Positions 1 to 64,000 of a stretch of DNA of 64,000 nt are shown piece after piece. Source of the stretch: Perkinsus chesapeaki (taxonomy: Eukaryota > Perkinsozoa > Perkinsida > Perkinsidae); contig JAAPAO010000128.1 in NCBI GenBank assembly GCA_013115145.1, forward strand, positions 1 through 64,000. The letters run 5' to 3'. Below the pieces are notes generated by a model. That model worked only from the letters and a program-made list of their open reading frames with translations, was not told the DNA's origin and did not search any database. The position numbers were made by a program, and so were the translations under genes. Each line of letters begins with the position of its first letter. Within the stretch, counting starts at the first letter, position 1.

Positions 1-1020
1 CACGGGCTCTGTGAACCCGGGCAGACTCAAACACCCCAAAGCTCCGAGCAGAACCGAGCCGTCCAAGATTTTGCTGTTTAGTAGTTAGCGCGGGTTGCTT
101 CCCGAACCAACTCTTCATACGAAATCAGAGGGTCCTTCTGGCGCTACCAAGACTAAATGAAATAGATCCTGAAATGCTATCGTATTACCAATGAATCGAC
201 CAACGAGTCATTGGTCACAATGTCCGGGTGGCAAGTCTGGAATGAAACATTGTAGGAGCCGAGGGTCGGGTATTGCCGGAAGATTCACAGAGGAATTAGC
301 ATATTCGCTGTTTAACTTCATGAATTCAGGAGTAGGGAAGGGGAGCTGTTATTATTGGCCCAAACTTAGTTGCGTGTGCTCTGAGTAAGGCATGAACTAC
401 CTTTGCAAATCATAACCCGATCCAATTGGTTTGTACATCTTTAACCAGAAGAGTATGAGTCTGTATGAGTAAGCTACCGCTACTTGTTCATAAGATAATC
501 TTAATATACAAACGACGATACAATTGTAACAGCGCATATCACCTTCTTTCCCCTGCTGCAGGTGTTCCTGCTATGTTCTGCTGAGGTCATGCAATCTTCC
601 CCCCGTAGCAGGATCGGAATACTGCTCACTTCATCAAATTCAAGTTTGCTCCCGTAAGGTCCGCAATTCGTTAAATCATCTGCAAGTCTGGTCACTAGAT
701 GATCGACGGCGATGTGGGCAGTGTGGAATTGTTGCAGAGAGCTGGCGAGAACTGGAGCAGCATAAATCTCGAGGATGCCGGGTAGGTCCTCTGTTGGCGA
801 TTCTTGGACCTTGTTTAATTAGGAAACTTCGGATGTTGTCGAAAGTGTTACCGAGAAGAAGTATTATTCGCAAGATTGCAATTGCGGCCCCATGTTGTGC
901 GTTGCTGATTCCGGTGAATCCTGTAAGCTACGTGCCTGGAACAGCTTGCAGGGATTTCCAAGAGATATTTCTGGCCAGTTTGACGGGATGAAGATTCTGT
1001 GATGTTTCATTTGCATCTCA
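1..1020. other. No gene resolved; possible 5' exons of the next feature
   Basis: I see no recognisable protein here. A short stretch near 827-907 reads as plausible coding sequence on the + strand between an acceptor-like TTTAATTAG and a donor-like GGTGAATCC, and may be an upstream exon of the gene ending at 1191, but I could not join the phases. The reverse-strand frames across 500-1160 have no family signature. Confidence 0.3.
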
Positions 1021-1191
1021 GGTCCAGTGGACGACCCCGAATGGCAGGAGAAAGTCGTAAAGTATTCCCAGAGGCTTCGCGACTCGTCGCAGGGGTAAGC
1101 AGTCGGAATGGTACGGGCTAGGAGACATGCAGTGCGGCTGGAAAACTCCAGCTTAGTAGGCAAATCAATACAACTCCCACCAGCCGAATAG
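1021..1191 (+). CDS. 3' exons of an uncharacterised gene
   Basis: Two exons can be supported. The first follows the acceptor TTTGCATCTCAG (ending 1020), encodes a charged stretch containing DDPEWQEKVVKYSQRLRD, and ends at a donor GGGTAAGC. After a roughly 38-nt intron ending ACATGCAG, the second exon continues the frame through RLENSSLVGKSIQLPPAE to a TAG at 1189-1191. The product is hydrophilic and probably helical. I do not recognise the family. The start and upstream exons are not resolved; a basic and hydrophobic stretch near 827-907 could be its N-terminus. Confidence 0.4.
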
Positions 1192-1419
1192 TGCGTGAAA
1201 TGGCTGGTGGGAAACTATAAGGAAATAGCTAGCTCAATAGCTTTGACCGTCTCGGAATTCCAATAGGCTATATTTGAAAGCATAAAGTGGATTCTGAATT
1301 GGAACACTCGAAATTTGTAACTGACTCCATATTGAACCAACCCAGCAACAATTCTTCGGTCCTCGTTGGTAGGGCTATGAGCTGCTGTTTCACTGGCTTA
1401 CAGATCCGAACTGCTCTGC

Positions 1420-2963
1420 ATGGATTCTCAAGCTCCAGTGAAGCGGCAAATTCAGCCGATTGATACCGTGGCCAACAGAGTTCTCGGCATCCTTGATGAA
1501 TCGGCATCCCAATTAGGCGCGTCTGATTTTGTAGGCTTACGGAAACGAATATGGGTGAGCCGATTCACTGCAGTTACTCGTGGAGCTCCAGCTGTGCGAT
1601 GCCACTCTGAGCCTGGCTCTTGGGAAGGTTCTCGCCGAGGCGTCGTGGATGCCTCGAAACTCCACAGGTTTGCTATTACTAGATCACCTTCGAAACTCTG
1701 TTGTTTCTTTAGTTTCGTTTGTCCTATCGGCAGAGGAGAAGAATCGAGCTATCCTGGAAGAGACGGCTGAAGCTATCAAGAGCTTGCATCCGAGCTTCCT
1801 TGTCATCCCTGTTGTCACCAGCTTGAAAGACCTCTGCGTCGATGCTTTGTTTGGCGATCTTTCCCAGGGGAAGCAGTGCGCGGTTGTTTACTCGACGCAC
1901 CTGTGTGGAGCTGATGCAGATTTGGCCATGCGAAGTGAGGTTCACTCGCACTGCCAGGGCAAGTTGCCTGTCGCTTCAGGTTTGTCCCGTTCACAAGGGT
2001 GCACTGAAGAACGCTGCGCTTCCTTGGTTGCAGCCTCCTGCTGCCACTATCTTTGCGAATGGAGCCATTTTGTTGGTCGAGCTCCGTGGATGCGCCACTT
2101 TAACCTAACGCATACCGACTTTCTAGGATGCGTAAGTAACACCTTCATTTCGTGATGGTATTTCGATGACCGTTTCAATAGAGTTCTCCCGATGTCTCTT
2201 TGTAGGTTGAAGCGTCGTCTTGGGCTCGACTTGAAAACGCCACTGATGACCGTCGGCAAGCTGTTGGCCAGGCTGCTATAAAGCTCCTCGATGCGGCTAG
2301 ATTGATGGCTTTGAAAGAGGCTGATGATTACTCAATATGGAGCAAGAGGGAAGTTGTGCCGTATGGGACGGACCAAGACGTTAACATCATCGAGCTGCTC
2401 GTCGATGATGCCGTCCGCAGTGGTGGAGATCGTGACTATTCATGATGACAGTGAATCGACATATTTGAGTATAATTCGTACCAAAGCGCCTTCTACTGCA
2501 GGCCAGTCTAACGATGCAGTGGGGCACAAGTTATGCAAATTCTAAGTGTTGTGTTTTCACTCCTCCGGGTGCCGTTGTCTTTGCTCTCCCGCAGTCTTAT
2601 TTCCGGCCCTAATGGTAAGGTAAAACCTATCCACCAATATCCAATCTGGTCAGCAGCGGTTACGTGTTTCATAGGTTGCCAACGCGTCTGAGCATGACCC
2701 TCTCGTTGCGGAAGTGTACGACCAAATCAAAGACATGACTGTCAAAGAGGCGATTTTGTTCGTCAAAAAGCTCCAGGTTATTCGACGAGTATCCGATATG
2801 TACAGGGCCATTCCTCGTTCAGATAGAACGTATCCGAGAAGCCCACGCGAAGCTGGTGGATGAAGTCGGCCCGGCAATCGGGGGCAAGGTTGAACGCACG
2901 AAGGCTGCTGTAATCCCTGATCGCCGTTGTTGTGCCTTTAGTTGTTCTCGCGTAGGTTGGTAA
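1420..2963 (+). CDS. Uncharacterised multi-exon helical protein
   Basis: Starts at ATG 1420 with MDSQAPVKRQIQPIDTV. A 43-nt intron (1531-1573, GTAGGC...CTGCAG) joins it in phase to a long exon containing DATLSLALGKVLAEASW and LEETAEAIKSLHPSFLV. Further coding blocks are LENATDDRRQAVGQAAIKLL (about 2205-2430), ending DVNIIELLVDDAVRSGGD, and EVYDQIKDMTVKEAILFVKK (about 2675-2775). A 46-nt intron then joins in phase to IERIREAHAKLVDEVGPAIG, with a stop near 2963. The middle (1935-2205 and 2430-2670) has competing splice choices. The protein is rich in alanine, leucine and charged residues. I do not recognise a family. The last exon has a diverged relative at 5640-5747. Confidence 0.45.
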
Positions 2964-4360
2964 GAAGTGATTAACTGATTATTATGAAGCTTTCGTATTG
3001 TAATTAATATGATTGCACGATAGGCAAGTTTGGGACATTACTTCCACAACTGTTGTGTTCATATTCGTAAATCCAGCAGCAAGTAACAAGCAAGGTGCAC
3101 GCGACTGAAAGAAGACGCTACTTCCGTTACACTAGATATTGCTGAGCCATTCTCTGACATCAAGGACAGGATGGACCAAAGAGTGAACATATTACAAAAA
3201 ACAGCTAATGCAATGTAATCCTCAAGAACTCACCTCATGATACTCTTAGGCCTAAACTGAGGGAACGTTCACCTTATAATATAAGGGTTATATAGTAGCT
3301 GGACTGCCAAACTGAACGACTACTCCTTGACGTTCCAAATGATATTGGTGCGAATGTCCATTTCGAATATCCAAACACACCCCAGGAAGATTTGCTTGAG
3401 ATTCTTCTCATGAGGTCACAGTACTTGAGAATTCACTTAATCCACCGCTTCATAGTACATTGGAGATGCGGTCGCGATACGGCAACCGCTAGCGGAAACC
3501 GAATAGGGGCTCTCCATAGTGTTGTGATAGCCGCGTTTACCTTACCGCTCCTCCCGGCTACCGTCTATTACCGCGATATTGGTCGAGTGGTAACCGGGAA
3601 AGCGCGGTATTCGATAGCGGTATCCCGCGAAGTGGTCATTCGATTTTACCATTTCCCGAAAACCACACCGCGTTTACCAGGTTTTCGTTTATTTCCGGAT
3701 ACGTTAGAGGGGAGGAGAACAGTAACTGCATTGAAAAGTCTACGTGGTTACTTCCAGCGCAAAACTGGCAGTAAGTGCAGTGTCCTGGTACTCCATATCG
3801 TAGAGTCTATGACCTTCCATTAGCATTTCAGGAGGTATCCCTGAGGTATCTTATAAGACCTCTTGAGAGAAAACTAGGATGGAGCCTCCATTGTGGAGGC
3901 TGTCTGAGCTTTCACCTCAACTTCGCAAGACAGCTACGGCGGCCGGTAGCAACAGTTTTGTCAAAACTAGTGTACTGTACACGAGATTCGCGGTTATGGA
4001 GAGAGGCACAGGTCAAGATTATGGTACTTGGAAAACGGGGCGCACCAGGTACGATTGATGTGCCTAGGTATATTGGAAGTCGTTCACCGAATGATGTGAC
4101 CGTCAAGCATGAAGTTGCGTCCCTCGAAATTCAAGGCTCGAACGTATTATGACTGTTCCTCAACACAACTGACAATTAGTATATCTGATAGACCGGACTT
4201 GCGACTTTCCCAAACCCTTCGTTTCAGCAATGAGATGAGAGAAGGACGGTTAACATCTATAAGGACTGCCTGTCACTATTTGATGATTGCTGAATCTGAC
4301 TCGGCTTAGCATCGACTCGTTGCCAACGAGCCGTATTTCGTCAATGCGTTTAAGATAATA
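2964..4360. other. Intergenic, no gene recognised
   Basis: Open frames at 3392-3823 and 3775-4152 have no known motif and no convincing splice structure. The stretch 3476-3680 is unusually dense in CGGTA and TACCG words and contains the palindrome CCGCTAGCGG, also seen near 9188. A hairpin with 8-bp arms lies at 3893-3911. Confidence 0.3.
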
Positions 4361-4366
4361 CAGTAG

Positions 4367-4406
4367 AGTTTCACGGTGAAACTGTCACCGGTTTTACATG
4401 TAAAAC
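4367..4406. repeat. Paired short palindromes
   Basis: Two adjacent perfect palindromes. 4367-4383 has 8-bp arms around a single G (AGTTTCAC G GTGAAACT). 4391-4406 is GTTTTACA followed by its complement with no spacer. They belong to the structural class described in the findings. Confidence 0.75.
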
Positions 4407-4572
4407 TGTTTTTCGCGTTGTGTAAATTGTGAAAAACGCGATGTGTTGTGTAGAGACGACACTTCGCGTAAGAACACTGGCGAAAAACGCAATAACGCGT
4501 TTTACACATCAATGATAACGCGTTATAAATGTACTGAAAAAAGCTATTGTCGTTTTTCAACGACAATTCAAG

Positions 4573-5461
4573 AAGCCTCCGGGAAATGATGGACAGGATG
4601 TCCGTGCAGTGGCAGGGACAAATGAACAGCTGGGCATGGGCAGGCGTCAGGAACAACACGACTTGATGAAGGACAGAGTATGGGTAATGACGCGTCACTG
4701 ACGAGTACTTCTAAAAACAATGCTACCTAGCTGCTTTGAGGCTTAACCTCTTCGAAACATTCGTGTGGGAACTGGCTGTGTTGAACATCGGAAGTCTGTT
4801 GCCGTTGTGAAGCACACCATTGTATTGCGGTGACGTGACGCCAGGCACCATCACTGTGGTGTTTCTGGCGTTCTCTTCAATCCTCTCTAACAGATAGATG
4901 CTTCTAGAGGGCACATCTCGGTCTGTTTCACGCGCCTCGAAACTAGTATCGCATGATGACTTATTATCGATAAGGCGTAAGTGTCGTCATGGAGAGCTGC
5001 GGCTCTCGGTTTGGGCGACTTCGGTGTGACCACGTCGGAATCTGCCATCGCTCTGGCATGCAAGAGCGAGCCAAGCATGAGCCAGTAATGCTAGGAAATG
5101 GCGGGAGCACAGCCTCGTGTTGAAATAGCTCTCAAGAGCTGGACCGGTGTCGGCACGGCGGACAGTAGACTCGGCAACAGGTTGGGAGAGAGGTGGGGAC
5201 AGAGTTAAAGAAGACCATAGTTACCCAAACGGATGGTGTCGGGCCGTGCGTCTGGCCGGGCCGCGTTGTGGCAGTTCGAAGGAAGGTGCTCTGCGCTTCA
5301 ATGCCTGATCGGCAGCAAACTCGTACATTCGAGGCAAGCGGACTTGGTGGCTAACCTTGACAGCCAACGAGAGCCCTCCTGTGGATGTGCGGCTGCTCGG
5401 TCGATAACGCTGACAAAATGAGTAACATTAAACCTTTCTCGATGGTGAGCTATAACCGCTG
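4573..5461 (-). pseudogene. Repeat copy B: internally deleted copy of the 12.5-15.0 kb unit
   Basis: This segment aligns with the two ends of the unit at 12480-15010 at high nucleotide similarity, but the central part of the long copy (roughly 13014-14606, about 1.6 kb) is missing. The junction lies near 5062. On the minus strand it still encodes the C-terminal block of the long copy's protein (shared words MVPGVTSPQYNG and HNGNRLPMF), ending KAAR then stop near 4723. Without the middle exons, and with several small indels, it is most likely a decayed gene copy. Similarity stops near 4573 and 5461. Confidence 0.7.
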
Positions 5462-5639
5462 GCCGCATGTTGGAACTAATGGGAGCTTAGCTCCGCCGTG
5501 GCATGGAAGAACTAGCACCCACTATTCTCGCATCAATGGACTGCGACTTATGCGTCAGTGCCTAGAATTCAGTCTAACTAAGGGCATCATAATACGAATA
5601 TGATATGTTGCTCCGTCGAACTGCATGAGGGTATCATGC

Positions 5640-5747
5640 GCGGAGCTTGCCGAAGTTGGCCCGGTAGTCGGCAACAAGGCGAAGTGTGCTAGATCGACCG
5701 TCGTCATTGATCACATGGCACAGTGTGCTCCTGTAGTTGGTCTCTAG
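5640..5747 (+). pseudogene. Exon-like fragment related to the last exon of the 1420-2963 gene
   Basis: Reads AELAEVGPVVGNKAKCARST on the + strand up to a TAG at 5745-5747. It resembles AKLVDEVGPAIGGKVERTKA of the 1420-2963 gene in residue order and in the nucleotides around GAAGT.GGCCCGG. No other exon of that gene was found nearby, so a duplicated exon fragment is the simplest reading. Confidence 0.4.
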
Positions 5748-6500
5748 CGAATCCATTAACACATGATGCTTGTTGTCTTTAGCTTCGGAGGGAGCTTCTG
5801 ATGCTCCACCACGAGTCACTTGCTAAAGTCATGTTGATACAAAGGTGAGCGAAACCCACTGGCAGGGGTAACGGTGAGGCTACAAGAGTTCTCACTATAG
5901 CTTCGAGACCCAAAGTAACTTTGAGACGAGTACTACCGTAGGACTTCTACGGGGATGGGCCCTGCCGCAGCGTGACAACGTGCTCTGTCTTCATGGCGGC
6001 ACGCGTACACGAATGTGGACTCGCCTCGGTGGGTTGGGATGGGATTCATCCGATGAATCCAAATGGACTGCATAAAGATTAGGGATGCACACATCATCTT
6101 ACAGGATATACCTGCGAGCCTTTGTCTCGTTGTAAACTCATTGAGGAATCTAGCCTCAGGGGCCGAATATATAATCGCGGGAGCGGCGCATCTTGCAGGC
6201 GCCTCCAAAGCTCGTTAATGAACACTTCTCGCACCGTGTACCTGTTTTTTACCTCTACTTCGTTTTCTCGCTCTCGTCGGGTTGTGGTGATAAACTAATA
6301 TCGGCAAAACAGCTCCGGACCGGACCTCCGGTAGGGGCGGTAAGCAAAGCCTCCCGAATGACTCGGGTTTTCGCTACCTCAAATTCACCCTTGAAATGCT
6401 TCGATATTCGAGACCATACATCAACAACGTGACAGCGCCTAGAATGGTCGCTTCAGGTAGACTGCACCTATGCTACACATTCAAGCTCGCTGCTCACTCC
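5748..6500. other. Intergenic, upstream of the S28 peptidase
   Basis: No recognisable gene. A 91-codon minus-strand frame (5933-6208) has no family signature or splice context. I see no clear promoter element. Confidence 0.3.
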
Positions 6501-6502
6501 AC

Positions 6503-8523
6503 ATGATTTTATCCCTGCTTCTAGTTATCAGATGCTCAGGAGCTCCATCGCTGGTATTCGACCAAGTCATTGACCACTTTGGTGGCGCAGGTATGTATGA
6601 GGGACTCTGAGTATGCCCTCCCGTTCCAGGCATGTATTCGGATTCCTAGCTTACCTCCATTAGGTACATTCAAGCAACGTTACCTTCATTCTGATAAGTT
6701 CGTAAATGGATCGAAACCAGAAGTGAGTGATTATCCCTGCGTCAATATATCCGCCCTGTATGCAGCTAGTCATAGTGGATATTAGAGGCGAGTTCAGTGA
6801 AGACGAGATGGCCGACTTTAGCTTGGATGTATTCAACGTTGGCTTTCAAACGCAGAGCATAGTCGTTGCTTTAGAACACAGGTGAGACTCTTCGACACCT
6901 CTTTCTAGTGCCCTTCTCCATTAGGTCTTATGGTAAGTCTCGTCCGAACTCTTCCCCGACCACCCAGGATCTTCGCAAACTTCTCCAGACTAACCAAGCA
7001 ATTGCGGATCTTGTTACATTCCGTGAGTTCATTGTCAAGAAATATGGTCTGAGTGGAGTAAAGTTTGTTCTGATGGGCTGCAGCTATGCAGGGGTATCCA
7101 TGGACGCTTCTGTAAATCCTTTACGTCTTTGTTTCAGAGTCTAGCAGCATGGGCACGCGTTAAACATCCCGACCTGTTCCTCGGAGCCGTAGCCAGCTGT
7201 CCTGTCATAAACTTGAATTATGATTTTACTGAGTACTTTCAACTCGAGACTTATAGACTTGTACAAACTTGTCTCTATAGATACTTGGGTTTCTTAAGCG
7301 GTTTATTCAGTGATGAACGTATTGGAGGAAGCCCGGCATGCCTCGCATTTGTATGTTGGTTGTACACCGCTGTACAATAATATGTGAGTGAATTTCAGAT
7401 ACGCCGAGCGAGTGGTATAATCAAGGAAAAGATAGCTACCTCGGCTGGTAGAAGACAAATCGAGAGTGTCTTCGGCTTGCGCGCGAATTATCTCGAAGAC
7501 CAGAAGACAAGATTGCTCTGGTAAGGATTTCGACGATTCACCCAGTACGAGTGAAACACCATCTTTATTCAGGTTGAGCAGTAATAACGCCCGTTTTATG
7601 GTGCAGTCGAATGATCCATATTGTACTAAGGACCTCTGCAACATAAAGAAAAAGTGCAACTTCGTTGCTAAAAGTGACACCTCAACAGAGTGAGGCGAGG
7701 GGGTCCTCTAATAATGAGCTGCGTCCATCTTTCAAGGCAAAAAGCTTTGAAAGTCCTCGACACAATTGGATCCCCAGTGCCCGGCCAACATTCAGCTCAG
7801 GACTACAATCAACACATTAAATGGTGATTTATAGCCTATTTCACGACGTCTTGAGTCGTCGATTTTGTCGCCCTTCATCAGGTTGAAAGATAAGTCACAG
7901 CTCAGCGATACAAGATTCAACACTTTCCAATCCTGCTCCCAGTGGGCACTGTTTCGCTCATGCAATCCTGGTTCCAAATGCCCTCTCGTTCAAGACTCAG
8001 GAATCCTTGGGATCGAACAAGCTGTTTGCCAGGATGCGTTTGGGATATCTAAAGATGATGTGATTACCTTTTAGCCACTACCTGGCTATCAGGTGAATTG
8101 TGATATCAAACGACTCAGGTGCAAAGGAATATTGCTGAAGAGATGAAGGATTTCGGAGGCGGCGGCCTGAAGGGAACTCGAAACATTATTGTTCTACTTG
8201 GTGGCATGGATCCCTGGAACGCTGTTGGAAGAACTCAAACTACTGGACGCGGTCCAGTACAGTACCAGGTAGGAAACAACTCGCTTATGACAACTCGAAC
8301 AACTCGAGAACCGACTCGCTTATGAACTTGTCTCGTAGATACCCTTGGCCAGTCATTGCTATTGGGATAAAGCTGGGGCAACGAGGCTTGATGGAGTGAA
8401 GTCTGAATCATTTATCCTATTGCTGGTATTCATTTTTCTTTCAGACAAATTATGCGTAAGACAGTTGAGACTACTCGGTCTTGGGTTCAAGCAGATGATG
8501 GCGTGACTCCATTATTTCTTTAG
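6503..8523 (+). CDS. Secreted/lysosomal serine carboxypeptidase, family S28
   Basis: At least ten exons chain in phase. Supported ones are 6503-6590, 6664-6722, 6766-6881, 6925-7093, 7138-7260, 7399-7520, 7573 to about 7690, about 7883-8061, 8119-8268 and 8339 onward, with introns of 43-73 nt where measured. The N-terminus MILSLLLVIRCSGAPS is a signal peptide. Family landmarks in order are FDQVIDHF, GTFKQRY, IVVALEHRSYGKSRP, MGCSYAGSLAAWARVKHP (nucleophile Ser), FQSCSQWALF, GGMDPWNAVG (catalytic Asp) and ASHCYWDKAG (catalytic His). S28 enzymes (prolylcarboxypeptidase, DPP7, thymus-specific protease) cleave after proline or act in lysosomes. The usual GGSYxG is GCSYAG here. The final splice near 8400-8460 and the intron 7261-7398 are uncertain. 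The stop at 8521-8523 follows SWVQADDGVTPLFL. Confidence 0.88.
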
Positions 8524-10000
8524 TGTAAGTGGGTTACTGTTATTGTTTTCGCCCTATTTCATTTTATGTAGACCCTACACCCGCCACCTCGCTTTATCTC
8601 CTTCTCTTGAACCCCTCTTGAAGACCAACCCCTGCAGGCTCGGTAATTCCGACGCTATTATGTTCCGAGCATTTTGAAGTTCTTTCTGGTCCACCAGCTA
8701 GGTTGATGTCATCTCCTGCCAACGATGTACATAGATAACGGTGGCAGACATCTCAGCCTTTTTTTGACTTCGAAGAGTTGCGTTGAAGCAATGCCGTTGT
8801 TGACTAGTTCGCCGGACATTCACCCTCTCTTTCTCAACTTCAAGAGTTGGACCGCGCTGAAGGGGTTGGGATCGGTTGGGCAAGCCCCGAAAGTAGCTCA
8901 GTGTGAGTAGCATTCCTTACTTGTTTTGCAATCATGAAGAGGACTGAGCAGTGATACAACATCTTCAGCATGCGAAGTTCTTATTTGAACAAGGGAACCC
9001 ATAGACGCTGAGGTTGGGACTCCCAACCTTGGAAGTAACTGTCACAAATTCGCTAATAAATTTAGCTAAGCTCAAGTCGGATTACCGCATAGAATCGTAA
9101 GACATCGTGGTAAACTACACGTTCTGTTCACCGGTGCTCGCGGTTGTCTTCCTTTTTCTGCGGTGTTCGTGAAGTCGTAAACGGTTACCGCTAGCGGCTG
9201 CCATACCGCGAGTGCATCTCTATTATATTTATTTCCATTTTATTTGCGTCATAAAATCAAGAATCTTGATTCAAGATAAAGGGTACTACTAGCAAACGGG
9301 ATAATAACTATACCTTCACTTCAGTAGAGTGATGACGTACCCGGTAGGCGCGGTACAAGCGAACCCGTTGAGCGTAACCGGGATGTCGTTACCGCGTGAG
9401 CCACGTAGCGCAACACTCGTTTACCCTGCCACAACTACTGCGGTAAGCCTAGTTGTAAGCAAGCTCATCAGGATTCGAAACGAAGTTCAAGATTTGCAAC
9501 TCGCACCGAGAAGAGTGCCTCAAGACAAGCCGACAAGAGACAAGAGTCTAACCGTCAAGAGCGCCGTTAGACGTGGCTTCCCCTGTCACCTTGCTAGCAA
9601 CACAGGTGATTTCGTGCATTCATAAGCGAGTTCTGGCCGTGGCCCACGAGAGCGAGGAATCGTGGAACGTCGGAGAGAAAGTACGGAAACAAATGTTCAT
9701 ATATGATCGTTACACCAAAGTATCGCAATACTCTTCCGCGCGCCATCCATGACGCGGCTGCGAAGTTCACTGTAAGAATATTACTCCTGGAAGTAGCCAC
9801 TGCCGACACAAATATGGAATATCTCCATCGATAGCTTCATTCCACCCCTTAACGTTTTATCCTTGAAAACTAGATTAGCATATCACGCAGTAGTAGAATG
9901 CACACATCAGCTATTTTCTTCTCATACCTCACTGTCGATATAATTGGCGAGAGAACAAAACAGCAAGTAACCGGTTAGTTGGGATGAGTATATTGATCAT
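8524..10000. other. Intergenic, no gene recognised
   Basis: No protein family seen. 9142-9440 is dense in CGGTA, TACCG and CCGCTAGCGG words like 3476-3680. Frames at 8698-8913 and 9329-9625 lack supporting features. Confidence 0.3.
9011..9029. repeat. Perfect palindrome with 1-nt centre
   Basis: AGGTTGGGA C TCCCAACCT: 9-bp arms around a single C, the same geometry as the paired palindromes elsewhere in the window. Confidence 0.75.
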
Positions 10001-10006
10001 GGAAAG

Positions 10007-11334
10007 CTAAGTTCGCCAATCTCTTGCACGTGCAATCTGGTCATCTAGTGCTTGAATGGTTGCATCTCTCGCGGTGTAAACACCGGTGTCCAAAAGGCTT
10101 TGTTTCTGAGCCTCTAGCCTTCGGATGCGCTCAGACTCGCCTCCAGCAGATGAGGCGCCGCTATCCGATTCTGATTCGGATTCTGGAACCTCCTCAACCT
10201 ACATGAAATTTATACCGTATATAGAAGGGAGAATGGAAAGCAAGCACATACGTTCCACTCACCTCGACGCCTTGCTTATCCAGCTGGTTGCATAGTTGTC
10301 GAACAGCTGCTCTGAAGTGATCCCGAGACTTTGCCAAGAGAAGTTCACGTTGAGCAGCCTGTTCTAGCTGATGCTTCAGGACCTTCACATCTGCCTGCAG
10401 CTGTACCATATTCGAGGACTGTAATGTCTTGTGAGCCTGTAAATAGTACTAATCATCGCTAGCAAAAGCCTTACCTTATTAGCGCTGTCCTCGGCCTCCT
10501 TCACCTTCTTCTGGAGTTCCACTATCCTAGCCTCTGCGTCGCTTGCTCGCTTGGTCGCGATCTTTGTCTTCTCTGCTTGTAGCCGTAGCGCGTGTTCATG
10601 GTCCGTCACCAGCCGTTTCTGTGCAACTAAACGAGTTAGAGCATTCCACTAATTTGGTTCGTATAACGTATTCTCGCAGTATGTATATTCGATACGGTAG
10701 TCGTACGACTAGGACGACGAGATGCGAGTGGCCAATGCACATGAAGTTATTAATAAACGGGGAAATAAACGTTCTTGTACATGCGTGCTCTTCATCGCGG
10801 CGTCGTAGCGTAGTAGCGACGCCATCCTTCTCCTTCTGAAGACTCTCTTCTGCAGAGAGAATGCGTACCTTAAGACGCGATGAACCTCCTGAGTCTCGGG
10901 AAGGAGGTATGCCCGAGGAACGCACTCACTTCACGCTGTTCCAAGTCGGTGGCTTTCTTCTTCAGTTTACCCTCGAGTGCCGCCAGTGATTTCATCTTCT
11001 CGACGAATTCCCGTTGTCGAGTGAGCTCCTTTGCTGTGTACCTACTGATGCCTGTAACCCATTCCATAACAAATAATCTAGACTGCAAAAATGACGTAGG
11101 TGGTGGCTGTACCCACTCTTCATTGATGGTTCTCATCTTAGATGCCTCCTGCTCCCTTAGCCAGGCTCGGAACTTCGCCTCTTCATTCTTCTTCCATGTC
11201 TCGAGCTCGACAGCACAGATATACTCGGGCCGCAGGTTACCCGTGGAGTCTGTCGAAAGTGTTGAATGTTGGTGAGGATAGCGTGTGCCATCAGGCAGCT
11301 CGATAATCGACAGGTCGGTAGCTGAGCTTGACAT
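10007..11334 (-). CDS. CEP120-like centriolar coiled-coil protein
   Basis: Minus-strand gene starting at ATG 11334 (MSSSATDLSIIELPDGTRYP). It chains through ELETWKKNEEAKFRAWLREQ, NEEW, FVEKMKSLAALEGKLKKKAT, ILSAEESLQKEKDGVATTL, SDAEARIVELQKKVKEAEDS and VLKHQLEQAAQRELLLAKS, then an acidic/serine linker and RRLEAQKQSLLDTGVYTARD to a TAG at 10007. Introns include a 61-nt and a longer one of about 165 nt; a 30-nt in-frame candidate follows NEEW. The pattern E(L)xxWKxxxExxF...EW, the long coiled coil and the terminal LLxTGVYTxxD block resemble the C-terminus of CEP120, a centriole and basal-body protein. The N-terminal C2 domains of CEP120 are absent, so this is either a short paralogue or a gene starting farther upstream. 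Family assignment is from memory of motifs. Confidence 0.6.
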
Positions 11335-12479
11335 TATTAATCTACGCAATAATTGCGAATCCACGTCACCCCTTCCGAGCCATACTGCGATTTGTGCGAT
11401 CCTAAGCTACGACTGACATTACCATGATAGCCGCTTTTCGATGCATGTCGAAATGATCCGTGGTTTTCCAAAAGACCACATCAATTCGCTTTCGATTCCC
11501 CTCGCAATTTTAACAACGAAGCTTGTACTAAACGCAGCTTCGAAACTCTTCTGGAAAACTATGTTGCGCGTATCATCAACTTCACTGAGGGCGAGCCACT
11601 ATCGGTGAGATCCTTCACTAAAACGTTAGCGTGTCGATGAGCGGCATAAACTTGGGTCAACTTGAGAGTAGATTAGATATTCTCAAGTTGCAGCTCTCAA
11701 AATGCCTGTGTTCATGTGCTGTTTCTAATGTTCATAATATTATATATGTTATACGGCGTATAATATACGCAAACGTAGACTTGGTTAAAGAACATTCGAC
11801 GATCTTTGAGGCGTCAAGTTGAGGTATCAGCTTTTTCTCTGTGTCCAAATCTCTATATGGTGTAGATGAGCTACGGCCCAAATCTGAAGGGGATGTCGAG
11901 CCTGAATTTCTACTATCAGATTTGTTCGCACAGTCAACCCCCGGTCTGTAGTGGAGATACAGCTACATATACGGGGACGAGCGAACACGCTAATGATGTA
12001 AATGACCTGACCACCCGCCGATGTCATCGCTGATTGGGCTTCCAGTTCCTACTATGCAGATCCTATGGAATTGGGTAGAAATCTGCAGGATCAGCGCCGG
12101 GTGAGTGGTGGAGATGCAGAGATTCGGGAGGGAAGCTGACTAGAGGTGACAGTAGATGACAGTAATGTGCGAGACTGCAGATCGAATGACAGGATCCGAG
12201 GGTGGAGGTCGTCTAGGCTCCGGGTGGGTCATACCTTAAAACCATTCGACTACAGCTAGTGGTCACCACTAAGTGGTGACTAGCATCCTCACCGGACCAT
12301 AAGTGGAACACGAAACTGTACAGTGTTATGGAAACGCGCCTAATTAACATGGGAGGATGCTCAGCCTCCTGAGGGAGTCTTCAGCGAGCTATATGGCCTA
12401 GCAGGGAATAAGCGAATGAGGCTTGGCTCCAAGGCTACATTCCGGCTATGGTAAGTGAAGGTCATCCATGCTCTCAAGT
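11335..12479. other. Intergenic, no gene recognised
   Basis: No convincing exon or motif. It contains small AT-rich palindromic words (around 11735-11765) only. Confidence 0.3.
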
Positions 12480-15010
12480 GGCCTCCGGGAAAATGATGGA
12501 CGCCTTGTCCGTGCAGTGGCAGGGGCAGATGAGCAGCTCAGAACGCTAGCAGCTTCCAAGAATGATGCCGAGGATCGAGAGAGCCGGGAATGCTGAACAA
12601 ACCAGCGCTGACCAATTTACGAGCAGAGGCGAGCATGACCAGGCGCCAGGTAAAACAAGACTTGGTGAAGGACAAAGGGTGACGAGTACTTCTAAAAACT
12701 ATGCTATCTAGCTGCCTTTGGGCTTACCCGCTCTGAAAGGTTCTTATGGGATCTAGCTGTGCTGAACATCGGAAGTCTGTTGCCGTTGTGAAACACACCA
12801 TTGTATTGCGGTGACGTGACGCCAGGCACCATCACTGTGGCATTCCTAACATTCTCTTCAATCCTCTCTAGCAGATCGATGCTCTTAGAGGGCACATCTC
12901 GGTCTAATTCACGCGCCTCGAAATTAGTATCGCCTGATAAGGCGTAGGTGTCGTCACGAAGATCTGCGACTCCCGGTCTGGGCGACTTCGGTGTGACCAA
13001 GTCGGAATCTGACATGCAACAGCGCAACACTCAAAGTTGCTGGGCAAGACTTACCATCTCCATCGATCTTGATCAGAGTGGATTCATTCTCGTCACTTAT
13101 AGATTCATGGGCTTCAACTGCTATCGGTTGTGCTACAAGAGGAGGGCCTTCTCGGCTTGCTAGTGTTATGTCGGGAGGAGGTGCCTTGCCGAGCTTGCCA
13201 CGCAGTGGCTGATAAACACCTTCAGCGGTTTGGGGTCGTGATTGCCTCACCGATGGAGATCCATGCAGGGTCCTATCGAAGTTGTCCAATATTACACGAG
13301 GAGCTCTGAAATAAGAACGATCGAGACAGGCACCGAGACGGACGGTATACGCTAGTGAAGGAAGGCTCTCCAGTGATGCGCCAACGACGCCCTTCGCTTG
13401 ACGGCCCGCACCAGCGACGTTGAAGAGGCCAACGGAGTGGTTGCTGGGATAAAGAACCAGGCATGTACAGGGAGAACTCGCCGAATCTCTGGCTCACTCA
13501 TCTCGATTCTCATCGGGGTAGGTGACCTTTGGGAATTCCTCGAAGGGACTCAAAGCTTCCGGACCGAGCAGCTCCCCGATGCTGTACTGTGGCTGACAGT
13601 CATGTTGATGCCCCAGCAGCTCAAGAGGGGGATCGCCAAAGCTTCGCTCCGCCAGACCATTCACAGCTTCTTCGACGTACACTCCAGCATCGGCCCCCTC
13701 GTCGGGGACTAGGTCTCCATCCTCAATCGGATGGACTGTGTACCACTGACCATTAACCAGAATAGGGGAGGGATGAACAGCTTCCCTGACACCGCACTGT
13801 TGCACGGCGAGCAGGCCGGCTTCGAGGCTCGCGAGGCGCTGCTGGACGGTGGCAGTGTCGACTTCGTCCGAATCTGGCTGGCCCATAGACCGACACTCCG
13901 CCTCCGCTAGTCTTTGATTCAGTACCCGATTTTTCCAGAGCAGCAAAGCCTAAGAACGGTAATTATAACGGTGGTGAAAATACAAGCTGTCGGCTCTGCG
14001 AAACTTTCTACCATGAGAGCGGCCAGTTTCCGCCCATCAGACGGCGCTTTCACGTCGCTGCCACACGCTGCATTAGCGACGCTTGTAGTACACTGAGTGG
14101 ACGTCGATGACACAGGCAGCAATGGGCTAGTAGCAGAAGCAACCTGATAGATCCTCAGTTCAGGCTAAAAGCAGGCTATGTGCGGGGGTCTCACACTGGT
14201 GAGTCTCGGAGGGGTGAGGGTCTGCATTCCGCAGGTTCTTCTGCAAGGGCTAGTCGGCTTCTTGGACAGCAATCGCCACATCCACAGTAGAGCCTAAGGA
14301 ACGCACTCCACGCGCCTAGCTGGGAGTGCGGACAGACGACCTTCAGCATGGTCTGGTTCCGGCAGTCCATGATCTTCATTCGGCATTCTACGAAGTTCCT
14401 TCGAGCACTGGAAGTCCTTCGCCAGCAATAGAACGCGCGACTTTGGCTCTGGAATGTCGATGTGACGATGCGGTCCTCAGAGAAACGCCGCACTGCGCTT
14501 CGCCTCCAAAACGCCCTTGTCCATCCATACCACACTGAGGCATTCGTACGGTGGGCAATACGGGCCCGGGCAAACTGCCATAGCCGCCGCTGGCCTTCGC
14601 GGCGTCTAGCAAAAGCGAGCCAAGCATGAACCAGTAATGTGAGGAAACGGCGGGAGGACAGCCTCGTGTTGAAGTAGCCTTCAAGAGCTGGACCGGTGTC
14701 GGCACGGCGGACAGCAGATTCGGCAACAGGCTGGGAGAGAGATGGGGACAGAGTTAAAGAAGAGCATGGTTACCCAAATGGATGGTGTCGCGCCGTGCGT
14801 CTGGCCGGGCGGCGTAGTGGCTGTTCGAAGGAAGGTGCTCTGCGCTTCAATGCCTGATCGGCAGCAACCTCGTACATTCGAGGTAAGCGGATCTAATGGC
14901 TACCCTCTACAGCCAACGAGAGCCCTCCTGTTGAAATGGCGCTGTTCGGTCCATAACGCTGACAAAATAAGTGACATCAAACCTTTATCGATGGTGAGCT
15001 ATAACCGCTC
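12480..15010. repeat. Repeat copy A: long unit shared with 4573-5461
   Basis: The left part (12480-13013) and right part (14606-15010) match copy B, including the phrases GTCCGTGCAGTGGCAGGG and AGGAAGGTGCTCTGCGCTTC. The centre is unique to this copy. Copy A also has about 85 bp near 12541-12625 not present in B. No terminal inverted repeats or target-site duplications are obvious, so I call it a segmental duplication rather than a transposon. Confidence 0.7.
12704..14122 (-). CDS. Uncharacterised acidic/Pro-rich protein in repeat copy A
   Basis: Minus-strand exons include 13946-13494 (ALLLWKNRVLNQRLAEAECR, TVQQRLASLEAGLLAVQQ, NGQWYTVHPIEDGDLVPDEG), a block ending NESTLIKIDGD near 13055, and, after an intron of about 46 nt ending TGTCAG, DSDLVTPKSPRPGVADL through MVPGVTSPQYNG to KAAR and stop at 12704. 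The region 13290-13490 between them needs further introns. Upstream, the stretch 14122-13950 contains a hydrophobic run (CIFTTVIITVL) that may be an N-terminal membrane segment or exon. No family recognised. The protein is acidic, with one short coiled-coil-like block. The true start may be upstream near 14726. Confidence 0.45.
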
Positions 15011-15144
15011 ACCGACCTGGGAGATCGCCGAACGCTCCATGATGCGACTTGCACTGTGCGCGCTGGCTGCCTGGGGCAAACAACCACGCGTGGCTGGAGT
15101 GGACTGAACTAGGCTTGCTCAACGGTATCAATCATTAGAATGCA

Positions 15145-15655
15145 TCACCGAAACTGAGCTTGCTTCCAGCCTCGATACCGATACCTCCGCGATCCTGCGA
15201 GCCAGTAGCCGGACGCCTGTGAAGCAAAGTAATCAGCAGTTGGAATGCCGCAGGAGGGGGCACCTCCAGGCTCGGCAACTGTGGCCCATTTGCCTTTGAT
15301 GAGGGTGGGCTCCAGAAAGGACACTCCGCTGTCGCTAATATTGGAGCTGGCGGCTGCCGCGCGGGCTAGGGCGGTCATACGAGCAATCAGGAGTTCAGAT
15401 AGCTGGATATATACAGTAGGGGCATGAGAAAGCAGCAAAAGTTTAGCTTAGCGTCAGCGAAAACCTGATGAAGCGACAGCTCGACAGCTTCCTGTCGAAT
15501 ACAGAGCTGGAGATGCTGCGGAAGTCTGTACGGTAATGGCCAGAGATCTGAGCAACCACCAGGCCAACGACCAACCTTGTGAACGCAACTGCGTAGAAAG
15601 TCACGTAAAATACGCACAAGAGGGTGAGAGCATTGCACTGTGGGAATTCACTCAT
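15145..15655 (-). CDS. Small membrane protein, uncharacterised
   Basis: ATG 15655 opens MSEFPQCNALTLLCVFYVTF followed by a hydrophobic run (YAVAFTRLVVGLVVAQI), a signal anchor or transmembrane helix, then TDFRSISSSVFDRKLSSCRF. After a probable intron (GTTTTCGCT...ATATCCAG) coding sequence resumes with LSELLIARMTALARAAAASS and LIKGKWATVAEPGGAP, to a stop near 15145. The phase across the splice is not fully resolved. The start lies only 19 bp downstream of the stop of the Sec14-like gene on the same strand. No family recognised. Confidence 0.45.
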
Positions 15656-15673
15656 TTCAATAGGTGCAGTGAT

Positions 15674-17831
15674 TTAAACGCAGTAGGAGGGCTGAACCGC
15701 GGAAACCTCGGCATCCAGCTCGGCTGCTTCGTCGGCCGAGGTGATATCGTAACTACACCGAAGATGAAGTGATCCTATCCAGACATGCTCTCACCGGTAG
15801 TGAACTGTCTTGGACCGCACCCACGACCCTGTGTTGTCGAATATGAGAACGAGCTGAGGGAAAAGTGTACCTATACCCGGCGCCGCGCAAGTCTTACTCG
15901 AGCCTCCGTGTCTTCCACCGAATATTCTCCCCGCACACTTCTGTGGCTGCTGCATTTCCCTAGCGGCACCACGAACCTGTCAGTTCAGCACGAAGATGAA
16001 CGAGCAAGCCTGGAAGACTACTCCGATGTGATTTGGCCATCCCTTTGGGAGCGGACCTCCACGCCGAAGTTAATGTCCTGCGATTCCACCCCAAAGGCCC
16101 AAGACACAATATCCCCTTTTTTAACAGTCAGTGGGATCTGCATGCTCTGGCCCTTGGCGATGGTCACCGTCTGACAGAATGGGCAGATTCTCCATCTAAT
16201 CGAAAGATGCTTGGTGTACCTCAACGCCTGTAGACCCCAGGCCAAACCTGTCGTTCAGGAGACGCCCCGTCTCGGGCACCTGTCCGAGCGGGCTGTCGCA
16301 TGAGCCTCCTAGGAACTCGGGAAGGTTCTTCTCATCCACCAATTGAAGAATGCCGTTTTCGGCGGGTCTGAAAATGTTTACCTGAAATGAGTGGTAAGTA
16401 GAAGGCATGCAGAAGCTTACAACCAGAAAGGGGAGAATGAAACCGTACCGTTGGATTATGCTGGCTAAAGCAGCCGGCCTTGTAAGAAGAATATCAGCGT
16501 ACATTACGGACATTAATCGAGGAGCGATGAAGTGAAGGCTTCACTGTAGAGCGCGTAATGGGGAGGCTCACCTTAGAAAGGCTGTCCTTGGGGAAGAAGG
16601 GCTTGAGGAGCTTGAAGAATGCATCAAACAACCAAGGGGCATTCAGAAAGCAAACTTTGCTGACCTGTACGTAACTTGGCTCATTTATATTATATCATCA
16701 CCTACTTGCTGAGGGTAGTAGGTCTCTCTAAGCCTGCCTCCGGAGCCCAGCCTATTCACAATGGTCTTGCACACTTTGGGGTTGGACCATGCTGATTTCG
16801 GGGCTCCCCCGACGTCAATGGCCAACATGAAGGAGGCAAGCTCTCCGGTTCCTGATAAGGTAAATACGGCTTTCCCGTGTGCAGCGAATTACGCTGGTAG
16901 TGGTTATGGATCACAAGCTGCCCGAGCTCGCTCAGGTATATGGACATCTCCGAGAACTCGTCGTCGGTTACCTATACGAACGCCGCAGTGGTGAATTGAA
17001 GAGGCTTGAATCAGGATTCGACGATTAAATCTAATACGCTCTCTCGAAATGTTTACTGCGCCGCACTTGAGAGATTCAGAGTCTCGGATCATGCGCCACG
17101 AGTGAGAGACTGCCCACCTCGCCGACAAAGCCGTTGGACTCTATCATTCCGAGTCTCTCGCAGTAAATGAATGAGCCGTCTTTCGCACGCAGCGGCTCCC
17201 CTGCGGCATTACGGAGGCAGGCGTTCAATGGCAAGTAGTAGGAGACCTAATACAATCTTATCAAAGAAGAGAAGCTTGACCGAATTGGTGCCGGCGCTGG
17301 AAACCTGGCCTGGACTACAGCGTCGTTCACCTCAGTAGAGTGTCTTCGAGGTGCGCAGTGGGTTGAACTTAAAAGGGCGTATCTTCTCAAGACTTACCTT
17401 CTTGAGGTTCGGTATGTCATCGAACGATAACTTCCTTTCGATTATATCGGCTCTAATGGAATCCACGTTCCTCTCTACACGCCAGGCTAGGAAATCCCTG
17501 CGTAAGATACTAGGGCTGTGGGGCAGCTCTGTTCTCACTTGAACTGCTTGGCAGCTTGCTCTGCGTCGCCTTTAGCGGCCTTGAGGAACATAAGGAGGCG
17601 CAAGTCACCGAACACATCAGGCATACTGTCGGAATTCGGGTACTCTACTATATCATCTGTTAGTAATCCCTGATGAGTAAGAATGCGCACCGATAATACG
17701 AGCCATCGCAGAGGCACCTTCAATGTTTGAAGAGCGGCCTTCTCAGCATCTGTAACCTCTGAGGGAAGGGTCACATCCTCAGCAACCTGGCAATGGAGAC
17801 TTGCCCTCCCCCCAGATTGCCCCTGTATCAT
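15674..17831 (-). CDS. Sec14-like (CRAL-TRIO + GOLD) lipid-transfer protein
   Basis: Minus strand from ATG 17831. The CRAL-TRIO N-terminal helix is DLRLLMFLKAAKGDAEQAAK. An intron of about 44 nt joins it to DFLAWRVERNVDSIRADIIE. The lipid-binding core includes VCFLNAPWLFDAFFKLLKPF followed by FPKDSLSK, then LQLVDEKNLPEFLGGSCDSP. The GOLD domain includes SMQIPLTVKKGDIVSWAF and GVESQDINFGVEVRS, then LVLIFDNTGSWVRSKTVHYR. A 42-nt intron (GTGAGAGCATG...GGTGTAG) leads to the final exon YDITSADEAAELDAEVSAV and a TAA at 15674-15676. Such proteins move phosphatidylinositol or other lipids between Golgi/endosomal membranes; the GOLD module suggests a role in secretory traffic. Intermediate exons around 16.7-17.3 kb are only partly resolved. 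Confidence 0.85.
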
Positions 17832-19560
17832 TGAAGTACGAACAGTCGAATAAATTACAATAAGAAAAGCTATAGCCCGTACTCCCTTTTATATGACTCA
17901 CCAAAGTGCTATTTCCGGGGGCTATTAGATTTAGAGAAAGAGACGTTACGAAGAGTGCTTACCCGAGGGCTTTCAGGTATTGAATCGCTTTGTAGCATGC
18001 GATAGTTTATAAAATTAAAATGATGAAGGCTGCACAGTACGTAAAGTAGTTTTCGCTAAGAACAAGAGAACCCATAATCCTCTTCAAGCCAGCATGACAG
18101 CGCAACACATGTCAGTGAAGTACTCAGGAAATAAGAGACACCTGGTATCCAGTGAAATCTTGGTAGCATTCTGTTGGCACTATCAGTCGCGACGCCGAAC
18201 TCTGGCAGCTGCACCAAACGTGCATTCATGATTTACCCATAGTGAGACGCTCGATCTATCGGGCCAAATGGCGGTCTAACTCAGCAATCGGCAAGTCACA
18301 CGTCGAGTACTCAGCAGGTGGTTCGTGGGCATAGCACAGGTCGAATAACCGGCGTAGTTGTGCCAGCTTCTGTATGGAAGCATTTTTTCAAAATGTCGAG
18401 CTAGTATATCGAAACCATGAGCTACTCGACAATTGTGCCATCTTCAAGGACATGCTCTGCTGAGCGCTACTTGAGAATGCTCTTGAGTGAACCTCGCAGC
18501 ACAGGGCATGCAAGGGTAGCTAGACATGACAGTTTTGCTAGTAGCTCGCCTCATGCAGTATTTGCCACCTCCCGCGAGAGGCACTGGCATCAAAAATAAC
18601 ATAAAATTTGAGACTGATTTACGGCGCCGTTATAGCTATACAGGATGACGGTGGTGTCAGCCGCATTCGATATTATGCTACGGAAGATATCCTAGAGATT
18701 ACAAAGACGAGTTAATTGAACCGACAGAGCTACGAGGCTGAAGGATGTTGAATGCGCGGGAAAACTGTCCGAATACGACGTTAGTTTGGTGAGCGATAAA
18801 CCCTAACGCACGCGTGCAGATGCATCGAATAACCAATGACGAACCACGTAACTCTAAAGAACTAAGTAAGAATAACGATTCATAGCCGACCACATTGACT
18901 CAGTCTCAGTGTGATTATATAACAAAGAAAATAGCCCACAGACTTGTCTGAACTATCGTAGAGAAATCATTCACATTGCGCAGCCCACACCAAGAACTAC
19001 TAACACGTTTTTACGAGTGCTGCGGCAAAACGGCAGGCACAATGATTCCCAGCGACCACATAGTTTCGGTTACTAGCTAGTCTTACCCTACGATGAAATC
19101 GCAATAAGATCATCGGTGTATAGGAAGTAAGCCTCAATGTGTGGAAGCAATTGATCTAGATTTACCCACATTTACCCTAGTTTTACGAGGTAAAGCTTAT
19201 CGCTAGGGCACAGCTCAGAAGTGCAGGAAGTATCAATGGGTGGCCCGATAGGAATAGACCCGCGGGAGACAGGCAGGCTCCATACCCGGCTCCTGTAGAC
19301 CTTTCACGCAAGTGCCTTGTTCTGCCTTGTTCTGAGTACAGCATTATCGATACCGAAGTACCTATGGCACGTATGAAGCAGTCACTGCTCCGTGGTATTG
19401 AAGGCCCCCAAGAGACGCCATTAGCTCAAGACCCCGTACGCTCATAAGGCTGGTGACGCCGGGTCGAATATCAGAAGCCCGATATCAGAAGCCGGGCGGG
19501 CCTCTTGAGCTCATAGACACAAGTCTTAATAAGGTTTTGGAGTTAGCATTCCATTACGGC
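17832..19560. other. Intergenic, no gene recognised
   Basis: Short unrelated frames only. No RNA gene, repeat or regulatory motif that I can support. Confidence 0.3.
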
Positions 19561-19561
19561 A

Positions 19562-20241
19562 ATGAATGGTATTGTGTCCAACCTCTGGTGGTTACTCCCT
19601 GCCGCCATTTCGTCCGATCTGAGGGGTAGCAGTTACGAAGAAGTGGCCAGTTAAGCTAGATGGCTCCTTTATTAATGAGCCAATCTCAGGTCAGAATTTG
19701 ACAGGCCCATGGAGGACTCGGGTAAACAACTCACGACCATACGATCGGTAATGTTTGGTAGTAGGTGCTTATGCTCCGCCGGATGGGACGTGCAGGTGGA
19801 ACGTTCGTACCAAAAAGCTAGATTTCTGTAAATGCCCAAATGGCACTACCCCCTACTGCCCGGTAAGCGTTTACCACTGCTACCAAAGGCCAGGTCTACT
19901 CTCCAAGAGACGTTTACCTTCCTCTCTCTTCATTGATGTATTTCTCAGGATTATTGGGGTAGTGAACGCCCTAAGCACTGCGTCTGTACGACCGAGTGTG
20001 CTTGGGGAGACGATTGCCCACGTCAGCCAAGTGGAAACTCCCCGCCTTATTGTCACGACAGAAAGTGCCTCCTCGGATGCAGGGTAAACCTTCTATGTTG
20101 TTCAACATGAATTGCTTCCGATTCTTTCTATCGCAGGGCCCTGGGAGAAAGTGTCCCGAAGATATGTCGTGCATATGGAACTTCTTCGATAAATGGACAG
20201 AAGACTGCATATGGCCTAACGTTGACGAGGACCTATCCTGA
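19562..20241 (+). CDS. Cysteine-rich secreted protein
   Basis: Probable first exon at ATG 19562 with a signal-peptide-like start MNGIVSNLWWLLPAAISSDL. The next exon (from about 19758) encodes GTCRWNVRTKKLDFCKCPNG then TTPYCP and ends at a clean GTAAGC donor near 19863. A third exon (after GGGGTAG, about 19964-20086) gives KHCVCTTECAWGDDCPRQPS and PPYCHDRKCLLGC. The last exon (after CTATCGCAG) reads PGRKCPEDMSCIWNFFDKW then TEDCIWPNVDEDLS and stop at 20239-20241. Evenly spaced cysteines and a signal peptide suggest a secreted disulphide-bonded protein. The link between exon 1 and exon 2 is inferred. No family recognised. Confidence 0.5.
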
Positions 20242-20776
20242 TTGAGCCTCACGGATGCTGTCTCAGACTTCAAGAAACTTTATGTTATTCTAGCTATCTG
20301 AGCGATACTTAACTTGCCTTGTGCAGTCAATTAGTCGAAACTGCAGTGTTGAACACCGAACTGTAGTCACACCAGGGTTCTGTTGGTATATAGTATAACG
20401 GCTATGAAGTTTGGCCATATAGTATATGTGCACAAGGCTTGAAAACGGAAGAGCCGAGAAAAATGGATTACGGCACAGCTAATATTGAAAGTGAGAATAG
20501 CCCCCAGATTGCTGCCTAGACCTACATCTGACGAGGCTCGTCGGAGGCGCGATGCCCCGATCTGGAACTCCCCTAGGAACGTGCTAAAGGCCTATCGTCA
20601 AGCCACCGAGTGCTAAGAGAATACTAACGGGCATATGCAAGTCGAATGTCGAAAAAGTAACACAAATAATTGAAATACTCTAGTCTGTGCTCAAATGATA
20701 ACATGCTTGTTCAAAATCGGACTAGAAATGTTTGATAGTCATCAATTGACAAGTCTTCGAGGGGATTAGTCGCAAT

Positions 20777-22275
20777 ATGCTGGCTTCGCTCGTGCGTTCC
20801 TTCGGAGTTTTTCTCATGAGTGTTAGTTCTCTGCCACTTAGTTATCTGCAAGACACTTCTACAATACACAGCTGGCTACTAGTGCGTACTACGCGTCGAA
20901 TAACAGGGTTGCTGCGACCAATCGTGAAGTGCTGTTTCTTGGTCATCTTGTCCAGGTTGAACTCGAGGATCTTCGCTGGGACCTCATACGTCTGATTAAC
21001 CTTTTTCAATCACACAGGCCATCAATCTCCTACCTGGGGACATTCCAAGGCTGACTGTATTATACCATTAGGGTTGACTTGCTTATTTGGGCATCTCTTC
21101 TCGACAACACCGAGAAGCATATTTCAAGCGTTCGCACCGTAGCCAAAAAAGAGCGAGTAGGCTCCTGAAAAATTTCGGTGACAGAGAACGTAATTGTGCT
21201 TCTATATGATACGAGACACCGGTCGCAGTCAATCGGAGCAGAGTTTGGAAGAAATTCAGCCTCTACAGAAGCTCTGTAAATCCGCCCGCGAAGTTCTAGT
21301 GGAAAGGCCCGTTCCTTGCAGCACCATCTATCTTTCCATGCATTCTCACGTGCAATTGACGCTGAGGCTCACTGCGGGTATACAATGACAACACAACGTA
21401 AGTTCATGGCTCATGAGATGTTGAGAGTGATAAAGAACGAACAATGGATGAAGCGGCAGATGTTATTATGAGAGAAGCGACGAAGCTCGTTGCCAGGTCG
21501 GGTAAGCCGGCCTTGTCTCGGACTACGACGGAGTCTTCGAGAGCTCTTGGACCTAGCAACACAGAATGTCGAACTGGGCAGACGTGTCATGCTTTAGGAG
21601 CTCGTGCGAATTCCTCACCAGCGAGCGGTATGTTGCGGGATAATAGAGTTGGAAATCATCGAGCACGCCACCGTGGAGGTACTTGCTGATTCCCAAGTCT
21701 TCAATCTGCCAAAAACTCGCTCATCTAGGACTTGGTGCCGTGACTCACCAGTTGATCGTGGTAGAGATTAATATAGAAGAATATAGTGCAGGGCCTCTGT
21801 GGAGTTGCTGGTATGTTCTCCTGGGCCCATCGGCGGTATTTGGAAATGTCATTTCGCATGTCTGAAATGCCAGACTCATAAAATGAGTAACCATATATGA
21901 GAAGCGCTAGAGTGGGCATTGAAGCTGGATAGGCTAAGGACACTTTCGATGGAGTTTATCAAAGAAGTTTAGAGCTTCGTCGCCAACTTCACCGCTGGAG
22001 CCTCTTCCATCCTGGAAACATCTCGCCATTGCACAACCTCCACATGGGAAGATTTCCAGAAAAACATGCAAACGTTTGCGATATACAGTACGCGCAATCT
22101 AGAGAGGTCGAAACTGTTCAGGGCGAGAAGTCCTTAACTACAGTGAGTTTTGGACTGAAATTTCGGCTGTACGATATTCAGCAGCTAGCTAAGGTTCTGG
22201 ACGCCTACAGGGCGTTCCTAGACCCGCTCAAGCAACGAATTCGACTAATAGTGTCTATCTCGTTTTCCATTTAAG
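20777..22275 (+). CDS. Uncharacterised alpha-helical protein, multi-exon
   Basis: Coding blocks in order: NREVLFLGHLVQVELEDLRW (about 20900-21000), SEQSLEEIQPLQKLCKSARE (about 21225-21300), DEAADVIMREATKLVARS (about 21447-21502), then after a 40-nt intron ELLDLATQN. An apparent in-frame TAG at 21595-21597 disappears if a 30-nt intron (GTCGAACTGG...GCTTTAG) is removed, giving QN|ELVRIPHQRAVCCGIIELEI. The last exons read ELRRQLHRWSLFHPGNIS and, after a 39-nt intron, QLAKVLDAYRAFLDPLKQRI, to a TAA at about 22273-22275. Mostly amphipathic helix; no family recognised. It converges on the monooxygenase gene. Confidence 0.45.
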
Positions 22276-22299
22276 AATTCACCATCAAAGGAGACAGGT

Positions 22300-24983
22300 T
22301 AGTGAAACCACCTTCAACATGTTATGTTAGGAAATCAAATCGGTATAATTATAGCGACCAGCTCACCAGAAGAAGTGGCTATGATCCTGCCTCTCCAGAA
22401 TGCTGCCAGCCAGAGTGCTTGTAGAGTAGAAGAACCTAAGGTAGGAGTAAAAACAAGACAGGAAGCAAACCTACTGATGCTGACATTTGTCGAAGCCCAC
22501 CCGACAAATCCCAGATCTGAAATTTCTGGGTGGACCTGAGACGTCGTAGGTTGCGGTTCCTGCACTAGTCCTTACGATATGGCGGTAGAGCCACGGTCCT
22601 TCACCGTTCTCGCACACAAGCTTCTTCTTGTATTGCTCAGGAATTATTTCCATCGCCGCCTCGAATCCGGTACCTATTATATAACAAAACTTGAGCTCTA
22701 GGCCACAACAGCGGTTTGTCAATTAGGTAACAGAGGAGCTGCGAGATATTCCCGTCTGAAATGCTTACCGAATACAACAGCGTCGCATTGAAGCTCTTCT
22801 CCAGTGTCCAGTAGGATGCTATTTCTTTTGAACTTCACGATTGTCGCTTGCTTCGCCTCTGACAACAAGGAGCTCGAAGACATAGCGAAGCTACTGCAGA
22901 CTACTTATCTCGCGGGAGGCCATTCGTTGGTAGGTGCCTTCAGGAACAACCTGAAGAGTTAATAACCAATCCGATCAGACCAGCAATCTCACAAATTGGT
23001 TGTGAAAGATATCCTTTGCATATGGCGCCTGAGGCCGCATATCGGCAGCACCTGGGGAGATAAGCTGGTGAGCATTCAGGGTGTAAAGAATACCCACTCA
23101 ATCCATGCTGCCAGTCAACGATGTGTCCCCAGATCCACCACCACATTGTTGTGAACATACGGTACAGGAGCGACCTAGGCTCATCTTCTGTATAGTAGGC
23201 AGGCAATACCCAGGCAAATGCACGGCAAAACATGACCTAAAAACTCACCCATATGTCCCCGTGTCGCTTGCATAAAATACAGAGCACACATAAAATAATG
23301 CGTACGCAATTTTACAGTGAGCATGGATGAAGTGTACCCAATTCCTCAGCTGTGGAGGCCATTACAAGCTGTGGTGCGGTTAAGGCTGTCGCTGGCTTAC
23401 ATGAATAATAGATATCTTCCACAAATTGTTGGGAAGTGGCCACCTTTTCTCACGGAATAGGAAAGTTGCTGAAAAAAAGATTAAGAACAGAGGCGCGTTG
23501 AGCGGAACAGACTACAGGAAGTGCTAGTGAGTGGCCCAGCGGGCGAAAATTCAGTATTATCAAACTAAACCAGTAGTTTAACGATGGCGACGGAAGTGAG
23601 GTGATATATAGCAGGGTAGTGATGATATAAGCAAGAAACATAAGAGTTTAGTATCCTTTTGATGGGGGGTGAATGAAATGGCTTCACAGGTAGCCTAGTC
23701 CTACTTGATGATGGCTAGTAACGATGTTGAATATAGAAGCACACCGCTATATGCTTAGTCACATTTATGAAATGAAGTTTACAACACTATCACGGAGAGC
23801 TACAAGTTCAACGACACCCAGAAAAGCAACGTTAGCGAGTAGTATACTTCTTACTGCTCTTGACATCATCCTTGAGTTCGTACATAAGGTCAAGTGTGGA
23901 CTTGCCGTAACCAACGAATACGACATCTTTGCCAGCCAAAGCGCTACGGTCACTACCTAAGCCGGAAAAGGGATGATGTCCAATCTGGCAAGACAACAGG
24001 ATGAATTTGAGAATCCAGAATTCAGAGATAACTCTAATCCCGTAGTGCATGAATTGCACGAGTATAAGATTGAACGAACGCGAGCTTGAGAGTATCTTAC
24101 AGTCGGAGCTGTGATAGACTTCCACCTTAGTGTGATCCATATCGGAAATTTGCGGCACAGTTGTCTTCCTAAATAGGCCGGTACCTAGAAAAGCAAGAAA
24201 TTCCTGAAACTGCTGTTGTATGAACCCACGCTTAAACTTACAGATAACGACCTTATCAAAGATACGCTCTTGACCATCTTGGGTAGTGACTCGCCAGCCT
24301 TTGCCTTTAGGATTATCGAGACCCTCGACGGTAACGTTACAGTGGATATAGGAGGCAAGTTTGAAATGAGCAACCTATACGGTGAGGATGGCAATGTTTT
24401 AAACGCGCTCGTGATCAGCTTGGGATTTGTACCGTACGACAGGGCAGTCCACGGCGGAATTAGCTAATACTCACAAGAGTGGTTGTCGTAAGCAAAAAAT
24501 AATAATCAACTGTTAAATACGTCACAGTGATCCACATTATCAAATGCAGTTGATATCACGATTCAGCTTCTTCCTCGCCGTATCCGAGCACACTTGATGT
24601 TTTAAACTAAGTGATTACGTAATCATCAATGTAGTTGCAAATATCCTCCTTCTTCATGAACAAAGGATACTTGTCACCGACAGGAAAATCGCTGAACTCA
24701 TAAAACCAGCTGGGTGATTGGGCCTGACCGAGTCGGTGCATAAAAGCTAAGCTAAGATGACACCTACCCCTTGCCCAACGTAGCCTGTTGCCCAGACGCC
24801 TCCAACTCTGCTCCGAGCTTCGAATCTGAACCAAGCAATCGTGCCGCTATTTGCGGACCCTTACAGTGTGGCGTCAAAGCCTTCTGATAAGAGTGCCCGC
24901 AAAGTGACAATCCCGGATACTCCTCCACCGATTATGCACACTGACTGCTTGTTAACAAAGCTATTTGGATTCGAGTCTCCCAT
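22300..24983 (-). CDS. Flavin-containing monooxygenase (FMO)
   Basis: Minus strand from ATG 24983 (MGDSNPNSFVNKQSVCIIGG). Landmarks are the FAD-binding GGGVSG, FEARSRVGGVW (joined by a 39-nt intron), YEFSDFPVGDKYPLFMKK, then after an intron DDY|VAHFKLASYIHCN, GWRVTTQDGQERIFDKVV with ICTG, and HSSDC. The NADPH-binding site is GKDVVFVGYGKSTLDLMYEL. Farther on come LQCDAVVFGTGFEAAMEI, EGPWLYRHI and DLGFVGWASTNVSI. These match class B flavin monooxygenases (FAD and NADPH dependent oxygenation of N, S or carbonyl substrates). About ten exons. The stretch after GYGKS (about 23.2-23.9 kb) and the C-terminal end near 22.3 kb are not resolved. Confidence 0.85.
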
Positions 24984-25710
24984 GAGAGATGAAAGATTAT
25001 CAAAGCTTCGAAGGCAAGGTGCAAAGTAGAGCTATTTCTCAAACGCTAGCACTTAGACCTGCAAAGGGCCAAGGTAGTCCGAGAGAGTGGACAGCTTCAC
25101 GGCGCCATTATGGTTGAATTAGCGTAGCTTGAATTACCGAAAGGATGAGGTTTGAAGCACTTTCGAGGTGACTGTTCTCGATAAATAGCTATGACAAGCA
25201 ACGTTATTCAATTCTATCCGGGAATGACCCTAGTGCTATCCTAGGGAGCTCGATCGGTGATAAGATACCCACCACGCATGACGCGCGACACATCCGACGT
25301 TATAACAGAATTATTGGGCGCGCGACGGGAATGAAAATTAATCGCGAGAGGACAGAGCGTTTGTTATGCGAGAAGCCCGGGACAACCATGGCCATTTCCA
25401 AGTGAAGAAAATCCACGAGAATGTGGTAGGAAATGTCCTAGCTCTGCCCCACTGCTGGAATACTTATGACAGACCTATTCTCGCTAAAAGGGGCGTTCAA
25501 CTTGCCACCGATGTCATCTGTATAATTTGTCTCGAGTCTCCCCGCGACCTGACGATTTTCTCTAGTTAGGTGAATTCGGGCCGTACTGAGGTACTAATAG
25601 AAGAATGGAATTTCGGGCCTCAGTGGACAACATTCTTCATTTTGGTCGTAAATGCGGCCAAGCATTATCACAGCCCGCCTTTGATTAATAAACGCAAGAC
25701 ATATTTTCAT

Positions 25711-26603
25711 TCATTCTGCAGGAGCTTCCCTCCTTCGTATACACTCCGGCAGATCCCACTGAGTTTCACCTGACAATCAACCTTATCGACGCAATACACT
25801 CACGCATACCTGTGGCGCTATTGTGCCAATAAGATACCCCACTAGATCGATCACGGACGACACTCCAATCTTGCGATACCGGCACCACCATCGATCTATC
25901 TGCTCCATTCTCTCGAGGAGAGCTGCCGAGGAACTCTTCAATTTCATCATCGCTGCGGTGCCCTCCTTCCTCCTGACAAAGCACGACCCGTTTGTCCAAT
26001 CCAACCTGAAATGCAATACTCACTTTAGTTCTAGTTTTTCTCGCTAACAGCATGCCGTTCACCATCTGCCTCAGTCCTGTGTAGGCATTGTGTGTATTGG
26101 CTGAGGCGGAACGGTCAGCAGCTTCGACGGGCCCAGAGGAGTAGGACTCCAAGCGAATCCGATGTGCTGGTATGTTCGAAACTGATCCTGATGAACATCG
26201 ACGAATCCTCGACCACGATTGATGAGCTTGAAAATCAGTGGTTGTGCATCATTTTCATTTCCACGCATTAGAACAACAATGTAGAGATAGCCGGAAGCGA
26301 GAACTAAGTAACAAAGCCCAGCTAAGCTTAGCGAAGACAACTGAATGTAGTACACACAAGCTACTAACATAGATCATCGCCATAGGAAGCCAATGTAAAC
26401 CTACCGGGATGCTTGCTGCTGGGAACAGCGGTATCGGCTCCCTCTGAGATCAGCAATGACCCTTTCGATCCTGGGGGCCGGGGAGGACGGCTTCCGGCGG
26501 CTCGCTCGGAGCCACTCAACTCTCTACTTAGTCGGTCCTCCTGCTCTTGGAAGTACATGGCCAGTATCCCATCGTTTTCTATTTGTGTTGCCACGTCAGG
26601 AGC
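25711..26603 (-). CDS. WW-domain protein
   Basis: An exon after the acceptor AAATGTTTGTAG (26603 downward) encodes APDVATQIENDGILAMYFQE and a Pro/Ser-rich run (SRPPRPPGSKGS). A middle region contains EAADRSASANTHNAYTGLRQ and an acidic stretch (SDDEIEEFLGSS). The WW domain is split by a 40-nt intron: DWSVVRDRSSGVSYWHNSAT then GETQWDLPE, with both signature Trp residues and the central aromatic pair. The stop is at 25711. WW domains bind proline-rich ligands. The first exon upstream of 26603 and the exact splice near 26170-26370 are unclear; one frame there is strongly hydrophobic (LAGLCYLVLASGYLYIVVL) and may be intronic. An 18-nt GT-AG candidate lies at 26006-26023. Confidence 0.6.
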
Positions 26604-27410
26604 CTACAAACATTTCAAGAATCCTTTGAGCATGAAATAAAACAGCAAATATTCCCCAGAATATCAGTATTTCTTCGAGCAGTACCGAAGCAGGAGCCTC
26701 ATACTGCCATCCTACAAGAGCCCAGTGAACTCCTCAGTAAGAGAGAGTATTTCATCAAGCGATGTGGCTTGCACTATTTGCAAGCAATAAAGAGAAAAAT
26801 AGTATCAATGATACTGTATCATCTTACTGGAGTCAGAAATAAGACAAACCTCATACGGCGTGAGTGACCGTGATAATACATCACAGTCACGTTATGTAGC
26901 TTTTGCGGGGTATGAGAAATCCGCGATTAGATCTTAGTAGGGCAACTATCTGCCTCGCTCGCCTAGGGAGAAACATAGGCGGTTCGATTCTCAGAGTTAA
27001 CGAGGCTTGTTAAAAAGCTATCCACAAGAGTGTGTAGAGGTCGCTACTAACCTCTACGAAGACCCCTGCGCGGCATGGCCAGTTTAGCACCCCCTTCATT
27101 CGAGCCTTGTTCTTTTTCCAAGCGCAGCTCATAACACTAGTGAACATTCTGTTCAAGCGAGGTTCTCATCAATATCAAAGAATGAAATGTATCCACAAAG
27201 AGCTTCGCCAAGCCTTTGCCGGTCTTGTCAGTTGCCATTGGGGCGCCGACCAAGGAGGTAGTGATTATGCCATCCACTATTCCAAGAATAAGCTACTCAA
27301 GGTGGCCGCCTCCAGCCACTGCAGTGCAGTGTGTTACCGTGACTTTGTCGTAGGTCACCGCAGTCGATTTGTAGCATTTCCGAAGTATAACTTGCACGCC
27401 AGGAGAGACC
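26604..27410. other. Intergenic or unresolved 5' exons of the WW-domain gene
   Basis: A minus-strand stretch near 26620-26720 is partly open (ASVLLEEILIFWGIFAVLF) and could be an upstream exon, but I cannot confirm splicing. The rest shows no features. Confidence 0.25.
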
Positions 27411-28158
27411 ATGGCTACCGAAGTGGGCACCGCGAGCCCTGCGAACATCCTCGTCCAGTTACGTGCCGCGAACATCGATCTCATTCGGGTGGGAGGCATC
27501 CCGAAACAGATGCTATTACAGTCGGTTGAGGCCCTCAATTTCTGGTTCGACCAATCCTTCCCCCACTCTTTATGGGAGCCTGGGAGCCTCTGGGCCGGTA
27601 AGTCCTTGCACTACTTTGATTTTCGCGGCGAAGAGAGCACGGAAATCCCTCGTTTTCGAGGGAAATTAGGACAAAAAGCGTCAATCCGACAAGTGATCCA
27701 CCAGAACTGTACCACGAACGCTCGTACGCTATGAAACCAGCGCCTTTTTGGACACCTCGCGCCCTGCGCACAGGTGAAAGGTGTCATACGGAAGGGGAGA
27801 AGATCTCCTATAGGACTCCTTCTCCGTAAACTAATCCTAGAATATCAGTATTCGTCTCTGGCCTCGAAGTATTCAGGACCCCTGAATCAGGGGCAGATTG
27901 GCCGAGGGAACAACAAATCCGTGCACCAACAAACAACCGGAGCAGAGCGAAATTCGTTTCCGATTCCTGAGTTTCGGAGACTTACCGAGCCTTGTGGGGG
28001 AGGAGGTGGAATCTCAGAGGGGTCTCCCGAGAGGATATCCGGTGGCTCTGGTACTTGCGGAAGAGATGATGACAACTCTGGATGGGCTGGGGACGGCTTG
28101 TCCCAGTCCTTTAAAGATGACGATAAAAATAATGATGAATCTGAAATACAGTAATTAG
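27411..28158 (+). CDS. Uncharacterised protein
   Basis: ATG 27411 opens MATEVGTASPANILVQLRAA, continuing through IPKQMLLQSVEALNFWFDQS to a donor GGCCGGTAAGTCC near 27600. A downstream block at about 27930-28158 reads SEIRFRFLSFGDLPSLVGEE and YPVALVLAEEMMTTLDGLG to a TAA at 28158. Whether both belong to one transcript is inferred from orientation and frame openness; the 27600-27930 interval has several possible exons. No family recognised. Confidence 0.35.
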
Positions 28159-28443
28159 CAATCGCCACTTGGCTGTCGAACCTACTATGTGACACGCAAA
28201 TTTGTTATGCAAATACATATACACTCCAATTTTGACATCCGCAGCCGCACTGCGGCGAGAGAACACTGAAATTTCGTAATTTGCACAGCAAATTTGCACG
28301 TAAAGTATTTTAGATTTTTGATACCCTGTTTCTATGCCCGCTATCCTTGTTTGAGGGAACCCTGGAAACCTTCGTATCAAAGACTTCAAGAGCTGATTCC
28401 CAAATATGAAATTTACGTACTTTCGAAATGTCATTTTCTCACC

Positions 28444-28503
28444 GACAGATGTCACATCTGAGATGTGGCGACCAGTCACCACGACTCGTGGTCGTCATCT
28501 GTC
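28444..28503. repeat. Cloverleaf-like nested palindrome
   Basis: An outer stem GACAGATG (28444-28451) pairs with CATCTGTC (28496-28503) and encloses two perfect inner palindromes with 1-nt centres: CACATCT G AGATGTG (28453-28467) and ACCACGA C TCGTGGT (28478-28492). It does not look like a tRNA: no anticodon-arm or T-loop consensus. Confidence 0.75.
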
Positions 28504-28605
28504 ACATCTTTGCAAAATATTTCAGTTGCCTAATGCATAATGGACTTCATTATAGAGTGTCCATTGAATGAATACGACAGCAGGAAAGCTTTCTAAATCG
28601 AATTA

Positions 28606-30258
28606 TCAGATTCGGAGGGAACCCACAAGGCAGCTCCCGACGCCATGCCAAACTATATGTCGCTTCGTACTTTGAGTCGCGGATCCGGTAGCTTGTATCC
28701 GGCTGAGCACTTCTTCCAGCTTGTCCGAGAGCGCAATGAGATTGCTAAGTTGATCCGAATCCTCCTGGCCGTTCTCAAACGCCTGCTCAATGGTGGCTCG
28801 AAGCCGTGATTTGCCTGCGGATGCCTAAGCGAATCTTTCGCACTACATATATTTTCAGGAAGCTACCTCCGCATAATCGGCTTCGAAAGTTTTTCTTGGT
28901 AAATTTGGACTGGAGAACAACTCATCAACTGCCCGCCGGAGTGCTTCAATCTGCGAGGGAAATGAAGCGCGCTGTGATTTCCTCGGGGCTAACCTCCGCT
29001 GGCGACAAAACCATCGCCTTAGTTTCCGCAGTAGTGTGTTTAGTAGTAGCCAAACTAGGATTGAGCGCAGGCGACTCCTCTGCACCTAAGAGAAAAAGGC
29101 TGAGGGATGCTGCAGACCCAGTGCGCGTTCGGGTACCAATCAGAGTGAGTCCGAATGGCTTTAGATCAGAGGGTCGGAACTACCAGTTGCGAGCGTATCA
29201 CCAGCGGTAGGCCGTTCGGCACTATTGTGAACTTTCATGCGTAAACATGCCACAAGGGTGACATTGAGAAAATAGACAGCAACAGCCAGCAAGCCCCGCG
29301 TACCTTTAATCTGAAATCTAACAGTTTCGTCTCGTGGCGGAAAGGGTTCTGAACGTACCAATACACCAACGTCGTGCTCGCAGCTCACCCTTTCTCCGCC
29401 GAAGTTCTCTATATGCTTTGAAAACACTCTCCATTTGCCCCTCCTTGAGAATGAAGGCATCGCACCATTCCTGTATCAACGACAGGACCTTCGCTCTGAA
29501 AAGTGCAGGAGAGATGTTAACATGAGGCAATGGGAAATTCATGCTAAATCCCCTCACTGGAGCAGGAAAGTACTGAATCATTCATCCTTGAAGTTCCAGG
29601 GCTCCTTAGTGAACCCATATTCTCATATAGTCTATATAGCGTGTCGTGTGAGGCCTTTATGATAAACCTGTATCATATCTATATGATAGATACAGTACAG
29701 GACACTGGAGGCGCTCAAACTCCCCACATATACCGGAAATATGCCAACAGCGCCGAATACGCCAAGACCACGCGGAGACATGTATAGGCAGGTGGGACTC
29801 GAGGAAAAAGCTACACTCGTCCTCTACTTGATAAGTTTCCGTTCAGTTCCACTAGGTATCCGTACTTTAAGTTGAGGTTGGTACCACCACGGAACCGACG
29901 CTAGTCGATACATATCCTTCATGAAGCCCTAAAAGAGCAACGCTGAGACTCCGATGCTAAGGCCACTGACGTACGTCGCTCATATAGGTACACACTACAT
30001 ACCCACAATTCTTTACTAGCATCTCCAGAAGGGTTAAACAAAGTTGAATCTATCACGGAAAATACGGTATGAAAAGTAGAACGCATATTCACAGTGGCAG
30101 AGTCCCCCATCTCAAAACCATTGCGGATCTCCAGAAGGACCTCTGGTATTAGGGACGGACAGGACTGAGAAACGAGCTACTCCCGCGATGCAGGGGCTGC
30201 CTTACCGACAACATGTCGCAGATTGCCACGTTGGCTTCCCAGTTGATAGAATCGCCTC
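28606..30258 (-). CDS. VHS-GAT domain trafficking adaptor (TOM1/HSE1/GGA-like)
   Basis: Minus strand. The first supported exon (30258 downward, after TTCTTCAG) reads INWEANVAICDMLS, then EVLLEIRNGFEMGDSATVNM, consistent with VHS helices. The VHS end is clear: RAKVLSLIQEWCDAFILKEG, ESVFKAYRELRRK, and after a 40-nt intron EPFPPRDETVRFQIK. The GAT part reads PSQIEALRRAVDELFSSPN and, after a 42-nt intron (GTAGCTTCC...CGCTTAG), RLRATIEQAFENGQEDSDQL then LIALSDKLEEVLSRIQ. The stop is at 28606. VHS-GAT proteins bind ubiquitinated cargo and clathrin on endosomes. The VHS middle (about 29.6-30.0 kb) and the start codon are unresolved. A Pro-rich C-terminal tail as in TOM1 is not seen. Confidence 0.68.
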
Positions 30259-31067
30259 CTGAAGAACACCGCAGTACCGAGGCAGGAAGAACGTTACTAA
30301 GTACGCCAGAGGATCACCCAAGAAACTATTTCGTGGGTTTGCTTCGGGTGTTCGGACTATAATTCTACTGGATCTCAAAACGATTCCGCCCGGCAAAAAA
30401 TACACCAATCTCAGGTCTTGTGATGAAGAATTTCGTAGCAACTGTCACCCAGCATGGAGCCGCTCGCACATGACGTATGCGTATCACCACCATGGTGATT
30501 CATAGTATGATATTCGGTGATCAGCGAAGGATAGAGGAGCCCTGGATATTCCCAGACGGAATCCATTCGAGGCTAATTTCGGCTTTGCCAACAGAATTTG
30601 CATCTCTGCGTAGGGAGCATTTTTTGACCCCCGGAATGCGGTAAGAACAGATTTCCGTAAGGCGAGATGGATCGCTTTAAGTGACTTACCGAGCGCGGCT
30701 GTTAATAGGGTGTCGAGTCGACTTGTATGATACATGAGAAATAACAAACGATTGTAGCAACAACACTTATGCTGGAGAATCAACTACACCACTTCGACCG
30801 CCGCCCAGACTGTTGACAGACTTTATAAAGCAAACCGAACAAGTCAGAAAAATGTTGGTAGCTGCGGTAAATGTACAGAGAGCCTCAGTCAACTACATTG
30901 TAGACGAACCCGGCCAAGCCGTAGCGAATGTAGAAGGCGCACAAACTCCACATGCACTGGATCTGAAAAAGTGTGGAAATAGCCGTGAAACGATTACAAG
31001 AATTTCCATGCGGACTAGCTCTACTAAGTGTTAGAGATGTCTTGCCCACTAGTAGCGCTCAAGTCCA
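30259..31067. other. No gene resolved between VHS-GAT and ALG7 genes
   Basis: May hold the first exon of the VHS-GAT gene. A minus-strand frame at 30484-30783 has no recognised motif. Confidence 0.3.
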
Positions 31068-33909
31068 TTAAGATGTCATGGGATGCAGAGAACTCCCAAG
31101 AAGTGTCGACGATACTATTTGCGCGAGAATCTTACAGTTAGAGCTATATAGTTGTTCCTCGAAATGTCGCTTACCAGTAATAGTATTTTATTTAGGGTAT
31201 CCTCATGAGTGTCTCCTTTAAGCCACAACACCAGATTTATCAAAGTAAGATTCTGTACACGAACCTCATTGTTATCGCTGTTGGTCTCGACCTTGGCCAA
31301 GTGGAGCCATTGAATGACCGACAAGCAAAGGCGACCTGCCAGAGCTATAAGCGGGAAAACTTGCATAACACAGAGAATGCCAGTTAACGCGCAAGATAGA
31401 GCCGATCTATTGGAGAAACCCCGCTTCCTGCCAAATTTCGGAAAACGTTTCGCTACCTCGAGAGGATATCTAATTCCTAGATGGAGCGGTATTTATATAT
31501 TAAAATTATTATTATTGGTAAACCCCAGTGGGAGGGAGCTGCTAGATATGCCAACAATATTGGTATGTCTGAAAGCATTAGAGATCGACTTACCCAGGAA
31601 GTTTAAATCCTTGCTGGGATTGAACCATGGTGTATAGCTGACACTAAGCAAGTCTGTCTTGGGGGTGTAATGGGGTAGCCTATGCCTCGGACACGGTATG
31701 AGCTTGAAAAGCTGCGGGACAGAGTACCTAGCAAGCTCATCACTGCGAAGCCCACCAAGCCTCCTTACAGGAAATTAAATATTTGCGGCCCGAAAAACAG
31801 TAGGGTCTAAAAAAAAGAGAAATTTTCCGGAAAATTTCGGAATATTTTACTCACCGTTTTGGAACACTGTCCCAGAATACCGCTAGCTGCCAACGTCATG
31901 CCGGCCAAGTAACAGTACGTGTCCCCAACAAACGCTGTGGCCGGATACATATTGGCGACCATCAGAGGCAATGATGCTGAGGGGAGAAACAAAACTTCCT
32001 AGAAGTAAACCGAATAGTAGTCGGGCAACTCCTAGCGCTCTCTTCAGCCGGGTGATATATCTTTCTCACTCATTGAAGACACCCTATGTTACACAGGAGG
32101 TTTCAGATTTAGCAACAATTTCGGTAAGATTTCCAAGTTCCAAGCAGATGTATATATTTTAAAACCAGAAAGACTTACCACCAACGAATGGCAATAGCAA
32201 GTAAAGGCTCATCAAATGGCTTTCATAAGGAGGCCATGTAGATGCCTAAGGAGGGATCTAGAAAATAAAAAGTGTAATGAAATGTTACTTGGTCGGCATG
32301 TCTGTAGAGCTGGAGGAGATCGTTTAGTATCAGGGAGATGGCAAGGATCATCGATTGGCCTATTTCCAACCCATTAATACCTGACATAATTCCGGCGAGA
32401 TGACAATAGAGGTTTATTCGATGGAATGTTCCATTGGGATCACTCCATTACTCCAGGTAGTGACATCGTAGGAAATACTCCCCCCTTACAGCTCGACTTC
32501 TCCTACCATGTGACTGATAGGCTGCACGAAAGACTTTGCCGAACTGTCGCGCATTTCGCAACTTTAACTTGTCCGCATGTGAATTATTATTATGAAATTA
32601 ATAATAAATTAAATTATGAAATGCTAAAGTAAATATATTTCAGCCATGCTCCTTAAGAGAATCTATCCCGACCTTACCTGCCAATATGTTGATAGCATTC
32701 GTGCAGAAAACCGATAAAAGAGATAAAAATATATAATATAGCACCCCAATGTCAATTGCTCCATGGCCTCCACTGAGGGAAAGAGGAATCGATAAGGCGG
32801 AAGAGGAAGAGTTATTACGGAATATATGGACGAATAATATCAGGCAGCAACACCCAGGTATTGCCAATGGATGAGTAATATACCAGGAGAAGCGGAAGGG
32901 TTGCAACTGAGCTATAGAGTATCAAGCAAGCATGAACCTAAGATCCCTACCTGTTGGTATTATAAGTTTAATCCTCCAAGGCAGGTCCAAGACATTATCA
33001 GCAAATCCCAGGAAACACATAGCGTTAATCGACAGCAGCGATCCCATAAAGAGACCTGACAAAGGCTCTACTATATTTTTCAGAGAAACATTTAGCGAAT
33101 AAGGACGTCACATGCGGGATAGGGCCTTCACTGAGGGCCCCTTAGTTGGGCGATGACGGCAGTACAGAACTTGTAGGCGTACTAATCCATATGTACAAAG
33201 TCTCTTCACCAGGTCTTCGCACTCCCCGCGGTATTACTAGCTTTCCTTTGGCTCATCAGCTCCGCTTCATCCACTGGAACCCCCTGTGGTGAGCACATCA
33301 TATGGAAGGGCAAGAACAAGCTCAATGCCAAGCAGTAGACAGCGCCGACACAAACGCCGGCGGCCTCTGGTATCTAATAGTAAGGATCCCTCCTAAGTAA
33401 AGAATACGTCCGCCAGACATGTCCGTATGAATATATTCAGCACGGAGAGCTCATAATTAACCCATGATAGTTCTTAATGCATTATTTAACTTGATATTAC
33501 CGAAGATCAAATCTCCCATTTCATCGACGATCCAATAATCAGAATATTCAAATTTTTCGCTCTCTCCGCCTGCTTCACAGGGGGTCAGTTACGCAGCGTA
33601 ACTTACGCTTTCCTCCTACACAGTACCGCAAAATTGGATATAGAAGGTGAACAGGAAGCCGGCACCCACTGAGGTTTCTCGCGAATTGCCCAATCGGTAG
33701 GATGCGTCTTATATGGCAACTTCCCACTTTCTGTACCTCGGGCTTCCCTTTTTTGTTCAGGTCTTTCCCGCAAATGCCCGCTCTCCGTAATGAAGCCAGC
33801 GCGCGTGGAAGAATCTTATTGGTTACTATACCTACCTCAGAAAGATCATGCGTGCTTGGAGAAAAGATACGGTACATGCTAACGCAGAGATTGCAATCGA
33901 TGCCATCAT
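31068..33909 (-). CDS. ALG7: UDP-GlcNAc:dolichyl-phosphate GlcNAc-1-phosphotransferase (ALG7/DPAGT1)
   Basis: Minus strand from ATG 33909 ([13 protein letters not shown], then [20 protein letters not shown] after a 35-nt intron). Conserved blocks in order: [68 protein letters not shown] then [65 protein letters not shown] and [21 protein letters not shown] 44-nt intron precedes the final exon, which ends HPMTS at TAA 31068-31070. The enzyme starts N-glycan assembly on dolichyl phosphate in the ER membrane (tunicamycin target). Several introns are long and AT-rich. The usual FADD motif reads FADN here. Exons near 33.1-33.7 kb are partly resolved. Confidence 0.9.
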
Positions 33910-34136
33910 CTCTGCTCCACATATTATCCCTGATTTAGGCACCGCTGCGCACAGAACCTAACAACACTGATAAAGTCTGACAATGCTATAGAGTTGTCCA
34001 GTAAATGTTAGCCTTTTATTCACTACCCATCTAAGACCGGCTATCCTGACCGTCCCTCCAGTGAGCGTCATTTTAGGGTTGAAATTTCAGCCTCATAGTT
34101 ACAATATCCACTCTAACCCTAAAACCCTTCCCTCTA

Positions 34137-34343
34137 CTACCCCTGCAATCGCCAATATAAGTATCTCTGTCGACTTGCGGAGAGGTGGAACTGATGACAT
34201 CTCAGAGAATAAAGGCAAACAGCGGCCCAAACTGAAATGACCCGCAGACACTCGTCGGGGTTCTTCAGATCCTCTACCTCGATACGATAGCGAATGTTAT
34301 CGTTCGTCCCGAGTTTTGCAAAAACTTCCCATCGTTCTGCCAA
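34137..34343 (-). CDS. Possible small gene or exon, uncharacterised
   Basis: An open minus-strand frame contains AERWEVFAKLGTNDNIRYRI and KNPDECLRVIS, with a stop at 34137. The residue mix looks protein-like but there is no splice or family support. It could be a terminal exon of a neighbouring gene. Confidence 0.25.
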   Translation of the reverse strand: MAERWEVFAKLGTNDNIRYRIEVEDLKNPDECLRVISVWAAVCLYSLRCHQFHLSASRQRYLYWRLQG

Positions 34344-34704
34344 CGCTTGCCGGCGAGAACCCCTCTTCTATTATAACTTATAAAATATAGTATATATTAA
34401 TATATTGATTCTCTGTATATATCACATAATTATTATTTGATTACACTTTTTCTGATACTTGTAGATTTGTATTCATATCTATATCATCATTATAATATAC
34501 CTATTCAGGTCCCATTAGTCCAAAAAAGGCTGCTCTTTCCCAGCAGGACTGACCCGTTACGTTCACTCAATGAGTATCGCAGGCACCGGATGGACGCGGC
34601 TCGTGTTGAAAGAAGTGTGGTAGGAAATTAAACCATCAAAATTATACTTAACCCAAGGCCCTTTAATAACAGCTAACATCCCATAACAGCTCACAACATG
34701 TATA

Positions 34705-35208
34705 TCACTTTCTCACCAGCTTCGATGTCTTCCGCTTTAATATATCCTTCACCTTATCTTCCATCCATGTCCTAGCTCCCCTATGGAACTTTAGTATCCA
34801 TTCACTACTACCTTTATAATCCTCATAAAGGGCAGGAGGGTCGTTTAGAATAGCATCGACGACATACAAGCATCCTTCTAAATCCATCTTAGTTAGGCCT
34901 CTAGAGTACGTTTGCAGAACCTCTTTCGTTCCCTGTGAAATGTGGGACAACGGCAAAAGCCCGTCTTCGTTCATCTCATCGTAATCGTGGTTGTTGGTGG
35001 TTTCGCATATTAGGTCTTCAGAATCTGGTCGTGAACGGATATGGGCATGAAACTCGGGTCTATGAGGCGTGGTCCAACTGAAGTAAGTTCCATCGGCAGC
35101 AAGGTAACACAGGGAATCTTACAATTCATAAATCCCTTTGTGGTCAGTGTCGTACAACCTGGTATGATAAACTCGGCCAGCCTTAGTGAAGCGGACGAAA
35201 AAAGACAT
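34705..35208 (-). CDS. Uncharacterised two-exon protein
   Basis: ATG 35208 opens MSFFVRFTKAGRVYHTRLYD. An intron of about 45 nt (GTAAGATTCC...CTTACTTCAG) joins YEF to WTTPHRPEFHAHIRSRPDSE in phase. The remainder includes SHISQGTKEVLQTYSRGLTK, EGCLYVVDAILNDPPALYED and ARTWMEDKVKDILKRKTSKL, with a stop at 34705. About 150 residues, soluble, basic at the C-terminus. No family recognised. An upstream exon at about 35724-35548 could be joined to it, in which case ATG 35208 would be internal. Confidence 0.45.
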
Positions 35209-35547
35209 AGCTTCCAAGGGCTTGTCTTGTGCTATCTCGCATCCTCCTTGTTGAGCTTTGATTGTTATCTATAACCAACAAACCACTCGACGGAATTAAG
35301 CACATGAGAACTGATAATGCGGCGTTATATTGATTTGATGGATCATGTTATCTACCTCGAAAGATATTCTATAGGTCAGATGCCATAAAAGCCACCTATA
35401 CATTATGTAGTGGATACGACAAGAAAATGCACAATAATCCCGAAACACACACTGGAAACTTTTTAGATAATTTTATTTGGTCTTATACTGTTTCATAGCT
35501 TTACCATTAACATATTGAAAAGCTATAAGTACTAGGCTTCCTTACCC

Positions 35548-35724
35548 CTTTCGAACGAAGGCGCTCCTCGATTTCGCCCGATTTCGAGGCTTCAGCTAGA
35601 ATCAGTGAAATAATGGTGATTAGGATGGTCGGAAGGCCAATGAGGGTCATTACGAAAGTACAACGACTATGCAAAGCATTCCATATAGAATTCAGCTGGG
35701 CATCGAATCTCCTCCTTGCTGTTG
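35548..35724 (-). CDS. Membrane-segment exon, gene unresolved
   Basis: After the acceptor TTACCAACAG the minus strand reads RRRFDAQLNSIWNALHSRC, a transmembrane helix (FVMTLIGLPTILITIISLIL) and SGEIEERLRSK, up to a donor GGGTAAGG. No start codon or family was found. It may belong to the same gene as 34705-35208, but the phase I tried did not join. Confidence 0.35.
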
Positions 35725-36271
35725 GTAAGGGAAATGTATAAAATGCATGAGAGAAGCACCACACGAAATTGCTCGGGAGAGACGTGAAGTCTGTTAGGGC
35801 ATCAAGCGGTTGTTTGAGGGTTAGGTAGCACTAGTATGCAGTCTCGCTGGGCCTGTGGAGAGACAAGTCTCTATCTATTTAATTCTACATTAGTACACAC
35901 AAAAAAAGATCAAAAAAATTCCGCCCGAAAATTTATTTCCCCTCTTGAGGATTGTCAACCCGAGCTCTGCACGGTACAACCTTAGATTTAGCCGAAGTCT
36001 CCTTAGAACGCGCAACCTTAGATTATATCGTGCAAACCTTAGATTGTGCAAGATCGCCTTAGGGAAAAAACTGGGGCGCAAGCGAAACGCACCTTAGAAA
36101 ACTTACATTCCCCTTAGAACAAATGATTTCCACCGGATTGTCCGTTGAGAAGTGTCCTAAGAAATGACCGCGCGCCACGTTATTCACTATCACTTGTGAG
36201 GAGTAACGAAATGGTTATTATTATAGATTGTACACATTATCCCTATCAGGCCCCTTTAGGATATTTATCGC

Positions 36272-45160
<8,889 letters not shown>

Positions 45161-45252
45161 AGACATCTTTTCATATTTCACTTTCCGAGCGTGTTTCACT
45201 CATCGCTGTGTTGTGCTGTCAGAAGGGTCCTCGCACCTGGCGTAGTTGTGTG

Positions 45253-45663
45253 ATGCAGAACGGCGGCCGTGGCTCGTCGTCGTCGGTGGCGGACCTGCTC
45301 GGGTTCATCGTCGAAGAGTATTGGCGTTATCGGGCGGGTGAGATGGGCAACAAGAACAAGGCGTATCGAGGGCTCCAGAGGGTCTATCGCCTTCTACAGA
45401 AGAGCTCTGACTTTGGCACGGTCTACTGGACTCAACGGGAGGCCGAGTGGCTGGCTGTGCTCCACTGGTGGGGATGCTCGGCACACTGCTGCGATGCTGC
45501 TGCGGAGAGCTCGGCCACGCTGAACACTGATGGTTCGGTAAAGGAGAATGATATTGACTGGATTGATAGGTCAAGTCGAATACAATCGGAGGCTTTGCGG
45601 TGGGGAAACTGCGATGCCATTGAAGGCAAAGGGAAGTTGATTTCAGGTGCTACGCGGCTTTGA
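45253..45663 (+). CDS. Uncharacterised ORF, possible 5' exon of the HEAT-like gene
   Basis: ATG 45253, 92 bp after the A-T-R stop, opens MQNGGRGSSSSVADLLGFIV and continues EEYWRYRAGEMGNKNKAYRG, LQRVYRLLQKSSDF and TQREAEWLAVLHWWGCSAHC to a stop at 45663. The helical, Leu/Trp-rich content is like an armadillo-type protein. A donor near 45644 (ATTTCAGGTGCT) could splice into the block beginning 46403, but I could not settle the phase. Confidence 0.45.
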   Translation: MQNGGRGSSSSVADLLGFIVEEYWRYRAGEMGNKNKAYRGLQRVYRLLQKSSDFGTVYWTQREAEWLAVLHWWGCSAHCCDAAAESSATLNTDGSVKENDIDWIDRSSRIQSEALRWGNCDAIEGKGKLISGATRL

Positions 45664-46402
45664 TGCGACATGCAGACCCGACCAGCGTGACAACAGCGTG
45701 GCTGAAGGACACTCTCGAGTGCCCTGGCCTGCTGACAATGTGTAGGTGCAATGCTGGAATGCTACGGATCATAGTGCGCATCTCGAGCTCACCTGTCGAC
45801 GGAATTTCCTTATCGAATCGCTATAGAAAGAAGTTGATGTTGTAAGGTTCGTGAAACCGAAAGATATTTTGTGAAATTGCTGCGAAAATTTCTCTTCTCT
45901 TCAATACAGGCAGACGAGGGCCGCCCTCGGAGGGCGTGTTAATGGTTGGCAGCAGCATTGTGATTTTAGTGTGAGCTGCAGGCACGAGTGGTAGAACGGC
46001 ATATGTCCGTAGAGCCGCACTACCTGCGGCGGCGGCCACGCTGAGGCGAGGGCTGGAAGGGACAGTGGGGAAAAGGAGACATGTGACACAAGAAGGATAC
46101 AGGAAGGAGGTGTTCAAACTTATGTGTGCAGCGAGAAGGTGAATGAGAACTATTTGGAATGCTTTGTTGTTGATTTGCTGTATGCTCTGCGAAAATTTTC
46201 AAGCCGAAACGCCAAGTATCTGCGCGGGAACGGCGGTTTTAGTGACTTGGGTAGCAATTTGGGACACCCTGTGTTCTTATCTTATTTCACCAATAATAAA
46301 TACTCGTACCACATTAATGTTATGGTTGAGCTACTGAGCGTCTCTCCGTGCCTTGTCATCTATCCTTCACTCGGCACATGACCGAAAGCCTCTCCGTATC
46401 AG

Positions 46403-47653
46403 GTTGCTCCGGAGCAAGGATGCTTTGGATCGACGAACTGCTATATCTGGCGCGGCAGAAGTTGCCAGCCTGCTCTCTATGGTCATTCAATCCGAGAAGG
46501 TCGGTTTCCTCTACCACTTGTCTTTATTACAGGTCTTTGTCTTCAGAAGCCTCCCGAAGCTGACGTAGCACTCGAGGCTCGAGGGTTCGCCAGGGAGCTG
46601 CTGCAAAGCGACCTCAAATCGATAGAGTGTCGGCAAGCTGCCGCCAGGGCCAGCGCCGCGCTAGCTCTCTGCGTCGGCTCTGACGGCACCTACTCGGGTA
46701 GTGACGTGTTTCGGGAAGTTATCGAGAGAACACCTGTCCCGGAGGACGAGTCCGTGGGACTGGTGGATGCAGCACAAGCATGCCTCTTGCTCGGGGACAG
46801 CTCGGATGGCCTGGCCGCTCGGTATCTCAGGGACTCTCTCGGTAGCGCCGATAAGGCCGTACGGACGCGCGCGCTGCAAGCGGCGGCTCGGATAGACCGA
46901 CGAGTGCCGTGCCTTGTAGATGCCTTGGTCGAGTACGCCGCACTGGGCGAGTCGCCAGTTCTACTGGTGTTCCAAACAACAGCGCGCCATTTGACCGGTG
47001 ACAGTCTAAAAGGCATAGACAAGCTGCTTGTGGCCCAAACTGAGCGTGCTGCTAACCTTTATCGAGCAACAGCAGCTGAGATCTGCGCCCAGCGGGGGGC
47101 GGTTGTCCCTGTATGCGTGAGAGTGATTGAGATCAGCGAGGCTCCTGAACCGCTTATGAGGCTCGCGGCTCGGTTGCTGGCGGCATGTCTCCGAGAAGAG
47201 CGTTTCCAGCCAGTGCGGTTGAGTGCTCTGGATGAGCTGGCAAAGTGTCAAGTTGTTCCCGAGGCAGTACTGGACTGCGCTCTACGTCCATGTGAGAGCA
47301 TGGCCAATCCTAAAGATAAGGCGCTGAGCAAAGCCGCAGTGGTGGCGGGTGTGGCCCTGAGGAACGAGAAGCTCGCGAGCGGTATGAGGGAGAGGTGCCT
47401 TCGCTTCTTGCTGAGGATCCTTGAGAGGACCTGGGAAGTATCCGGCTACGTTACTACTGTGGCCATCGGGCAGATCAGAGAGGCTCCAAGGGAAGGGACA
47501 GACTGGAGCCGAGTGCGTAGAGTGGCCGAGAGTGCGTTGGCGTTGGCAGTCCCTGGAGTTGGAGATGATGCTGCGAGGACGAAGAAGGAAGGGGCTTTGC
47601 AAGAGTTGATAATGATGACAGTTTCTTATGAATTACAACCTCATCATGCTTGA
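46403..47653 (+). CDS. HEAT/armadillo-type helical repeat protein
   Basis: An exon 46403-46503 (LLRSKDALDRRTAISGAAEV then ASLLSMVIQSEKV) joins through a 29-nt intron (GTTTCCTC...TTATTACAG) to a long exon 46533-47653. That exon encodes successive helical pairs: FARELLQSDLKSIECRQAAA, AAQACLLLGDSSDGLAARYL, AVRTRALQAAARIDRRVPCL, LMRLAARLLAACLREERFQP, LSKAAVVAGVALRNEKL. This periodic Ala/Leu pattern with conserved Arg resembles HEAT repeats that scaffold protein complexes. No specific orthologue recognised. The 5' end is unresolved; 45253-45663 is a candidate. The GC-rich coding contrasts with AT-rich flanks. Confidence 0.6.
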   Translation, partial: VAPEQGCFGSTNCYIWRGRSCQPALYGHSIREGRFPLPLVFITGLCLQKPPEADVALEARGFARELLQSDLKSIECRQAAARASAALALCVGSDGTYSGSDVFREVIERTPVPEDESVGLVDAAQACLLLGDSSDGLAARYLRDSLGSADKAVRTRALQAAARIDRRVPCLVDALVEYAALGESPVLLVFQTTARHLTGDSLKGIDKLLVAQTERAANLYRATAAEICAQRGAVVPVCVRVIEISEAPEPLMRLAARLLAACLREERFQPVRLSALDELAKCQVVPEAVLDCALRPCESMANPKDKALSKAAVVAGVALRNEKLASGMRERCLRFLLRILERTWEVSGYVTTVAIGQIREAPREGTDWSRVRRVAESALALAVPGVGDDAARTKKEGALQELIMMTVSYELQPHHA

Positions 47654-47689
47654 AGATAACCTATTGAGTTTGACATTCGTATATTAAAG

Positions 47690-48130
47690 CCAATTACAGC
47701 TGATTACAAATCTCTTATATTTGTAATCAGCTTGGAACAAATGAAATAAAGCTAGTGGATACAGAGTATTCCCTGGTACACCCGAGGGTATCACTCATCA
47801 GCATCATCACAACGTATGCGGTTGGTAGGCGTAGGCGTACTGGCACAGTAATAATACATAATCTATCATTATAAATTAGATATATATGATCAGCTTTGAA
47901 TATATTTATACACTATTCTATATTCATTGATAGTATTATATAAGCTAAAGATATAGTAATAACACTAATATTATTATATCACAAGGTGATATTATAGATA
48001 TAAGCTATAGAAACCTCTAATATAATATTAATTCAAGGTAATATAGTTATCCATATACAGTGTAATATATAGGGTATTATATAAATATAATACAGCTGGT
48101 TATAGATCAGTGCCATATTACATATTAATT
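47690..48130. repeat. AT-rich low-complexity intergenic stretch
   Basis: Dominated by TATA, TAATAT and ATTATA words. 47697-47735 also holds a GATTACAAAT...ATTTGTAATC inverted pair just after the HEAT-like gene, which could act as a 3'-end hairpin. Confidence 0.6.
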
Positions 48131-48199
48131 ACCCGCATCATCACGTAGGCGTACGCGCATCAAAACGTTCACTCTCACTGTCTCGCTTGTACTCAGCTT

Positions 48200-48290
48200 C
48201 GTCGTCTAACGTACGAAATCTACCGATCGGTAGATTTCGTACGGTAGACGACGATTCGGCCGAATCGGCAGAATCTGATTCGGCCGAATC
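48200..48290. repeat. Paired long palindromes
   Basis: 48200-48253: a 54-nt inverted repeat with arms CGTCGTCTA, one mismatch, then CGTACGAAATCTACC around the self-complementary centre GATC. Immediately after, GATTCGGCCGAATC occurs twice (48253-48266 and 48277-48290), each copy self-complementary and together forming a 14-bp stem. Confidence 0.85.
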
Positions 48291-48439
48291 TGGGAATGAA
48301 TACGACGGTCCTTCCCGGACTAGTAACAGCCTTCCGAAATTTGCCTGGCGGCCCCATTGAATTCCTGACAGGCGTTGCCTTCCTTCTGGTAACCGAGTTC
48401 ATCTGTTATCTGCTGATACGAGACTGGTATTAGCTTTAG

Positions 48440-49340
48440 TTAGTTGTCCATCATGGCCCCGTTATCTCGGGAAGCGACGTATTCTGGGATAACGCGTTGG
48501 TATTCGGCAGACGTGCCATGCCGTGGTAACAATCAAGGCGAGTGGCTGCCCAAACCGCCTAGAGGACTTCTGCACTGCTCAGCCTCGGGGTAAGCCAACA
48601 ACTCGATCGTTCTCATTGATGCAGGCCCGTTTAGCTTGTTCAATGGCGTAAAGGAAACGATAAATCCTATTGGAGTCTCCAAAGGTGAGCCTACCCGCCA
48701 GCAGCACTGTCTGTTGCACAATGTATTTTCACCAGTTCAGTTCTGAGCTTGCAAGTATCTGACTTCGCCGTTAGTTTGCGTCGAAGAGGACACCTTCCAC
48801 AGGTCACTGGTTCCTGCTGCCGCCTGCAAAAGCACCGTCACCCGGTCCGGTTTTCGGCCCAGTCCCGCCAAGACCTCAGCCACACAGAAGCCTTTGGAGG
48901 AACTCACTGCAGCCTCTAGAGCCTTTTAAAACAGTGGGAGCATTTGCTTTTGGATATAAGGACCAGATGCTCTTTCAGCCCCGGAGTCTGGCGCGCTCTG
49001 GCTCTTGCCTTTCCTATTTCGGTCGGCGCACCGAGGGCCATTTGAACCCAGAAACGATGGCACGGTCAACGCAGAGACCGGGCGGACTGAGCACGTGGAA
49101 GTCCAGGTAGCCTCGCTCGCTGTTTTGATTTGTATGTCTCTGTCAGACGGTGGCATGCCACGTCCACGTCTTTACCAATATGCCTTGTCTGACTTGCTGT
49201 TACCAATGGTCGTCTTGTGTTCAGAATTAGCCGGCGTAAGGCCTCTCCAGCAACACAGCATGCGTTGGTGTGGCTGAGATGAGAACAATGATTTTTCAAA
49301 AATCCTTAGAAAAACTAATTACCCAATCCGATAGGGAAAA
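48440..49340. other. Possible unresolved gene upstream of the acid phosphatase
   Basis: Plus-strand exon candidates exist: a block ending near 48590 (KASGCPNRLEDFCTAQPR), joined in phase across an acceptor TTGATGCAG to PFSLFNGVKETINPIGVSK (about 48625-48685). A later Pro-rich stretch (PVFGPVPPRPQPHRS) lies at about 48845-48890. I cannot assemble a complete reading frame or name a family. Confidence 0.3.
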
Positions 49341-49443
49341 TTAGGGCCATGCTAGCGGGCATCTTGCACGGGGATGTTGCAAGCTGTTTTTGACTCATTC
49401 GCCAATGCTTTTGCATATCAGCCGCAGCACCCCCTTGAGGGCC

Positions 49444-51113
49444 ATGCTGTTCATGGTCGTTGCGGCCAGGCGAGGGCTCTGCACAACGAGACGGGTTGCT
49501 GCCGTTGTGAGCCAATTTCGCCGAGCATTTCCGAGATTGTTATCTGACAGGTGCTCAGTCGACATGGGGCTCGAACTCCCACGTCCCTGTCATCTTATCC
49601 TGGCGGGGAAGATCAGTACCCTTGGAAAGGAATCCTGGTGGGACAGTTTTCAGACGCGTAGCGCAGCATGCCCTCGGTTCAGCCCCCCGGTGGCCTTACC
49701 AGCTTGGGAAAGGCGCAAATGGTGACCATGGGTCACCGCTACAGCCATTTGTTTGGTGATGTAATCGGCGATGAGGTGGAGATAATTTCATCGAAGAAAG
49801 CACGAGCTCTGGAGAGCGCGAATGCGATGGCTGAAGGGTAGACCAAGACGCTCTCACTGATGTTGACTTGGGTTATGTTTAGGTTTTGGGACCGCCAAAA
49901 GGGCACATCTTTGGTGCGCGTCGATAATGAAGTTCTTTCGAGCTCTGATGCTGAACGAGTGAAGGAGCTTATGGATGAGAAAGACAAAACAGACGAGTAC
50001 ATGCGGAAGGCGCACGGAGAATGGAAACACCTCTTGGAAGCTTTCGGCGTTAATCGAGTCACGAAGCTGAGGAAGGTCGGCTCGCTCGTACTTTGCCATC
50101 GCGCACACGACTTGCCTCCGCCGTATTCGGGCCGAGCAGCGGAGCTCGTCGACGAGGTGAGGCGCGAATCGGATTGTGTCGATGAGCTGTCCCCTCAGGC
50201 CATGGTGGCTCGTGATTGGATCATGCGCACTCGGTATGAAGGGTTCAAGATTGGCCGAGTTGCTGGTGGGCGACTTCTACAATGGTTGATTAATGCTTAT
50301 TTTAACAAACCTAAGGGGCTCACGATCTTGTCTGGACATGATGCGAATTTATTTGCCCTGCAAAGTGTAGGTTCGCGCCGGACACCACTGCTGCTCTACT
50401 CTCACTTTGGTGTGAAGAGCATCATTGTTGTTACGTTATTATTGGTCTCCGACTATCTGTCTTCTTCAATCGCGCCATTCCTCGCCGATTCGGTATAGAG
50501 GCTGCGTCCTTCAGTGCTGAGTGATGAAAAGCCTGCTTGATTTACCTCATCATTAGTTCCCTCACCAACAAGCGGCCAAATGCATATATTGCCATATTGG
50601 ATATATTTTCAGTCCTTTCATCAATGCTAAGCTTTCGATGCGCCACTTTGCTTTCCGCTTCGTACCTCAGGCGGCACGTCCTTATGCCTTCCTTTGCGCA
50701 GTCAGCTCAAAGTGAACCCGTAGCGCGCCTCGAAGTCATTTGCAGGTCCTCGGCGTCGGTCGCCATAAGATCTTCGTTCCCAATTTCGCCGATTCCCTCG
50801 CGATGGAACTGTGGGTTGAGGAGGTGTCTGGCCGTCCCCCTACATCGTGGGTGACCTTTGAACGTCATTGCTATAAAACATTAGAATGCCCACACTTCAA
50901 GAACCAGTCAGATGCTTTCGCTCGAGGTGCTGGTGAGCCGTATTGTTGGTGCGAATAGGAGTTTGTTCAGGGGCGAAGCAAGCGCTGACTGATCCCCAAG
51001 ATGTACCGAAGTCTCTGGCCAAGAGGTTCGGAGAAGACAATGTTATTGCTTTAGTTGATCTGAGTCGGTATGAGAAGCTTGTTATGAGCTCGCCTGTCCA
51101 TCAAGCTGTTTGA
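49444..51113 (+). CDS. Histidine acid phosphatase
   Basis: Exons chain in phase: 49444-49494 (tentative start MLFMVVAARRG), 49551-49637, 49683-49837, 49883-50366 and 50746 onward. The catalytic signature is VLSRHGARTPTSLSSYP (His nucleophile). It is followed by PPGGLTSLGKAQMVTMG, IISSKKARALESANAMAEG, and the acid/base motif GLTILSGHDANLFALQS joined to VLGVGRHKIFVPNFADSLAM then ELW. The C-terminal block is DPQDVPKSLAKRFGED and the stop is at 51111-51113. The family hydrolyses phosphomonoesters in acidic compartments or outside the cell (lysosomal and prostatic acid phosphatases, phytases). Introns are 43-56 nt except 50367-50745, which is about 380 nt. The first exon lacks a clear signal peptide, so the true start may be elsewhere; splicing after 50900 is unsettled. 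Confidence 0.82.
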
Positions 51114-51623
51114 TGTCCTTTGAATGATTTGTGTCGTCAATGATGACGGGGAATGTCGCGCTGATTCACCATTTGCCCCACAGTCCCCCCGGCGCGGAAT
51201 TGCTCTGCGTCTCTGTAGCGAGGATCATTCAAGTGTATACTCATCATTTCTTTCACCAGAAGATGCACTCAATAGGTTTGCCGTTTCCTTGCCGCAAGTC
51301 CCGTGAAGGCTGATGGGAATGGTGTAGAATAATTGTTATTTGCTCTCTTGGGCATATAACGACGCCAATCGCCGGTTCCCTGCGCATGCGTGCATAGCTA
51401 AGTCCTAAAACCTAATATGGGAGAGTTGGAGAATAGCACAGAATCAAGAGAGACATTTTACTACTTCCTTCATCACATGCGAAGAAATCCTCATATGGTC
51501 GGGTAACGCTAGCAGTGTGATTCGGTGCGCATGTGACAGACTTGGAAATCTTACATTTCCTCAACGCTAGAGAGCAGCGCCGCGTCTCCGCCTTTCACCG
51601 TTGTCTCTAGTTGCCCGTATTTA

Positions 51624-52110
51624 ATGTCTGACGAGAACGAGAATCAATTTGGCCGCTACCAGCAGAGCGATAAGGATTCGCTGGACTGTAGGCAATATGC
51701 ACCTCCTCCAGTGTGGCAGTCTGTCTGCAGGGACCGGCATTTTGGCGCTCTTCATTTTCTGGGGCGTTTCTATTGCCTACTATACGATATTTCACTCGCT
51801 CATCTTCGTTGGCGGTACGGAATACCGCTGGGTGCTATTGGCGCTGTGGCTCGGTAAGGAAGGCATGGCGCTGCTTGGGAATGGGGAGGGCTCGTCAGGC
51901 ACGATACTCATCACGGTGACCCTGGTTGGGATTTGGACGCCTAAGAGAAGGAAGCTACGTGAAGAGGTACTATTGGGAGAGCTCAAGGTAGTTAAGGATC
52001 CACTAGGCTGGTCTGGGCGGACGTGTCACAATTGCCGAGTCGATGAAAATGAAGCAGGAGGAGGAGGCTCCCAAAGCCGAGGAGCAGCAATGAGCGGGCC
52101 GGTTGAATGA
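51624..52110 (+). CDS. Small two-pass membrane protein, uncharacterised
   Basis: ATG 51624 (MSDENENQFGRYQQSDKDSL). A 45-nt intron (GTAGGCAATATG...GTCTGCAG) splices in phase into DW|TGILALFIFWGVSIAYYT, a first membrane helix, then GGTEYRWVLLALWLGKEGMA and a second segment GTILITVTLVGIW. A basic tail follows (TPKRRKLREEVLLGELKV), then CHNCRVDENEAGGGG and stop at 52110. About 145 residues. No family recognised. Confidence 0.55.
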
Positions 52111-52518
52111 AGCATGCACGTTTACTTGATAATTTATGCACTTGTAGATCCCTTGAGAATTTGTGTTGATGGGAGGGGCACTCTGAATGGCAGGTTGTTT
52201 CTACTATTTGTTTCTCTATGGCATTTGATTCTAACTCTTCAGCCTTCCCAGTGGAAGCACCTTTGGCGTCAAGCCCATTAGAAGTTGTATTATCCGCCCA
52301 AAAAGTATTAAAGGGTGGGATCGAACCGGGGTGGACAGTGTGGCTTTCAGATTGTTTCGTACAAGTTATTGGCCTTAGAGCAGGACATGAAATATTTGGA
52401 GAAAAAGCGCGCTTGTTATCTACAGCGGAAGTAGGCTCCTTTCACAGCACTCATCCATTTAAGACGACCACTCAGGCTTGAGATCGCTCGGGAACTCCAG
52501 AGGAGGCAGCTGTTGGCC

Positions 52519-53798
52519 ATGCCAGTTGGACAGCTTCCATTCGAACACATTGCCCAATTCCTTACCGACCGAGACATCGTTCGGCTATCGGCCACGAGTC
52601 GACACTATCACGCTGCCTGTTGCGACCCTATCAAGGGCAAACTATTGGTGCCACACATCGCTCATGGTGGTACCAGCAGCGTATCTTTTGGTCGAGCGGC
52701 CAGAGCTGTTCCTAGGCTTTGCTTGCCGAGTATACAGAGTCTGAAGCTGGACGCGAGGAAGCCTGGGGCTCACGGGATGTTGTCCGCGTTGGCCGGGCTT
52801 CAACCGGGTTCTGTCCCCAACTTGCGCATTTTGCGTGTTAACTGCGCGGCAGAAAAGGACCACTTCGTTGACAACTTGGTCGATTTCTGTTGTACTGTGA
52901 TGAAGGCTGATCAGCTCGAGTCTCTTCACATAAGTGGTATCCGAAGCTTCGATACGTTGTGTGCGATACTAGGAGCCCACAGTGCATCGCTCAAGACCGT
53001 GAGAGCAGACTATTTTGTGGCTGGCCATGAGGCCAGATTTGAGGAGGGCGCATTGCCCCTCATGCCGAGGCTTACATCGCTCGCGCTTGATGTTGCTGAT
53101 GTGACTGAGATTTCCTCCGCATTAGCGCTCAGGGTTCTGAGTGCCATCGAGGAGCCTGAGAAGGTGATGGCAGCATGGCTCCGGTGATGTAGTATATTCA
53201 GTCTCAGGTTCAGCGCTTGTATTTGCCGCACGTTGAAATCAGCGGTGATAGTAACCATGTGAGCCAGGTGGTCCAGGTGTTAAATCGTTTTACTGGCCTC
53301 AAGCAACTGGTACGAGGAGTCCTAAGTGTCGGGGGAGCTGTGTCTCAGGTCCTCAGATTTGCGTTCATGCCGGTCAGCATTAAGGAACTTGTACGAATGA
53401 GGGAAGTTGATTTGAGACATCTTCCAGCTGTTTGTATTTCTGATCACTTTATTGTTGCTATGGAGAGATGGGCGCCGTGGTGGCCGGCCATATCTGAAGT
53501 GAGTGCGCTGCCAGGTGGAGGTTAGTAATGCTGCTGCTGCTGCTGCTCCTGTTAGGTTTGGGAAAAGGAGGACAGCATAACGGGGCTGTCGGTATTCCAG
53601 GAGCAAATTGACTTCGAAGTCCTCGGCACAACTGCCGCTCGGGAATGGCTGAAATTGTCCCAAGAGCAAAAACGCGTTTGGGAGAACGAGATAGCGCCCA
53701 CTGTCCGCCGCTTGCACCAAGACGCGCGGAAGAAGTCTCCTCGAGAGGTCCCCCGATTAGGGACCAGAGTCCAGCAGTTCAGCCCTCCATCCGTATGA
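52519..53798 (+). CDS. F-box-like/LRR protein with HMG-box-like C-terminus
   Basis: Four exons in phase (52519-53163, 53208-53309, 53349-53498, 53556-53798) give 379 aa. The N-terminus MPVGQLPFEHIAQFLTDRDI then VRLSATSRHYHAACC fits an F-box (LPxxxxxxIxxFLxxxDxxxLxxxSRxxH), the SKP1-binding module of ubiquitin ligases. The middle has leucine-rich blocks (LPSIQSLKLDAR, VPNLRILRVNCA, LESLHISGIRSF). The last exon contains AAREWLKLSQEQKRVWENEI then APTVRRLHQDARKKSPRE, which resembles the second half of an HMG box. The third intron (53499-53555) carries a short CTG repeat. The F-box assignment is moderate; the HMG resemblance is weak. Confidence 0.6.
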
Positions 53799-55000
53799 GT
53801 TGGCGATGTCTTCAGGCTTTTTGCCGCATGTAAGATGATGATCGTTGGCCCTTATGGGCTAAAGGCAGGCGAACACGTCGTATTCGAGCGCAGCGCACGA
53901 ATAAGCCGCTAGCGTCTCGTTGATATCTTTGCAATTCTTTGATGCTGCTTTTCCTCCTGTTGTTGTTCAGTGTATTGACTGTATATTATATTGATACTTG
54001 CTGATTTATCGTCAAAGTAGTCGAAGAAGTTCTGAAAAGTGCGGCACTCTTCCAACTACAACCACCTTCTTGCGTTGTAGTGTTCGATGGACATTACCTG
54101 ATTGCTGCTTGTTAGGATCCCCTTTTGTCAGCTGGTATGGACCGGCGTGCCGGTCAATTGTCGGAAAGTGAAGTTATAACAGGTCTTCATGATGCTTATT
54201 TTTACCACGTTTTCCGGTTGATATCACCTTCGTGAACTCAGCAGGTTTGAGCCAATAGGCCTGAGGAGCAGGCATTTCTCACAATCGGCAAGTGCGTAAA
54301 ATTCATATGTTAAGGGAAAGAAAGGAGCACGTTCCTTATAGCAATGGTTTTATATGCAAGCTCAAGGAACGTTCATTATCCTTATTGGATTTCAGGTTCA
54401 ATTCCCGGCCGACTTGGTGTTAGATGCTAAGACTTGGGTTTTATAGTAAGTCCAAGATCCTCTGATTGGGAGCATAGAAACTCGTTGTTGACAAGTTCTT
54501 GATATATTGCATTTATTTGGAATACTGTCCGTCATGTTGTCCCATTCTCAGCGAAGCATCTTTCAAAGGGGAAGTTTCTAAGAAATTTCCCCTGAAAACT
54601 TTCACACTACTGGTCTTGCTTCCATCGGCTTATAAAGGCGCACGAGTTCTGAAACAAAAATTTACTATAGGACTCCTATAATAGGAGAAAGTATTGATTC
54701 TGTTGGACTAAGAGCAGGCAGTTGTGCTGCCTCTCCCTGGGCTTCACAGATATGCTCAATAATTCCTGGTTGTTACTGGAGCCGAAGCAGTTCGGGTATG
54801 TTGCTGTTATGCTTGCAGTGCCTTCCGTCATTCTCCTGTAGGCCCCTTAGCGCTTTACGCTTTTCACTTGGCGTGACCTTTCACCAGCGAGCCAAGGAGG
54901 TTCTCTTTTCACTGTGTCAAAAAACCTTAATACATTATAAATGGTTTGCGTTAGCGATGGAATGCTTGTGCGTTCAGTTTGAAGGATCAGAGTTATTCTC
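53799..55000. other. Intergenic, upstream of the first TIR-like gene
   Basis: No gene recognised. Short frames at 54499-54681 and 54798-55142 have no family signature; the latter overlaps the next gene. Confidence 0.3.
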
Positions 55001-56413
55001 ATGGAACTCACGTCAGATGATATCTGGGGCTCGCCCATCCGAGGAGTGGCTTTGCGTGAAATCACCGCAAGGTTGTCTGTGTTTCGGAACTCTGAAGCAT
55101 CAGATGAATCATACCGATTGTCCAAAACGGTCGAGAAGTTAGATCTATTTTTAAGTCACTCATGGTCTGGTAGCCCTTTCTGGAAGCATATGACACTCGT
55201 TACCGTTCTGTATGTCAAGTTTGGTTATATTGCAATGCTCCTCACTGTTATACCATTATCAGTAGGTATTTACTTCTTACCCGTTTATAAAAGAGAGGCT
55301 GTTGTAGCCACGGAAGTACTCGGTGTGTTGGCCATGTTTCTCGGTATGTGGTTTGGTTATCTAGTCCCAAGCCGAACCAACAAGAAAATGGTGTTCCTTG
55401 ATAAATGCTGTATACCTCAAGTTGACGAGAAGGCGAAGAGGGAAGGGTTGAAGAACATGGAAGCCTACCTTAGTCGATCTGATACGCTGCTTATCCTTTG
55501 GACGCCCGAGTACTTCTCGAGGCTTTGGTGTGTCTTTGAGTTGGCTAGCTATCTTCGTAGTCATGGAGCCGACTCGATTCTGTGCTTGTCGGCTTGGTTT
55601 ATGCGGTTTTCTTACGTTGTCGTCTGGTGGGAGGTGTTCAGTCTTCTTGCTGCTGAAATCGCGAACGCCGCAATCCCAATCAAACAAGCACAGACGCTTT
55701 GGGGCGAATTCGTTGTGTGTTTAGTCGCTGAGGTCGCTATATCCATCGCTATATGTTTAATTGTGATCCTCTTCTGTATTCCTGCCAAGATGGAGTTGAA
55801 GAAGCAGGTTCAACAGTTTTCAATGCGGACAGCATACTGCACGCTCGCTGAAGATACTACTATGCTGAGCTCTCGAATTTCCGAGTGGTATGGCTCGAAT
55901 GAAAACTTTGATGAGTGTGTACGAAGTAGCTGGTCACGGGTAAACTCAGTAATGAAGATTCCAGAGCCTGCCTTATCGAGACCGGGAATTGCCTTCGTTA
56001 CCTTCCCTTATGTAATGGCCTTGTGGCCTCGTTTGCTTACTGCTTTGGCCTGGAATTATGGAAGCGAGGAAAATGGGTATTCATGGACTGTAATTATTCG
56101 GAGTACATTCATCATGTTTGTTCTACTAGCATGCCGCACACCTCTCTTCGTTGTGATGTCCTACCGCATAGGTAGCGCCGTATGGCTGAAGGGCAGTCTC
56201 GCTAAATGCATCAGTATCGCTATTATGGTGTTTTTTGCTCTTCTTTACGGTGGCGCTATGTTCGTTTCAGCGCAGGGAGTCTTAATCTTTTACGGACCCC
56301 AGACGCCAGTTCTATTCCCGCAAAGTCCCTGGGCGTGGCTATTCATCACACTACCGATATTGGCCGTTGCATTGGTGTGCTGGACCCACTTTCCCCGCAG
56401 CTTGCATCATTGA
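55001..56413 (+). CDS. TIR-like polytopic membrane protein, copy 1
   Basis: Intronless ORF, 470 aa, ATG 55001 (MELTSDDIWGSPIRG). TIR-type landmarks: LDLFLSHSWSGSPFWK (aa 48-62, strand A), MVFLDKCCIPQVDEKAKREG (130-149), TLLILWTPEYFSRLWCVFEL (162-181), with Glu180 where catalytic or structural Glu sits in TIR domains. Between strand A and the CCIP block lies a transmembrane hairpin (YIAMLLTVIPLSVGIYFL at 76-93 and EVLGVLAMFLGMWFGYLV at 105-122). At least six more hydrophobic segments follow. TIR domains signal in immunity and cell death and many cleave NAD; whether this one does is unknown. Paralogues lie at 59216 and 63732, same strand. Function is inferred from motifs only. Confidence 0.75.
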   Translation: MELTSDDIWGSPIRGVALREITARLSVFRNSEASDESYRLSKTVEKLDLFLSHSWSGSPFWKHMTLVTVLYVKFGYIAMLLTVIPLSVGIYFLPVYKREAVVATEVLGVLAMFLGMWFGYLVPSRTNKKMVFLDKCCIPQVDEKAKREGLKNMEAYLSRSDTLLILWTPEYFSRLWCVFELASYLRSHGADSILCLSAWFMRFSYVVVWWEVFSLLAAEIANAAIPIKQAQTLWGEFVVCLVAEVAISIAICLIVILFCIPAKMELKKQVQQFSMRTAYCTLAEDTTMLSSRISEWYGSNENFDECVRSSWSRVNSVMKIPEPALSRPGIAFVTFPYVMALWPRLLTALAWNYGSEENGYSWTVIIRSTFIMFVLLACRTPLFVVMSYRIGSAVWLKGSLAKCISIAIMVFFALLYGGAMFVSAQGVLIFYGPQTPVLFPQSPWAWLFITLPILAVALVCWTHFPRSLHH

Positions 56414-56924
56414 TAAGTCATTATTTCATCCTTATTTGTCGAGGTTTAAAATTATAGGCAGGTCTTTTGTAAGATACGTGTATTGAGTTTAGTTTTCTCC
56501 GTTTTTGGGCATTGGTAAAGTGACATTAGTTATTTGAAATATATAATATATTTCGAAATCGGTGTTCCTTGTTGGCAAGAAGCTTTTGATTGTATGGCAA
56601 GTAAGGCCTTGAAATTTCTGTTGGCATCTAAATAAGTCAGAATGTGACCAGTATGATATCGAAGGAGTAAGAACAGACCTTTCCTGAGGGTGAGGTGCTA
56701 GCCCTCCGAACCATGAGACGAGAATGGTGGGAGTTTAAGTCCAAGAACCGGGATCGAGATCTGAAGTTTTAGCTGTTCTGTATTGCAACTTAATGGTTGA
56801 ACCACCTTCTTCAGATCAAATACTGTGCAGGTGATTAAGTTCTTCTCGTTCTGATCACTCTTTTGGTTCCAGAGTGTCAAAACCTCATACTTGTTACCTC
56901 TGCGGTCATGCGTCCACCACCTGT

Positions 56925-56986
56925 CGCCCAGCAGGCTGCTGGGCGTTTGCCGACGCAGCTGCTGGCAGCAGCTGTGTCGGCAAACG
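56925..56986. repeat. Paired palindromes
   Basis: 56925-56945: CGCCCAGCAG G CTGCTGGGCG, perfect with a 1-nt centre. 56944-56986: arms CGTTTGCCGAC and CAGCTGCTG around a single G, with one mismatched pair. The two overlap by 2 bp. Confidence 0.85.
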
Positions 56987-57071
56987 TCATAAGAGTCTCT
57001 TATTGAGAGATGACATCAAGCACATCTCTGAGATGTGATAAGTATTTCCGAAATACTATGTCGCCTGAATC

Positions 57072-57145
57072 CTCCGAACTTCGGAGTCTTCGGAGTCCGA
57101 AGACTGGGGAGTTCCCAGTGGGGACTGTGACACAGTCGCTGTGTC
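57072..57145. repeat. Chain of overlapping palindromes with 1-3 nt centres
   Basis: 57072-57086 CTCCGAA C TTCGGAG; 57085-57105 AGTCTTCGGA G TCCGAAGACT; 57123-57137 GACTGTG A CACAGTC; 57129-57145 GACACAG TCG CTGTGTC. A further one lies at 57233-57247 (ACCCTCC C GGAGGGT). Confidence 0.85.
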
Positions 57146-57347
57146 CGACATTCAATATCGGGCTTCACAAGGGTACAGTAGCTCGCATGGAGAAGTACAT
57201 ACCGAGAGGCTTCGTGCCTTTTTCCTGGAAGAACCCTCCCGGAGGGTCCCTCCCCGTCTAATACGGGGGGGGCGGAGGAGGTCAGCCTAAAACGGCTTTG
57301 GATCCCGTCACCTTGCCATCAGCCAGCGAGATTGGCAAGGAGTTTAG

Positions 57348-57922
57348 CACGCTCAATTTTCTAAACCAGCACGATACAGCCAGATACTTGAGCGACTTGC
57401 TGAGGATCAGGGAGTGCTAGACTTGCTCAAGCTCACCCAGGACGCCGCCTGTGCAGCTAAGCCTCCTGCTGCGGTTCCTATGCCCCGCGTGAAGTCCTAT
57501 GTATCCACCTTGGACCTTCCCCAGCGTAAGCTCGAGAAGCTTGCTGGTAGTATCGATAGAGACTCATGGAGCTCTGTGCTCCCGCAGAGGTCACCCATAC
57601 GGTCCTCCTTGTCGGACTGTGAGCTGAACTTTGTCCTACGGAACCCAAGGATATGTTCAGCTCTGTTTGCAAGCACTTCGAACTTCAATCTACCTCCAGC
57701 AGCTCCAGCAGCACCAATAGCACAGAAGGGTCACAGAGACTCGTGTTCGGGATGGACTTCGGTGGTGGCACTAATAAGGTAGCCGTACGTCCTGTGGGAC
57801 TATCCGATGGACATGGCTGTTTGGTTGTGCTGGACAGCAGGAAGGACTCGAGGCTCACCACAAAACAGATCGTTCATGAGTTGAAACGGCTCGAGCAGTG
57901 GTTCCACTTGTTTCAATTCTGA
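57348..57922 (+). CDS. Coding-like stretch, uncharacterised, possibly decayed
   Basis: After a possible acceptor AAGGAGTTTAG the + strand reads SKPARYSQILERLAEDQGVL, DLLKLTQDAACAAKPPAAVP, PRVKSYVSTLDLPQRKLEKL and RSSLSDCELNFVLR. Around 57640-57660 the convincing frame shifts to FSSVCKHFELQSTSSSSSST, LVFGMDFGGGTNKVAVRPVG and KQIVHELKRLEQWF, with a TGA near 57920. An intron or a frameshift is needed to join them. GMDFGGGTNKVAV faintly recalls phosphate-binding loops of actin/Hsp70-fold proteins, but that is not enough to assign a family. It sits between palindrome clusters and could be a mobile-element remnant. Confidence 0.35.
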
Positions 57923-58092
57923 TAACGAACAACAGTTTTCGGCCGGGACATCATCTAACGCCTGATGGTTATGCGCCGCATGATATTTCTTCCCGACGAC
58001 ACCGCATAATATGCTAAGGTCTGGACCAGACCATCTGGGGCATGCAGGAATCAACTGGAAGATCTTCGGTCAGATAAGCTGCATCTATCTCC

Positions 58093-58216
58093 GGGAGATG
58101 ATCTCCCACCAACCCTATTGCAGGAAGCACTCCCACCAAGACTGACGTCTTGTGCTACTCCGGGTCCCGGAGTCCGGGAATGACTGCAAAAGGATCCTAG
58201 AGTCTAGGACCTAGAC
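58093..58216. repeat. Cluster of short perfect palindromes
   Basis: 58093-58107 GGGAGAT G ATCTCCC; 58157-58173 ACTCCGGG T CCCGGAGT; 58166-58178 CCCGGA G TCCGGG; 58195-58209 TCCTAGA G TCTAGGA; 58202-58216 GTCTAGG A CCTAGAC. All are perfect with a 1-nt centre, and two adjacent pairs overlap. Confidence 0.85.
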
Positions 58217-58439
58217 AAATCGGATACTACTGCGCCCGCTCTCGAAGGCTTGGAGAAGTGGAAAGATTCATGTAAGGTCCCGGTAGCTACGTGTTTGCTC
58301 ATGAAAGGGCTGATGGCTGCGCATTCTGCGGAGTCCCGTTAATGATTTCAACAATGCGTACGTTTCTGCAGGATACAATTCGAGTCTGATTATTCATTAA
58401 ATGAATTTCATTTGCTGTTGGTCCATACAGTCGAGCTCT

Positions 58440-58682
58440 ATATGGCAGCAGTGATGGCTTGCGACTAGTGACTGAGGAGTTGTCAGAGCAAGTACACTCG
58501 GCGGTGAACACAGTCATTAGACGATCACAGATGGGATCCAATTTGCTCGGTCCAATGGCCATGTGGAACTGGCAGTATTCGCCTGATGAAGCCTCGGAAT
58601 CCGTCGATTACCTTATCCCCGGGAGCCCTAGTTACAGGCCGGAGCGGAACCGGAAAGGGGATAGCATTATCTTCCCAAGTTA
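58440..58682 (+). CDS. Coding-like fragment, uncharacterised
   Basis: Open + frame with LRLVTEELSEQVHSAVNTVI then RRSQMGSNLLGPMAMWNWQY and ESVDYLIPGSPSYRPERNRK, ending at TAA 58680-58682. The composition is protein-like but no start or splice context is clear. It may be a further exon or relic related to 57348-57922. Confidence 0.3.
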
Positions 58683-58743
58683 ATCTCAGTTCTACCTCTC
58701 AGCCTTCCACTCGGTTTCAGTCAGGTGGTTCGGAGTATGTTGA

Positions 58744-58874
58744 TGGAAGGGAGTCCAACAGTAAATAATTCTTTCGAGTCGAAAGAATTATTTACTGTTG
58801 GACTCCCTTCCAATCACAATCACACACAATCACAGTAAGTTAGTCGAAAGTTTCGACTAACTTACTGTGATTGT
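58744..58874. repeat. Two long perfect palindromes (69 and 49 bp)
   Basis: 58744-58812: 34-bp arms, starting TGGAAGGGAGTCCAAC, around a single G, with no mismatch. 58826-58874: 24-bp arms, starting ACAATCACAGTAAG, around a single G, no mismatch. Only 13 bp (an ATCACA-rich linker) separate them. Confidence 0.95.
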
Positions 58875-59047
58875 TGCACCGATAAAGATTCGTTCCGAAC
58901 GCGAATATTCTGAGGAAAATAGCTAAAACAAGATTAACAGCTAAAATTTTAGATTAGTAGTGTGGACCACTGATTGCTCACGACTCCCGCGTAGGCAAAC
59001 CCTGGCAGTTGTTAAGGATGCGACACACATTCTGTCACACTGCGTGA

Positions 59048-59090
59048 ACAGTCACAGCGTGACTGTGCCCCACCGACAGAAGTTCTGTCG
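59048..59090. repeat. Paired palindromes
   Basis: 59048-59066 ACAGTCAC AGC GTGACTGT and 59074-59090 CGACAGAA G TTCTGTCG, 126 bp upstream of the second TIR-like start codon. Confidence 0.85.
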
Positions 59091-59215
59091 CTGCGAAATG
59101 CTCGAAGCCCCTGGGATTTAAGTGGTAGCCTTCATCATTGCGAGGTACATGTCTTTTTGTTGTGGGCTTTCGCTGCTCTATTCTTCAGTCCTCTTGGCAG
59201 TATATTCCTTTTTAT

Positions 59216-60706
59216 ATGGCTGATCCTAATATCGGCGTTGAAGGACCCCCAGAGTTACGAATGCGGAGCTCGAGCGACGTGTCGGACCTCGCCCAGCTGC
59301 TACGAGGAATACCTGCTAGTGTTATCGCAGCTAACTGGTCTCTTTTCCGTGATCCTGGAGCTGATCGCTCTACATATGATCTGTCCCGACCTGTTAATAT
59401 CTTGGACGTTTTTATTAGCCACTCATGGTCAGGCAGTCCACTGTGGAAGCAGATATCATTTCTAACTACCCTTTACCTCCGGGAGGGCTATATTGCTATG
59501 TTTATCGTTGTTATTCCTTTATCTATTGGAGTCTATGTATTACCATCTCACCAGGAGCTCGCGTCTGTCCTGGTTGAACTTGTTGGTGTCATTGCTATGT
59601 GTCTTGGTGTGGTGTATGGGTATCGGTTGGTCAAGAAGAAGTCGGAAGATATGGTTTTCCTGGATAAATGTTGTATACCACAAGATGATCCTGCCGCCAA
59701 GGAGCGGGGTATATGCAGTATAAGCGTTTTTCTACACCATTCGAGCAGGCTTATGATACTGTGGAGCCCAGACTACTTCTCACGGCTCTGGTGCGTATTC
59801 GAATTGGCATCCTTTCTTCGAGCACATAGCCCCGATGCTATTGTACTAGTATCCACATTGCAAAGCCGTTTTTGTATATCCGTCACTATCTGCGAAATTG
59901 CTGTGCTCGTGACGGTCATCCTAAGCGATCTGTTGTTCAAAATCCATCCATTAGCATTCTATGCACCACTCGTGGTCCTCATTGTACTAGAAGTCATAGT
60001 GACTTTTGTCATATGCGTTGAGGTTATTTCTGGATTCGTGCCGGCGAAGTCTAAGATCAACGAACAAGTGGAATCCTTTCGAGTGAGTGAGGCCCAGTGC
60101 TCCCTCCCCGAGGATAATCGTGTCCTTCGTGAAACCATCGCTCAATGGTATGGATCTGAATCACAGTTTGAGGACAGTTTACGTGACAACTGGCCTCGCT
60201 TGGGTGCAACTCAAATTCCGGAATGGGCCCTGAGTCGGCGCAGCGTAGGGATCGTCATGTTCCCGTATATGATTATTTGGGCTCCGCGTATTGCGTGTCT
60301 CATATCTACGCCGACTCTGATGCCCAGAGAGCAGTGGTGGTTGTACGTTAGAGATGTCCTTATTGCGTGTGTCATGCTTGCTTGTCGAACACCGTTATTC
60401 GCTTTTGTTGCATGCAAACTAACAACCTCAGCCGGACGACATGGAGTACCAAACTGGATCGTCATTGTCGTGGTGCTTGTATTTGGGGTTTTGTATGATG
60501 CTACTGAGATTGTTGGAGGAGGGGTAGCCCTGTTCGACTCGAGCCTCGCAACTCGGTTCAAGCTCCCTGAACCCTATGGCTGGGTGTTCGTCATTCCTGC
60601 TTGTGGTTGCCTACTTGCTATTTGGTGGACTTATCGTGGTCTCACATTTTGTTCAAGGCGCCGATCGACACCTCAAAAGATCGTCAGTACAGAAAACTCA
60701 CTTTAA
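59216..60706 (+). CDS. TIR-like polytopic membrane protein, copy 2
   Basis: Intronless, 496 aa from ATG 59216 (MADPNIGVEGPPELR); the frame is open upstream to 59138, but this ATG best fits the paralogue's length. Motifs: ILDVFISHSWSGSPLW (aa 62-77), MVFLDKCCIPQDDPAAKERG (146-165), RLMILWSPDYFSRLWCVFEL (178-197) with Glu196. A transmembrane hairpin (GYIAMFIVVIPLSIGVYVLP and ELVGVIAMCLGVVYGY) again separates strand A from the CCIP block. Further hydrophobic helices follow (LVVLIVLEVIVTFVICVEVI; IVIVVVLVFGVLYDATEI). Clearly diverged from copy 1 at the nucleotide level, but every motif is kept, so selection has preserved both. The C-terminus ends in a short basic tail (FCSRRRSTPQK). Confidence 0.75.
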   Translation: MADPNIGVEGPPELRMRSSSDVSDLAQLLRGIPASVIAANWSLFRDPGADRSTYDLSRPVNILDVFISHSWSGSPLWKQISFLTTLYLREGYIAMFIVVIPLSIGVYVLPSHQELASVLVELVGVIAMCLGVVYGYRLVKKKSEDMVFLDKCCIPQDDPAAKERGICSISVFLHHSSRLMILWSPDYFSRLWCVFELASFLRAHSPDAIVLVSTLQSRFCISVTICEIAVLVTVILSDLLFKIHPLAFYAPLVVLIVLEVIVTFVICVEVISGFVPAKSKINEQVESFRVSEAQCSLPEDNRVLRETIAQWYGSESQFEDSLRDNWPRLGATQIPEWALSRRSVGIVMFPYMIIWAPRIACLISTPTLMPREQWWLYVRDVLIACVMLACRTPLFAFVACKLTTSAGRHGVPNWIVIVVVLVFGVLYDATEIVGGGVALFDSSLATRFKLPEPYGWVFVIPACGCLLAIWWTYRGLTFCSRRRSTPQKIVSTENSL

Positions 60707-63700
60707 TTTCCTTTTCTGAACTTGTTTTTTCTAATCATGTACAGTAAGCTGTCGGATGATTTGACTGGCTTGACTTTGCTACCCATGCAGATTGACCGAC
60801 ATCTGTTAAGTATTTTCGTTTCATTCGTGCCTAGTTTATGAAGCCGGTGAGGCTCATGTTGGAGTGCGAGAGGTTTGTTGATTGCTGTCCGTTGCATAAG
60901 CGTCAAAGGGTGAGTGACGCAGCCGATCAAGTCGGGCAATCTATTGCATTTTCCTGCTGTACTTTACATTTCACGCCTTCGATTATGTCGTTTCGATACC
61001 TACTAACCGTCATAATACTACAGCAAGGCTGTAATTCGATTCCTTCGGAGATTATCTTAGTTCTCATAGTGTAAATTCGGGACTAACCCTCAAACAAAGA
61101 TCAGAAATCCACGACGATCTTTGGCAAGTGCATGGATCGACAAGTTTTGCGAGAATCTGAGCCGAGGATTGGAGAGTCTTATTACATACTCGGGTACTGA
61201 GGAGTGTACACCCTTTCCACACAAGACAACATCGGTTCTCAGACCGCAATGCTTTCCGAAGTATATAGTAGGCCAAGTCTCCAGGGCAAGTCGAAACGAA
61301 ATGCAATGATGGAGCAATCAAACAAATAGATGTGTTGATAGAATGTTGTGTATATAATACTCATTGATGGTCTCGAGTCCTTGGCAAACATCTTTTCATG
61401 AACTGCGATCGTGTTCGGTAATTATCCTACAACTGTTGTGTGTAACACACTTCTCCCGCCACAGCTAATCTACATCCGACTCAATCTAAGTTCATAATGA
61501 TTCATTATTAATAAACAATCGGAGATGATGGCGTCATCGAAGCAACCTTGGTATGGCAACTCTTTCAGAGGTACCAAAACTTGAAAATCACAAGTTGCGG
61601 AATTGAAGTTGCAACCTCCATCCTAGCTCGGATTCGTTATTGCAGTAATGACAAGGCAACTAGATTTGACAATTATCTCGAACTATAGACGAACCTAAAA
61701 CATGGGGTCGTCTGATGACATCCTTATATCCCATGTTCTGTTACAGAACTCCTGTAGCCAGGCAACAGTAGACTTGCACTCAAAATATATGTGTGGCACG
61801 GAACATACGATTCCACGACAGTGCGAATTGCAATCGGATTAACGGAATGAAAACTTGGATCCGGTGGAATGACAAACCAGTTGCTAGTAATTGAGATCCA
61901 ACAGCACCAGTCGCTTGACCATAAACTTTTAATGGCATGAAGCCTCATCTGTATTCCAGCCCGACCGAGTACAGGAGAGACTCGGTCAAGTTTGGGTTTT
62001 TTTATTGTAGTTCTACCGTCATGAGGTGCTACCGAGCTTAAGAGCAATAATAAAACTATTCACTCATTCCTGTGGCTGTTGTCGCCTACAAACTGTAGAC
62101 CATAATTTGTGTGTAAGATGGCAACGCTAGGAACCAAGTTGGTTCAACCAACGCCAACACTCATCTAGCAGCTTTGCGAATTGCACTAGAATTTCGCGTG
62201 GAATTAGATGCCTGACGGCTTTTGATTGAACTAGCTGATTCCATAAAATCTCACTTGACGAAGCGGGTATCTATAAAATATAAGATACGACAGTGTCATG
62301 ATGACATGACGGACTACTTCAATTCGTCATGTACCTATATCATACCTATTGGAAGACTCCACTAAGCCCGAGCGCCGACCGAGTTGAGTATTGGTTGAGA
62401 TTCACCTGCAAAGACGCGGTTTTCGTTCGATCCGCAAGGATCGAGAAAACCGCCCCAGTACATTTAACCTCATTGTTACCTTTGTGGTAACACCAGGCTA
62501 TCCAAAACAACGCAGTTTTCATCGTTCGTTGAGTTGAGCCTTTGTCACAGTCAGTTCGGTCGAAAATTGATGGAGTTTTTGTGAGGATGTCATAGTCAGT
62601 CTGGGCTCAGACTGACCGACTAAATAACGAGCTTATCACAGCAGTAAGATTATGAAACTTCTAGTGATGCCGGTATTATAATAGTTGGTTGATGAGGGAT
62701 ATCCCAAATCATTTTCCGTTCACCTCTTCGCAGTTGCAGCCTGAAGCATACAGCAATTGGCTCTATACCTCGTGAAGCGAACTTACTCAGTTCCCATAGC
62801 TTACGCAAACCGCCATAGCTATCGTTGACTGAGTATCACGTTTGACATTGTGAGAAAATCATCTGGTCGTGTTCCAAATGGGAGGGTGGCTTCAATCTCG
62901 TCTACTATGAATCATAGTCTATGATAGTTTATCGAGAAACGTTCCCAGTGATGTGTTAACAACTGAGTAGCAAGTGCGTTGGACCCGCAGCATGAGTAAT
63001 TGCTTCGTTCGAGCCCACTAGTTGCACGTCTGTGAGGGTCTTGCTTACTGGTATCAATTACGTCCCTAACAGGTTTTTATCCTATACAACAATCAAAAAT
63101 CGGTCGATCTTCTAGCATTTCTAGCTTAGCAGGTCCATCTGGGAGCACTGGCGCTGAAAAAAAGGTTATACAACTCACGTCGCTCCAGACAAGAACTGAT
63201 CCATCATCGCTAAGTGGAGCACTCTACAGTCTCTGCCCGTTCATACTCCGAGCAATACGAAGGTGCGAAAGAAGGCTTCTCTTCGCATATGCTTCGCCTT
63301 TCCCTCGCGCAATAAACGAGTGAATTACAGAACCTTCAATCTTAACGGCATCAGTTTTCAGAAACACCGAGTCAGGTAGACACGGGACTCGTGACAGAAC
63401 TCCTGTCACCGGAGATGCTTGACTGACCGCGCGCTCTGTCCCACTCTGAGATGTATCGTTGCCATTATTTGTGTGGCATAACCCTACGGAAGACTCCTCC
63501 TCTGGGGGTTGGATCGGGTTCGGCATCTTTAAGGCTCTAGCAGTATGGTCACTAGATTATTTGATACCTGCTTGCGTTTGAAGCCGGCAGGCTACAAACA
63601 TTCCGCGGAGCCCCAGCAGTGGCATCATGAGAAGTGCGACGTCACCCCGGCTGCCGGAGCCCGGCATCTCGCTTCGATCTGAGCCGAGATCCGTTTTATC

Positions 63701-63731
63701 GTTCTCAGTTTGAAGTGCGAGCTTTCCTCTC
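60707..63731. other. Intergenic, hairpin-rich, no gene recognised
   Basis: About 3 kb between TIR-like copies 2 and 3. Short frames (60838-61074, 61064-61321, 61724-62047, 63224-63526) lack families or splice context. Inverted repeats include 61963-61987 (GACCGAGT/ACTCGGTC) and 63391-63409 (GTGACAG/CTGTCAC) besides those listed separately. Confidence 0.35.
62416..62616. repeat. Three inverted repeats
   Basis: 62416-62453: arms GCGGTTTTC and TCGATCC (with a GT bulge) around GCAA. 62474-62492: TGTTACC/GGTAACA with a 5-nt loop. 62595-62616: GTCAGTCT/AGACTGAC with a 6-nt loop. Confidence 0.8.
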
Positions 63732-64000
63732 ATGGACTTCATCACGTCGAGCGAGAGACCTGTGTTCGGATCTCATATTCGAGGTACAACTCTGGATAAC
63801 ATCACCTCAAGATGTTATTTATTCTACAATTCGGAGGCATCCGAGAAAACTTACGAGCTGTCGAGACAAGTCGAGAAGTTAGATCTATTTTTAAGTCACT
63901 CATGGTCTGGTAGCCCTTTCTGGAAGCATATGACACTCGTTACCGTTCTATATGTCAAGTTTGGTTATATTGCAATGCTCCTCACTGTTATACCATTATC
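63732..64000 (+). CDS. TIR-like polytopic membrane protein, copy 3 (partial, cut by window end)
   Basis: ATG 63732 opens MDFITSSERPVFGSHIRGTT, aligning with copy 1 (shared words SxIRG, NSEAS, LS..VEKLDL). The frame continues through FLSHSWSGSPFWKH into the first transmembrane segment at the window edge. The first 46 codons are diverged from copy 1; from 63870 to 64000 the DNA equals 55130-55260 except one synonymous base (63950 A versus 55210 G). It is open to the end, so probably an intact gene that continues beyond the window. Confidence 0.7.
   Translation, partial: MDFITSSERPVFGSHIRGTTLDNITSRCYLFYNSEASEKTYELSRQVEKLDLFLSHSWSGSPFWKHMTLVTVLYVKFGYIAMLLTVIPL

What the first reader, a model, noticed from the sequence alone, without database searches (positions are those of the whole stretch)
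55001..64000. Tandem family of TIR-like proteins with a transmembrane hairpin inside the TIR-type region
Three same-strand copies (55001, 59216, 63732) share strand-A-like F(I/L)SHSWSGSP, then FLDKCCIPQ, then LWCVFELAS with a Glu at the usual TIR Glu position. In both complete copies the first motif is separated from the rest by about 70 residues containing two hydrophobic helices, and six or more helices follow. Canonical TIR domains are compact and soluble. An interrupted, membrane-embedded TIR-like fold would be an unusual signalling or NAD-cleaving architecture. Seen: motifs and hydrophobicity. Known: TIR families use this Glu. Inferred: fold and function.
Basis: partly seen in the sequence, partly recalled or inferred. 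Interest (0 to 1): 0.75.

Follow-up and report, generated by a model that had tools for sequence, protein, structure and literature searches.

The report
TIR domain threaded through the membrane
A single-celled clam parasite and its dinoflagellate cousins share a gene family for proteins predicted to sit in the membrane, in which an immune-signalling (TIR) domain is predicted to be interrupted by two membrane hairpins, which would let the membrane part directly switch a likely NAD-cleaving signal.

The parts
55001..56413 (+). Gene A, 470 aa, uninterrupted frame; predicted multi-pass TIR-like membrane protein
55139..55159 (+). Gene A strand A (LDLFLSH), position by alignment to the gene B model
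55175..55369 (+). Gene A helix A running into TM1, turn, TM2 (hairpin 1), by alignment to the gene B model
55538..55540 (+). Gene A Glu180 of RLWCVFE, the TIR Glu position
55592..55813 (+). Gene A region of hairpin 2 (strand D to strand E), approximate, by alignment to the gene B model; the hydropathy scan finds one segment here
55142..55546 (+). Gene A residues 48-182: tract nearly identical at silent sites to gene C and to two copies on contig C782
59216..60706 (+). Gene B, 496 aa, uninterrupted frame; predicted multi-pass TIR-like membrane protein; modelled
59402..59422 (+). Gene B strand A (residues 63-69, LDVFISH)
59438..59632 (+). Gene B hairpin 1: helix A + TM1 (75-108) and TM2 (110-139)
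59651..59683 (+). Gene B strand B and FLDKCCIPQ (146-156)
59690..59764 (+). Gene B helix B (159-174, with a break at 168) and strand C (176-183)
59786..59824 (+). Gene B helix C (191-203) with W192 and E196 of the WxxxE motif
59840..59854 (+). Gene B strand D (209-213)
59855..60073 (+). Gene B hairpin 2: TM3 (214-243) and TM4 (249-286), between strand D and strand E
60077..60151 (+). Gene B strand-E-like FRVSEAQC (288-295, a single bridge residue in DSSP) and helix E (298-312)
60236..60664 (+). Gene B C-terminal helices TM5-TM8 (341-483)
63732..64000 (+). Gene C, start only; continues to contig position 65150 outside the window

Best explanation
These genes encode proteins predicted to be multi-pass membrane proteins in which a predicted TIR domain is interrupted by two predicted transmembrane hairpins, so that the membrane part likely controls a cytosolic TIR signal, probably NAD cleavage. 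Shown by sequence: the gene family, the motifs, the WxxxE Glu that never varies in the rows examined, two long inserts with hydrophobic segments, and a relative (P0048) that lacks both inserts. Predicted: the TIR strands form one sheet on the cytosolic side, helix A runs straight into TM1, and TM3-TM4 stand between strands D and E, where other TIR domains have helix D. Inferred: other TIR domains assemble through helices A and E and through a D/E surface; the two hairpins sit at or next to helices A and D, so a change in the transmembrane bundle would set how neighbouring TIR cores meet in the membrane plane and thereby open or close the Glu pocket. The variable N-terminus and later membrane helices would be the sensing part and the homogenised core the constant output.
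Confidence: 0.5

Rival explanations
1. The TIR core is a non-enzymatic scaffold: the transmembrane bundle is a receptor and the interrupted TIR recruits partner proteins, as in Toll and IL-1 receptors, with WxxxE kept for structure.
For: The best sequence matches in the PDB are IL1RAPL2 TIR domains, weak (E 0.23 and 0.039) but with the WxxxE region in register.
Against: No downstream partner is known. PF01582 (16 matches) and PF13676 (10 matches) in this genome return only places of this family, so no separate TIR adaptor was found with these two profiles; other TIR profiles were not run on the genome. W192 and E196 never vary in 69 rows.
Confidence: 0.25
2. It is a membrane enzyme of another kind: the TIR-derived pocket now acts on a different nucleotide or on a lipid-linked substrate delivered by the membrane part.
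Confidence: 0.12
3. The fold is closer to the fungal HET domain (PF06985), a TIR-related cell-death domain, and the family should be described as a membrane HET/TIR bridge.
For: HET matches 7 of 47 members at E <= 1, best 0.0038. HET is remotely related to TIR, the similarity ending after helix C (PMC4986451, passages).
Against: TIR_2 matches 31 of 47 and TIR 21 of 47 at the same limit, with better best E-values; where bit scores are listed, HET is under its cut-off.
Confidence: 0.08
4. The TIR resemblance is a chance result of modelling a helical membrane protein, and the family is an unrelated transporter.
For: Weak Foldseek E-values and mixed helical matches.
Against: Independent Pfam TIR matches above cut-off, the uninterrupted relative P0048, and two separately led models.
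Confidence: 0.05

Closest known systems
NAD-cleaving TIR domains (SARM1, AbTir, plant RPP1/RUN1)
   Different: Those are uninterrupted soluble domains; here two predicted transmembrane hairpins interrupt the fold. NAD cleavage not shown.
Membrane-anchored TIR proteins: Toll-like receptors (recalled); Dictyostelium TirC (PMC13142454)
   Same: A TIR domain tied to a membrane.
   Different: In those the membrane helix lies outside the TIR domain (TirC: one N-terminal helix, passages). Here helices lie inside it, and there are about eight.
TIR-STING of Sphingobacterium faecium (PMC9402430)
   Same: A TIR with an insertion in a loop, whose activity depends on assembly (passages).
   Different: That insertion is a CC-loop element of strands, not a transmembrane hairpin.
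P0048, an unnamed metagenome protein with a TIR-like domain after an N-terminal part with hydrophobic segments
   Same: SHSW, WLDKCCIEQ, WCIWE and FSLARARC in the same order; found by the family profile at E 8.3e-14.
   Different: No hairpins inside the TIR core: 27 and 25 residues where the family has 65-130 and 58-100.
Fungal HET domain (PF06985)
   Same: Weak profile matches, in P0014, P0042 and P0048 starting at the DxxCIxQ stretch.
   Different: Scores are below its cut-off; HET is not known as a membrane protein (recalled).

Membership tests
TIR superfamily (Pfam TIR/TIR_2) | Parallel sheet A-E with alternating helices, matching solved TIR domains | tested here: met
   In predicted models only. 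Four clear strands; strand E is weak.
TIR superfamily (Pfam TIR/TIR_2) | Profile score above the curated cut-off | tested here: inconclusive
   Below for genes A and B. PF01582 above in 7 of 16 genome matches and in P0032. PF13676 above in 0 of 10.
TIR superfamily (Pfam TIR/TIR_2) | WxxxE Glu in helix C | tested here: met
   69 of 69 rows with a letter there, of 76; in register with IL1RAPL2 in the printed alignment.
NAD-cleaving TIR enzymes | NAD cleavage dependent on that Glu | not testable with these tools
   Needs an assay.
NAD-cleaving TIR enzymes | Activation by assembly through helix A/E and BB-loop surfaces | not tested
   No multimer prediction was available; helix A is continuous with TM1 in both models.
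Canonical soluble TIR domain | One uninterrupted compact domain | tested here: not met
   Two inserts with hydrophobic segments, modelled as long helical hairpins.
Single-pass TIR receptors (Toll/IL-1R type) | Single membrane helix outside the TIR domain | tested here: not met
   Gene B: eight hydrophobic segments, four of them within the TIR region.
HET domain (PF06985) | Profile score above the curated cut-off | tested here: not met
   12.4-14.4 bits against 22.5 in the three of eight proteins with a HET match; best E among 47 members 0.0038, bits not shown.

The most novel reading that the evidence does not exclude
A new class of integral-membrane TIR enzyme in perkinsids and dinoflagellates: at the two helices that other TIR domains use for assembly the chain runs into transmembrane hairpins, so the membrane protein itself is the switch of an NAD-based signal. 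Tens of clustered copies with a homogenised TIR core and diversifying sensor parts would act as this lineage's own receptor repertoire, the counterpart of TLRs and NLRs.
Probability: 0.3. Interest if true: 0.85.

Novelty: new variant of a known kind. Interest (0 to 1): 0.64.

Why it matters
TIR domains are treated as soluble modules hung on receptors. A TIR core with membrane hairpins inside it would be a different way to couple a membrane event to a TIR signal, with no separate receptor chain. It occurs in parasites of shellfish and in coral symbionts, whose signalling is poorly known, and it gives clear predictions: same-side topology, a Glu mutant, and assembly set by the membrane part.

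Tried and rejected
Foldseek against PDB on the whole model gave no match at E <= 0.001; VIA-align was used as the second look. The C-terminal membrane bundle gave ABCG-type rows for gene B and DPAGT1/MraY rows for P0014. They do not agree, so no relative is claimed for it. Viral contigs, one pattern: 19 pattern matches, none a relative by tblastn. Prokaryote genomes, two patterns: 56 pattern matches, none a relative. An uninterrupted relative inside P. chesapeaki: 30 of 30 matches of the P0048 TIR part fall at places already listed, so no separate one was seen; the weak places on C659, C52, C140 and C148 were not fetched or measured. A profile match with the hairpin cut out was not made; the natural relative P0048 was used instead. 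Papers: no description of this architecture appeared in the searches (open-access text only; most papers found were seen as listings; of these, PMC13142454 and PMC4083563 were opened, the first in passages and its section 5, the second in passages). Searches, on Perkinsus gene families, listed nothing on it either. The 2026 eukaryotic TIR atlas (PMC13142454) has clades with no characterised member, where this family may already lie unnamed; that could not be checked.

Full report
What it is. The window is positions 1-64000 of contig C33 (67,439 bases) of a 35.4-Mb genome. Gene models on contigs of the same lengths bear Perkinsus chesapeaki names, and one of them, FOL47_001224, is 100% identical to gene B over 63% of it. 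That this species infects clams is recalled. Gene A (55001-56413) and gene B (59216-60706) are uninterrupted frames. Gene C starts at 63732 and reaches 65150 on the contig. A further B-type copy after it (65849-66406 and 66408-67354) lacks a middle part of about 630 bases, the Glu region included. The order A-type, B-type, A-type, B-type fits a duplicated pair: 55130-56758 matches 63870-65491 at 87.7%, and 59165-59722 matches 65849-66406 at 98.9%.

Family. tblastn with gene A finds 36 matches in the genome, a lower bound, with two or more on each of nine contigs: C33, C782, C168, C217, C171, C32, C81, C4 and C734. From 36 partly overlapping loci, 51 of 86 frames of 120 aa or more matched the family profile; 34 remain after removing contained copies, some of them fragments. 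Protein searches add P. olseni, P. marinus, Symbiodinium, Durusdinium and unnamed metagenome and transcriptome proteins (27 proteins, 32, 11, overlapping; the first two scored only the 8000 or 7990 best candidates).

Conservation. In an alignment of 84 rows (47 of A2, 34 genome frames, P0048-P0050, of P0048 only residues 441-640), 8 rows identical in the core were dropped, leaving 76. Many rows are close paralogues, so they are not independent. Among rows with a letter at the position: F66 66 of 66, W71 65 of 65, H69 64 of 66, D150 71 of 72, C153 69 of 72, Q156 70 of 72, W192 69 of 69, E196 69 of 69, D300 67 of 70. The rows without a letter are fragments or gene models that skip the stretch.

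The two inserts. P0048, found by the family profile, has the same motifs without the inserts: 27 residues from SHSW to strand B and 25 from helix C to strand E. The family has 65-130 in 62 of 63 measured rows and 58-100 in 67 of 68; P0048 is the one exception each time. P0048 keeps the Lys seen at K78 in 61 of 65 rows, so I read hairpin 1 as coming after helix A rather than instead of it. A hydropathy scan (19 residues, mean at least 1.5) finds two segments in hairpin 1 in 47 of 63 rows, one in 15, none in P0048. For hairpin 2 it finds two in 38 of 68, one in 25, three in 1, none in 4, P0048 included. K and R are richer on the TIR side of the predicted helices in 27 of the 30 A2 rows (of 47) that had enough letters; that side includes the soluble core, and counting only the short stretches beside the helices gives 29 of 30. 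A hairpin returns the chain to the same side, so the strands can meet in one cytosolic sheet.

Evolution of the core. Among A, C and two copies on C782 (six pairs), residues 48-182 (strand A through hairpin 1 to the Glu) have silent divergence pS 0.045-0.135, while the rest has 0.218 (A-C) to 0.759. The limits were chosen after seeing the 30-residue profile. Shuffling codons reaches the observed core value in 0 of 2000 for five of the six pairs and in 8 of 2000 for A-C. In A-C the C-terminal half is also nearly identical, the differences lying in the N-terminus and around residues 211-240, as expected of the recent pair duplication. Pairs with C499 show no clear drop (595 and 1232 of 2000), apart from C782b-C499 (10 of 2000, pS 0.59 against 0.74); A-B and B-C31 show none (1194 and 845). 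Protein-changing divergence in the core is low against C499 (dN 0.08-0.09, dS 1.1-1.4). I read this as gene conversion of the TIR core, hairpin 1 included, between some copies, with divergence of the N-terminus and later membrane parts.

Mechanism. In plant TIRs, assembly runs through helices A and E and through the BB loop against a D/E surface, and sets the NAD pocket (PMC12856790, passages). In bacterial TIR-STING, packing of neighbouring TIRs completes the active site (PMC9402430, passages). SARM1 and plant TIRs use the analogous Glu (PMC8295901, passages). Here helix A is continuous with TM1, and TM3-TM4 stand where helix D would be. I infer that the membrane bundle sets TIR contacts in the membrane plane. 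NAD cleavage is the most likely output because the Glu and the Trp four residues before it never vary, but scaffold TIRs can keep this position too (IL1RAPL2; its lack of NADase activity is recalled). How the bundle is triggered is unknown.

Known or new. HET and TIR are remotely related (PMC4986451 and PMC10890737, passages), and this family has weak matches to both. A recent atlas lists several eukaryote-only TIR clades, none of them characterised (PMC13142454, section 5). I found no description of a TIR domain with transmembrane hairpins inside it in the searches named under Tried and rejected. I rate it a new variant of a known kind.

Noticed in passing
window 59216-60706: The public gene model of gene B (P0010, 344 aa) departs from the open frame after residue 311 and loses the last four membrane helices; P. 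olseni models P0029-P0031 skip part or all of the strand-B to helix-C stretch. Probably spurious introns.
   Followed up: partly
L009 (C33:62500-67439), outside the window: A fourth, B-type copy follows gene C but lacks about 630 bases in the middle, the WxxxE region included.
   Followed up: partly
window 58741-58875: Two long near-perfect palindromes (around taaataattctttcgagtcgaaagaattattta and cagtaagttagtcgaaagtttcgactaacttactg), seen by eye, lie between genes A and B.
   Followed up: no
window 41842-42168: AT-rich tandem repeats with periods 26, 29 and 57.
   Followed up: no
window 44048-45157: ORF with a Male sterility protein (NAD_binding_4) domain, E 3.2e-16.
   Followed up: no
window 1580-2152: ORF matching TRM13 methyltransferase, E 9.4e-13, likely one exon.
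   Followed up: no
window 52513-53184: ORF with a sub-threshold F-box-like match, E 3.8e-4.
   Followed up: no
P0040 (Symbiodinium natans): A public model named smg1 joins a member of this family to a piece with PF00454 and PF02260 (kinase and FATC, names recalled), probably a fused gene model.
   Followed up: no
gene B residues 30-33; P0014 residues 11-14: Both models have a short extra N-terminal strand in the conserved RG-containing stretch before the TIR core; its role is not known.
   Followed up: no
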